Origin: Nautiliaceae bacterium
GTDB taxonomy: Bacteria > Campylobacterota > Campylobacteria > Campylobacterales > Nautiliaceae
DNA: 46,035 bases
Reading direction: 5' to 3'
NCBI GenBank assembly: GCA_027038555.1
Contig: JALVVX010000018.1
Coordinates: forward strand, 1-46,035
Shown here: positions 1-46,035 of the stretch, piece after piece
How positions within the stretch are numbered: the stretch's first letter is position 1
Layout of the letters: every line of letters starts with the position of its first letter
Notes under the pieces: generated by a model
Told to the model about the DNA's origin: nothing
Database searches by the model: none
The model's input: only the letters and a program-made list of their open reading frames with translations
Made by a program: the position numbers and the translations under genes

Positions 1-1003
1 AATACCATTTAATAGTTTTAACAATACCACTCTCAAAATTCTCATCAGCCTTCCAACCAAGCTCATTTTCTATTTTACTTGCATCTATTGCATATCTTCT
101 ATCATGCCCTGGTCTATCTTTTACAAAGGTTATTAAATCTTTGTAGCTTTCTTTTTCTCTTGGTTTTAATTCATCTAATATCTCACATATTTTATTTGCA
201 ATATATATATTTGTCCTCTCATTTCGTCCGCCAATATTATATGTTTCCCCGGCTTTTCCTTTATGATACGCTAAATCTATTCCTTTGCAGTGGTCTAATA
301 CATATAGCCAATCTCTTATATTTTTACCATCTCCATATATTGGAATTGGATTTTCATTTAGAGCATTTCTTATTATTGTAGGTATTAGTTTTTCATCATG
401 CTGTTTTGGTCCATAGTTGTTTGAGCAATTTGTAATAATTGTATTTAAACCATAGGTATGATGATAGCTTCTAACTATCATATCAGAGCTTGCTTTACTC
501 GCACTGTATGGTGAATTTGGAGCATAAGGTGTCTCTTCTGTAAAAAGTATATTTGGATCTTCTGGCAAAGTTCCATATACTTCATCAGTTGAAATATGAT
601 GAAATCTGCATCCTTTATATTCATCTTTGTATTTAAAAGGCTCTTCCATCCAATAATTCTTTGCTACATCTATTAACGTATATGTTCCATTTACATTTGT
701 CTCAACAAATACTCCTGGATTTTTTATTGAATTATCCACATGACTTTCAGCTGCAAAATGAATAACACCTTTTACATCATACTCTTTAAAAATATATTCA
801 ACAAGCTCTCTATTACAGATATTCCCTTTTATAAATTTATATCTTGGATTATTTTCTACTTCTTTTAAATTTTCTAAATTCCCTGCATAAGTTAAAGCAT
901 CTAAATTAACAATATTATATTCTGGATACTTTTTTAAAAAATATGGAATAAAATTACTTCCTATAAATCCTGCTCCACCTGTTACTAAAATAGTTTTATT
1001 CAT
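1..1003 (-). CDS. rfbB: dTDP-glucose 4,6-dehydratase, 3' end cut by window edge
   Basis: This enzyme dehydrates dTDP-glucose to dTDP-4-keto-6-deoxyglucose, the second step of dTDP-L-rhamnose synthesis in the cytoplasm. The reading frame is open from an ATG at 1003 to the left edge, giving 334 codons. It shows the N-terminal NAD-binding motif GGAGFIGSN, the STDEVYG segment and the short-chain dehydrogenase YSASK motif. RmlB proteins are usually about 340 residues, so only the extreme C-terminus should be missing. The start overlaps the stop of rfbD by 8 bp, which implies translational coupling at the distal end of the capsule operon. The family assignment is secure. Confidence 0.95.
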   Translation of the reverse strand, partial: MNKTILVTGGAGFIGSNFIPYFLKKYPEYNIVNLDALTYAGNLENLKEVENNPRYKFIKGNICNRELVEYIFKEYDVKGVIHFAAESHVDNSIKNPGVFVETNVNGTYTLIDVAKNYWMEEPFKYKDEYKGCRFHHISTDEVYGTLPEDPNILFTEETPYAPNSPYSASKASSDMIVRSYHHTYGLNTIITNCSNNYGPKQHDEKLIPTIIRNALNENPIPIYGDGKNIRDWLYVLDHCKGIDLAYHKGKAGETYNIGGRNERTNIYIANKICEILDELKPREKESYKDLITFVKDRPGHDRRYAIDASKIENELGWKADENFESGIVKTIKWY

Positions 1004-1859
1004 CTATTTCCTTTAAACAATTTTTTAAAGAATCTATCCAATAAGGGATTTTTATATTAAACTCTTTTTTTATTTTATTCTTATTAAGAACTGAATAGTG
1101 TGGTCTTTTTGCTGGTGTAGGATAATCTTTTGTTTCAATTGGATTTATTTTTATATCAATATCTTTTATTTCAAATATACTTTTTGCAAAATCATACCAA
1201 CTACAAACTCCTTCATTGCTAAAATGAAAAATTTCAGCTTTAAAACTATTTAATTTTTCATAATGTTTATCTACTATTTCTAAAATAGTTTTTGCTAAAT
1301 CTTTTGCATATGTAGGTGTTCCTACCTGGTCAAACACTACTCCAAGTTCACCTCTACTTTTAAGCCTTAACATAGTTTTTACAAAATTATGCCCAAAACT
1401 GCTATATACCCAAGAAGTTCTTATTATTATTCCCTTTGCATTTGAATTTTTAAAAACCTCTTCACCTTTTAGCTTTGTAAGTCCATAAACACCTTGTGGA
1501 TTTGTTTTATCTTCTTCAATGTATGGTTTATAATTTTTTCCATCAAACACATAATCAGTTGAAATATGAATTAAAGGAATTTCTTTTTGTTTAGAAATAT
1601 CAGTTAAATACTTTACTGCTTTATGATTTATCAAATCTGCAAGCTCTTTTTCACTCTCAGCTTTATCAACTGCTGTATATGCAGCACAGTTTATTACTAA
1701 ATTAATTTTATTTTCAGTTACAAAAGTTTTTATTTTCTCTTTATTTGTAATATCAAGTTCTTCTTTATCAGTAAAGTAAAAGTTATAAGGATAATTTTTT
1801 GATAAAACTCTTATTTCACTTCCAAGCTGACCATTTGCACCTGTAACTAATATATTCAC
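996..1859 (-). CDS. rfbD: dTDP-4-dehydrorhamnose reductase
   Basis: It catalyses the last step of dTDP-L-rhamnose synthesis, NAD(P)H-dependent reduction of dTDP-4-keto-L-rhamnose. The 287-residue protein opens with the Rossmann motif GANGQLGSE near residue 7. It carries HISTDYVFDG and a Y-x3-K pair in GVYGLTKLKGE, all typical of RmlD. Length is normal for the family. It overlaps rfbC by 4 bp (ATGA) and rfbB by 8 bp, so the four rfb genes are tightly coupled. Presence of the full pathway in a capsule locus suggests that L-rhamnose is a building block of the exported polysaccharide. Confidence 0.95.
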   Translation of the reverse strand: MNILVTGANGQLGSEIRVLSKNYPYNFYFTDKEELDITNKEKIKTFVTENKINLVINCAAYTAVDKAESEKELADLINHKAVKYLTDISKQKEIPLIHISTDYVFDGKNYKPYIEEDKTNPQGVYGLTKLKGEEVFKNSNAKGIIIRTSWVYSSFGHNFVKTMLRLKSRGELGVVFDQVGTPTYAKDLAKTILEIVDKHYEKLNSFKAEIFHFSNEGVCSWYDFAKSIFEIKDIDIKINPIETKDYPTPAKRPHYSVLNKNKIKKEFNIKIPYWIDSLKNCLKEIDE

Positions 1860-2431
1860 TTTACATCCTCATACAAATCTTCATATTTAAATATTTCAGC
1901 ATCTTTTAAAAATGGTGCATTTTTATCTTTATCAGATGCAATTATTTCTTCTTTTGGAAAATTCCAGTTGATATTTATATCAGGGTCATCAAATCTTATA
2001 TTTCTATCATATTCTGGAGCATAATAATTATCTACTTTATAAGTAAAAATTGCTTCATCACTTAAAACTAAAAATCCATGAGCAAACCCTCTTGGAATAA
2101 AAAGCTGCCTTTTATTCTCTTCACTAAGTTCAACTGCTACATATTTTCCAAATGTAGGAGAGTTTTTTCTTATATCTACTGCTACATCTAAAACTTTACC
2201 TTTTATAACTCTTACAAGTTTACTTTGTGCAAAAGGTGGCAATTGATAATGAAGCCCTCTAAAAACCCCTCTTTTACTTTTAGATTCATTATCTTGAATA
2301 AAATTTATTTTTCTTATATTTTTTTCAAATAAATCCTGCCTAAAAGTCTCCATAAAATAACCTCTATCATCTCCAAATACTTTTGGCTCTATTATTACAA
2401 CTTCTGGAATATCAGTTTTTATAAACTTCAT
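1856..2431 (-). CDS. rfbC: dTDP-4-dehydrorhamnose 3,5-epimerase
   Basis: It epimerises dTDP-4-keto-6-deoxyglucose at C3 and C5, the third step of dTDP-L-rhamnose synthesis. The 191-residue cupin protein contains the typical early segment with [10 protein letters not shown], the active-site stretch RGLHYQ, and the later [14 protein letters not shown] segment that carries the RmlC signature. Length agrees with the family (about 180-190). Its start overlaps rfbA by 4 bp and its stop overlaps rfbD by 4 bp. Confidence 0.95.
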
Positions 2432-3324
2432 TTATTATCCTTCAAATAACTATCTTCTAAAATTTTTAATAGATACTTTCCATATCCTGTTTTTTTAAGA
2501 GATTCTCCAATTTTCTTTAATTCATCTTTACTAATCCATCCATTCAGATATGCAATCTCTTCCAAACAAGCTATTTTAAGTCCTGTTCTTTTTTCTATTG
2601 TTCTTATAAAATTTGCCGCATCAAGCAAACTATCATGAGTCCCTGTATCAAACCATGCATACCCTCTTCCTAGAAGTTCTACTTTTAATCTATTTTCTCT
2701 TAAATACATCTCATTAATACTTGTAATTTCAAGCTCCCCTCTATCACTTGGTTTTACTTTTTTTGCCTTTTCTACCACATCATTTGGATAAAAATAAAGT
2801 CCCACTACTGCATAATTACTTTTTGGTTTCTTTGGTTTTTCTTCTATTGATATTACTTTTCCACTTTCATCAAATTCTACTACCCCATATCTTTCTGGAT
2901 CATTTACATAATATCCAAACACTGTCGCACAATTCTCTTTTTTTACATTTTCTATGCTATTTTTAAATAAATCAATAATATCATGACCATAAAATATATT
3001 ATCCCCAAGCACCAAACATACATCTTTATCTTCTATAAAATCTTCCCCTATTATAAATGCTTCTGCTAAACCTTTTGGCTTTTCTTGTATCTTATATTCT
3101 ATATTAAGCCCTAATTGACTCCCATCTCCAAAAAGTCTCTTATAATTATCAATATACTCTGGATTTGATATTACCAATATATCCCTTATTCCACTTAGCA
3201 TCAAAACACTTAAAGGATAATATATCATTGGCTTATCATAAAGAGGAAGTAGCTGTTTTGATATCCCCTTTGTTATCGGATATAACCTTGTCCCACTCCC
3301 TCCTGCTAAAATTATCCCTTTCAT
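2428..3324 (-). CDS. rfbA: glucose-1-phosphate thymidylyltransferase
   Basis: It makes dTDP-glucose from glucose-1-phosphate and dTTP, the entry step of the dTDP-L-rhamnose pathway. The protein has 298 residues, normal for RmlA. The nucleotidyltransferase signature GGSGTRLYP lies at residues 8-16, followed by [18 protein letters not shown]. Further motifs are LGDNIFYG and [15 protein letters not shown]. The ATG at 3324 is preceded by a purine-rich AGGAG ribosome-binding site. It sits 12 bp after cysQ and overlaps rfbC by 4 bp, linking nucleotide-sugar supply to the sulfate-activation genes upstream. Confidence 0.95.
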
Positions 3325-3336
3325 ACTTTCTCCTTT

Positions 3337-4113
3337 TTATTTTACTATAAACCAAGGATTTAAAAGATTTAATTTATTATATTGCATAGGTAATTCATTT
3401 TCATAATTATATACTTTTTTACCACTTTTCCTAACAACAGCATCAGCAGCAGCAGTATCCCACTCCATTGTAGGAGCAAGACGCGGATAGATATCTGCTT
3501 TTCCTTCTGCTATGAGGCAGAGTTTAAGACTGCTTCCAATAGAAATAAATTCTTTCTGTTTATCTGTTTTTATATTATCTATAAATTCTTTTGTCTCTTC
3601 ATTTAAATGGCTTCTGCTTGCAACAATTATAAATTTATTATCATCTCTTTTTACTGGAAGTTTTATTAATCCTTCTTTTTCTACCTTATAAGCATTTTCA
3701 TTATCATTAAAATATACCCAATCTAATACCGGTGCATAAACAATCCCAAATATCGGCTCATTTTTATGAATTAACGCAATATTTACAGTAAATTCCCCAT
3801 TTTTTTTGATAAACTCTTTTGTTCCATCAAGTGGGTCTATCATCCAAAAAAGTTCCCAATTCTTTCTCTCTTCATAAGGAATATTTCTTCCTTCTTCACT
3901 TAAAACTGGCAAATTATATTTTTTTAAACCTTCTACAATTATATTATGAGAAGCTTTATCTGCTTGTGTTAAAGGTGATTTATCATCTTTATATTCAATA
4001 TTAAAATCTTTATTATAAATCTCTAAAATTCCATCTCCAGCTTTTTTTGCAATATTGATAATATCATCTATATTAAATTGAAAATTATTAATTTTAAAAA
4101 TTTTACTATACAT
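3337..4113 (-). CDS. cysQ: 3'(2'),5'-bisphosphate nucleotidase (CysQ)
   Basis: CysQ hydrolyses 3'-phosphoadenosine 5'-phosphate (PAP), the by-product of every sulfotransferase reaction, to AMP and phosphate. This relieves product inhibition. The 258-residue protein belongs to the inositol-monophosphatase fold. It shows the metal-binding motif DPLDGT at residues 93-98, an upstream LSEEG and a C-terminal WDTAAADAV. Its start overlaps the end of cysC by 8 bp. Placement between the APS kinases and rfbA, in an operon with two sulfotransferases, points to PAP clean-up during polysaccharide sulfation. A role in sulfate assimilation is the alternative, but no reductase genes are nearby. Confidence 0.9.
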   Translation of the reverse strand: MYSKIFKINNFQFNIDDIINIAKKAGDGILEIYNKDFNIEYKDDKSPLTQADKASHNIIVEGLKKYNLPVLSEEGRNIPYEERKNWELFWMIDPLDGTKEFIKKNGEFTVNIALIHKNEPIFGIVYAPVLDWVYFNDNENAYKVEKEGLIKLPVKRDDNKFIIVASRSHLNEETKEFIDNIKTDKQKEFISIGSSLKLCLIAEGKADIYPRLAPTMEWDTAAADAVVRKSGKKVYNYENELPMQYNKLNLLNPWFIVK

Positions 4114-4720
4114 TTATATATCCTTTATCATTTAAATACTTTATTATTAAATCTACTGAGGAAACTATATCATTGTTTGTTGTATCTATATGAATATCTG
4201 GATTAGTTGGTTCTTCATATGGAGAATTTATTCCTGTAAACTCTTTTATCTCTCCATTTAATGCTTTTTTATAAAGTCCTTTTGGATCTCTTTTTATACA
4301 CTCTTTTATAGGTGTATCAACAAACACTTCTATAAAATCTTCACCTATAATATCTCTTGCTTTTTCTCTATCTTTTTTAAATGGCGAAATAAATGCTGTA
4401 ATAGTAATAATCCCTGCCTCTAAAAATAACTTTGCAACTTCACTAATTCTTCTTATATTTTCTTCTCTATCTTTTTCACTAAATCCTAAATCTGAATTAA
4501 GTCCGCTTCTTATATTGTCTCCATCAAGCAGATATGTATGATGTTTCATTTTATTAAGTCTATATTCTAGCTCATTTGCAATTGTACTTTTTCCGCTTCC
4601 AGATAGACCTGTTAGCCATATTACACATGATTTTTGATTTTTTATGTTTTCTCTGTCTTTTCTTTGTATTTTATGAGTTATTGGAATAATATTATCTCTT
4701 TTTTCGTCAAACTTATACAT
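4106..4720 (-). CDS. cysC: adenylyl-sulfate (APS) kinase
   Basis: It phosphorylates APS at the 3' position to give PAPS, the universal sulfate donor. The 204-residue protein has a Walker A loop GLSGSGKST at residues 38-46, the DGDNIRSGLNSDLGFS segment that binds APS, and the FISPFKKDR region typical of CysC. Length is normal. It lies 3 bp after a second APS kinase gene and overlaps cysQ by 8 bp. Two adjacent APS kinases of different architecture are unusual. Confidence 0.93.
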   Translation of the reverse strand: MYKFDEKRDNIIPITHKIQRKDRENIKNQKSCVIWLTGLSGSGKSTIANELEYRLNKMKHHTYLLDGDNIRSGLNSDLGFSEKDREENIRRISEVAKLFLEAGIITITAFISPFKKDREKARDIIGEDFIEVFVDTPIKECIKRDPKGLYKKALNGEIKEFTGINSPYEEPTNPDIHIDTTNNDIVSSVDLIIKYLNDKGYINV

Positions 4721-4723
4721 TTT

Positions 4724-5449
4724 TTACCTTATATAATATTTTTTTATATATTTCACAATCATATCCGCCGCTTCTTCTGGTGATAATTTTTCTGTATCAA
4801 TCACAATTTCAGCATGTTTTGGTTCTTCATAAATATCACTAATACCTGTAAAATTTTTTATCTCACCTTTTAGAGCCTTTTCATAAACACCTTTATAATC
4901 TCTTTTTTTACAAGTCTCAACACTTGCTTTTATATATACCACAATATTATTTTTTACCATCTCTCTTATCATCTTTCTAGCTTCTCTATAAGGACTTACA
5001 AAGCTGCACACAGTTGAGACTGAGTTTTTTTGAAGTGTTTGAATCAAATGTCCTATTCTTTTTATATGCCTAAGTCTCTCTTCTCTTGTGTATCCTGCTT
5101 CTGGAAAAAGCTCTCTTACATCCTTAGAGTCAATTCTTTCAATTGGAATATCTAGTTTTTTTAATTTCTCATATACTAAATCCGCAATGGTAGTTTTACC
5201 GCTAAGAGGGAGTCCTGTAAACCATAAATTAAACGGTTCAATCCTTTTTCTCCCCCATCTAACCTTTTGCCATACTTTCTCATGTCCCCAGTAAAGCCCA
5301 ACTTTCGCAACAGTTTCAAGCAGTCCTGTTGCTATTGCAAGTTCTACATTTCCAAAAAATACATAAACTATTCCCATAGTAGTACTTGTAGCAACAATTC
5401 TCCAACTTATTCCTTTTACGATTGAACGGATATTTGTCTCTTTATACAA
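4724..5449 (-). CDS. DUF2061 membrane domain fused to APS kinase
   Basis: The 241-residue protein joins two modules. Residues about 5-65 match DUF2061 in character: ISWRIVATSTTMGIVYVFFG, a second hydrophobic stretch, then GHEKVWQKVRWG. Residues about 72-241 form an APS kinase with a Walker A loop GLPLSGKTT at 79-87 and an FVSPYREARK segment. The kinase half would make PAPS; the N-terminal part probably places it at the inner membrane. Kinase activity is plausible because the P-loop lysine and threonines are kept. The start codon is TTG, supported by an AAAGG box 6 nt upstream. It is not a duplicate of the neighbouring CysC, since the sequences differ clearly. Confidence 0.85.
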   Translation of the reverse strand: MYKETNIRSIVKGISWRIVATSTTMGIVYVFFGNVELAIATGLLETVAKVGLYWGHEKVWQKVRWGRKRIEPFNLWFTGLPLSGKTTIADLVYEKLKKLDIPIERIDSKDVRELFPEAGYTREERLRHIKRIGHLIQTLQKNSVSTVCSFVSPYREARKMIREMVKNNIVVYIKASVETCKKRDYKGVYEKALKGEIKNFTGISDIYEEPKHAEIVIDTEKLSPEEAADMIVKYIKKYYIR

Positions 5450-5480
5450 GTTTAGCCTTTAATAGTTTTAGATAATTTTA

Positions 5481-5520
5481 AATAGAATTAATAGAATCGA
5501 TAGAATCTATTAATTCTATT
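5481..5520. repeat. perfect 15-bp inverted repeat at the end of cysN
   Basis: Arms at 5481-5495 and 5506-5520 are exact reverse complements around a 10-nt loop, and a GATTCTATT-like unit recurs several times alongside. The structure spans the cysN stop codon (5516-5518) and the 66-bp gap before the DUF2061-APS kinase gene. No T-run follows on the transcribed strand, so it looks like an RNA processing or stabilising hairpin rather than a classical terminator. The function is inferred only. Confidence 0.6.
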
Positions 5521-7000
5521 CTATTGATTCTTTGATTTCCATTGATTCTATCTCTTCTATTGCTTTACATCCCCACTCAGGAAACTGCTCTCTTATAAAT
5601 TTATTAAGCGCAATTTCACTTTCGGTATAGACTCTTTTTTTTCTTCTTTTTGTAGCTTCACCTACTATCATTCCAGCTGCTACTGTATTATTTGTAATTT
5701 TATCTATTAAAATAAATGCTCCACTCCCTTTATTTTCTTCATATAAATCAAACGCTATTTTTTCATCCAAATCAATTTGAACTCTTGCTATATCATTTAA
5801 ATTTAATGTTTTAGCTTCTACTTTATCAAGAGTATTTACATCTTTTTTAAATAAAATTTTAGAGATTCTACTATTTGTCTCTTTTGTATAAATTTTTAGA
5901 TAATAATCTCTATTTTTAAGTCCATCTTCATCAAGCCATACAATCATTGCTTCAAAGCTGTCATTAAATTTTGGCACTATTTCATCATCTTTTATTATTA
6001 AATCTCCTCTGCTTATATCAATCTCATCATTTAATGTCAAAGTAACAGCCATAGGAGCAAATGCATTATTTAATAGTTTTTCTTCTTGTTTAACCTCTTT
6101 TTCAGGATTAACAGGTGGAACTATCTCTTTTATGGTAGAAGTTTTAAGTGAAGGATATACTTTTATTTTATCACCTACATTTATCTCTCCACTACTAATA
6201 GTCCCAGCAAATCCTCTAAAATCAAGGTTTGGTCTATTTACATATTGCACAGGAAATCTAAATGCATTAAATTCATTTCTTAAAATCTCAATCTCTTCTA
6301 AATATCTAAGAAGCGGTTTTCCTTTATACCAAGGCATATTGTCTGATTTCTCAACTACATTATCACCTTTTAGGGCACTTATTGGAATAAATTCAATCTC
6401 ATATTTCATTGTTTTATATGGAAGTGAAGTTCTAAGTTTTTCAAACATATTTTCATAATCTTTTTTAATTTTTTCAAATACATCTTTTGAATAATCTACT
6501 AAATCCATTTTATTAATTGCCACTACTATATTTTGAATTCCAAGTAAAGTTACCAAAAAAGAGTGTCTGATAGTCTGAGTCAATACTCCCTTTCTTGCAT
6601 CTATTAAAATTACTGCAAGCTCTGAATTACTTGCTCCTGTTACCATATTTCTTGTATATTGCTCATGCCCCGGTGTATCTGCTATAATAAATTTTCTTTT
6701 ATCTGTTGAAAAAAATCTATAAGCTACATCAATAGTAATTCCCTGCTCTCTTTCGCTTTGTAATCCATCTACTAATAGTGCAAAATCTATCTCTTCATCA
6801 GTTGTCCCATATTTTTTACTCTCTTGTTTTGCTTGTGCAAGCTGGTCTTCAAATAGTATCTTTGAATCATATAAAAGTCTTCCGATAAGGGTTGATTTTC
6901 CATCATCCACACTCCCACACGTCAGAAGTTTTAGCATATCTTTATTTTCATGTTCTTTTAGATAATTTACAATATTGCCTGCTTTATACTCATTACTCAT
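5516..7000 (-). CDS. cysN: sulfate adenylyltransferase large subunit (GTPase)
   Basis: CysN couples GTP hydrolysis to APS formation by CysD from ATP and sulfate. The 494-residue protein has an EF-Tu-like GTPase domain with GSVDDGKST at residues 29-37, DTPGHEQYTRN and NKMD. Beta-barrel domains follow, with PVQYVNRPNLDFRGFAGT. There is no fused CysC domain of the NodQ type; instead two free-standing APS kinase genes follow. It starts 26 bp after cysD and ends with a TAG inside a perfect inverted repeat. Confidence 0.95.
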   Translation of the reverse strand: MSNEYKAGNIVNYLKEHENKDMLKLLTCGSVDDGKSTLIGRLLYDSKILFEDQLAQAKQESKKYGTTDEEIDFALLVDGLQSEREQGITIDVAYRFFSTDKRKFIIADTPGHEQYTRNMVTGASNSELAVILIDARKGVLTQTIRHSFLVTLLGIQNIVVAINKMDLVDYSKDVFEKIKKDYENMFEKLRTSLPYKTMKYEIEFIPISALKGDNVVEKSDNMPWYKGKPLLRYLEEIEILRNEFNAFRFPVQYVNRPNLDFRGFAGTISSGEINVGDKIKVYPSLKTSTIKEIVPPVNPEKEVKQEEKLLNNAFAPMAVTLTLNDEIDISRGDLIIKDDEIVPKFNDSFEAMIVWLDEDGLKNRDYYLKIYTKETNSRISKILFKKDVNTLDKVEAKTLNLNDIARVQIDLDEKIAFDLYEENKGSGAFILIDKITNNTVAAGMIVGEATKRRKKRVYTESEIALNKFIREQFPEWGCKAIEEIESMEIKESIE

Positions 7001-7026
7001 TTAAAACCCTTTTTATCATTTTTATA

Positions 7027-7938
7027 TTAGAAATAACCTTCTATTTTTTTCTTCTCCATACTTCCTTCTTGGTCTTTATCAATAAGTCTGCCTTCTCTTT
7101 CACTTGTTTTAGATAAAAGCATCTCTTCTATTATCTTTTCAAGTGTATTGGCATGTGATGGAATTGCACCTGTTAGAGGGTAACATCCAAGTGTTCTAAA
7201 TCTCACCCACTCTTTTTTTGCTTTTTTTCTAAGCTCTTCTGGCATTCTATCATCATCTACTAAAATTTTAGCCCCTTCATATTCTACTACTTCTCTTTCT
7301 TTTGCAAAATAAAGAGGAACGATTGGAATTTGTTCTAAATAGATATATTGCCAAATATCAAGCTCTGTCCAGTTACTAAGAGGGAAAACCCTTACACTCT
7401 CACTTTTATTTATGTGAGTGTTGTATAAATTCCAAAGTTCTGGTCTTTGATTTTTAGGGTCCCATCTGTGATTTTTATCCCTAAAAGAAAATATTCTCTC
7501 TTTTGCTCTACTCTTTTCCTCATCTCTTCTAGCTCCGCCTATTACTGCATCAAATCCCCATTTGTTAAGAGCCTGTTTTAGTGCTTGAGTCTTCATTATA
7601 TCTGTATGAACTTTACTTCCATGAATAAAAGGATTGATATTCATCTCAATCCCTTCTGGATTTGTATATACTAAAAGCTCTACTCCAAGCTCTTTTACTC
7701 TTTTATCTCTAAATTCTATCATCTCCCTAAATTTCCATAATGTATCTACATGAAGTAAAGGAAATGGTGGCTTTGCTGGATAAAATGCTTTCATTGCTAA
7801 ATGAAGCATTACAGAACTGTCCTTTCCTATACTATACATCATTACCGGATTGCTAAAACTTGCCGCAACTTCTCTTAATATATATATACTCTCCGCTTCT
7901 AGCTGTTTTAGATGAGTTAATCTTTTCTTATTTAGCAT
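7027..7938 (-). CDS. cysD: sulfate adenylyltransferase small subunit
   Basis: CysD adenylates sulfate to APS together with CysN. The 303-residue protein has the PP-loop ATP pyrophosphatase motif SIGKDSS at residues 36-42, the [12 protein letters not shown] segment, [15 protein letters not shown] and a C-terminal [13 protein letters not shown], all diagnostic for CysD. The ATG at 7938 has an AAAGGA ribosome-binding site and overlaps the preceding beta-helix gene by 11 bp. The genetic linkage to sulfotransferases indicates APS production for PAPS-dependent sulfation. Confidence 0.96.
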
Positions 7939-8998
7939 TTGGGTCCTTTTGGTTAATATATTTTAAATTAACTTTATGTGTAATTATATTATTTTTAAAT
8001 ATAACCTTATAAGAATTATCAAAAATAATATCTGTGTAATTTATATCGTTTTTTTTAACAGGGTAATAAAAAATATTATCTTTTACTATTGAGTTATATA
8101 CATTTTTTAAAAAAACATACACATATTCTTTACTTCGTCTATTTCTATATATTAAATTATTTTTAATTATTAAAAATTTTTTATTAATAACTTTAATTCC
8201 ATATTTTAACGAGTTAATATGATTATTTACTATAAATCCTTCCGGTTCAATAGACTTTAAATCAATATTTATTCCAATAAATGTATTAACAAATTTAGAA
8301 AATGAAATAAATATTCCTTCAGGCCCAGGAATTTTATTAGAAACAAAATTTAATCCTATTTTACTAGACCAACATCTAGAATTTAATATCGTTGGTGAAT
8401 ATGTGTTTTTTAAATTAAAGCATACATCCATAGAAAAATTACTATTTTTTTTAGCTTTTGGCCCAAAAAAACCTGTAATAAACACATTTTGTATTAAAGG
8501 TCTCCAAGCTCCATTAATATCAATTGCTTTTTTAAAAAAAAATTTCTTATTATTATTTAAAGTATTTATATAAATATTTTTTATAATAATATTCCGTTTA
8601 TGCTGATTACCTCCATATGGTTGTTTAAAATAAATTGAATAAGAAATCTGTCTTTCACTTGCATGTATACTAAAATTACTTATTTCAACAGTATGATTTC
8701 TTTTATTAGAAATAAATTTAAACCCACCTTCTTTATTTTTAATAATAAAATTTGTAACTCCTATACCTGCACCTGTAATTTTAATACCTTCAAATTTAGA
8801 TAAATTAAAAAATAGAGGGGTTTTTAATATATATGTACGAGGAAAAAATTTTATAAAAATATATTTACATTTTGTTTCTTTTAAAAATTTATTCAACCCA
8901 TTCAAAGATATAGACATATAACTACAATTATATGCTTTAATTATAGATATACAACAAAAAATAAAAAATAATAATTTCATACTTAAAAATTTTTCCAT
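7928..8998 (-). CDS. secreted right-handed beta-helix protein, unknown activity
   Basis: The 356-residue protein begins with a short charged segment and a hydrophobic stretch (residues about 8-22, [16 protein letters not shown]), which reads as a Sec signal peptide. The rest is rich in short repeating N/I/F beta-strand units such as [29 protein letters not shown] and [13 protein letters not shown]. This is the pattern of pectate-lyase-like parallel beta-helix proteins. Such folds occur in polysaccharide lyases, epimerases and tail-spike-like binding proteins, and I cannot identify catalytic residues. Methionine 7 (8980) is an alternative start. It overlaps a sulfotransferase by 16 bp and cysD by 11 bp, so it belongs to the sulfation block and may act on or bind the exported sulfated glycan. 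The gene is strikingly AT-rich and includes a T9-A6 run. Confidence 0.65.
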
Positions 8999-9834
8999 TT
9001 CTCTTTATAATTAATACCTAATGCTTCTAAATCTTTTATTTCTTCATATAACTCATCCTTAAATAAATTATCGAAAAAATCAGGTTTTTGTAAACCTTTT
9101 GATTCATTTACTTTTTTAGTAAGTTGTTTTAAATCATATTTTCTCTCTTCAACATTTAAAAAATTTTCAATTTTATTAAGAAATTTTTGTGGGTCTAATT
9201 TAATGTCTTCAAAAAATAATATTAGTAATTGATTATTATTTAAATTCTTTTTTAATGTTCTAATTATTTTACTATATCTTGAATTTCTCCAAATATGCTC
9301 TTGCTTTCCAAATTCATAAAACTCTTTTTCTCCCCAACTTTTTGCCTCTTCAATTCTTCCATCAAGCATTAATTGGAATCTAATATGAGACCATAATCTA
9401 TCTAATGGTTCTCTAATTACATAAATAACTTTTAAATTTTTAGCTACTGATTTCACATGATTCCATCCAATATCATCTAAATGAGCATATAAATTACTAA
9501 AATCAGCACAATATTTTTTATTCCCTCTTAGTGCAAAGTTATTTAAATACCAAAAGTCATCAATAGGATCTCTCAAATAATTTACCGACCAATATAATAA
9601 TTTTCTCAAACTTTCTATGTTATGTCCTAATTTATCAACATAATTTTTTATTTTTTTGATTCTAAAATCATTACTTAAAGTAAATTTACTCATATCATCA
9701 TGTAAATAGGCAAAATATCCCAATTCTTTTTCATAAGTAAAATATATATCAGGATGAGTTTTTAAATGATTAGTAATCCAAGTAGTACCAGCTTTCATAG
9801 CACCTACACCTAAAAATAAATTATTAATTAACAT
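8983..9834 (-). CDS. PAPS-dependent sulfotransferase (Sulfotransfer_1 type)
   Basis: The 283-residue protein starts with the 5'-phosphosulfate-binding loop KAGTTW at residues 14-19, as in NodH-like and heparan N-sulfotransferase-like enzymes. The 3'-phosphate-binding region VIREPLDRLWSH follows with Arg141 and Ser149. A C-terminal QLLILFFEDIKLDP segment also matches the family. It should transfer sulfate from PAPS to a hydroxyl or amino group of a glycan intermediate; the acceptor cannot be deduced. The gene lies 1 bp from a glycosyltransferase gene and overlaps the beta-helix gene. Together with cysDNC and cysQ it argues for a sulfated polysaccharide. Confidence 0.88.
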   Translation of the reverse strand: MLINNLFLGVGAMKAGTTWITNHLKTHPDIYFTYEKELGYFAYLHDDMSKFTLSNDFRIKKIKNYVDKLGHNIESLRKLLYWSVNYLRDPIDDFWYLNNFALRGNKKYCADFSNLYAHLDDIGWNHVKSVAKNLKVIYVIREPLDRLWSHIRFQLMLDGRIEEAKSWGEKEFYEFGKQEHIWRNSRYSKIIRTLKKNLNNNQLLILFFEDIKLDPQKFLNKIENFLNVEERKYDLKQLTKKVNESKGLQKPDFFDNLFKDELYEEIKDLEALGINYKEKWKNF

Positions 9835-9835
9835 T

Positions 9836-11068
9836 TTATTTCTCCTTTAAAACATCAAACAAAATTTCCTTTAATTGTAAAGCTTGCTTATTAAAATCAA
9901 AAATTTTATTAGTATTCATATTTTTATAATTAGAAAAATCTTTTGTTAAAACTTTTTCAATAGCAATTTTTAATTTTTTGTAATCTCCATCCAATGGCAA
10001 AATTATACCATTTTTTTCTGGAATAATATCTTCTATAACCCCTCCTGCGTCAGTAGCAATAACAAAACAATCCCTTACTAAAGCTTCTCTTACAGTTAAA
10101 CCAAAACTTTCTTTCCATTGAGATGGGAATAATAATACATCTACATCAGAAAAAAATTCATCAATTGTTTCTTGTGTATAAGCAGGAACAATTTTTAATT
10201 CTCCTTTTAATTTTGAATCATCAATTTTTACAGAAGAAAAACCTAAATTTAAAGTATTATCTACTATTTTTAAAATATAATTATTATTATCTATTTCTTC
10301 AAATGCTTTTATAATTAAATCTAAACCTTTTATTGGTCCAATTCCTCCAACAAAAGCAAATGTTGTTTTTTTATTTCTTTTTTTTACAAAATTTTTTCCA
10401 GGGAACTTAATTCCATTTTTATTAACCAACAATTTGTTTTTACAATCATCAGATAAATTTTTTGAATATAACTTCCTTTGAAATTCACTAGGAAATAAAA
10501 TCTTATTAGCTTTACATAATTGTTTTTTTAAATAATCTGCTCTAAATTCAGTATCATAATAAACATTTATTTCATCTGCAATACTAGATACACATCCTCT
10601 ACATATATCATACTCAATTTTCTCTTGCCAACAATATTTATCATATTTATTAATCATAAATTGCCTCTCACATATCCACCAATTATCATGAACAGTTACA
10701 ACAAAAGGTATATTATAATATGTTAATACATTAAAAAAATCAGCCCCCATATTTTGTATACAGTGAATATGAGCAATATCAGGTTTAAATAATTTAATCC
10801 ATTTTGAAACTTCATTTGTAAAATAAGGATTCATATAAGTATCTAATTTACCTAGATTATTTGGAATATTTATTCCTACTATATCTAAATTTTTTGCTTT
10901 ATATCTAAGAGAATTATATTTTGGCATATGCTCATGATTTATTGATGTTATTACTAGTATTTCAAAATCATCTTTTAATCTTTTTGCTAACTCTTCTGCA
11001 ACAATTGTAGCTCCTCCAAAACTTTTTGGAGCAAAAAATATATTAAATATCATTAATCTTTTTTTCAT
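9836..11068 (-). CDS. glycosyltransferase family 4 protein
   Basis: The 410-residue GT-B fold enzyme has an N-terminal glycine-rich FGGATIVAEELAKRL segment, an HIHCIQNMG region, and the C-terminal KESFGLTVREALV stretch. That last stretch contains the E-x7-E motif of retaining GT4 enzymes. It probably adds a sugar to the capsule repeat unit at the cytoplasmic face of the inner membrane. A cluster of cysteines (CWQEKIEYDICRGC) near residues 145-160 is seen in a subset of GT4 enzymes and may bind a metal. Donor and acceptor are unknown. Confidence 0.85.
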   Translation of the reverse strand: MKKRLMIFNIFFAPKSFGGATIVAEELAKRLKDDFEILVITSINHEHMPKYNSLRYKAKNLDIVGINIPNNLGKLDTYMNPYFTNEVSKWIKLFKPDIAHIHCIQNMGADFFNVLTYYNIPFVVTVHDNWWICERQFMINKYDKYCWQEKIEYDICRGCVSSIADEINVYYDTEFRADYLKKQLCKANKILFPSEFQRKLYSKNLSDDCKNKLLVNKNGIKFPGKNFVKKRNKKTTFAFVGGIGPIKGLDLIIKAFEEIDNNNYILKIVDNTLNLGFSSVKIDDSKLKGELKIVPAYTQETIDEFFSDVDVLLFPSQWKESFGLTVREALVRDCFVIATDAGGVIEDIIPEKNGIILPLDGDYKKLKIAIEKVLTKDFSNYKNMNTNKIFDFNKQALQLKEILFDVLKEK

Positions 11069-11077
11069 TTTATACCT

Positions 11078-12667
11078 TTACATATAATTTTTCAAATTAT
11101 TGATAAAATTTTCTCCTATTTGATTAATACTAAACTCTCTATTTATTCTCATATAAGCATTTTCACTTAATTTTTTTCTTAATTTTTCATCTTCTATTAA
11201 AGTAGATAATTTTTTAAACCATTCGTCTTCTAAATTTGTTTCCACTAAAATAGAATCTTTACCTGATTCTAAAATAGAATAATCCCCAATTTTACTACAT
11301 ATTGAAGGAACTTTTACTAAAGCTGCATCTATAAATTTAATATTACTTTTTGTAGCATTAAAATCATTGAAAATTAAAGGTACTAAATTTATATCGCATT
11401 CATATAAATTATTTAACAAATATTTATAATCTCCTGCTGGTTTTATTTTTATATATTTAGAAAATTTTTTAAGTTCTTCTGGCAAACTTACATTACCAAT
11501 TAGAACTAATTCTATTTTTTTTCTATATTTTATAAATAATCTTATTAAAACATTTTTTATTATTTCAAAATCTTTATTATGAGCCAATGAAGGAGTAGCA
11601 TATACTAATTTTACATTTTCGTTCTTTTTCTTTTCATTTTTAATTATTTCTTTTGAAATTATATAACTTTCCTTATCTACTGCATTTCTACGAATTATTA
11701 CATTAACATTATTGAATAATTTTTCTATATTTTCCTTTAATCCAGGTGTACTAACAATAAAATTATTAAAATTTAACATAGCCAATTTATATTTATTAGC
11801 ATCTTTTATTACATTTTTTTTGATCTCTAAATCTAAATCATTAATATTCTCATTGTGTGTTACTACATCAATATCAAAAATAGGGTCATCTATATCATAA
11901 AAATAATCGATTCCTAATCTCATAATTTCTAATAAATAAACTTCTAACTCGACACCATAAGGAACTCTATAAAATACTACTAAATCAGAATATTGTAAAA
12001 TCTCTAAACACCTCCAAAAATCATTATAACTTGATATAACAACATTAAAACCATTGTTTAAAAATATTTCTTTCATTTGATTAACTCTATATTTAGTACA
12101 TTGAGGTAAAGATAATTCTGCTATTATTGCAACTGTCTTAAATTTAGAGTTATTATCTACATATTCTGTATTATTTAATAATTCTTCAAAAGGATAATAC
12201 TTTAATACATCATTTTTAACTTTTAACAACTCTTCATTTTCCTCATTATTTTCACTAAAAGCAATATCGATGTTTTTTTTATTATTATTAATTACATTTA
12301 TTTTTTTTATATTTCTCCATTCTCTTTTACCTTCAATAATTTCTTTATATCCATATAAACAAAAATGCTCAAATCCTGAATTAAATAAACCTTTTTTAAC
12401 TGCTTCTTTAATATCAGGAAATTTTTTTAAATATTTTTCTTCATTAAAAAAATCATATTCTGGATGAAATTTCCTTTTTCCTACTCTTATCTCTTCTAAT
12501 CCATATTTCTCCAAATGCTCCAATCCACTTTTATATACTCCTTTTTCAACAGCTTCTTTAACATCTGGATTGGCTTCTAAATATTTTTCTTCATCAAAAT
12601 CATTTATTAAGTTTTTTTGATTTTTATTTATATTACTAGTTGATTTCTTTTTAAAAAATTCAAACAT
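11078..12667 (-). CDS. glycosyltransferase with two N-terminal YL-NPDV-type repeats
   Basis: The 529-residue protein has two about 49-residue repeats at residues about 22-70 and 72-117. Each has the pattern F-[DN]-E-E-K-Y-L-x3-P-D-[VI]-K-E-A-V, then G-[LF]-E-H and an E-I-x2-G-K-R end. Similar repeats appear in bacterial surface proteins and some glycosyltransferases; their role is not known to me. Residues about 175-529 form a GT-B-like domain (VAIIAELSLPQCTKYRVNQM; YDIDDPIFD; LVYATPSLAHNKDFEII) resembling GT1/GT4 proteins. It probably acts in capsule repeat-unit assembly. The gene overlaps the sulfotransferase gene upstream by 8 bp. Confidence 0.7.
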   Translation of the reverse strand: MFEFFKKKSTSNINKNQKNLINDFDEEKYLEANPDVKEAVEKGVYKSGLEHLEKYGLEEIRVGKRKFHPEYDFFNEEKYLKKFPDIKEAVKKGLFNSGFEHFCLYGYKEIIEGKREWRNIKKINVINNNKKNIDIAFSENNEENEELLKVKNDVLKYYPFEELLNNTEYVDNNSKFKTVAIIAELSLPQCTKYRVNQMKEIFLNNGFNVVISSYNDFWRCLEILQYSDLVVFYRVPYGVELEVYLLEIMRLGIDYFYDIDDPIFDIDVVTHNENINDLDLEIKKNVIKDANKYKLAMLNFNNFIVSTPGLKENIEKLFNNVNVIIRRNAVDKESYIISKEIIKNEKKKNENVKLVYATPSLAHNKDFEIIKNVLIRLFIKYRKKIELVLIGNVSLPEELKKFSKYIKIKPAGDYKYLLNNLYECDINLVPLIFNDFNATKSNIKFIDAALVKVPSICSKIGDYSILESGKDSILVETNLEDEWFKKLSTLIEDEKLRKKLSENAYMRINREFSINQIGENFINNLKNYM

Positions 12668-13493
12668 CCTCTCTCCTTAATTCATTAAATAGCATATCAA
12701 CCCTTATAGCAGAATATCTCGGCCCCTTTTTCATTTCAAAATTATATATAGTTTCAAATAAGTTTTCAACAAATTTTTTTCTTGCAAATTTATATATAAT
12801 TTGATCATTTTGTATAAGCGGTTGCAAAGCTTTTCTTATGTTTATATTATTAATATCTAGTCCATATCGGTTTTTAGTAATATTCTCTTTTTTATATTCA
12901 ATAAGTTTAAAATTTTCTTTAATCGCAAGTAAAATCATAAACTCTTTTAATCTTTCAGTTATTCCAACGTAGTCAATTTTTTCTAAATTATTAAGAGCAT
13001 TATTTAAATTTTGAGGTTTAATATATTCTACTCCCCCTCCTAAATAACGGGTCTGAGAATCATGAAAAAGCCAAATTTTATTATCTTCTAACCATTTTAT
13101 TAAATTTTCTATCTCTTTTGGAGATGATAAGTCTGTATCTTTTAATTTTAAAGCTATTTCTTGTATTCTTTTGCTATGAGTATTAAATCTTTCTTTCTCA
13201 GTGGGTTCTGCTAATTCCCTTACAAAAGTTATATGAGATATGAGCTGCTCCATAGGAATTCTAAAAATAGATATAATTTTCCTATTTTGTAAATTTAATT
13301 TATTTAAAGCCATTGGAAAAGGAATGTGACCTGAAAAACAATCTAATGAGTCAATTTTTTTTATTTCATCCTCTTTTTGAATATTTATTCTTACTTCAAT
13401 ATGGTCTAAAAAACTTTTAAATTGAAAAGATAGAAATTTATTAAAAAAATTTCCAGCAGTTTTTGGAATATGTAAAAAAAAGTATTTATTCAT
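12660..13493 (-). CDS. sulfotransferase of the HIPKTAG (Sulfotransfer_2-like) family
   Basis: The 277-residue protein opens with FFLHIPKTAG (HIPKTAG at residues 8-14), the PAPS 5'-phosphosulfate loop of the carbohydrate 2-O/HNK-1-type sulfotransferase superfamily. The 3'-phosphate-binding segment ISIFRIPMEQLISH follows with Arg78 and Ser86. It belongs to a different family from the other sulfotransferase in the operon, so two chemically distinct positions of the glycan may be sulfated. It overlaps both neighbouring glycosyltransferase genes by 8 bp. The acceptor is unknown. Confidence 0.82.
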   Translation of the reverse strand: MNKYFFLHIPKTAGNFFNKFLSFQFKSFLDHIEVRINIQKEDEIKKIDSLDCFSGHIPFPMALNKLNLQNRKIISIFRIPMEQLISHITFVRELAEPTEKERFNTHSKRIQEIALKLKDTDLSSPKEIENLIKWLEDNKIWLFHDSQTRYLGGGVEYIKPQNLNNALNNLEKIDYVGITERLKEFMILLAIKENFKLIEYKKENITKNRYGLDINNINIRKALQPLIQNDQIIYKFARKKFVENLFETIYNFEMKKGPRYSAIRVDMLFNELRREDV

Positions 13494-15435
13494 TTATTTC
13501 CCTTAAACTAAAATCCTCTTTTGTTAAAGTTAAGTTTGGATTATAATATTTATCATTTAAAATATATTTTTCCCATTTATTTTTCATATATTCAACCTCT
13601 TTATTAAATCTTTTAATTTTCTCAGGACTATCTTCTTTACCTCTGCTTATTGATTCATAATGATAAGCTTCTACATAAGGGGTCCATAAATTTCTATATC
13701 CAGCATCTAATACTTTTAAGCAAAAATCTATATCATTAAAAGCAACTGCCAACTCTTCTTCAAATCCTCCAACTTCCTCAAAAATTTCTCTTCTAACACT
13801 CATTAAAGCACCAGTAATTGCCGAATAATTTTGGATTAATTTTAGTCTTCCAAAATATCCATCTTCTTCTTTTTTAAAATATTTATGCGAATGTCCTGCA
13901 ACTCCTCCTATACCTAAAATAACTCCTCCATGCTGAATTGTATCGTTTTCATAATATAATTTTGCTCCAACAACCCCTATCTCATCTCTTAAATTATGTT
14001 GAATCATTTCACAAAGCCAGTTTTTAGAAATAATTTCAATATCATTATTTACAAAAACTAAAATATCTCCTTTTGAATGAGAAACGGCATAATTATTTAA
14101 TTTTGAATAGTTAAAAGGAATATTATAATTAATAATTTTTATGCTTTTTTCATTTGAAATTGTATCAAAATATTCAAATGTTTCTTTTTCAATAGAATTA
14201 TTATTAATTACAATAATTTCAAAATTTTTATAAGAAGTATATTTAAAAATAGAATCAATACATCTTTTTAAATAATCAACTTTATCTTTTGTAGGAATAA
14301 TAATAGAAATAAATGGTTTTTTACCATCATTTTTTTTATCAGAAGCATTTAAGTATATTTTTTTATTTAACTCAGAATATACAAAAGGTTCAATTAAATC
14401 TTTAAATGACTTTCCAGGTACCGGATAAATCACTTTATATGAATGAGAAATTAAACCTTCAATTACTTCCACTTTTTTATTTTGAGAGTTAAAAAAATCT
14501 TTAAGAGCTTTAATACCTGCATTTGTAGCATATTCTTTTGCTTGTGGACTTAAAGCGGTAGAACCTTCAATAGCTCTCCAATGATAAAGAATTTTTGGAA
14601 TATGAAAAATTTCATTATCATTAATATAATTTAAACTTCTAAGCAATAAATCATAATCTTGGCTTCCTTCATATCCTTTTCTGAATCCTCCTATTTTATC
14701 AACTATCTCTTTTTTTATAACTGTCAAATGGTTTATATAGTTTTGAGAAAAAAACAAATCTTTATTCCAATCGCTTTTAAAATAAGGAGCAAAACGTTTA
14801 TCATTTTCATCAATTTTATCTTCATCCGAATAAATTAATTTTACATTTGGATTTTTATTTATTACTTTGGCATTTTCATAAAGAGCATAAGGTGAGAGCA
14901 TATCATCATGGTCTAAAAAAACAAGATATTCCCCTTTTGCTAACATTAAAGCTGAATTCAAGCACTCACTTATATGACCATTTTTTTTTCTGTATATAAT
15001 TTTTATTTTTTTGTTTTTTTCATATTTTTTTAAAATACTAAGAGTTTCTTCATTATTTGAATTATCATCTACAATACATATTTCAAAGTTTTTATATTTT
15101 TGATTAAGAGCCGATAATATTGCTTTTTCTAAAAATTTCTTAGGAGTATTATACACAGGGATAATTATTGAAAAAAATGAGGTATGTTTTAAAAGTTTTA
15201 TTTCAAATTTCTCTTTTTTTAACCACTTTTGATAACCATTATCAATATTTTTTACTTTTAAGCTCACTTTTCTTTCATAATTTGGATTTATATTTTTATA
15301 TTCATTTTCAAGCCTTATATACATTCCATTAAAACCATGTTTTTTAAATCTAGCCCAAGATTTTTTAAAAATTCTAAAAAACTCACCTCCTCTTTTTTTA
15401 TCATATATTGCTACTTCTATCATCATTTTAATCAT
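13486..15435 (-). CDS. bifunctional family 2 glycosyltransferase
   Basis: The 649-residue protein contains two GT-A (GT2) domains. The first spans residues about 85-300 (SIIIPVYNTPKKFLEKAI; DLDHDD-like LDHDDML). The second spans about 370-620 (SIIIPTKDKVDYLKRCID; VFVNNDIEII). Each carries a DxD-type metal site, so both may be catalytic, as in dual-domain polysaccharide synthases that alternate two sugars. The N-terminal 80 residues are basic and unassigned. The ATG at 15435 is favoured because AAGGG lies 6 nt upstream. Position directly after kpsD fits a role in capsule backbone synthesis. Confidence 0.85.
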   Translation of the reverse strand: MIKMMIEVAIYDKKRGGEFFRIFKKSWARFKKHGFNGMYIRLENEYKNINPNYERKVSLKVKNIDNGYQKWLKKEKFEIKLLKHTSFFSIIIPVYNTPKKFLEKAILSALNQKYKNFEICIVDDNSNNEETLSILKKYEKNKKIKIIYRKKNGHISECLNSALMLAKGEYLVFLDHDDMLSPYALYENAKVINKNPNVKLIYSDEDKIDENDKRFAPYFKSDWNKDLFFSQNYINHLTVIKKEIVDKIGGFRKGYEGSQDYDLLLRSLNYINDNEIFHIPKILYHWRAIEGSTALSPQAKEYATNAGIKALKDFFNSQNKKVEVIEGLISHSYKVIYPVPGKSFKDLIEPFVYSELNKKIYLNASDKKNDGKKPFISIIIPTKDKVDYLKRCIDSIFKYTSYKNFEIIVINNNSIEKETFEYFDTISNEKSIKIINYNIPFNYSKLNNYAVSHSKGDILVFVNNDIEIISKNWLCEMIQHNLRDEIGVVGAKLYYENDTIQHGGVILGIGGVAGHSHKYFKKEEDGYFGRLKLIQNYSAITGALMSVRREIFEEVGGFEEELAVAFNDIDFCLKVLDAGYRNLWTPYVEAYHYESISRGKEDSPEKIKRFNKEVEYMKNKWEKYILNDKYYNPNLTLTKEDFSLREINE

Positions 15436-15444
15436 TATTTACCC

Positions 15445-17052
15445 TTAAAATAGTCTCAACACTACACCAGCACTAATAGCAATCTGATATAATATTTGTG
15501 TTATATCTTTTGTAATTTGTAAATTTTCACTGCTTGGTTTTCCTAAAACTAATATTGAATCTCCTTTTTTTATTTTTATATGTTTTTTGAAAAATGCAGT
15601 ATCATCATATGTTATAACTTTTCCGCTTTGTCTAATAATTAATACATGCTCTTTATCAGCTCTATTGGTAAACCCTCCAACAGAATTTATATAATCTTCA
15701 AGAGTATATTTTGGCACATAAGTTTGAGCTCCTGGTATTTTAACTTCCCCTTGGATTGTAACAATTGAAGATTTTTTAGGGACATATATAGTGTCTCCTT
15801 CTTCTAAGATTACATTAGAGAGATTTGTGTCTTTATTTAAAACTACTCTCCCTTTTGGCTGAATTTGTCTTGCTCTTTTTATAAAGTTTAAAATAAGCTC
15901 TGCTTCTTCTTTTTTTATTGTTGCTCCAGCAGTTGTAACTGAGCTTGATGTTAAAACTTTTTGCTCCAAATCTTTAAGTTGAGCATCAATTAATTGTTTT
16001 TGAAGTTTTGCTATGCTTTTTCTATATAGTTGAATTGCATTTTTATTTGCAAAAGGTGAATAATTTAATTCATTTAAAACCTCTTTTAAAGATGTACCTT
16101 TTTTAACAATCAAAGTATGAGAACCTTTTATAGCTCCATCAAGTTTAATAGTAATCTGCTTTGCGTTATGTTCTGAAATGAAATTAACCTCATCTCCGTT
16201 AAAAATAAAAGGATTATCATTTATACTATATTTTTTTGTAATAAGTTTTCCATTTTTATCCCAATGCTTTACAATTACACTTGTCGCTGTTTCATTTGGA
16301 AGTGCATATTTTTTAAATTTTTGAAGAGTAATTTCAGGATATAAAAGCTCAAATCTATAAGCCCTTTTTACATCTCCTGTTACGTAGATATAATATTTTA
16401 AACTATCTACATATATTATATCTCCATTTTTAAATTCCATCATTTGTAAATTTCCACCAAGTAAAAAGTTATATAAGTCATAGCTTCTTATAATCTTTCC
16501 ATTTCTTTTTACATAAATTTTTCTAAAACTTCCATTTTTAAGATTTATACCTTTTGCTTTATCAAGAAATTGAATTATACTATCACTGCTAAGCCCTTGA
16601 TAAAGCCCTGGATAATTTACATTTCCTGTTACAAAAACATTTACGGGTTGATAATTTAATACATTTGCGTATACAAAAACATTATTCTTAAATACTTTTT
16701 TTACTGCGTTTTGAATAACAATATTAAGTTTTGAAGCTTCAAGCCCTAATACATGAATTACACCTACTTTTGGAATAAAAATATTTCCTTGATTATCTAC
16801 TTCTACAACAAGCTGGTTTTCAAACGCTCCCCAAAAAACTATGGAAATTTTATCTCCTATATTAATTCTATAATGTGGGTTATAAATAAATTGTTTGATA
16901 TTTGCAAAATGCCCCTTGAATAAATTATATCCAAAAGGTTTTTCTTTTAAAGTAATATTATTTTCACTATCTACTGGTGTTTGTGTCATAGCAATATCTA
17001 CAGCCCACACTAAATTTATAATAAGTATTAAAAAAAGTAATATTTTTTTCAT
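15445..17052 (-). CDS. kpsD: capsule polysaccharide export protein KpsD-like
   Basis: The 535-residue protein has a clear signal peptide (residues 1-17, cleavage likely after LVWA) and no lipobox cysteine, as expected for KpsD rather than the lipoprotein Wza. A polysaccharide export domain follows at about 55-140 (YRINIGDKISIVFWG; VTGNVNYPGLYQG). SLBB-type domains come next (ITIKLDGAIKGSHTLIVKKG; VTIQGEVKIPGAQTYVP), with a short coiled-coil between them. It forms the periplasmic/outer-membrane part of the ABC-dependent export channel. Length agrees with KpsD of Campylobacter and E. coli (about 550). It sits 9 bp after kpsE. Confidence 0.9.
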   Translation of the reverse strand: MKKILLFLILIINLVWAVDIAMTQTPVDSENNITLKEKPFGYNLFKGHFANIKQFIYNPHYRINIGDKISIVFWGAFENQLVVEVDNQGNIFIPKVGVIHVLGLEASKLNIVIQNAVKKVFKNNVFVYANVLNYQPVNVFVTGNVNYPGLYQGLSSDSIIQFLDKAKGINLKNGSFRKIYVKRNGKIIRSYDLYNFLLGGNLQMMEFKNGDIIYVDSLKYYIYVTGDVKRAYRFELLYPEITLQKFKKYALPNETATSVIVKHWDKNGKLITKKYSINDNPFIFNGDEVNFISEHNAKQITIKLDGAIKGSHTLIVKKGTSLKEVLNELNYSPFANKNAIQLYRKSIAKLQKQLIDAQLKDLEQKVLTSSSVTTAGATIKKEEAELILNFIKRARQIQPKGRVVLNKDTNLSNVILEEGDTIYVPKKSSIVTIQGEVKIPGAQTYVPKYTLEDYINSVGGFTNRADKEHVLIIRQSGKVITYDDTAFFKKHIKIKKGDSILVLGKPSSENLQITKDITQILYQIAISAGVVLRLF

Positions 17053-17061
17053 TTTTTACCT

Positions 17062-18144
17062 TTAATCTAAATGTTCTTTTATTATTGCCTGAATTAGTGA
17101 AATTATTCCATACAATAAAAACAACACAAGTCCAATTGTAATAATATCTTTTAATTTTTCAGGATATTTGTATCCTTGCGGTATAACAGGTTTTGTAATT
17201 TCAAGTAAAATTTTAGAATTTTTATTTATTTCGGCTTTTAATTGTTCTAGTTGTATTAAAGACTGTTTATATAAATCTTTATTAAGCTCAACAAGTCCTT
17301 TTAATCTTTCAAATTCAAAGATATATACATTTAATGCTTTGTTTTTTGGATTTGCAAGCGCTTTTTTTATTTTAGAAATAGTTGCTTTTAAGTTTTTTAT
17401 TTCACTTTTTAATCTTATTATTTCAAAACTTTTAGGATTCATATATTGTGAAAGTTCATTTAATTTAGCTTCTTTTTCTATTAGTGCGGCTTTTAAATTA
17501 GATAACAGTGTAAATTCCGCCGCTGCTGTTTGTGTAGGATCAAGTAAAATATGCTTATTTTGAAACTCTTCAAGTTTTTTAATAGACTCTTCAAGAGCTT
17601 TTTTATTTTTTTCAACCTCTTCTTTTATAAATTTTAACTGTTTTTTTGCAATTAATTTATTATAATAATTAAGTTGATTATTAGCATCGTTTATAAGTTC
17701 TTTTACTATTTCATAAGCAGTTTTTGGATTAGTATGTAAAAACCCTATTTTAATTATACCAGTTTTATCATCATAAATATATTCAAGTCTTTTTAAATAT
17801 AATTTTAAAAAATCCTCTTTTGTGCTCCAAGGTTTAAGTCTGTCTAAAATATCTACTTTACTGCTTGAATAATGCTCTTTTAAATGAAATTTTTTGTTTA
17901 ATTTATTTAATTCATCAAAAGAACTTAAATAAGTTTGAATAATATATACATCTTGGGTATTACTACTACTGGGCAAAAGAAAAGAAAAACTTCCAAAAGA
18001 AGCGGTTTTAGTATTTAAATTTTTTATTACTATATTAGAATACGACTCATATAGTTCTGATTTTATAAATAAAACATAAATGGAAGATATGATAAATAAT
18101 AATATAAATATTATTTCTTTAATTTTTGTCTTAATATTACTCAT
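17062..18144 (-). CDS. kpsE: capsule export inner-membrane protein KpsE-like
   Basis: The 360-residue protein belongs to the polysaccharide co-polymerase type 3 group. It has one N-terminal membrane segment (about 10-27, IIFILLFIISSIYVLFI), a long periplasmic region with extended coiled coils (about 165-310), and a C-terminal membrane segment (about 333-352) after a proline-rich PVIPQGYKYPEKLKD. It links the KpsMT transporter in the inner membrane to KpsD. It overlaps kpsT by 4 bp. Length and topology match KpsE. Confidence 0.88.
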   Translation of the reverse strand: MSNIKTKIKEIIFILLFIISSIYVLFIKSELYESYSNIVIKNLNTKTASFGSFSFLLPSSSNTQDVYIIQTYLSSFDELNKLNKKFHLKEHYSSSKVDILDRLKPWSTKEDFLKLYLKRLEYIYDDKTGIIKIGFLHTNPKTAYEIVKELINDANNQLNYYNKLIAKKQLKFIKEEVEKNKKALEESIKKLEEFQNKHILLDPTQTAAAEFTLLSNLKAALIEKEAKLNELSQYMNPKSFEIIRLKSEIKNLKATISKIKKALANPKNKALNVYIFEFERLKGLVELNKDLYKQSLIQLEQLKAEINKNSKILLEITKPVIPQGYKYPEKLKDIITIGLVLFLLYGIISLIQAIIKEHLD

Positions 18145-19247
18145 AATTGCTCCATTTTTTTTATGATATTTAATATAATATTTTTCTCTTCTTTTTTTAA
18201 TAGATTAATTTTTTGATTTTTTAATATTTTAATAAAAAATTCTTTTCTTTTTGAAAAAATAACATCGCTTTTATTTTGTAATTCTATATCCAAAAAAACT
18301 TTTGTATTGAATCTTTTTAAAAAACCCGTAAAATGTCTTAATATCTTTTCTTCTGTTAAATTATCCCTTTTTTGAACACATAACTCTTCAATTGTAGGAT
18401 TTATTCTTTTACATAAAAATTCTTCATTTACTTCAAAAAGTATATATTTATTGATATATTTAATGATAAATATCAAATAAAATTTACCTTCATCTTCAAT
18501 AAAAAAAGCCTCTTTAACTAAGGAATCAAATTTATTACGCTTATAAAAAAATAAATCTTTTATTTCCTCTTCTTTTATTCCATACATTAAATTTATTTGT
18601 TGATATCTCTCAATTGCATCAGAAATTTTATCATAATATTCAATATTTCCATTATTCAAAACTATCCCAACATCACAAATCTTTTTTAAATCGCTCATAG
18701 AGTGACTAACCATTAAAACATTTGATTTTTCTATTTTTTTCATTAATGCTTCTTTTGATTTTTCTTTAAATCTTGTATCTCCGACAGATAATGTTTCATC
18801 AATCAATAAATAATCAAAATCAAATGCAAGGCTTAAAGCAAAACTGAGCCTACTTTTCATCCCGCTACTATAAGTTTTTATTGGCATATCAAAATAATCC
18901 CCTATTTCACTAAACTCTTTTACAAATTCTATAATTTTTTTTACTTCTTTTTCATCTTTTCCAAAAATCCTTGCGACAAATCTCACATTTTGTCTGCCTG
19001 TCATACTCCCTTGAAATCCTCCTGCAAGCCCCATAGGCCATGAAAATGTTTTATTTGAAATTATTTTCCCACTATTTGGAAAATCAATCCCTCCAAGCAT
19101 TCTCAAAAAAGTAGACTTCCCAGCTCCGTTAATTCCCAAAATTCCAACATTTACTCCCTCTGGAATTGTCATAGAAACATTTTTTAAGATATACTTTTTA
19201 CCTAAATTTGTTTTATAATATTTTGTAACATTTTCCAAAACTATCAT
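18141..19247 (-). CDS. kpsT: capsule ABC transporter ATPase KpsT-like, with long C-terminal extension
   Basis: The ATPase powers export of lipid-linked capsule through KpsM. Residues 1-220 form a complete ATPase of the polysaccharide ABC-2 type: Walker A GINGAGKST (38-46), signature YSSGMKSRL (126-134), Walker B YLLIDE (146-151), and the switch histidine 182. Classic KpsT ends near residue 220, but this protein continues to 368. The extra 148 residues (FYLIFIIKYINKYILFEVNE; FLDIELQNKS) look like alternating strands and helices and match no domain I recognise. By analogy with Wzt, whose C-terminal domain binds the glycan, the extension might recognise the sulfated polymer; that is speculation. 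Overlaps kpsM and kpsE by 4 bp each. Confidence 0.88.
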   Translation of the reverse strand: MIVLENVTKYYKTNLGKKYILKNVSMTIPEGVNVGILGINGAGKSTFLRMLGGIDFPNSGKIISNKTFSWPMGLAGGFQGSMTGRQNVRFVARIFGKDEKEVKKIIEFVKEFSEIGDYFDMPIKTYSSGMKSRLSFALSLAFDFDYLLIDETLSVGDTRFKEKSKEALMKKIEKSNVLMVSHSMSDLKKICDVGIVLNNGNIEYYDKISDAIERYQQINLMYGIKEEEIKDLFFYKRNKFDSLVKEAFFIEDEGKFYLIFIIKYINKYILFEVNEEFLCKRINPTIEELCVQKRDNLTEEKILRHFTGFLKRFNTKVFLDIELQNKSDVIFSKRKEFFIKILKNQKINLLKKEEKNIILNIIKKMEQL

Positions 19248-20017
19248 GACATAATTATCTTTCTTTCAACTTTTCTATAAAGCCAAAGTCCTAAAAAAAG
19301 AGGAATTATTGTCCATAACCAGATATATGTATAATTTACATATTTATCACTCAAACTATAAAAATAATATCCATGAATCATCTCTTCAAATTGTAGTACA
19401 GGATTAAAAAGCAAAATATTTCTTATATTTGGCGGTAGAGTATCCGCAGTAAAAAAAAGACCTGATATAAAAAACATAGGCAAAAACATTAATCTTATAA
19501 TTTTTCCAAAATTTTCAAAAAAATAATTAAGAACTGCGAACAATACAGATAAAGAAAATCCAAATAAAGCCATCCAAAAAAATCCCAAAATAACTAATAA
19601 TAAATCTTTTGCTTTCATATCTACATTAAAATAATATCCTATAACTATTAATACAATAACTACAAAAATTTGAATATAAATTTCCAAAATTGCTCTACTA
19701 ACCAATGCATCAAAAGGTTTAACTTGTTTATAAACAAATAAATTTTTATTTGCCTTAAAAGCATCAATATTTTTAAAAATTATATCTTTAAATAAATTAT
19801 AACTAACAAAACTAACAGCTAAAAATGTTACTATATCATAAGAAGTTTTAGTCCCTATTTTCGCATGAATTAACGCAAAAAACACTATCATAGCCATCGG
19901 CTCAACAACTGCCCATAAATATCCGAGTTTTTGTGAGCCAAATCTTGTTTGAATTTCCCTAAGAAGCAATGCCTTAACAACAGAAAAAAATATTCTTAAT
20001 GGACTTCTTTTTTTCAT
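19244..20017 (-). CDS. kpsM: capsule ABC transporter permease KpsM-like
   Basis: The 257-residue ABC-2 type permease has a basic N-terminus with LLLREIQTRFGSQKLGYLWA, the family hallmark, followed by about six membrane segments and a short C-terminal tail (YRKVERKIIMS). It forms the inner-membrane pore for lipid-linked capsule. It is the first gene of the long minus-strand unit. A TATAAT box lies 20 bp upstream of its start, and an AAAGGA site precedes the ATG. Confidence 0.92.
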   Translation of the reverse strand: MKKRSPLRIFFSVVKALLLREIQTRFGSQKLGYLWAVVEPMAMIVFFALIHAKIGTKTSYDIVTFLAVSFVSYNLFKDIIFKNIDAFKANKNLFVYKQVKPFDALVSRAILEIYIQIFVVIVLIVIGYYFNVDMKAKDLLLVILGFFWMALFGFSLSVLFAVLNYFFENFGKIIRLMFLPMFFISGLFFTADTLPPNIRNILLFNPVLQFEEMIHGYYFYSLSDKYVNYTYIWLWTIIPLFLGLWLYRKVERKIIMS

Positions 20018-20036
20018 TTATTCCTTTTTTTTAGTA

Positions 20037-20042
20037 ATTATA
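20037..20042 (-). promoter_or_regulatory. -10 box of the putative capsule operon promoter
   Basis: On the minus strand a perfect TATAAT lies 19 nt before the kpsM ATG, with an AAAGGA site between them. No good -35 hexamer is visible at the normal distance, which is common for Campylobacterota sigma-70 promoters. It is placed just after the stop codon of the radical SAM gene, so the capsule operon could be transcribed independently with a very short leader. Confidence 0.55.
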
Positions 20043-20058
20043 ATATATTAATATTAAA

Positions 20059-21015
20059 TCAAACTTTAAATTTTTTAATATTAGGCAATAAACTCTCTAT
20101 AAACTTAATAATCTCCTCTTTATCTTTATATTCCACAATACCGTTTTTTACGCTGTAAGGATAATAATAAATATCACTAAGAAGCTGTTTTTTTATAATT
20201 TTAAATTGAGTTGAGTTCATTCTAAATGTTCCGTAAACTATTGATTCAATATCTTTATAATCAATTTCTCTAAAAATCTTTTTTATAAACTCCTCATACA
20301 CTTTTTTGTAATTTGGTACTTTAATAATAGGGTCAAACACAATTACCGGTCTGAAACCTTTATTAATCACCTTTTTAATGGCTTTAATTCTACTATCAAG
20401 TTTTGGTGTGTATTTTTCATATTTTTCAATTACAATTTCAGGTGAGAGAGAAAAAGCAAAAACAATATTTTTCTGATATTCAAATCCGTCCACATTTACA
20501 GCTTTTGTGCGAAGTTCAAGTTTAATATCTTTATTCTTTACAAAATCAGCCCAGATTTTAGCAACTCCAAAAAGATTTTCAACCGCTAAAATATCGGTAT
20601 CGTATGAAATAGATAAAAACATATTTCCTAAATTTTTATAAACCTTTTCAACCTCATCAAAAAAATCCTCAAAATTTACAAATAAAACAAGATTTGAGCT
20701 TGGATACATCCCCTGTAAAAAACAGTAATGACAGTCATAAATACAGTTTAACATAGGAGTGGTATAAAAAAAGTTTTTATCCTGCTTTTGAATAAGTTCA
20801 CTTGCCCCGTATATAAAAGGGGCTTCTTTTTTTGCCAAAATAAGAGACTGAGCCTGTTTTTGCGCCCGGAATGACTGATAGTATGGATTAAATCTGTCTT
20901 TATAATGGTTTATTTCTATAATTTCGGCACCTTTAAATTTAGTCAAAATTTTTTGTACATAACTGTCATTTAAAACCCTTTTTTCGACATAAATATGGCT
21001 AAATCTTAAATTCAT
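20059..21015 (-). CDS. spore-photoproduct-lyase-like radical SAM protein
   Basis: The 318-residue protein carries the radical SAM cluster motif C-x3-C-x2-C as CIYDCHYC near residue 90, within the context typical of the SplB family. Further family-like stretches are ISYDTDILAVENLFG, LELRTKAVN and VFAFSLSPE. These three are the only cysteines in the protein. Spore photoproduct lyase needs an additional catalytic cysteine in the region that here reads SYDTD, so this is probably a family member with another reaction. Non-sporulating Campylobacterota have no spore photoproduct. Its start overlaps the upstream nucleosidase gene by 17 bp, which suggests a joint function. Confidence 0.75.
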   Translation of the reverse strand: MNLRFSHIYVEKRVLNDSYVQKILTKFKGAEIIEINHYKDRFNPYYQSFRAQKQAQSLILAKKEAPFIYGASELIQKQDKNFFYTTPMLNCIYDCHYCFLQGMYPSSNLVLFVNFEDFFDEVEKVYKNLGNMFLSISYDTDILAVENLFGVAKIWADFVKNKDIKLELRTKAVNVDGFEYQKNIVFAFSLSPEIVIEKYEKYTPKLDSRIKAIKKVINKGFRPVIVFDPIIKVPNYKKVYEEFIKKIFREIDYKDIESIVYGTFRMNSTQFKIIKKQLLSDIYYYPYSVKNGIVEYKDKEEIIKFIESLLPNIKKFKV

Positions 21016-21730
21016 TCATTATTCTCCTAAAATCATTTTTGCGCTCAGACTTTTTAAAATCAATATCCGGCAATTCTAAATTATTTAAAAGATAATACAT
21101 TACCCTATTTTTTAACTGCTCTTTTTGTGAAAAGCTTAAATCATATTTTTTTGCTAAATCTTCAACTACTTTTAAATCAAAATGTTTAGGCTCTTTTAAA
21201 GAATTTATATAATTTTCTATATTTTTTAAATGCGGGGTTATTAAATTATTCATAAATTCATCACTTGGTCTAAAACAGACTAAATTATCACTTACTATTT
21301 TTATTAAATGAATTTGATGGGATTTCAAAAACTTTATGGCAGCTTTAAAAAAGCCTTCACTTTCCATATCTACTAATTTATAATTTCCACTCTCGACAAC
21401 CTCATCAAAACAGATTATTTCACTTTCTCTAAATGGATGAGAAATTAAAATATCCGGGAAAAATTTATTATTTATTTTATTAACTAAAAATATCTCTCCT
21501 ATTTCAAACTCACTGCTTCCTGCAATTCCAAAATTTATAATATTTGAAATTTTGCGTGTTGAGAGAAGATAAGTTGTGGCAATAGCGGAATTTAATCTGC
21601 CCTGATTTGAGATTATAAGCGATATTTTTTCATTTTCATAAATAGAAAATTTATCATTCCTCTTTTTTAATCCGAAATATTCAATCAAAAGTTTTGCTTC
21701 TTTAAAATAAGCGCATACAATTCCTGTCAT
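20999..21730 (-). CDS. MTA/SAH-nucleosidase-like protein
   Basis: From the ATG at 21730 the protein has 243 residues. The region GIVCAYFKEAKLL matches the start of MTAN/Pfs, including the active-site Glu. IINFGIAGS, VDMESEGFF and IVSDNL match the nucleoside-binding loop, the ME-x-E pair and the catalytic Asp of that family. A C-terminal 50-residue extension (SFSQKEQLKNRVMYYLLNN) is unassigned. The ATG at 21730 is preferred over an upstream TTG at 21757 because AAAAGG stands 5 nt before it and the TTG would lie inside the -10 box. It may remove 5'-deoxyadenosine made by the overlapping radical SAM protein. Confidence 0.72.
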   Translation of the reverse strand: MTGIVCAYFKEAKLLIEYFGLKKRNDKFSIYENEKISLIISNQGRLNSAIATTYLLSTRKISNIINFGIAGSSEFEIGEIFLVNKINNKFFPDILISHPFRESEIICFDEVVESGNYKLVDMESEGFFKAAIKFLKSHQIHLIKIVSDNLVCFRPSDEFMNNLITPHLKNIENYINSLKEPKHFDLKVVEDLAKKYDLSFSQKEQLKNRVMYYLLNNLELPDIDFKKSERKNDFRRIMNEFKI

Positions 21731-21748
21731 ATTTGCCTTTTTGTTAAA

Positions 21749-21754
21749 ATTATA
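21749..21754 (-). promoter_or_regulatory. -10 box for the nucleosidase/radical SAM pair
   Basis: A perfect TATAAT on the minus strand lies 18 nt before the ATG at 21730, in the context TTTTTTGTATAATTTT. The predicted transcript would start a few bases before the AAAAGG ribosome-binding site, giving a very short leader. It supports the downstream ATG as the real start. Confidence 0.6.
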
Positions 21755-21769
21755 CAAAAAAGGAGAAAA

Positions 21770-21916
21770 ATGAGACTAGTTCCTTTTATTATAGCGTTTG
21801 GGGCAAGTTTTTTGCCTGATAGATTCTTTAAAATGAATTTTGTGACTTCTTTAATTGTAAGTACAATTGTATACTATGTAGTTTATAAAATAGTAAAAAA
21901 TATGATGGAAATATAA
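21770..21916 (+). CDS. 48-residue membrane peptide upstream of lutA-like gene
   Basis: A strong AAAGGAG site stands 5 nt before the ATG. The peptide starts MRLVPFIIAFGASFLPDRFF, has a second hydrophobic stretch (SLIVSTIVYYVVYKIV), and ends MMEI. It therefore looks like a small protein with one or two membrane segments. Its TAA overlaps the ATG of the next gene by one base (TAATG), a typical sign of translational coupling. I do not recognise a family. Confidence 0.7.
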   Translation: MRLVPFIIAFGASFLPDRFFKMNFVTSLIVSTIVYYVVYKIVKNMMEI

Positions 21917-22629
21917 TGAACGTCGGATTATTTATACCATGCTATATAAATGAATTATATCCTGATGTTGCCAAAGACACTGTACTGCTTTTAAGGTCAT
22001 TAAATGTTGATTTGGAAATACCAAGAAACCAGACTTGTTGCGGTCAGCCGTTTTTAAACAGCGGATATGAAAGCACTCTGCCTCAAAATTTTGATGAAAT
22101 TTTTAAAAAATATGATTTTGTTGTGGCCCCTTCAAGCAGCTGTGTAGCAACAATTAGAGATGCTGATATTAAAAACTCAAACAAAACTTTTGAACTTGTT
22201 GAATTTTTACATGATATACTTCAAATAAGAAACCTGGCAAAAAATCATCCGCCTGTAATACTTCATAACTCCTGCCACTCTTTAAGAATGCTTCTTGAAG
22301 GTGCTCCGAGTGAACTTAATATCCCGTATTTCAATAAAGTCAAAAATGTTTTAGGTTGCAGGATTTTAGAAGCCAAAAGAGATGAATGTTGCGGGTTTGG
22401 AGGTGTGTTTAGTATTAAAGAAGGCTTTATGAGTTATGTTATGGGAAAAAGTAAATTGGTTGATTTATTAAATGAAGACAATCTAAAAGAAGTTACAGAC
22501 ACACCGGTAATTACGGGAGTTGATATGAGCTGTCTTATGCACTTAAAAGGAGTGGCTGAGAAAGATAAAATAAAAGCTGAGTTTAAGCACATAGCAACTG
22601 TTTTAAGGGAAGCAAATGAAACATTATGA
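21916..22629 (+). CDS. lutA: LutA/LldE-like iron-sulfur protein (CCG domains)
   Basis: The 237-residue protein has two cysteine-rich CCG domains: CCGQPFLNSGY with Cys41-Cys42 and CCGFGGVFSIKEG with Cys158-Cys159. HNSCHSLR and SSSCVAT supply further ligands. This is the architecture of LutA, a component of the L-lactate oxidising LutABC complex; related CCG proteins occur in glycolate and heterodisulfide redox complexes. It overlaps the LutB-like gene by 14 bp. Role in lactate use is likely by family, but in an autotroph another 2-hydroxyacid or redox partner is possible. Confidence 0.85.
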   Translation: MNVGLFIPCYINELYPDVAKDTVLLLRSLNVDLEIPRNQTCCGQPFLNSGYESTLPQNFDEIFKKYDFVVAPSSSCVATIRDADIKNSNKTFELVEFLHDILQIRNLAKNHPPVILHNSCHSLRMLLEGAPSELNIPYFNKVKNVLGCRILEAKRDECCGFGGVFSIKEGFMSYVMGKSKLVDLLNEDNLKEVTDTPVITGVDMSCLMHLKGVAEKDKIKAEFKHIATVLREANETL

Positions 22630-23893
22630 ACTGGCTGTTGAGTTTTATAAAAAACAGGGTCCAAGGCATGACAGTGCATTATGGGCTATAAGAGAAAAAA
22701 GAGACAAAGCTATAAAAGAGGTTAAAGAGTGGGAGAAATTAAGAACAAAAGCCGGTGAAATAAAAGATTATGTAATCGAAAATCTACAAAAATTAGTATA
22801 TGAATTTATAAAAAACGCTAAAAACGAAGGTATTGAAGTCTATTTTGCAAAAGATGCAAACAAGCATAATGAAATTGTTTTAAAAGAACTTAAAAATATA
22901 AACGCCAAAAAGGTCGTAAAATCAAAATCAATGCTTACAGAAGAATGTGGGCTTAATGAATTTTTGGAAAAAAACGGTATTAATGTAATCGATACAGATT
23001 TGGGTGAAAGGATAGTTCAGTTAAGAGGTGAAAAACCTTCTCATATTGTTCTTCCCGCTATTCACACCACAAAAGAAGACGTTGCGGAAATTTTAGGAGA
23101 GAGTAACACAGACCCGACATATTTAACCCGTAAAATGAGAAAACTTTTAAGAAAAGAATTTTTAAGCGCGGATGCCGGAATTAGCGGGGCAAATTTTTTA
23201 ATTGCCGAAAAAGGATACGCGGTTGTTTGCACCAATGAAGGAAACGCAGACCTTGGGGCAATACTTCCAAACCTTCATATCATAAGTGTTGGAATTGAAA
23301 AATTGGTTCCTTCTATGGAAGATTTGGGGCTGTTTTTAAGAGTACTTGCCAGAAGTGCAACAGGTCAGGCAATAACGACTTATTCCACAATATTCGGCAA
23401 AAAAGAAGGAGGCAGACGGGTAATAATTTTGGTAGATAACGGAAGGTTTGAGAGATTAAACACTCAGTTTAAAGAGACTCTAAAATGTATAAGATGTTCT
23501 GCCTGTCTTACAACCTGCCCTGTATTTAGAAGAAGCGGGGGACACAGCTACCGTTATGTAATTCCTGGTCCCATAGGCTCGCTTCTTGCCCCGCTTGTAG
23601 ATAAAGATGAGTATAAAGATTTACCATTTGCCTGTACTTTATGTGATAGCTGTGAGATGGTGTGCCCTGTTAAAATTCCTTTTTCAAAACAGCTTCGTGA
23701 AATGAGAAAATATGTAACAAATGAAAATATAATGGTTAAATTTGCCGAAAAATCCATGCATTCAGACAAAATGTTTAAACTTTTTAGCAAAATAATAAGA
23801 CTTACTCCAAAAGCGTTGCTTGAAAAAGTAATCAGTGAATGGAGCAGATATAAAGCCATGCCTGTTATTCCAAGAGAAAGGTTTATTAAATGA
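22616..23893 (+). CDS. lutB: LutB-like LUD-domain ferredoxin protein
   Basis: The 425-residue protein has a LUD domain at about 60-280 (GANFLIAEKGYAVVCTNEGN; LVDNGR). Two [4Fe-4S] motifs follow: CIRCSACLTTCP (Cys291, 294, 297, 301) and CTLCDSCEMVCP (Cys340, 343, 346, 350). This is the layout of LutB/LldF, the electron-transfer subunit of L-lactate dehydrogenase. It is somewhat shorter than the usual 460-480 residues. It overlaps the LutA-like gene by 14 bp and is followed directly by a large palindrome. Confidence 0.88.
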   Translation: MKHYELAVEFYKKQGPRHDSALWAIREKRDKAIKEVKEWEKLRTKAGEIKDYVIENLQKLVYEFIKNAKNEGIEVYFAKDANKHNEIVLKELKNINAKKVVKSKSMLTEECGLNEFLEKNGINVIDTDLGERIVQLRGEKPSHIVLPAIHTTKEDVAEILGESNTDPTYLTRKMRKLLRKEFLSADAGISGANFLIAEKGYAVVCTNEGNADLGAILPNLHIISVGIEKLVPSMEDLGLFLRVLARSATGQAITTYSTIFGKKEGGRRVIILVDNGRFERLNTQFKETLKCIRCSACLTTCPVFRRSGGHSYRYVIPGPIGSLLAPLVDKDEYKDLPFACTLCDSCEMVCPVKIPFSKQLREMRKYVTNENIMVKFAEKSMHSDKMFKLFSKIIRLTPKALLEKVISEWSRYKAMPVIPRERFIK

Positions 23894-23909
23894 AAGTTTA
23901 TATATTAGA

Positions 23910-24059
23910 GCACTGAATAAATGAGCTCAACAAAAAGTACAAATTTTTTAACACTAAATAAAGGCTAAAAAGCATTAACTCGCAAGCTCAAACAAAATGC
24001 TTTTTTAACGCCTTTATTTAGCTAAAATTTGTAATTGTTTCGCTCTATTTAGTCAGTGC
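23910..24059. repeat. 150-bp imperfect palindrome between lutB- and lutC-like genes
   Basis: The arms (about 23910-23976 and 23996-24059) are imperfect inverted copies. They share GCACTGA-N-TAAAT at the outer ends, then TACAAATTTT, CTAAATAAAGGC, TAAAAA and AGCATT towards a 19-nt loop (23977-23995). As RNA this would fold into one very long hairpin. It could be a MITE-like or REP-like element, a terminator for the lutAB transcript, or an RNA processing site. No coding frame of substance crosses it. Confidence 0.75.
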
Positions 24060-24081
24060 CTTATCAGTTTTAGTATTTAAA

Positions 24082-24087
24082 TATAAT
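24082..24087 (+). promoter_or_regulatory. -10 box before the lutC-like gene
   Basis: TATAAT lies 23 nt before the ATG at 24111, with a CGGAG ribosome-binding site between. A weak TTATCA at 24061-24066 is the only -35 candidate and is spaced 15 bp. The box would restart transcription after the large palindrome. Confidence 0.45.
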
Positions 24088-24110
24088 AATCAACTAAAAC
24101 GGAGTGGAAA

Positions 24111-24446
24111 ATGGAAAAATTAGATAAATTTATTCAAAACCTTAAAAAAGCAGGAGGAGAAATTTTGGATAAGGTGCCTGATGGATGGCATAAAACAAAA
24201 GCTCTTTTAGGAGTTGCGGAAAACGGGGCTGTATGGGTAGATGAATATAATAAAGAACTTTTTTTAAGTGAGAATGTGGTGGTAATATTAGATAAAAATT
24301 CAATCGTTGAAACAATGGAAGATGCAATGGAATATATCAATACACCCGGAATTTTTATCTCAGGTCCGAGTAAAACCGCGGATGTTGAGAGTTTTTTGGT
24401 TTATGGAGCTCACGGACCTATTAGATTTGGGATACACTTGATATAA
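24111..24446 (+). CDS. short LutC-like LUD-domain protein
   Basis: The 111-residue protein ends with GIFISGPSKTADVESFLVYG and an AHGP segment, which is the conserved C-terminal core of the LUD/LutC family. The first 25 residues are charged and helical. Normal LutC proteins have about 200-240 residues, so this version keeps only the C-terminal half of the domain. It has its own CGGAG ribosome-binding site and -10 box, so it appears to be a functional gene and not a decayed one. It probably works with the LutA- and LutB-like proteins. Confidence 0.7.
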   Translation: MEKLDKFIQNLKKAGGEILDKVPDGWHKTKALLGVAENGAVWVDEYNKELFLSENVVVILDKNSIVETMEDAMEYINTPGIFISGPSKTADVESFLVYGAHGPIRFGIHLI

Positions 24447-24484
24447 ATATAAATTTTAGTTATATTAAAATAAAAAGGACACAA

Positions 24485-24754
24485 ATGAAAAAATTTGAAG
24501 AAATGGACATAAAAGAAAAAATAGAGGCTATCGAAGAAATACTAAAAAAAGATATAATGCCTATGCTTGCGTTTGACGGCGGTTACGCGGAAGTTGTGGA
24601 TGTAAGAGAAAGCAACGGAGAAACACATGTATTTATAAGATACGGAGGAGCGTGTGCGGCGTGCAGTTCTGCCGGGGGAGCAACTCTTTTTGCAATAGAA
24701 GAGACACTTAGAAAAAAACTCAATACTGACAAAATAAGGGTTTTTCCAGTATAA
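24485..24754 (+). CDS. NifU-like C-terminal-domain iron-sulfur scaffold
   Basis: The 89-residue protein is a stand-alone NifU C-terminal domain (Nfu type): a helix, then MLAFDGGYAEVVDV, RYGGACAACSSAGG with the cluster-binding Cys57-x2-Cys60, and IEETLRKKL. Such proteins carry or deliver Fe-S clusters. The location next to several Fe-S proteins (LutA/B-like) fits. An AAAGGA site precedes the ATG. Confidence 0.88.
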   Translation: MKKFEEMDIKEKIEAIEEILKKDIMPMLAFDGGYAEVVDVRESNGETHVFIRYGGACAACSSAGGATLFAIEETLRKKLNTDKIRVFPV

Positions 24755-24755
24755 T
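24750..24755 (+). promoter_or_regulatory. -10-like TATAAT enclosing the nifU-like stop codon
   Basis: The hexamer includes the TAA stop (24752-24754) of the preceding gene and lies 17 nt before the ATG of the ArnT-like gene, with AAAAGG between. The same arrangement recurs at 27299-27304 and, shifted, at 29061-29066, suggesting internal promoters with minimal leaders. Confidence 0.45.
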
Positions 24756-24772
24756 TTCAAAAAAGGCTTTAA

Positions 24773-26326
24773 ATGTCTCAAAAAACCCTTCGGATTTTTC
24801 TTTTTCTTGCTATTTTAATTAATTTTTATTTTACTTTGTCTATTACGCCTCTTTTTAATCTGGACGAAGGCGCATTTAGCGAAGCTACTCGCGAAATGTT
24901 TTTAAATCATGATTTTATAACAACTTATTTAAACGGAAATTTAAGGTTTGACAAGCCTATATTAATCTACTGGTTGCAAGCCTTATCCACTCTAATTTTC
25001 GGGTTTAACGAATTTGCCCTGCGTCTTCCAAGCGCCTTGGCGGCCACATTATGGGCTGGTGGAATATACTTTTTTACAAAAAAAATATTTGATGAAAAAA
25101 AGGCAGTTTTAGCAGCATTTTTTATGGTTACGGCTCTTCAAATAGGACTTATTGCAAAAGCGGCAATTGCCGATAGTTTACTTAATATGTTTATAGCTTT
25201 TTCTATGTTTAGTCTTTATATTTATATAATTGAAAAAAAAGAAAAATATCTATTACTCACTTTTGCGTTTATTGGCTTTGGTTTTCTTACAAAAGGTCCT
25301 GTGGCTGTTTTAATTCCTCTTGCCACATATTTTATTTATTCTTTAATTCGCAAAAATTTTAAGCAGTTTTTAAAAGATGTATTTAACATAAAAGGCATAA
25401 TAATTTTTTTGATTATTGCACTTCCATGGTATATTTTGGAATTCAAAGCCCAGGGAATGAAATTTATCGACGGATTTTTCCTAAAACACAACCTCAAAAG
25501 ATTTGATACAAGTTTTGAACATCACAAAGGCAGTCTGTTTTATTATATTCCTGTTGTTTTAATCGGACTTTTGCCATGGACGAGTCTATTTATAAAATAC
25601 CTCTCCAAAATCAGAGAATTTATAAAAAACGATTTTGTTTTATTTGGAAGTATATGGTTTTTCTTTGTATTTTTGTTTTTTTCCCTTTCAGGCACAAAAC
25701 TTCCTCATTATGTAGTTTACGGATATACACCTCTTTTTATTTTTATGGGCTTCGCTTACGAGAAGATAAAAAGCGAATTTTTATATTCTCTTCCTTTAAT
25801 ACTTTTTGTTTTAACACTTTTGATACTTCCTTTTTATCTGAAAGCAAATTTAGTGCATTTTAAAGATTTTACAAGAGTTGCAATACTCACGCTTTATCCA
25901 TATTTTAATAAATTTTATTTTTTAAGCCTTGGAATAATTCTGTTTTTAGCTTTGTTTAAATACGGAAAAGAGATTAAAACCCTGATTCTCGGGTTTAGTA
26001 TGATTTTTATACTTAATTACGTAGGATGGATATATGCACATGTAAGAGCTCTGCCTGTAAAAGAGGCCGCAATTTATGTTAAAAAACACAATATAAAAAA
26101 TGTGGTAATGTATCACCTAAACACACCTTCATTTGATGTATATGCCAAAATGATAGTAGAAAAAAGATATCCGAAAGTAGGCGATATTGTCCTTACAAAA
26201 GTGACGACACTTAAAGATTTTAATTATGAGTTACTCTTTAAAAAAGGTGTTATTGCACTAATAAAAATAAAACCGAAAACCAAGACAAAAGAGCCTCTAA
26301 ATTATAAAAAGGACAGAAGAGAATGA
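24773..26326 (+). CDS. ArnT/PMT-type membrane glycosyltransferase
   Basis: The 517-residue protein has about ten to twelve membrane segments. It has the N-terminal periplasmic LDEGAFSEATREM motif (acidic pair Asp31-Glu32) typical of GT39/GT83 enzymes, followed by RFDKPILIYWLQ and RLPSALAA. These enzymes transfer a sugar from a polyprenyl- or dolichyl-phosphate carrier to lipid A or protein on the outer face of the inner membrane. The last 20 residues are basic. It overlaps the GGR-like gene by 4 bp. Acceptor is unknown. Confidence 0.85.
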   Translation: MSQKTLRIFLFLAILINFYFTLSITPLFNLDEGAFSEATREMFLNHDFITTYLNGNLRFDKPILIYWLQALSTLIFGFNEFALRLPSALAATLWAGGIYFFTKKIFDEKKAVLAAFFMVTALQIGLIAKAAIADSLLNMFIAFSMFSLYIYIIEKKEKYLLLTFAFIGFGFLTKGPVAVLIPLATYFIYSLIRKNFKQFLKDVFNIKGIIIFLIIALPWYILEFKAQGMKFIDGFFLKHNLKRFDTSFEHHKGSLFYYIPVVLIGLLPWTSLFIKYLSKIREFIKNDFVLFGSIWFFFVFLFFSLSGTKLPHYVVYGYTPLFIFMGFAYEKIKSEFLYSLPLILFVLTLLILPFYLKANLVHFKDFTRVAILTLYPYFNKFYFLSLGIILFLALFKYGKEIKTLILGFSMIFILNYVGWIYAHVRALPVKEAAIYVKKHNIKNVVMYHLNTPSFDVYAKMIVEKRYPKVGDIVLTKVTTLKDFNYELLFKKGVIALIKIKPKTKTKEPLNYKKDRRE

Positions 26327-27303
26327 AAATTCTAATTATAGGAGGAGGACCTGCCGGTGCCACTGCGGCAAGGCTTTTGGCTGATAGTTTTGATGTAACT
26401 TTAATTCAGGACAGAGACTGGGATAAACCCTGCGGCGGCGGAACTAAGAGTAAAATTTTTGATGAATATTCTATTCCAAAAGAGATAATCAAACATGTAC
26501 TTGATTATGTAATAATCCAATACAAAGGCAAAAAAACAAAAATAGATTTAAAAGGCAAAAACCTCTCAATAGTTATAAGAGAAGAGTTTGACAAAACTTT
26601 AAGAGATTTGGCTCAAAAAAAAGGCGTTAAATTAATTTATGGAAAATTTAAAGGTTTTGAAGACAAAAAAGCAATTGTTAATATAAACGGTGAAAAAATT
26701 TTATTTGATTATGATATTTTAATAGCGGCAGACGGGGTAAATTCAAGTGTAAGAAAATCAGCAGGTGTTGCAGAGGTTCCTAAAATTATTACTCATTATG
26801 CAAGGATTAAAGAATACAGAGTCAATACATGTGAATTTTTCTTTGATAAAGAACTTGGAGGAGATTACTACGCATGGGCATTCCCACATGAGAATAAAAC
26901 TCATATAGGAAGTGTGGGAGAGAGTTTTAGCTCACTTTGTAACTATTTAGGAGTAAATGTAAAACCAAAAGGATATTTTATCCCTACATGGCAAGAAAAC
27001 ATACAAATGCAAAAAGAGAATATCTTTTTTGTAGGAGATGCGGCGGGACATGTAATGCCTCTTAGTTTTGAAGGAATATATTACGCTATAAAATCCGCTG
27101 AAATTTTGGCTTATTCCATTAAAAACGGACTTGATTATACAAACGAATGGAACAAAAGATTTTTAAAAGAATTTAAATTTATGAAACGGCTTGAAGGTAT
27201 GATGAAAAAAACTCTTCTTAGAAACATAATGATAAAAGCTCAAAACATCAACAAAATCCAAAGTATAAGCGTTGATATGTGGCTTGGGAAATTTAGAGTA
27301 TAA
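26323..27303 (+). CDS. geranylgeranyl-reductase-family FAD oxidoreductase
   Basis: The 326-residue flavoprotein has an N-terminal dinucleotide-binding motif GGGPAG, the family motif KPCGGG with Cys37, YAWAFP at residues 183-188 and FVGDAAGHVMP near 236. These are the marks of the GGR/ChlP family that reduces isoprenoid double bonds. The substrate could be polyprenyl phosphate, a quinone side chain or another isoprenoid. Genes on both sides use polyprenyl-phosphate sugars, which favours the first option as inference. It overlaps the ArnT-like gene by 4 bp. Confidence 0.82.
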   Translation: MKILIIGGGPAGATAARLLADSFDVTLIQDRDWDKPCGGGTKSKIFDEYSIPKEIIKHVLDYVIIQYKGKKTKIDLKGKNLSIVIREEFDKTLRDLAQKKGVKLIYGKFKGFEDKKAIVNINGEKILFDYDILIAADGVNSSVRKSAGVAEVPKIITHYARIKEYRVNTCEFFFDKELGGDYYAWAFPHENKTHIGSVGESFSSLCNYLGVNVKPKGYFIPTWQENIQMQKENIFFVGDAAGHVMPLSFEGIYYAIKSAEILAYSIKNGLDYTNEWNKRFLKEFKFMKRLEGMMKKTLLRNIMIKAQNINKIQSISVDMWLGKFRV

Positions 27304-27304
27304 T
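27299..27304 (+). promoter_or_regulatory. -10-like TATAAT enclosing the GGR-like stop codon
   Basis: The TAA stop at 27301-27303 lies inside TATAAT, and AAAAAGGA follows before the ATG at 27324. The placement repeats that at 24750-24755. Confidence 0.4.
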
Positions 27305-27323
27305 TTTATAAAAAAGGAATTTA

Positions 27324-28268
27324 ATGAAAATTTCAGTAGTAGTGCCTTTAATGAATGAAGAAGAAAACATTAAATACTTAATTGAGGAAGTCGACAAAGC
27401 ACTCAAAGATTATGATTACGAACTTATTTTGGTAGATGACGGAAGTACCGACAATACCGTAGAAGAGATTAAAAAATATATGAACAATAAAACAAAACTT
27501 GTAGTACTAAACAGAAACTACGGACAAACATCTGCGATGGCGGCGGGAATTGAAGTTGCAAACGGGGATATTATCGTAACGATTGACGGGGATTTGCAAA
27601 ACGACCCGAACGACATACCGATGATGATAGAAAAATTACAGCAAGGCTATGATGTAGTCGCAGGAATAAGGGCAAAAAGAAAAGATGAGCCTTTTAGAAA
27701 ATTTTTAAGCAAAATCGCAAATAAAATTATAAGAAAAGTTACAGGTGTACAAATTACAGATTATGGATGTACTTTGAAAGTATTCAAAAAAGACGTTGCA
27801 AAAAATTTAGGACTTTACGGGGAACTTCACAGATTCATACCTATCTTAGCCAGTATGTACGGCGCTAAAATAACGGAAGTTCCGGTAAGACATCACGAAA
27901 GAAAATACGGAACAAGCAAATACGGATTCAACAGAACTTTTAAAGTTATAAGCGATTTGATGTATCTTGTATTTATGCAAAGATTCGGTCAAAGACCTAT
28001 GCACTTTTTCGGAACGGTCGGATTTATAATGTTTTCTCTGGGGGCAATTATCGATTTTTATCTTTTAATTCTAAAAATATTCGGTCAAGACATTGGAAAC
28101 AGACCTCTTTTAACTCTTGGGACAATGCTTATTTTAGCAGGTATTCAGCTAATTACCACAGGATTTTTGGCTGAGATTATGATTAGAATATATTATGAAT
28201 CACAAGGCAAAAAACCTTACAAAATCAAAGAAATTATCACTAATGAAAAAAATAAAACTTCTAATTAA
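27324..28268 (+). CDS. Dpm1/ArnC-like polyprenyl-phosphate glycosyltransferase
   Basis: The 314-residue protein has a GT2 domain with VVPLMNEEENI, LVDDGSTDNT (Asp38-Asp39) and the DGD metal site at residues 88-90 in IDGDLQNDP. It has KYGTSKYG and two C-terminal membrane helices (about 228-255 and 268-290). This is the layout of GtrB/ArnC/Dpm1-like enzymes that load a sugar onto undecaprenyl or dolichyl phosphate. Its product is the kind of donor used by the ArnT-like protein two genes upstream. It overlaps the next gene by 26 bp. Confidence 0.88.
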   Translation: MKISVVVPLMNEEENIKYLIEEVDKALKDYDYELILVDDGSTDNTVEEIKKYMNNKTKLVVLNRNYGQTSAMAAGIEVANGDIIVTIDGDLQNDPNDIPMMIEKLQQGYDVVAGIRAKRKDEPFRKFLSKIANKIIRKVTGVQITDYGCTLKVFKKDVAKNLGLYGELHRFIPILASMYGAKITEVPVRHHERKYGTSKYGFNRTFKVISDLMYLVFMQRFGQRPMHFFGTVGFIMFSLGAIIDFYLLILKIFGQDIGNRPLLTLGTMLILAGIQLITTGFLAEIMIRIYYESQGKKPYKIKEIITNEKNKTSN

Positions 28269-29070
28269 AATCCTTTTTATTCTTTTTGCTTTTTATCTGA
28301 TTTTTCATAAAATTCCTTTTAATGAATTTAAAAATATAAAAATTCAAAATCCGTTTTTTTTACTTTTAGCATTTATCTTTTACAATCTCTCACAAATTAT
28401 CTCCGCAAAAAGAGTTGATATTTATCTCAAAAACATAGATATTAATCTCAAATTTAAAAAACAGCTGATTTTGTATTATCTTGGAATGTTTTACAATACC
28501 TTACTTCCCGGAGGCATAGGAGGAGATGCCTACAAAGCCTATAAATATCAAAAAGAATTCAACACAGGATATAAAAAAATTATAAAAGCCCTGCTGATTG
28601 ATAGAATTTCAGGTCTTTTTGCCATTTTTTTACTTTTAGGAATTCTTTCATTTTTTACATCCGTTAAATATGCCGCTCTTTTAAGCCTTCTTTTAATAAC
28701 GCCTTTTATTTTATATTTTATACATAAATTTTTCTTTATTGAATTTAAAAAATCTTTTTTTAAAAACCTGCTTTATTCACTGATTATCCAAACTTTGCAA
28801 CTTTTTACATTTTTATTTGTTCTTTTTTCACTCGGGATAAAATACAAAATTATTGAACTCTCCATACTCTTTTTTATCTCTTCGATAATAAGTGTAATAC
28901 CTGTAAGCATCGGAGGGCTTGGTCTTAGAGAGCTTACCTTTTTATACGGAAGCGAATTTTTACATATAAACCCCGCACCCGTTGTAATGGCTGGATTTTT
29001 ATTTTTTGTTATAAATATAATTTCAAGCCTTATTGGCGGAATATTTCTTTTAAAAAACGATATAATATAA
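28243..29070 (+). CDS. UPF0104/LPG-synthase-TM-like flippase-family membrane protein
   Basis: From the ATG at 28243 the protein has 275 residues with seven to eight membrane segments. It shows the conserved LLPGGIGGDAYKAYK and IPVSIGGLGLRELTFLY motifs of the UPF0104 (lysylphosphatidylglycerol synthase transmembrane/flippase-like) family. An upstream ATG at 28195 in the same frame would add 16 basic residues; the later start places the basic MKKIKLLIK before the first helix. In several archaeal and bacterial proteins this domain is fused to a GT2 domain, and here the two genes overlap. It may move a lipid-linked sugar across the membrane. Confidence 0.75.
   Translation: MKKIKLLIKILFILFAFYLIFHKIPFNEFKNIKIQNPFFLLLAFIFYNLSQIISAKRVDIYLKNIDINLKFKKQLILYYLGMFYNTLLPGGIGGDAYKAYKYQKEFNTGYKKIIKALLIDRISGLFAIFLLLGILSFFTSVKYAALLSLLLITPFILYFIHKFFFIEFKKSFFKNLLYSLIIQTLQLFTFLFVLFSLGIKYKIIELSILFFISSIISVIPVSIGGLGLRELTFLYGSEFLHINPAPVVMAGFLFFVINIISSLIGGIFLLKNDII
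29061..29066 (+). promoter_or_regulatory. -10-like TATAAT just before the UPF0104 stop codon
   Basis: TATAAT immediately precedes the TAA at 29068-29070, followed by AAAAAAGG and the ATG at 29083. Same pattern as the two preceding gene junctions. Confidence 0.35.
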
Positions 29071-29082
29071 AAAAGGTTTAAA

Positions 29083-29310
29083 ATGGCAGACATTGATTAT
29101 CAAAAAGAAAAAGTATCTTTTTGGAGAATGTTTTTTTTCTTTTGGCTAACTACAATAATTGGTCTTATAGCCTTTTTATTTAATAAATTCGACAGATTAT
29201 CTGAAACAAAGTTAATTTTAATAAATATCACACTGATAATTTTAATTATATTTTTATTACTCACTTCTATAAAACTTAAAAAAGAAATTGAAAAATTAAA
29301 GGATTTATAA
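29083..29310 (+). CDS. small two-helix membrane protein, unknown
   Basis: The 75-residue protein has a charged N-terminus (DIDYQKEKVS), two hydrophobic segments at about 15-33 and 45-61, and a lysine-rich tail (KLKKEIEKLKDL). An AAAAAAGG site precedes the ATG. I recognise no family. It lies directly between the UPF0104 gene and a second tiny membrane gene. Confidence 0.65.
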   Translation: MADIDYQKEKVSFWRMFFFFWLTTIIGLIAFLFNKFDRLSETKLILINITLIILIIFLLLTSIKLKKEIEKLKDL

Positions 29311-29403
29311 ATGACTTATTTAATTATAGCTCTTATTATAGCGACTATTGGCATTGGAATATCTTTTTATATTCTAAGTCAAGAAAAAAGTAAAAATGTT
29401 TAA
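29311..29403 (+). CDS. 30-residue single-helix membrane peptide
   Basis: The ATG follows the preceding stop immediately, with AAAGGA 7 nt upstream. The peptide starts MTYLIIALIIATIGIGISFY and ends in a basic tail (SQEKSKNV). It therefore resembles a single-pass membrane microprotein. Its end overlaps the cysM start by 8 bp, which suggests coupling. Translation is inferred from the ribosome-binding site and overlap only. Confidence 0.5.
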   Translation: MTYLIIALIIATIGIGISFYILSQEKSKNV

Positions 29404-30211
29404 CACACCAATAATCAAATATGAAAATATTTTAGTAAAACTTGAATACAAAAACCCAGCAGGTAGCGTTAAAGACAGACCGGCTCTGTTTATGATAAAA
29501 GATGCTTTTTTAAAAGGATATAAAGAAATTGTGGAAGTAACAAGCGGAAATACGGGCATAGCACTTAGTTTTTATGCAAATAAATTCGGTATCAAGCCTA
29601 CTATCTTTATGCCAAAAAGCTATTCAATTGAGAGACAAAAACTTTTAAGGGCATATGGGGCAAACCTTATTTTAACTGACGGGAATATAAATGATGCAAT
29701 AAATGAAGCAAAAAAGTATATTAAAAAAACAAAAGCCTACTTTACCAATCAGTTCAATAACCCGCTAAATGCCCTCTCACACGAGCAGACAACTGCGCTT
29801 GAAATAATAAATCAGGCAAAGCCGGATGTTTTTGTAGCAGGTGTTGGAAGCGGAGGCACAATAATAGGAATAGCAAAAATTCTAAAACCATTAGGCGTTA
29901 AAATAGTTGCTGTTGAGCCTGAAAACTCTCCTGTAATTTATAATAAACTCTATAATAAAAACCTTCCGATAAAACCTCATAAAATCCAGGGAATAGGAGC
30001 AGGATTCATACCTGAGAATATTGATTTAAACTTAATTGACGAAGTTATATTAGTAGATGAAGACGAATCGATTGAGTTTATGAAGCAACTCCCTAAAAAA
30101 GGGATTACCGGAGGTATCAGCACAGCCGCAAATATAATTGCCGCAAGAAATTATAATAATGTCCTAACCATAGCACCTGACGGGATTGAGAGATATTTAA
30201 GTATTCTCTAA
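29396..30211 (+). CDS. cysM: cysteine synthase (O-acetylserine sulfhydrylase, CysM-like)
   Basis: The PLP enzyme makes L-cysteine from O-acetylserine and sulfide. The 271-residue protein has the cofactor lysine in NPAGSVKDRP (Lys26), the substrate loop SGNTG at 50-54 and the phosphate-binding GVGSGGT at about 148-154. It is shorter than the usual 300 residues, mainly through a trimmed N-terminus and C-terminus. A direct sulfide route agrees with the absence of assimilatory sulfate reduction genes here. Its TAA overlaps the stop codon of the convergent antiporter gene. Confidence 0.88.
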   Translation: MFNTPIIKYENILVKLEYKNPAGSVKDRPALFMIKDAFLKGYKEIVEVTSGNTGIALSFYANKFGIKPTIFMPKSYSIERQKLLRAYGANLILTDGNINDAINEAKKYIKKTKAYFTNQFNNPLNALSHEQTTALEIINQAKPDVFVAGVGSGGTIIGIAKILKPLGVKIVAVEPENSPVIYNKLYNKNLPIKPHKIQGIGAGFIPENIDLNLIDEVILVDEDESIEFMKQLPKKGITGGISTAANIIAARNYNNVLTIAPDGIERYLSIL

Positions 30212-31758
30212 ATTCCCATATTCTCCAATTCAAAAATTTCCGCATCAATTTCATCGGCGAGTTTTTTATATGTTTTATTTGAAATATTCCCGTTTCTGTA
30301 TAATTCCAGCAAATAATCTTTTTCCCTCATTAATATTTCTCTTTTAATTTTTAAAGATTCTTCTGTTTTATATTCATTTATATCAATATTTAAAGATTGA
30401 AGTTTTTCACTGAGCGAATTTAATTTATCTCGGTATTCTTTTATAAGCTCATCAAAAGTATTTTGACTTATAAGCATTTTATTTTTCAAATCATTCAGAT
30501 ATGAAATTATTTGTTGAATCATTTTGATTTTGGTTTTTATTTCTTCATATTCCAACACTTGTTCTTTTGCAATATTGAGTTTTAACAATTTAATCAAAAA
30601 AGGCATAGTTATACCCTGAATTACAATTGAAAGTAAAACAACTCCAAATACCATTGTTACTATCAATTCTTTATACTGAAAATCATCCGGCAAACTCATG
30701 GCAAGAACCATTGTTAAAGCACCTCTTATACCGCCCCATCCCATAATCACAGACCAGGAAAAAGGAAATTTATAAGTAGTATTTGCAAATACACCCCATG
30801 TAAAAAACACCACTATATATCTTGCCACCATCATAGCAACATAAGCAATTACAATCCATTGCCAGTAATAAAAAAGCATATTAATATTTATACTAAGCCC
30901 GATTAGTAAAAATATAAGAGAATTTGCCAAAAACGCCACATAATTCCAAAAAGTTTCCGTTGTTAATTTTATTGAAGGATATATCTGTTTCTCAAAACTT
31001 TTAGTACCTATAACAAGTCCCGCGGCAACAGTACTCATAACACCAGAACCCCCAAGTCTATCGGCCAAAATAAATGAAAAATAAGCACTTACTGTCGTAA
31101 CAGTAATAACAACCATTGGATCATATACCCGATTTATAACCTCATCCGCAAAAATTCCTATTAAATATCCTATAAAAAGTCCTATTCCAACAACAAAGAA
31201 AAAATCAAATACGGCAATATTATAAGAAGAGAGTTTCTTTTCTATTATTTCCAAAATAATCGTAAAAATAACAATAGCTGTACCGTCATTAAGCAGACTT
31301 TCGCTGTCTACCAAAAATCTAAGCCTTCTTGGAACACCCAGTTTTTCAAAAATACTAATAACCGCCACAGGATCGGTTGCCGCAACCGCCGCACCGAACA
31401 AAAGTCCCACAGCCAAAGAAATATTTGCGAAAAATTCTTTACCTATTGCCATAAAAACCACAGCCGTGATTATGGTAGATAAAATGACTCCTGGTATTAC
31501 AAGCGTCAAAATAACAGGAAAATCCCTTTTTAAATCATCAAATTTCAAATGTATAGCCGTTTGAAAAATAAGAGGAGGTAAAAAAACATAATATAATAAA
31601 TCTTTTGAGAGATGAGGTGCATTAATAAGATGCATATATCCTATCAAAAGCCCTACCAATACAAGTGCAATGGTATAAGGAAAATTGAATTTATCTGCTA
31701 TTATCGCAACAATGGAAGTAATTATTAAAAGTATTAAAAATGTAACTTCCACACCCAT
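30208..31758 (-). CDS. CPA1-family Na+/H+ antiporter
   Basis: The 516-residue protein has about twelve membrane helices with the CPA1 ion-binding motif ATDPVAV (Asp129) and ESLLNDGTA (Asn157-Asp158), then GWGGIRGALTMVLA. A soluble helical tail of about 110 residues (about 405-516) is charged and may be regulatory. It resembles the NhaP/YjcE group and would exchange cytoplasmic Na+ or K+ for protons. The stop is a TAG overlapping cysM's TAA. It begins 3 bp after the small gene upstream. Confidence 0.9.
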   Translation of the reverse strand: MGVEVTFLILLIITSIVAIIADKFNFPYTIALVLVGLLIGYMHLINAPHLSKDLLYYVFLPPLIFQTAIHLKFDDLKRDFPVILTLVIPGVILSTIITAVVFMAIGKEFFANISLAVGLLFGAAVAATDPVAVISIFEKLGVPRRLRFLVDSESLLNDGTAIVIFTIILEIIEKKLSSYNIAVFDFFFVVGIGLFIGYLIGIFADEVINRVYDPMVVITVTTVSAYFSFILADRLGGSGVMSTVAAGLVIGTKSFEKQIYPSIKLTTETFWNYVAFLANSLIFLLIGLSININMLFYYWQWIVIAYVAMMVARYIVVFFTWGVFANTTYKFPFSWSVIMGWGGIRGALTMVLAMSLPDDFQYKELIVTMVFGVVLLSIVIQGITMPFLIKLLKLNIAKEQVLEYEEIKTKIKMIQQIISYLNDLKNKMLISQNTFDELIKEYRDKLNSLSEKLQSLNIDINEYKTEESLKIKREILMREKDYLLELYRNGNISNKTYKKLADEIDAEIFELENMGI

Positions 31759-31761
31759 ATG

Positions 31762-32025
31762 TTACCTTATAAGAATTTTTATTAAAAAGGCTTTAACAAC
31801 AGGTGAAAAATATGAAATTATTTCCGGTTCGCTAAGCAATTCAATTAAAATAAGTTTGATTTTATCATCAGAAGAAGTATTTAAAATCTGCAAAATTTTC
31901 CCTATATCAATTCCGGGATCTGTTTGTTTAAGCCTTTTTTTTGCTTCTTCAATACTCATAGATTTTTCAGGTCTGCCTTTTAAGAGAGATTTTAACCTCT
32001 CTTTTTTTAATTCAATTTCATTCAT
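31762..32025 (-). CDS. conserved-looking 87-residue protein, unknown
   Basis: The protein is mostly helical and charged, beginning MNEIELKKERLKSLLKGRPE, with a C-terminal hydrophobic stretch (PVVKAFLIKILIR). No family is recognised. It overlaps the holin-like gene upstream by 8 bp and lies 3 bp before the antiporter, so it belongs to the same four-gene unit started at 32637. Confidence 0.6.
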   Translation of the reverse strand: MNEIELKKERLKSLLKGRPEKSMSIEEAKKRLKQTDPGIDIGKILQILNTSSDDKIKLILIELLSEPEIISYFSPVVKAFLIKILIR

Positions 32026-32341
32026 TTTTTTTCTTTAAAACAATTAATAATATTATTGCAAATACAAAAAACAAAACACTTAAAATAAACAATGACACAA
32101 TTACACTAAAATATTTATTCATAACCAAAAAAGCCGCTAATGAAAATGACAATATCGCCAAAAAAAATAAGATTCCTACAATTGTAACACCAAGAATTGA
32201 TAAAGAACTTTTAAATACTGTTTTTTGAAAATTTCTATACTCTTTTTCCAAAAATTCTTCACTTCCCTCTTTAAAAGCCCTGACTTCCGCTTCCAATAAA
32301 TCAAAAAATGCAATTATAAAATCACTTACGGTCACTTTCAT
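32018..32341 (-). CDS. phage-holin-like (DUF1469/YqjE-type) membrane protein
   Basis: The 107-residue protein has an amphipathic N-terminus (FDLLEAEVRAFKEGSEEFLE), two membrane helices (about 47-70 and 76-101) and a basic tail. This is the layout of the YqjE/DUF1469 holin-superfamily proteins that often sit beside ElaB/YqjD proteins. A role in envelope stress or membrane association is likely; it is not evidence of a prophage. It overlaps the upstream gene by 4 bp. Confidence 0.65.
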   Translation of the reverse strand: MKVTVSDFIIAFFDLLEAEVRAFKEGSEEFLEKEYRNFQKTVFKSSLSILGVTIVGILFFLAILSFSLAAFLVMNKYFSVIVSLFILSVLFFVFAIILLIVLKKKNE

Positions 32342-32637
32342 TTTAAAATCTTACCTATAAGACATCCTGCTCCAAACGCCGCAAGTAATGCGGCAACAGG
32401 ATGATTTTTTGTAAATTCTTCAATCTCATTAATTATATGTGTTGACTTTTCTTTTAATTCTTCAATTTTTTCTTCGGAAATATGTTGCTTTAATGATTCA
32501 ATATCCAGTTTTTGGGTAATGTCTTTTAATTCGTCCATTAAATCTTTTGAAATTTCTTTTTCTTTAAGTTCATCAATTTTTTTTGAAAGATTTAATATTT
32601 CTTCTTTTAAATCTTCGACTTCATGAGAATTATTCAT
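32338..32637 (-). CDS. ElaB/YqjD-like (DUF883) protein
   Basis: The 99-residue protein has a long acidic coiled-coil-prone helix followed by the family-typical end HPVAALLAAFGAGCLIGKIL, a single membrane anchor preceded by NHP. DUF883 proteins of E. coli are stationary-phase inner-membrane proteins that bind ribosomes. It is the first gene of a unit that runs to the antiporter and is preceded by an excellent sigma-70 promoter. Confidence 0.72.
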   Translation of the reverse strand: MNNSHEVEDLKEEILNLSKKIDELKEKEISKDLMDELKDITQKLDIESLKQHISEEKIEELKEKSTHIINEIEEFTKNHPVAALLAAFGAGCLIGKILK

Positions 32638-32665
32638 TTTATACCTTTAATTTATGTTATAAAAT

Positions 32666-32694
32666 ATTTTAACTCTATTAAAAAACTTTGTCAA
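32666..32694 (-). promoter_or_regulatory. near-consensus sigma-70 promoter, TTGACA-17-TAAAAT
   Basis: Read on the minus strand, TTGACA (32689-32694) is separated by exactly 17 bp from TAAAAT (32666-32671), and an AAAGG site precedes the ATG at 32637. A full -35 box is rare in this window, so this unit may be among the most strongly constitutive. Confidence 0.75.
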
Positions 32695-32925
32695 TATAAA
32701 CTTTTTAAACTGTATAAACTCTAACTTCCGAATAATAAATTGCGGTCGTTTTGTACAATAATATAGTTTATATACGCTAAATATAAGTCTGTTCTTAGTT
32801 AAAATAAAAAATATTTTACTTATTATTTTAATTTTAATAAATATCTTTTAAAAATAATTAAAAATATAAGAAAAATCAGGAATATATAAAATCAGTGTCA
32901 GATACTTTTTTATCGAAGGTTTAAA
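32695..32925. other. AT-rich intergenic stretch without recognised gene
   Basis: The roughly 230 bases between the promoter at 32666-32694 and the tRNA contain no plausible coding frame. An imperfect inverted pair (AAACTGTATAAACT and AGTTTATATAC, about 32707-32780) is the only structure noticed. I see no clear terminator for the tRNA transcript. Confidence 0.4.
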
Positions 32926-33001
32926 TGGCTCCGGCGAGAGGACTCGAACCTCTGACCCGACGGTTAACAGCCGTCTGCTCTACCGACTGAGCTACGCCGG
33001 A
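32926..33001 (-). tRNA. tRNA-Asn (GTT)
   Basis: On the minus strand the 76-nt sequence folds as a full cloverleaf. The acceptor stem is TCCGGCG/CGCCGGA, the D-arm contains AGCTCAGTCGGTAGAGC, and the anticodon stem GACGG/CCGTC encloses CTGTTAA with anticodon GTT. The T-arm has GGTTCGAGTCC, and CCA is encoded. Confidence 0.97.
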
Positions 33002-33005
33002 ATGT

Positions 33006-33025
33006 GTTTGAAATTATATCAAAAA
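33006..33025 (-). promoter_or_regulatory. promoter of tRNA-Asn, 20-mer shared with rpmB
   Basis: The minus-strand sequence TTTTTGATATAATTTCAAAC contains TATAAT (33013-33018) about 12 nt before the mature tRNA. The same 20-mer occurs before rpmB (35685-35704), and its GATATAATTTCAA core occurs before kdsD. A T9 run just upstream may also serve as terminator for argJ. Confidence 0.65.
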
Positions 33026-33070
33026 GAAAAAAAAATGCAAGAAAAATTCTTACTTTTTTAAATTTATTTT

Positions 33071-34252
33071 TTAAGTTCTATATTCTGCATTTATTTTAAC
33101 ATAATCATAGCTCAAATCACATCCATAAGCGGTAAACGCCCCATTACCTATTCCTAAATCAACATAAATTTTAAATTCTCTTTTTTTCATAATTTCGTGG
33201 GCTTTTTTTTCTGTCTCTTCATCAAAAAGTATATTCCCCCTGTCATACACAAACACATTTTCAAACGATATTCTAAGTTTTGTTTCATCACACTCAACTC
33301 CACTTGCCCCGACAGTTGAAGCGATTCTTCCCCAGTTCGGGTCTTCCCCAAAAAGTGCCGTTTTTACAAGGAGGGAGTTTGTAAAGTTTTTACCAACAAT
33401 TTTAGCTTCTTTTTTATCTTTTGCACCTGTAACTACAAATGCAACCGCTTTTGTCGCCCCTTCTCCGTCTTTTACAATATCAAGAGCCAGTTTTTGCATA
33501 ACCTCTCTTAAAGCCTCTTTAAATGCTTCTTTATCATAAGAACCTTTTCTTGTTGTCATTAAAAAAACACTGTCGTTTGTAGACGTATCACCATCAACGC
33601 TTATGGCATTAAAAGTATTTTCATTAATTTCACTTAAAATTTCTTTCATTTCATTTTGAGGAATATCGGCATCAGTCGTAATAAAACAGAGCATTGTAGC
33701 CATAGCGGGGTTTATCATCCCCGCACCTTTGGCAACTCCCCCTATTTTAAATCTGCCAAAATCACCTTCCACTTCAAAAGATATCTCTTTTTCAAATGAA
33801 TCTGTCGTCATAATGGCCTTCGCAAATTTGTTTGAATTTCTTTCATTGAAATCAAATTTTTCAATGCCTTTTTTTATTTTTTCCTTATCAAGTCTAACCC
33901 CGATAACTCCGGTTGAGCTCATTACTGGATTTACAGTATTGATTTTTGAACTTAAAAACCCCAAAATTTCATCGATATCTTTAATTCCTTCCTCACCGGT
34001 AAGAGCATTTGCATTTTTGGAATTCGCCAAAATAAAATTTGTTTTTTTAATACCTTTTCTTAATACATACTTAATAGGCGCCGCTTGAAATCTATTGGTT
34101 GTAAAAAGATACGCGACATCCATCTCATTTTCACTTCTTATAAATCCCAAATCAAAACCTTCTTTTTTAAACCCGGCATTAACACCTCCGGCATATATAC
34201 CATCTACCGCACATACACCGCCATCAACAGGAGTAATTCTAAATTTTTTCAT
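33071..34252 (-). CDS. argJ: bifunctional ornithine acetyltransferase/N-acetylglutamate synthase
   Basis: ArgJ recycles the acetyl group from N-acetylornithine to glutamate in arginine synthesis. The 393-residue precursor has the autocleavage site in KGAGMINPAMATML, with nucleophile Thr186 after Ala185. Other family motifs are NSKNANALTG and DPNWGRIASTVGASG, and it ends in TAYGCDLSYDYVKINAEYRT as usual. Length is normal. It is likely to be self-processed into alpha and beta chains. A purine-rich octamer repeat lies between it and the K+ channel gene. Confidence 0.95.
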   Translation of the reverse strand: MKKFRITPVDGGVCAVDGIYAGGVNAGFKKEGFDLGFIRSENEMDVAYLFTTNRFQAAPIKYVLRKGIKKTNFILANSKNANALTGEEGIKDIDEILGFLSSKINTVNPVMSSTGVIGVRLDKEKIKKGIEKFDFNERNSNKFAKAIMTTDSFEKEISFEVEGDFGRFKIGGVAKGAGMINPAMATMLCFITTDADIPQNEMKEILSEINENTFNAISVDGDTSTNDSVFLMTTRKGSYDKEAFKEALREVMQKLALDIVKDGEGATKAVAFVVTGAKDKKEAKIVGKNFTNSLLVKTALFGEDPNWGRIASTVGASGVECDETKLRISFENVFVYDRGNILFDEETEKKAHEIMKKREFKIYVDLGIGNGAFTAYGCDLSYDYVKINAEYRT

Positions 34253-34282
34253 ACTGTTCTCCCTTTCTTTGCTTATATCTTT

Positions 34283-34304
34283 ACCAACTCCCCAACTTCT
34301 CTAC
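34283..34304 (-). repeat. short purine-rich repeat after the K+ channel stop codon
   Basis: On the plus strand the units read AACTCCCC, AACTTCTC, TACTTAAA (period 8), beginning right after the TAA of the channel gene. It is the weakest member of a group also found at 35766-35795, 39784-39810 and 44653-44692. Confidence 0.45.
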
Positions 34305-35447
34305 TTAAATAAAATCTATCTCTTTTGGTTTTTTGGAACTTCTGATAATTTTTCTTGCTTTCATCATATCTTTACTTGTGCCTATCACAAGCAATACATC
34401 AGTTGGTTTGATTACTATTTCACCTTTTGGTACCGGAATAAATTTCCCGTTTTCTTCTTTAATTCCCACAACTGTCACATTAAGTAAATCCCTTAAATGA
34501 GCTTCTTTTAATTTCTTATACGCAACCCATGATTTTTTACTGACAGTTATTTCTTCCAAATCAAGAGGGGTATCAACGGAATACACGAATTCTTCAAGTA
34601 TATTTTTTACATCCGGATCAACTGTAATAGCAGTCATTCTTTTTGCAACAAGTTTTGTGGGTGATAGTACTTCATTCGCACCGAGCCTTTGAAGTTTTTC
34701 AATTTCTTCATCGGTTTGGGCGACTGAGAGTATATAATACGGATGTCTACCCAAATCTTTCTCATAAAGTCTGACTGAGCTTATTACCGCAATATTATCA
34801 GGAGTGCTGTGTGAAAGGGTAATAACGCCTTTTGCACTGCTTAAATGCGATTTTTTCATTGCAAGCAAAGTATGCGGATCACCTTTTACAAAAAAAGGGT
34901 ATTTATATTTTTTTGCTATCTCTTCCATATCTTCTCTTGGGTCTACCACCACAAAAGGTATATGCGTTTGTCTAAGTTCTCTTGTCAAATCGATCGTATA
35001 ATCATTATGATAGCAAATCACCATATGATTTTTAAGTCTCGCTATTTTGTAAAGCATTCTATTCTCCTTAAACAGTGCAATAAGACGCCCTTTATTTATA
35101 ACATCTACAAGTATCCCTACTGCATATGAAAAAATCACAAATCCTGCAATAATAAGAAAAATCGTAAACAGTCTTCCTATCTGTGAAATCGGTGCTATTT
35201 CACCAAATCCTACGGTTGTAAATGTAATTCCCGTCTGATAAAGAGCATCCATTAATGAAAAATGATCTATCCATATATATCCAAGTGTTCCAAAAAGTGT
35301 AATTAAGACAGTTAAAATAATAGGGATTCTAAAAGGTTTAAGCTCCGACCAAATTTCGGGACGTAAATCAATTTCAGGTTTTGAAGAAGTTTCCCAATGA
35401 AGTAAATTAGCTAATTTTTTGAAAAAAGAAATTTTATTTTTTTTCAT
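34305..35447 (-). CDS. two-helix potassium channel with RCK (TrkA) domains
   Basis: The 380-residue protein has two membrane helices (about 41-60 and 93-115) flanking a pore loop with selectivity filter TVGFGE at 78-83. Then come a TrkA-N/RCK domain (about 140-260, NHMVICYHNDYT; VDPREDM) and a TrkA-C domain (about 290-370, LLNVTVVGIKEENGKF; PTDVLLVIGT). This is the MthK/Kch-like layout of a ligand-gated K+ channel. The ribosome-binding site GGGGTAAG is part of a small CCCC/GGGG hairpin after rpmB. Confidence 0.9.
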   Translation of the reverse strand: MKKNKISFFKKLANLLHWETSSKPEIDLRPEIWSELKPFRIPIILTVLITLFGTLGYIWIDHFSLMDALYQTGITFTTVGFGEIAPISQIGRLFTIFLIIAGFVIFSYAVGILVDVINKGRLIALFKENRMLYKIARLKNHMVICYHNDYTIDLTRELRQTHIPFVVVDPREDMEEIAKKYKYPFFVKGDPHTLLAMKKSHLSSAKGVITLSHSTPDNIAVISSVRLYEKDLGRHPYYILSVAQTDEEIEKLQRLGANEVLSPTKLVAKRMTAITVDPDVKNILEEFVYSVDTPLDLEEITVSKKSWVAYKKLKEAHLRDLLNVTVVGIKEENGKFIPVPKGEIVIKPTDVLLVIGTSKDMMKARKIIRSSKKPKEIDFI

Positions 35448-35474
35448 AACTTACCCCGTAAAAAGGGGAAAACT

Positions 35475-35660
35475 TTATACTGATTTTTTCAAGCTTCTAA
35501 GACAGCTTGTACAGATTTTAATTCTTTTTCTAACTCCGTCGATTTCAACTCTTACATGTTGAATATTCGGATCAAATTTATGTCTTGTTTTTCTATTTGA
35601 GTGGCTTACTCTGTTTCCAAATTGAGGACCTTTACCACAAATCTCGCATTTTCTTGCCAT
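35475..35660 (-). CDS. rpmB: 50S ribosomal protein L28
   Basis: The 61-residue protein starts MARKCEICGKGPQFGNRVSH and has two CxxC pairs (CEIC; CTSC), as in zinc-binding L28. It ends in basic RSLKKSV. It has its own promoter (35685-35704) and an AAAGGA ribosome-binding site. Confidence 0.96.
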   Translation of the reverse strand: MARKCEICGKGPQFGNRVSHSNRKTRHKFDPNIQHVRVEIDGVRKRIKICTSCLRSLKKSV

Positions 35661-35684
35661 CTATTATCCTTTTTAGGTTTTTAA

Positions 35685-35704
35685 GTTTGAAATTATATCA
35701 AAAA
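35685..35704 (-). promoter_or_regulatory. rpmB promoter sharing a 20-mer with tRNA-Asn
   Basis: TTTTTGATATAATTTCAAAC on the minus strand contains TATAAT (35692-35697) 31 nt before the rpmB ATG. Identity over 20 bases with the tRNA-Asn upstream region argues for a strong translation-linked promoter type. Confidence 0.65.
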
Positions 35705-35765
35705 TTTTAATTTTTACCTTTTTATTTTTTCCTTTTTCAAAGGAAGTGAAAAAAGCTTTTTCCTT

Positions 35766-35795
35766 CACAACTTCTCCACTTCCCTACTTCCCGAC
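35766..35795 (-). repeat. octamer tandem repeat after dapD stop codon
   Basis: On the plus strand the units are ACTTCTCC, ACTTCCCT, ACTTCCCG (35770-35793), period 8, with a weaker fourth unit towards lower coordinates. The repeat starts 7 bases after the dapD TGA. It is followed on the transcribed strand by a hairpin-forming AAAAAGCTTTTT. Confidence 0.6.
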
Positions 35796-35800
35796 TATCA

Positions 35801-36964
35801 TCAATGAAGCTCTTCGTTTAATTTCACTTCCCTTCTGCTTCTAAATGCTACCATTTTACCTTTTGTAGTATCAAATCTGTAATGAATTCCATTAAGCCCG
35901 GCCAGTTCAAGACCTTTGAAATACTCTTTATATTCAGCATTCCACTGAGGGTTCACCTCTTTTATTTTTACAAACTCATCTTCACTAATCCAGATTTTTG
36001 TTCCTTCTAAAACTGCAATTCCGGCATCAACAATACATCCGTCTCCAAGAGGAATACCGGTTACCGAATTTGCCCCAAGAAGTGTATTTTTACCAATAGT
36101 CACAGGATTTCCGTTTGTACCGCTTAAAACTCCAAGTATTGAAGCTCCGCCTCCGACATCTGCACCTTCTTTTACCACCGCACTTGAAGAAATTCTTCCT
36201 TCAACCATCACAGGACCTTCTGTCCCAGCATTGAAATTAACATAACTCGCCCCCGGCATTACAGTGGTTCCAGGGGCCAGCTGAGCCCCCATTCTGACTT
36301 TTGCCGTATCAAGAATTCTAATATTGTCTTCCGGTATGATATGCGAAAGATATCTTGGGAATTTATCCACATACTCAACCTCAGGATATGCATCTTTTAG
36401 CTTTAATTCAATTTCATTTGCTCTAAGGTAATCAAGTTCAATCGGAACATTCCCGACCCAAGCACAATTATGAAGTATTCCAAAAGCTCCGTTTAAATTA
36501 AGACTTCTAAGTTTTGCTTTTCTTGTAGATAAAGCATAAAGTTTAAGATAAACCGCTTCAACGCTTTTTGGTGCTTTATCTTCAAATAAAAAGCATATTC
36601 TGTAATTATCATAAAACTCTTCTTCAAAAATTTCATCCAAAACTTTTAAAACCTGTATATTTTTGTGTTTTTCTCCAACTGCTTGTGCAACAAGCTCTTC
36701 ACCGAAATAATTAAGTGCGCTTTTTACAAATTCAGGTGTCACGGGCGCAACAAATTCACTTCCGCTAAAATCAACCTCAACACCATTATCTATAAGACTT
36801 CTTATAAATACCGCCGCACTACCGAAATTTTCATTCCAGTTAATTACAGGATATGTTGCTTGAAGTATTTTGTCATGATTTAATTGTCCTAAATCCACCC
36901 TTGCTATACCAAAAGCCAAAGGCTTCTTATACCCTTGAATGTTTTCAACTAATTTCTCATACAT
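35801..36964 (-). CDS. dapD: tetrahydrodipicolinate N-succinyltransferase (long form)
   Basis: DapD succinylates tetrahydrodipicolinate in lysine and meso-diaminopimelate synthesis. The 387-residue protein has a long N-terminal domain and a left-handed beta-helix from hexapeptide repeats (about 225-330: LAPGTTVMPGASYVNFNAG; VVKEGADVGGGASILGVLSG). TNGNPVTIGKNTLLGANS follows. This long form is characteristic of Campylobacterota. It lies 21 bp after the KefB-like gene. Confidence 0.92.
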   Translation of the reverse strand: MYEKLVENIQGYKKPLAFGIARVDLGQLNHDKILQATYPVINWNENFGSAAVFIRSLIDNGVEVDFSGSEFVAPVTPEFVKSALNYFGEELVAQAVGEKHKNIQVLKVLDEIFEEEFYDNYRICFLFEDKAPKSVEAVYLKLYALSTRKAKLRSLNLNGAFGILHNCAWVGNVPIELDYLRANEIELKLKDAYPEVEYVDKFPRYLSHIIPEDNIRILDTAKVRMGAQLAPGTTVMPGASYVNFNAGTEGPVMVEGRISSSAVVKEGADVGGGASILGVLSGTNGNPVTIGKNTLLGANSVTGIPLGDGCIVDAGIAVLEGTKIWISEDEFVKIKEVNPQWNAEYKEYFKGLELAGLNGIHYRFDTTKGKMVAFRSRREVKLNEELH

Positions 36965-36985
36965 ATCTATCCTTTTTACTAAATT

Positions 36986-38596
36986 TTAACATAATTTCAT
37001 TTCACATTTTAATGCGAGCTCAATAAGTTTTTCCGCCAGTTCTTTTGATTTGTCGACAATATATATGTTTTTATGTGAATAAAATTCTTTTTGTATATCA
37101 TCATCTATCAAAAGTATTATATTTAAATTTGGATTTATTTCAAGTAAATTCTGCGTAATCATTTCGGTGTGCTCTTCATTCAGGGTCGTAATAATTACAG
37201 CCGAAGCTTCATCTACTTTTAAACTCTCTAAAATTCTCTTATTAGCGGCATTTCCGAATATTACATTATCACCGTTTCTAATTCCTTGCTTTACAAGCTC
37301 TATTTGTTTATCAATCGCCACATACGGAATACCCATTTTAGTTAGTTTTCTTGCAACTCTTTGACCTATTTTATCATACCCTATTAATATTATATGACCG
37401 CTTACATCCGCACCTTTAATTTCATATTCTTCAAAATCCTGAACTTCTTTGTCAAAAATATCAGCAATTTTGTATATATTCTTAATAATAAACGGTGTTA
37501 AAATCATAGAAATTACAACCACCACCACTAATTTTTGTAAAAGCACATTATCAACAAGAGAATATTTTCCAAGAAGAGCAAAAATTACAAAAGAAAATTC
37601 ACCGATTTGTGAGAGTATAAATGCCGTTTTTATGGCAACCCTTTTATGTTTGACAAATAAAAACAGCATAAGATATATAATTCCGGCTTTAAACATCATA
37701 AACGCAATTGTCATTAAAAGTATAGAAAATATATTGTGAATCACAAAATTTAAATCAACCATTAAACCGACAGAAAGAAAAAACACACCCAAAAGCAGGT
37801 CTCTAAAAGGAACCAAGTCCGCTTCAATCTGGTATTTATATTTGGTTTCACTTAAAATCATACCGGCTAAAAATGCTCCAAGTGAATAACTGAGTCCGAA
37901 AAAATGTGCTATTTCAGCCGCGGTCATCACAACCAAAAGCACAGTAGCCATAAAAATTTCATCAGAACGCGTTTTAGTAGCCTGTGAAATTACAAAAGGG
38001 GCTATATACTTTCCGTATATCCATATAAATGCACCGAGTGCCAAAAATCCGCCTATGGTTTTCAAAATAAGCTGTGTTAAATCAGCATCTTTATTTACAA
38101 GAATGGAAATAGCAATGAGTACAGGAATTACCGCAATATCTTGGAAAAGTAAAATTCCAAGGGAATTTCTTCCGTAAGGTTTGCTTATTTCTCTGCTTTC
38201 ATTAAGAAGTTTTAATACGATTGCCGTAGAACTAAGAGCAATGGCAGAACCTATTATTAATGAAATTCTCAAATCAATTTTAAAAACAATCCAGAAAAAA
38301 AGACCGAAAACACCGCTGACAATTGCCATTTCGGCAAAACCGAACACAAAAACCTCTTTTTTCATAGATTTTAATTTTTCAGGCGAAAATTCAAGTCCTA
38401 TCATAAACATTAAAAAGACTATACCCATTTCGGCAACTATTTCAATAGTATGATGATTTAAATGAAAAATATTAGAAATTATAATCCCAGTAAAGATATA
38501 TCCAATAATCGGTGGAATTTTAAGTTTTGCAAAAGGTATATTAAATAAAAGAGCAATAAACAGTATTACAATTAATATCAAAACCGGATTAGCCAT
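36986..38596 (-). CDS. KefB-type CPA2 cation:proton antiporter with RCK domain
   Basis: The 536-residue protein has about twelve membrane helices (FMIGLEFSPEKL; IGSAIALSSTAIVLKLL; LLFQDIAVIPVL) typical of CPA2 antiporters. A C-terminal TrkA-N domain (about 395-520) follows, with HIILIGYDKIGQRVARKL and INPNLNIILLIDDD. It would exchange K+ or Na+ for protons, gated by nucleotide binding. It overlaps yjbQ by 8 bp. Confidence 0.9.
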   Translation of the reverse strand: MANPVLILIVILFIALLFNIPFAKLKIPPIIGYIFTGIIISNIFHLNHHTIEIVAEMGIVFLMFMIGLEFSPEKLKSMKKEVFVFGFAEMAIVSGVFGLFFWIVFKIDLRISLIIGSAIALSSTAIVLKLLNESREISKPYGRNSLGILLFQDIAVIPVLIAISILVNKDADLTQLILKTIGGFLALGAFIWIYGKYIAPFVISQATKTRSDEIFMATVLLVVMTAAEIAHFFGLSYSLGAFLAGMILSETKYKYQIEADLVPFRDLLLGVFFLSVGLMVDLNFVIHNIFSILLMTIAFMMFKAGIIYLMLFLFVKHKRVAIKTAFILSQIGEFSFVIFALLGKYSLVDNVLLQKLVVVVVISMILTPFIIKNIYKIADIFDKEVQDFEEYEIKGADVSGHIILIGYDKIGQRVARKLTKMGIPYVAIDKQIELVKQGIRNGDNVIFGNAANKRILESLKVDEASAVIITTLNEEHTEMITQNLLEINPNLNIILLIDDDIQKEFYSHKNIYIVDKSKELAEKLIELALKCEMKLC

Positions 38597-38975
38597 TAAT
38601 CACCTTGATATATACTCTCCTCTCTCTCGGTCCGTCAAAATCAACAAGAAAAATTCCCTGCCACTCACCAAGCATCACATCTGCATTATTAACTATAAGA
38701 GTTACATTACTTCTTAAAAATGAAGCTTTTAAATGAGCTCTTGCATTATTGTGTTGATATTTCCTAAAAGGCACGATATCTCTTAGCATCCCGAGCAAAT
38801 CTCTTTTCAAACTTGTATCGCTTTTTTCGAAAATTATTACACTTGCAGTCGTATGAGGACAAAAAACGGTAACTATACCGTTTTTTATTCCGCTTTTTAT
38901 AACCGCTTCTTTAACATCTTTTGTAATATCGATAATTTCAGATTTATATTTGGTGTTTATTATTAACTCTTGCAT
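38589..38975 (-). CDS. yjbQ: YjbQ/UPF0047 family protein
   Basis: The 128-residue protein shows the family motifs VFCPHTTASVIIFE, HNNARAHLKASFLRSNVTL and WQGIFLVDFDGPRERRVYI, with conserved histidines. Members have weak thiamine-phosphate synthase activity, and their real role is unsettled. An AAGGAG site stands 5 nt before the ATG, which supports this start although it overlaps rluB by 32 bp. Confidence 0.88.
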   Translation of the reverse strand: MQELIINTKYKSEIIDITKDVKEAVIKSGIKNGIVTVFCPHTTASVIIFEKSDTSLKRDLLGMLRDIVPFRKYQHNNARAHLKASFLRSNVTLIVNNADVMLGEWQGIFLVDFDGPRERRVYIKVING

Positions 38976-39723
38976 TTTTCTCCTTTGTTAAAAATTCTTT
39001 TAAAAGTTTATATTCTCTTTTATCAAAATATCTTGTTTTACCTGTTGGAAGTGAATTTAAGCTCACCCATCCGTAAGAGAGTCTTTTCAAATCCAGCACA
39101 TCCCTTCCAAAATGCGCGAAAAACCTTCTTAACTCTCTGTTTTTACCTTCATTGATTGCAACTTTGAGAGTTGAATATTTAGGGGAATTTTTAATTATCT
39201 GATAACTCAAAAATGGTTTTAATTTTATTGAGTTAATATCTGTTTTATTATGTGCACCTTCAACTCCCACTTCAACACCTTCCATCATAGCCGTTTCCAT
39301 TTCGGGAGTAATGTCTCCTTTTATTCTCAGTTTATAAACTCTTGGCAAATCCGAATTCATCAATGCATGTGCCACTTTTGGCGAATCTGTGAGAATCAAC
39401 AATCCTTCACTGTTAAAATCAAGTCTTCCAACCGGTATAAAATGTTTAAATTTTTTAGGAAGTGAATCATAAATTGTTTTTCTTCCTCTGTCATCTTTTT
39501 TCGTTACAAGCTCTCCTCTTGGTTTGTTATAAACAACACATGTGTATTTCGTGCTTTTTTTAACAGGTTTGCCGTTTACAGATACTTTATCCCCTTCTTG
39601 CACTTCTAAGCCCGGTTCTTTAATTATTTTACCGTTTACTTTGACTCTTCCGTCAAATATCAGTTTATCCGCGTCTCTTCTTGAATAAGTCGTATGATGA
39701 CTTATGAATTTATTTAATCTCAT
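38944..39723 (-). CDS. rluB: RluB-family 23S rRNA pseudouridine synthase
   Basis: The 259-residue protein has an N-terminal S4 RNA-binding domain (about 1-48) and the RsuA-family catalytic motif GRLDFNSEGLLILT with catalytic Asp102. NEGKNRELRRFFAHFG follows. It isomerises a uridine in 23S rRNA. RluB is the best guess; RsuA/RluE cannot be fully excluded. Confidence 0.87.
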   Translation of the reverse strand: MRLNKFISHHTTYSRRDADKLIFDGRVKVNGKIIKEPGLEVQEGDKVSVNGKPVKKSTKYTCVVYNKPRGELVTKKDDRGRKTIYDSLPKKFKHFIPVGRLDFNSEGLLILTDSPKVAHALMNSDLPRVYKLRIKGDITPEMETAMMEGVEVGVEGAHNKTDINSIKLKPFLSYQIIKNSPKYSTLKVAINEGKNRELRRFFAHFGRDVLDLKRLSYGWVSLNSLPTGKTRYFDKREYKLLKEFLTKEKNARVNNKHQI

Positions 39724-39783
39724 TTACTCCCTTTAACTTTAATTAATAATACAGTTGCAAAGCAAGAAGCTGTGAAGGTTTTT

Positions 39784-39810
39784 CTACTTCCTACTTCCTC
39801 TTCCCTACTT
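39784..39810 (-). repeat. heptamer repeat overlapping the kdsD stop codon
   Basis: On the plus strand ACTTCCT, ACTTCCT, CTTCCCT, ACTT (39786-39810) repeat with period 7. The kdsD TAG (39805-39807) lies inside the last unit. It shares TCCCTACTT with the repeat at 35766-35795. Confidence 0.55.
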
Positions 39811-40749
39811 AATTCCAGCTTCTACAAGGTGATGTATATGTAAAACTCCTACAACTTCGCCACTATCATTAACTACTGGTAAAAGCTGGATTTTATTATC
39901 TTCCATAAATTTCAAAGCATCGCTTGCGAGCATATTTTCATTTATTGTTTTAGGATTATGTGAGGAATAATCTATCGCTTTTTTATTCAAATCAAAATTA
40001 TCACTCATCATAGCGCGTCTAAGGTCTCCATCACTTAAAATAGCTTTCACTTTCCCATTTTCAGTAAAAAGTACATGGCCGAGTTTACCCTCACTCATTT
40101 TAATAATCGCTTCTTTTAAGTTGTCATCCTCTTTTGCAACCGGAAAATCTTTTTTCATCAAATCTTTTACTTTTATAAAAAGCCTTTTCCCAAGACTACC
40201 TCCTGGATGAAACGATGCAAAATCCTCTTTTGTAAAATTTCTTTTTTTCATAAGACATACGGCAAGTGCATCTCCCATAGCAAGCGTAAGTGTGGTTGAG
40301 CTTGTAGGCGCCACATTCAAAGGACAAGCCTCTTTGTTTACATGAATGTTCAAAACTACATCGGCATATTTTGCAAGTGTCGAATTTTTATCCCCTGTCA
40401 TTGCAATTAAAGGAACATCGAATCTTTTTATATGAGGCAGAATTTTTATAAGCTCCTCACTCTCTCCCGAATAACTTATGGCTACTACACAGTCATCTTT
40501 GCCAATCATTCCCAAATCTCCGTGAAGAGCTTCTGTGGGATGAATAAAAAAACTCGGTGTTCCGGTACTTGCAAGAGTAGCCGCAATTTTACTTCCTATA
40601 AGTCCCGATTTTCCAACACCGGTAATAATTACTTTACCTTTTGTGTTATATGCTATATCAACGGCTTTTTTTATTCCGTTTACATCTGCATTTAAAAGTT
40701 CGTTTGCTTCAATTTTCAATACTTCTTTTGCTATTTTTTCAAAATCCAC
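39805..40749 (-). CDS. kdsD: arabinose-5-phosphate isomerase (KdsD/KpsF)
   Basis: It converts ribulose-5-phosphate to arabinose-5-phosphate for Kdo synthesis. The 314-residue protein has an SIS domain (about 30-165: VIITGVGKSGLIGSKIAATL; HPTEALHGDLGMI) and two CBS domains (about 200-314). The start codon is GTG with AGG-rich sequence upstream. It lies outside the capsule operon, so a general lipooligosaccharide role is likely, although it could also supply Kdo for the capsule lipid anchor. Confidence 0.93.
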   Translation of the reverse strand: MDFEKIAKEVLKIEANELLNADVNGIKKAVDIAYNTKGKVIITGVGKSGLIGSKIAATLASTGTPSFFIHPTEALHGDLGMIGKDDCVVAISYSGESEELIKILPHIKRFDVPLIAMTGDKNSTLAKYADVVLNIHVNKEACPLNVAPTSSTTLTLAMGDALAVCLMKKRNFTKEDFASFHPGGSLGKRLFIKVKDLMKKDFPVAKEDDNLKEAIIKMSEGKLGHVLFTENGKVKAILSDGDLRRAMMSDNFDLNKKAIDYSSHNPKTINENMLASDALKFMEDNKIQLLPVVNDSGEVVGVLHIHHLVEAGIK

Positions 40750-40769
40750 TTACCTGCCTTTTTATTGAA

Positions 40770-40775
40770 ATTATA
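40770..40775 (-). promoter_or_regulatory. -10 box of kdsD
   Basis: TATAAT on the minus strand in GATATAATTTCAA, the same 13-base core as before rpmB and tRNA-Asn, 20 nt upstream of the kdsD GTG. Confidence 0.6.
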
Positions 40776-40792
40776 TCTAAGTTTTTAATTTT

Positions 40793-40816
40793 TTTTGTAA
40801 CGAAAATGTTACAAAA
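40793..40816. promoter_or_regulatory. palindromic operator candidate between kdsD and acnB
   Basis: TTTTGTAAC and GTTACAAAA form perfect 9-bp arms around a 6-bp spacer. Another AATGTAACAAAT half-site lies at about 40848-40859, directly upstream of the acnB -10 box. The arrangement suggests a dimeric regulator; GTTACA half-sites are reminiscent of OmpR-family boxes. Regulator unknown. Confidence 0.5.
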
Positions 40817-40873
40817 ACACACACGCTGCAAGTTTAAAAATAACAAAAATGTAACAAATCGTAAAAAATCTTC

Positions 40874-40879
40874 TATAAT
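40874..40879 (+). promoter_or_regulatory. -10 box of acnB
   Basis: TATAAT lies 20 nt before the acnB ATG, with AAAAAAGGA between. No consensus -35 is present; the position overlaps the GTAACA half-site region, compatible with regulated transcription. Confidence 0.6.
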
Positions 40880-40899
40880 TTTACAAAAAAGGATAGCAC

Positions 40900-43494
40900 A
40901 TGAGCTTCATTGAAGAATACAAAAAACATACACAAAAAAGAGCTAAACTCGGTATTCCTCCACTTCCTTTAACAGCTAAACAAGCTGCTGAGCTTGTAGA
41001 ACTTTTAAAAATGGTTCCGATTCCGGAAGAAGAATATTTAATGGACTTGTTTTTAAATCACATTAACCCGGGTGTTGATGAAGCCGCATATGTTAAAGCT
41101 GCATTTTTAAACGATATCGTTCAAGGTAAAACTTCATCTCCTGCTATTTCTAAAAAAAGAGCTATTGAAATTCTTGGAACAATGCTTGGAGGTTACAACG
41201 TAAAACCTCTAATCGACGCACTTGAACTTGAAGATGAACTTGCAAAAGAAGCAGCAAATCAGCTTAAAAATATTTTACTTGTTTATGATGCATTCCATGA
41301 CGTAGAAGAACTTGCAAAAAAAGGCAATAAATACGCAAAAGAAGTGCTTGAATCTTGGGCAAACGCTGAATGGTTCACTTCAAAAAAACTTTTGCCTGAA
41401 TCAATTAAAGCAGTAGTTTTCAAAGTTCCAGGTGAAACAAATACGGATGATTTATCTCCTGCAAGCGAAGCATTTACAAGAAGCGATATTCCGCTTCACG
41501 CAACAAGTATGTTAAAAGCCAAAATGCCGGATGCTCTTGATACTATTGCAGAACTTAAAAAAAGAGGTCTTCCTGTTGCATTTGTTGGTGATGTTGTGGG
41601 AACCGGTTCAAGCAGAAAATCTGCGGCAAACTCACTTATTTGGCATATAGGCGAAGAAATTCCATATGTACCGAATAAAAAAAGAGGCGGAATTGTTATA
41701 GGAAGCGTAATTGCACCTATTTTCTTTAATACTCTTGAAGATGCCGGTGCCCTTCCGATTCAAGGAGTTGACGTAACAAGCCTTGAAACAGGCGATGAAA
41801 TAGAAATCAGACCTTATGAAGGAAAAATCCTTAAAAACGGAGAAGTTATCGGTGAATTTAAATTGACTCCAAACACTCTTCCTGATGAAGTAAGAGCTGG
41901 TGGTAGAGTTCCGTTAATTATCGGTAAAAACTTAACTAAAAAAGCAAGAGAATCTCTAAAAATGGAACCTGAAAAAGATATTTTCATCAGACCAGAACAA
42001 CCTGCTGAAAAAGAAGGCGTAGGATATACTCTCGCTCAAAAAATCATCGGAAAAGCATGCGGAATGGAAGGTGTAAGACCTGGAATGTATGTTGAACCAA
42101 CCGCTACAACTGTGGGTAGTCAAGATACAACAGGTGCTATGACAAGAGATGAGATAAAAGAACTCGCAGCTCTTGGATTTAACGCGGATTTAGTAATGCA
42201 AAGTTTCTGTCATACAGCGGCATATCCAAAACCTGCTGATATTGAACTTCACCATACACTGCCTGATTTTATCACAAGCAGAGGCGGTGTGGCACTAAGA
42301 CCTGGTGATGGTGTAATCCACTCTTGGCTTAATAGAATGATTTTACCTGATACACTTGGTACTGGTGGAGATTCGCATACAAGATTTCCAATTGGTATAT
42401 CTTTCCCGGCAGGTAGCGGACTTGTTGCATTTGCAGCAGTTACAGGAAGTATGCCTCTAAATGTACCGGAATCTGTGCTTGTAAGATTCAAAGGTGAGCT
42501 TCAACCAGGAATCACACTTAGAGACTTAGTAAATGCAATTCCTTACTTTGCAATCAAACAAGGACTGCTTACAGTTGAAAAACAAAACAAAAAAAATATT
42601 TTCAACGGAAGAATTTTAGAAATTGAAGGTGACATCATTAGAAATCTTACAGTAGAACAAGCATTCGAACTTGCCGATGCATCTGCTGAGAGAAGTGCGG
42701 CGGCATGTACTGTTGATGTAAGTGAAGAGCAAGTTGCAGAATATTTAAAATCAAATATCAAAATGCTTGAAGCTATGATTGATGCCGGATATGAAGATAA
42801 AAGAACAATTCAAAGAAGAATTGACAAAATGAAAGAATGGCTGGAAAATCCAAAACTTCTTAGAAGAGACGAAAACGCAGAGTATGCCGCTGTAATTGAA
42901 ATTGATTTAAATGAAATTAAAGAGCCAATCGTTGCATGTCCAAATGACCCTGATGATGTTGCAACAATCAGCGAAGTTTTAGCAGATTCAAACAGACCTC
43001 ATAAAATTGACGAAGTGTTTATCGGAAGCTGTATGACAAACATCGGTCATTACAGAGCAGCAGCTGAAATACTTAAAGGTGAAGGTCAGGTTCCAGTTAG
43101 ACTTTGGATTGCACCACCTACAAAAATGGATAAAGAACAACTTACAGAAGAAGGATATTACGCAATATTTGGTCAAGCAGGTGCAAGAATTGAAATTCCG
43201 GGATGTTCACTTTGTATGGGTAACCAGGCAAGAGTTAGAGACTACGCAAACGTATTTTCTACTTCAACAAGAAACTTTGATAACAGAATGGGTAAAGGTG
43301 CAAAAGTTTACCTTGGAAGCGCTGAACTTGCGGCGGTAATTTCTCTACTTGGCAGAATCCCTACTCCGGAAGAATATAGAGAAATTTATGAAAGAAAACT
43401 TGCCGGAAAAGAAGATAAAGTTTATAGCTATCTATATTTCCACAAAATGCCGGAAGAAGAAGTTAAAAGGATGTTAGACCTTAAAATCCTTTAA
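40900..43494 (+). CDS. acnB: bifunctional aconitate hydratase 2 / 2-methylisocitrate dehydratase
   Basis: AcnB interconverts citrate and isocitrate, in this organism type probably within the reductive TCA cycle. The 864-residue protein has the HEAT-like N-terminal domain, the swivel domain and the catalytic domains in AcnB order. Cluster ligands are Cys711 (GSCMTNIGH), Cys769 and Cys772 (CSLCMGN). Length is normal. Codon use is richer in G+C than the capsule region, consistent with a highly expressed core gene. Confidence 0.97.
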
Positions 43495-43569
43495 TCTCTT
43501 CTTTTTTTATTTTACTTCACAATTCCTCTGACACTATTATTTGAAAAATAAATTCCCCAAAAAGGGACT
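43495..43569. other. convergent gap between acnB and DUF445 gene
   Basis: The 75 bases hold T-rich sequence and two weak stem candidates (ATTATTTGAAAAATAAAT and CCCCAAAAAGGG). They could end transcription from both sides, but neither is a convincing intrinsic terminator. Confidence 0.3.
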
Positions 43570-44283
43570 TTAACTAATAATAAAATACTGAACAAACCCT
43601 ATAATTCCTCCCAAAATTGCTCCGGCAAAATTAATAAAACCAAAGTGTTTTTTCATTAAAGTAAAAAGCATCTCTTCAAGGGTTTTTTCATCAAATGAAG
43701 CAACTTTTTCTTCTACAATTTTATCTATATTGGCTTTTAAGAAAATTTGAGGAACTTCTTTTTCTAAAAATTCAAAAATCTCTTTTTTTAGTATATCTTT
43801 TACTTTATCCGGAGCTACTATCTGATTTAATTTAAGAGGAATTTCAAGTTTTAAAAGTAACTCTTTTAACATATTTTTATTGATTAAACTTGCAAACATA
43901 GAAAATTTTTCTTGAACAATTTTTTCAATTATTCCAGCAAATTTCTCTGCAATCTCTTCTTTTGTCAAAAATTCTTGAATATCTCTATCAAGCATATTTT
44001 CTATTTTTTCATTAAGAAATTTTTCAATTTCTAATTGGACTTCCTTGGAAGTTATTATTTTTTTAATCTCTTCTTCACTTAAAATATAATTTTTTACAAC
44101 TTCTCCTACCTTTTTAGCAAGAGTATGTTTTTCTCTTGGAATAATACCCTGAGGGAAAACCGTAATATTTCCTATTTTTACGGGTTTATAAGGTCTAAAA
44201 AGCATCTTAATTGCAATATAATTTGTAACATATCCTATTGTTGCACCGACGCCTGTACTTATAGCTAAAATTTCAAAATTCAT
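43570..44283 (-). CDS. DUF445 family membrane protein
   Basis: The 237-residue protein has an N-terminal membrane segment (STGVGATIGYVTNYIAIKMLF), the family-typical RPYKP and GIIPREKHTLAKKVGEVV stretch, a long helical middle, and a C-terminal membrane segment (GAILGGIIGFVQYFII). DUF445 proteins are of unknown function, possibly membrane-linked scaffolds. It overlaps the ArsC-like gene by 4 bp. Confidence 0.82.
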   Translation of the reverse strand: MNFEILAISTGVGATIGYVTNYIAIKMLFRPYKPVKIGNITVFPQGIIPREKHTLAKKVGEVVKNYILSEEEIKKIITSKEVQLEIEKFLNEKIENMLDRDIQEFLTKEEIAEKFAGIIEKIVQEKFSMFASLINKNMLKELLLKLEIPLKLNQIVAPDKVKDILKKEIFEFLEKEVPQIFLKANIDKIVEEKVASFDEKTLEEMLFTLMKKHFGFINFAGAILGGIIGFVQYFIIS

Positions 44284-44621
44284 CCGAATATGTCCTTATA
44301 TTTCTCTTCATCAAATCCGACAATCACTTCACCGTTATCAAGTTCAATAACAGGTCTTTTTATAAGTAAGTTTTCTTTACATAGCCATTCTTTTTTGCCT
44401 TCATCATCTAAATTGAGCTCTTTTAATTTTAACTGCCTGTATTTTGTCCCTCTTTTATTAAAGAGCGTATCAATATCAACTTTTTTAAGCCACTCTTCTA
44501 TTTTTTCACATCCAACCGGCGTTTTTTTAAAATCTACAAATTCATATTCAATCCCCTTGTCGTTAAAAAATTTTAAAGCCTTTTTTACACTTCCGCAAGT
44601 TTTAATCCCGTAAACTTTCAT
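44280..44621 (-). CDS. ArsC/Spx-like (YffB-type) thioredoxin-fold protein
   Basis: The 113-residue protein has the ArsC-family start KVYGIKTCGSVKKALKFF and the later RPVIEL cis-proline region. A single N-terminal cysteine (Cys10) is followed by GSV, so it lacks the CxxC of Spx. The family includes arsenate reductases and YffB-like proteins of unknown function; true arsenate reduction is doubtful. The AAAAAGGAG site upstream is clear. Confidence 0.8.
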   Translation of the reverse strand: MKVYGIKTCGSVKKALKFFNDKGIEYEFVDFKKTPVGCEKIEEWLKKVDIDTLFNKRGTKYRQLKLKELNLDDEGKKEWLCKENLLIKRPVIELDNGEVIVGFDEEKYKDIFG

Positions 44622-44652
44622 TTAAACTCCTTTTTTTACTCATTTTTTTACC

Positions 44653-44692
44653 CACTCATCTACCTATCCACTCATACACTCATTCACTCATC
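44653..44692 (-). repeat. octamer tandem repeat (NATGAGTG)5 over a stop codon
   Basis: On the plus strand the units are CACTCATC, TACCTATC, CACTCATA, CACTCATT, CACTCATC, period 8. The repeat begins in the last codons of the rhodanese-like gene, covers its TGA (44684-44686), and ends before the ArsC-like gene. The second unit is degenerate. Confidence 0.8.
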
Positions 44693-45052
44693 CACCCTCT
44701 CAGGTTTATAATTCAAAACTTCACTTATATAAAAAAACCCGCCTCTAAGAGCTTTTGCATCAAGACCTATTTCTTTTGCAATTCTCTCAGCTTCATAAAT
44801 ATCTACACCTCTTAAATCCATAATACCGTATTTTTTATTTTTATCAAGCATCAAAAGTTTACTTGCAAAATATTCATCAAAAGGTATATGTATGGAATTG
44901 GGATATTTTCCGTAATACTCGATATCCTCCTCGTCTCTGATATCAATAATTATAAGATTTTTAACTTCCTCATAATCTGGAAAAGGGTCTTTTTGAGGTT
45001 TAACCATCTCTTTTTCTTTGATTTTATTCTTTTTTTTAAGAAAATCAAACAA
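44684..45052 (-). CDS. rhodanese-like domain protein without catalytic cysteine
   Basis: The 122-residue protein has a lysine-rich N-terminus and a rhodanese fold: IIIDIRDEEDIEYYGKYPNS and HIPFDEYF match the first half. The expected active-site loop (C-x4-R type) is replaced by IMDLRGVDIYE, and the protein has no cysteine. It ends in LRGGFFYISEVLNYKPE. It is probably a non-catalytic binding or regulatory rhodanese. The start is TTG with AAAGGA upstream; no better ATG is in frame near it. Confidence 0.75.
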   Translation of the reverse strand: MFDFLKKKNKIKEKEMVKPQKDPFPDYEEVKNLIIIDIRDEEDIEYYGKYPNSIHIPFDEYFASKLLMLDKNKKYGIMDLRGVDIYEAERIAKEIGLDAKALRGGFFYISEVLNYKPERVDE

Positions 45053-45096
45053 TATTTGTCCTTTTTATTTTATTTTATCATATTTTTCAAAATAGG

Positions 45097-45124
45097 TATA
45101 GTTTTTGTTTAAAACAGCCGATAT
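45097..45124 (+). promoter_or_regulatory. possible sigma-28 (FliA) promoter
   Basis: TATAGTTT (45097-45104) and GCCGATAT (45117-45124) resemble the sigma-28 pattern TAAAGTTT-N11-GCCGATAA, with a 12-bp spacer. It lies 19 bp before the start of a motility accessory factor gene, matching control of late flagellar genes. Confidence 0.6.
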
Positions 45125-45143
45125 ATAACAAAAAAGGATATTT

Positions 45144-46035
45144 ATGTCTAAAATTTTTGAAAAAAATATTCAAGCTCTAACTCAAAAAGACCCTTCGCTT
45201 GCAGCAAGATTGTTCAGCATTCCTACAAATAATAACTTTGAGGTTATTCAACAAGGTGAAGACCCTATAAATTTAAATATTATTGATAAAAAACATAAAT
45301 ACCCTATCTATAAAACTCAACCTTTAAAAGAAATTCAACAAAGACAAAAAGAATTAAAAAAATACGAAAGATACCCTTCTTTATATTTTTTTGGTATGGG
45401 TAACGGAATTTTAATAAAACTGTTATTTGCCAATCCGACTCATAAACAAATCATAGTATTCGAACCAAATCCGGAAATTTTATACATAGCTTTGAACTTA
45501 GTGGATTTTAGTGAAGAGATTTTAAATGATAAACTTAAATTATATATACCTCAGGAATTAACATATGCAAAAGCCTTGGATATTTTATTAAATCCGGATA
45601 CACAATTATTTGTTAAAACTTATGAACTATTAATCTACTCCGATTATTATGAAAAATTTTATTCGGAAGAAATAATTAAACTAAATAAGCTTTTAATTAG
45701 AGCCATAAAACAAATAATAACAAATTATGGAAACGATACAATCGATACGTTAATAGGAATAGAACATCACATAAAAAATATTCCTACTATGCTAAAAAAC
45801 CCTTATTTTAGACAATTAAAGAATAAAAAAAATTCCGATATCGCAATAATCGTTGCTACGGGTCCTTCTTTAACCAAACAGTTACCGATATTAAAAGAAA
45901 TACAAGATTACGCAACTATAATAAGTGTTGATGCTTCTATGCCTATACTTGAAAAATGGGGAATAGTTCCTGATTTTGTTACCTCTATCGAAAGAGTGGA
46001 AGCAACAGGAAAGTTTTTCGAAAACACCTCAAAAG
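45144..46035 (+). CDS. motility accessory factor (MAF_flag10/DUF115), 3' end cut by window edge
   Basis: The open frame begins at ATG 45144 with AAAAAGGA upstream and continues to the right edge (297 codons). It shows the MAF features: an N-terminal helical part, FFGMGNGILIKLLF, IIVFEPNPEILYIAL, and the DUF115 core IVATGPSLTKQLPILKEI with DFVTSIER. MAF proteins of Campylobacterota transfer pseudaminic or legionaminic acid to flagellin. Full-length relatives have 600 residues or more, so over half is missing. Confidence 0.9.
   Translation, partial: MSKIFEKNIQALTQKDPSLAARLFSIPTNNNFEVIQQGEDPINLNIIDKKHKYPIYKTQPLKEIQQRQKELKKYERYPSLYFFGMGNGILIKLLFANPTHKQIIVFEPNPEILYIALNLVDFSEEILNDKLKLYIPQELTYAKALDILLNPDTQLFVKTYELLIYSDYYEKFYSEEIIKLNKLLIRAIKQIITNYGNDTIDTLIGIEHHIKNIPTMLKNPYFRQLKNKKNSDIAIIVATGPSLTKQLPILKEIQDYATIISVDASMPILEKWGIVPDFVTSIERVEATGKFFENTSK

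Follow-up and report, generated by a model that had tools for sequence, protein, structure and literature searches.

Spore photoproduct lyase (SPL), which repairs 5-thyminyl-5,6-dihydrothymine in the DNA of bacterial spores, is the textbook example of SAM recycling among radical SAM enzymes. In MTAN, a set of Glu, Met-Glu and Asp residues serves in water activation, ribose hydroxyl binding and purine protonation, respectively. The succession of a radical SAM enzyme and a nucleosidase is known from the futalosine pathway, in which MqnE acts first and MTAN/MqnB then removes adenine. Regarding the SPL of Bacillus subtilis, Cys141 and Tyr97/Tyr99 have been named as functional residues, and its C141A and Y99F variants lose SAM regeneration and free one 5'-deoxyadenosine per turnover (PMC3742179), while Cys74 is the H donor of the C. 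acetobutylicum enzyme (PMC5368176). Radical SAM enzymes are inhibited by 5'-deoxyadenosine, which a nucleosidase removes (PMC6079011), in agreement with the background on which the original prediction for the present locus had drawn, and in microcin C maturation MccD is stimulated by a nucleosidase that hydrolyses a SAM by-product (PMC10491745).

The window analysed in this study, a stretch of 46,035 nucleotides from a Nautiliaceae bacterium, carries two genes whose products resemble SPL and MTAN (Table 1), with both reading frames lying at the coordinates first given for them. The frames overlap by 17 bases, which comprise the stop of the MTAN-like gene and the start of the radical SAM gene, and for the former a start at TTG 21757 is less likely than one at ATG 21730. 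We propose that the two genes probably encode a conserved two-enzyme unit, consisting of a SAM-consuming enzyme of the SPL fold and a nucleosidase that releases adenine from a 5'-deoxyadenosyl product or by-product. The folds, catalytic residues, gene coupling, fusions and domain relocation described here are shown by computation. The genes flanking the pair at 15445-20017 (-) are unrelated to it and resemble a set for capsule export, with a polysaccharide export protein, a chain-length protein and both an ABC ATPase and a permease; divergent genes similar to the LutA/LutB lactate-utilisation iron-sulphur proteins are located at 21916-23893 (+).

Table 1. Positions of the radical SAM/MTAN-like gene pair and of its principal motifs in the window
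Feature	Position	Strand	Details
SPL-like radical SAM protein	20059..21015	-	318 aa, ATG at 21015
CX3CX2C cluster motif, Cys91/95/98, CIYDCHYC	20722..20745	-	Sequence; Cys in 60/60 relatives
Ile75, aligned with clostridial SPL Cys74	20791..20793	-	Profile-profile alignment; Cys in 49/60 relatives
SYDTD segment, Tyr138 at the SPL Cys140 (Gt)/Cys141 (Bs) site	20593..20607	-	Alignments; Tyr138 60/60, Asp141 60/60
MTAN-like nucleosidase	20999..21730	-	243 aa from ATG; 252 aa if from TTG 21757
Glu11, corresponding to catalytic Glu12 of E. coli MTAN	21698..21700	-	Glu in 52/52 resolved relatives and 5 canonical MTANs
DMES motif, Met122-Glu123, corresponding to ribose-binding Met173-Glu174 of E. coli MTAN	21359..21370	-	Glu in 55/55 resolved relatives
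Ser147-Asp148, corresponding to Ser196-Asp197 of E. coli MTAN (purine N7 protonation)	21287..21292	-	Asp in 54/55 resolved relatives
C-terminal helical domain of the MTAN-like protein	21002..21190	-	hhalign against long-group N-terminal extension

The radical SAM protein matches the Pfam SPL family PF20903 (63.7 bits, 1.8e-17, cut-off 27) and scores 68.8 bits against the SPL model TIGR04070, far under the equivalog cut-off of 400, clostridial positives attaining 479-552 bits. AlphaFold2 models of both proteins were computed from alignments of window and related-locus sequences, and that of the radical SAM protein (pLDDT 90.8) was found by Foldseek to resemble SPL 4fhg over its whole length (TM 0.85, 19% identity), with six SPL entries heading the ranking and the next fold reaching only 0.47. 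As foreseen from the sequence, its only cysteines are the three cluster ligands, and the segment at the SPL H-donor site reads SYDTD: residues 135-141 are SISYDTD, and a phmmer search against the PDB aligned Tyr138 with Cys140 (EAACTSD) of Geobacillus thermodenitrificans SPL. The cluster cysteines, Tyr38, Tyr97, Tyr138 and Asp141 are retained in 60/60 family members, among which position 99 is Tyr in 45, Phe in 13, Leu in one and Ile in one; the window protein has Phe99 beside the cluster motif, the residue of B. subtilis SPL being Tyr99. Alignment revealed no counterpart of the K-x-G-x-x-G-x-x-K-Y-x-Y segment that lies at the C-terminus of SPL. The invariance of Tyr138 and the recurrence of the pair across phyla place the observation far from chance, an origin by chance or artefact being ruled out by the invariant residues together with the co-occurrence described below.

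The lack of a Cys141-type donor had been regarded as distinctive of the window protein, a view which does not survive comparison with clostridial SPLs. L062 (552 bits against the TIGR04070 cut-off of 400) and its close relative L063, both of which score as SPL, have Ala at this position, and the C. acetobutylicum enzyme employs Cys74 (PMC5368176); absence of Cys141 is therefore no mark of a new enzyme. L062 and L063 possess a Cys inside an N-terminal KFQSCKPS that matches this published Cys74. A donor located elsewhere may indeed exist in most of the family, as 49 of 60 relatives have Cys at the Cys74-type position, so that the supposed lack of a donor stands for the window's clade, with its Ile75, and would fall for the majority. 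Besides this clade, SAR116 and part of the remaining Campylobacterota are without this Cys, but Cys is missing from both known donor positions solely in the window's clade and in a small number of relatives; Tyr138 and Ile75 thus place the window protein among the members without a possible cysteine donor. Where both cysteines are absent, Tyr138 would be our guess, as the obvious candidate, for a relay or substrate-contacting residue. In the window protein Tyr138 and Phe99 occupy the sites altered in the SAM-regeneration-defective C141A and Y99F variants of B. subtilis SPL, and a loss of SAM regeneration may, from sequence, be argued for the window's clade only, since most relatives keep Tyr99 and the Cys74-type Cys.

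The MTAN-like protein lies just below the cut-off of the Pfam model PNP_UDP_1 (23.7 against 25.1 bits), matches the NCBIfam MTAN/futalosine hydrolase models with E-values of 1e-5 to 6e-7, and scores far under the curated cut-offs of TIGR01704 (17.5/73.8 bits) and PRK05584 (23.8/169). Its AlphaFold2 model has the MTAN fold (pLDDT 92.5) and yielded Foldseek matches to MTAN/futalosine hydrolase. The Glu and Asp residues initially noted in this overlapping gene were found to be the expected ones, as Glu11, Glu123 and Asp148 align to the canonical Glu/Glu/Asp. By comparison with five canonical MTANs from related Campylobacterota, all of which have the 5'-side segment DLTVFGYEPGFIPES (VFGY...P), this segment is absent in the MTAN-like family, and approximately 30 more residues of the 5'-side region up to the Glu-Met-Glu motif are also missing. 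The retained Met-Glu motif points to an adenine ribonucleoside, so that, of the DNA or nucleotide reaction that had been envisaged, the DNA option is not supported. Each of the six related genomes tested has a canonical MTAN, in one as a contig-end fragment; it was not found in the 51 contigs of the window genome (G000), probably owing to an assembly gap. A second short PNP_UDP-family protein of approximately 190 aa is encoded in the window genome (G000:C32:7832-8011), with equivalents in the related genomes tested.

Analysis of 200 Campylobacterales genomes identified the radical SAM family in 91, a count that takes in a distant group of 390-450 aa, and the MTAN-like family in 90. Both genes occur in 85 genomes, the radical SAM gene alone in 6, the MTAN-like gene alone in 5 and neither in 104, corresponding to a Fisher p of 2e-42 when shared ancestry is ignored; the pair, with only one member in 11 genomes, is conserved in Campylobacterota, and it recurs outside its own genome in at least four phyla. 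Co-occurrence spans many families and persists with the genes up to 1.7 Mb apart (G126, G016 and G103). A point against the unit is that no MTAN-like gene was detected in five genomes that have the radical SAM gene (G069, G084, G107, G131 and G153), nor in G147, where the contig ends within the locus. Of 196 Clostridia sampled, 29 have the radical SAM gene, and all 29 carry an MTAN-like ORF directly upstream or fused to it, in one case as a fragment. Single-ORF fusions of nucleosidase and radical SAM protein (L137, L145/L146/L148 and L149) occupy at least three separate tree positions, namely two clostridial lineages and Fusobacterium, the 623-aa Fusobacterium fusion (L149) being followed by a dehydrogenase.

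Clustering of the neighbours of 60 loci placed the nucleosidase directly upstream in most short-family loci, and retrieved a short-chain dehydrogenase as the sole other recurrent neighbour, with no constant fourth gene beyond it. The specific dehydrogenase subfamily is present in 66 of the 200 Campylobacterales, accompanied by the nucleosidase in 64 and by the radical SAM gene in 60 of these; in the window's genus it was not found, although the pair is present. Radical SAM protein, MTAN-like protein and short-chain dehydrogenase often form a three-gene module, which in the window's genus is reduced to the pair. The notion of a two-protein system is accordingly strengthened as regards the coupling, for which co-occurrence, fusions and a relocated domain argue more strongly than had been noted, and amended as regards the number of components. 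Since the two genes are inherited together, and sometimes fused, in at least four phyla, they probably represent one working unit.

Phylogenetic analysis unites the short-family members of Campylobacterota, Clostridia, SAR116 and Fusobacterium in one clade with a support of 99/91, separate from both true SPL and the long group, while the arrangement of the latter two may be affected by long branches. The long group comprises SPL-like proteins of 390-450 aa from other Campylobacterota, in which the radical SAM protein bears an N-terminal extension and the nucleosidase, of 171-188 aa, is without a helical domain; the two genes overlap in 10/10 loci, which were picked for proximity. Comparison by hhalign of this extension with the helical domain of the short-group MTAN-like protein gave a score of 30.8, and of 34.1 (E 2.1e-6) with added sequences; column shuffling gave at most 7.6 in 147 trials and 9.1 in 199 trials, respectively, and the reversed control 5.8. 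This indicates, at the level of sequence profiles, that the extension and the C-terminal domain are probably the same domain. Its presence on either partner defines a unit composed of nucleosidase, helical domain and radical SAM protein, which is cut before the helical domain, cut after it or left uncut, and this relocation is the strongest argument for a putative physical complex.

In the proposed unit, the SPL-fold enzyme would split SAM to generate a 5'-deoxyadenosyl radical and would use SAM up, unlike SPL, which regenerates it. The MTAN-like partner, which may be held to the radical SAM enzyme via the helical domain and forms one polypeptide with it in some lineages, would then free adenine by splitting the N-glycosidic bond in the 5'-deoxyadenosyl compound, be it product or by-product, a release that would pull the radical SAM reaction forward. 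The short-chain dehydrogenase, where present, may reduce or oxidise the next intermediate. Release of adenine from a 5'-deoxyadenosyl compound is the most likely function, given that the nucleosidase is a dedicated one, carries a motif that reads the ribose and is attached to the radical SAM enzyme.

The 5'-deoxyadenosyl moiety can be accommodated in two ways, whose likelihoods are portions of that granted to the main proposal and do not add to it. It is tentatively suggested that the radical adds to a substrate, that the MTAN-like protein takes adenine off the adduct and that the sugar carbon so freed is then handled by the dehydrogenase, SAM possibly being a building block by analogy with MqnE of the futalosine pathway. 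Such a scheme would explain a dedicated nucleosidase despite the canonical MTAN of relatives, and the loss of DLTVFGYEPGFIPES and approximately 30 more residues of the 5' side is what a changed 5' substituent would lead one to expect; a natural third step is provided by the dehydrogenase, and the order of reactions resembles that of MqnE and MTAN, although MqnE structures are only weak fold matches. Against it, sequence kinship to MqnE ends with the radical SAM core, docking to the partner could account for the shortened pocket, and the window's genus is without the dehydrogenase. Only slightly less likely is the possibility that the nucleosidase only hydrolyses free 5'-deoxyadenosine, thereby relieving product inhibition and preventing the back-reaction, with the radical SAM product being handled elsewhere. 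The conserved catalytic residues of the MTAN-like family accord with such clearance, as do the established MTAN activity on this inhibitor of radical SAM enzymes (PMC6079011) and, by analogy, the nucleosidase stimulation of MccD (PMC10491745). However, this function would be redundant with the canonical MTAN of sister genomes, which could clear 5'-deoxyadenosine so that a dedicated nucleosidase would be unneeded for simple clearance, and the 5' pocket has been rebuilt although 5'-deoxyadenosine is a normal MTAN substrate. The rebuilt pocket, this redundancy and the dehydrogenase lead us to lean slightly towards addition of the radical to a substrate.

An improbable alternative has the nucleosidase working ahead of the radical SAM enzyme, or on some other, unrelated purine nucleoside, and thereby supplying that enzyme with its substrate: the MTAN-like gene precedes the radical SAM gene and either direction of the pathway would fit the data, but adenine as the base follows from MTAN homology, and SAM-derived nucleosides are the obvious adenine nucleosides beside a radical SAM enzyme. 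Most improbable is that the protein is a variant SPL that repairs a thymine dimer, or a lesion related to it, by means of Tyr138 instead of the cysteine, since the full-length SPL fold, and the filing of a homologue among DNA-repair genes of vent bacteria in the Nautilia profundicola genome paper (PMC2628731), are outweighed by a TIGR04070 score of 68.8 against 400 bits, coexistence with true SPL or close kin in five sampled clostridial genomes, the missing C-terminal segment, and the fact that repair of thymine dimers gives no reason for a hydrolase of purine ribonucleosides. That coexistence also rules out the family being a non-spore-former's substitute for SPL.

Returning to the preferred two-enzyme unit, its radical SAM protein shares with SPL (SplB; TIGR04070, PF20903; 4fhg/4fhc) the full-length fold, the CX3CX2C motif and Tyr97, and many relatives keep a Cys at the clostridial donor Cys74 site; it differs in the invariant Tyr138, which is Cys in Bacillus/Geobacillus SPL, in its link to a nucleosidase and in being without the C-terminal SPL segment. 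The evidence says that this SPL-fold family with its own nucleosidase is a separate family from SPL. The MTAN-like protein shares the fold and the Glu/Met-Glu/Asp set with MTAN (Pfs; TIGR01704)/aminodeoxyfutalosine nucleosidase, but lacks much of the middle region, has an added C-terminal helical domain and comes paired with, or joined in one protein to, a single radical SAM family. While the futalosine pathway has the same logic, in that an adenine-removing nucleosidase comes after a radical SAM enzyme, the window pair involves another radical SAM family and a dedicated nucleosidase with no adjoining menaquinone genes: no MqnE family match was obtained with Pfam or NCBIfam, Foldseek gave a weak fold match only (E 2e-4), and no mqn genes lie beside the pair, the neighbours being unrelated. 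With MccD and its MTA nucleosidase, the likeness consists in hydrolysis of a SAM-derived by-product that enhances the enzyme (PMC10491745), although MccD performs aminopropyl transfer rather than radical chemistry.

The relevant passages of the Nautilia profundicola genome paper file GAmH_0507 as an spl homologue under DNA repair and draw a short-chain dehydrogenase, GAMH_0506, beside it (PMC2628731), an arrangement also seen in Nautiliaceae relatives of the window; those passages on GAmH_0507 do not mention a nucleosidase partner. Vent-bacteria SPL homologues that were read there as DNA repair genes would thus belong to a separate, nucleosidase-tied family. In a vent metagenome study, splB is listed among genes important at high temperature and K03716 is counted (PMC10696704), and these counts plausibly include the radical SAM family of the window. 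A literature search that covered few subscription journals found no description of an SPL-MTAN-dehydrogenase module or of the nucleosidase link. We suggest, with considerable reserve, that adenosylation and adenine removal within one complex or polypeptide, finished by a dehydrogenase, may represent an uncharacterised pathway spread over four groups (Campylobacterota, Clostridia, Fusobacteriota and marine Alphaproteobacteria). If true, it would constitute a second, independent use of the ribose carbons of SAM as a building block, beside menaquinone biosynthesis. As SPL recycles SAM and its sister family has a nucleosidase attached, a switch of SAM from cofactor to substrate becomes testable, and the attached adenine-removing partner offers a handle on the reaction, through an adenine assay and product trapping, for which the substrate class is not needed.

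Several other origins were considered and rejected. The pair matched no PADLOC model at E 0.01, and an anti-phage defence system was discounted on that basis. A plasmid origin is discounted as the sole close plasmid match is the Fusobacterium record that contains L149 (NZ_CP084075.1, Fusobacterium vincentii, plasmid pSB055A), which at 2.1 Mb has a chromosome-like size and gene content. Likewise, the two 'phage' matches are gut scaffolds, and the one examined is flagged UNVERIFIED and has bacterial-type neighbours. In this record (L150; MT835514.1, 'Bacteriophage sp.'), the dehydrogenase, nucleosidase and SPL-like genes lie amid bacterial-type genes, and it is probably a bacterial gut contig.
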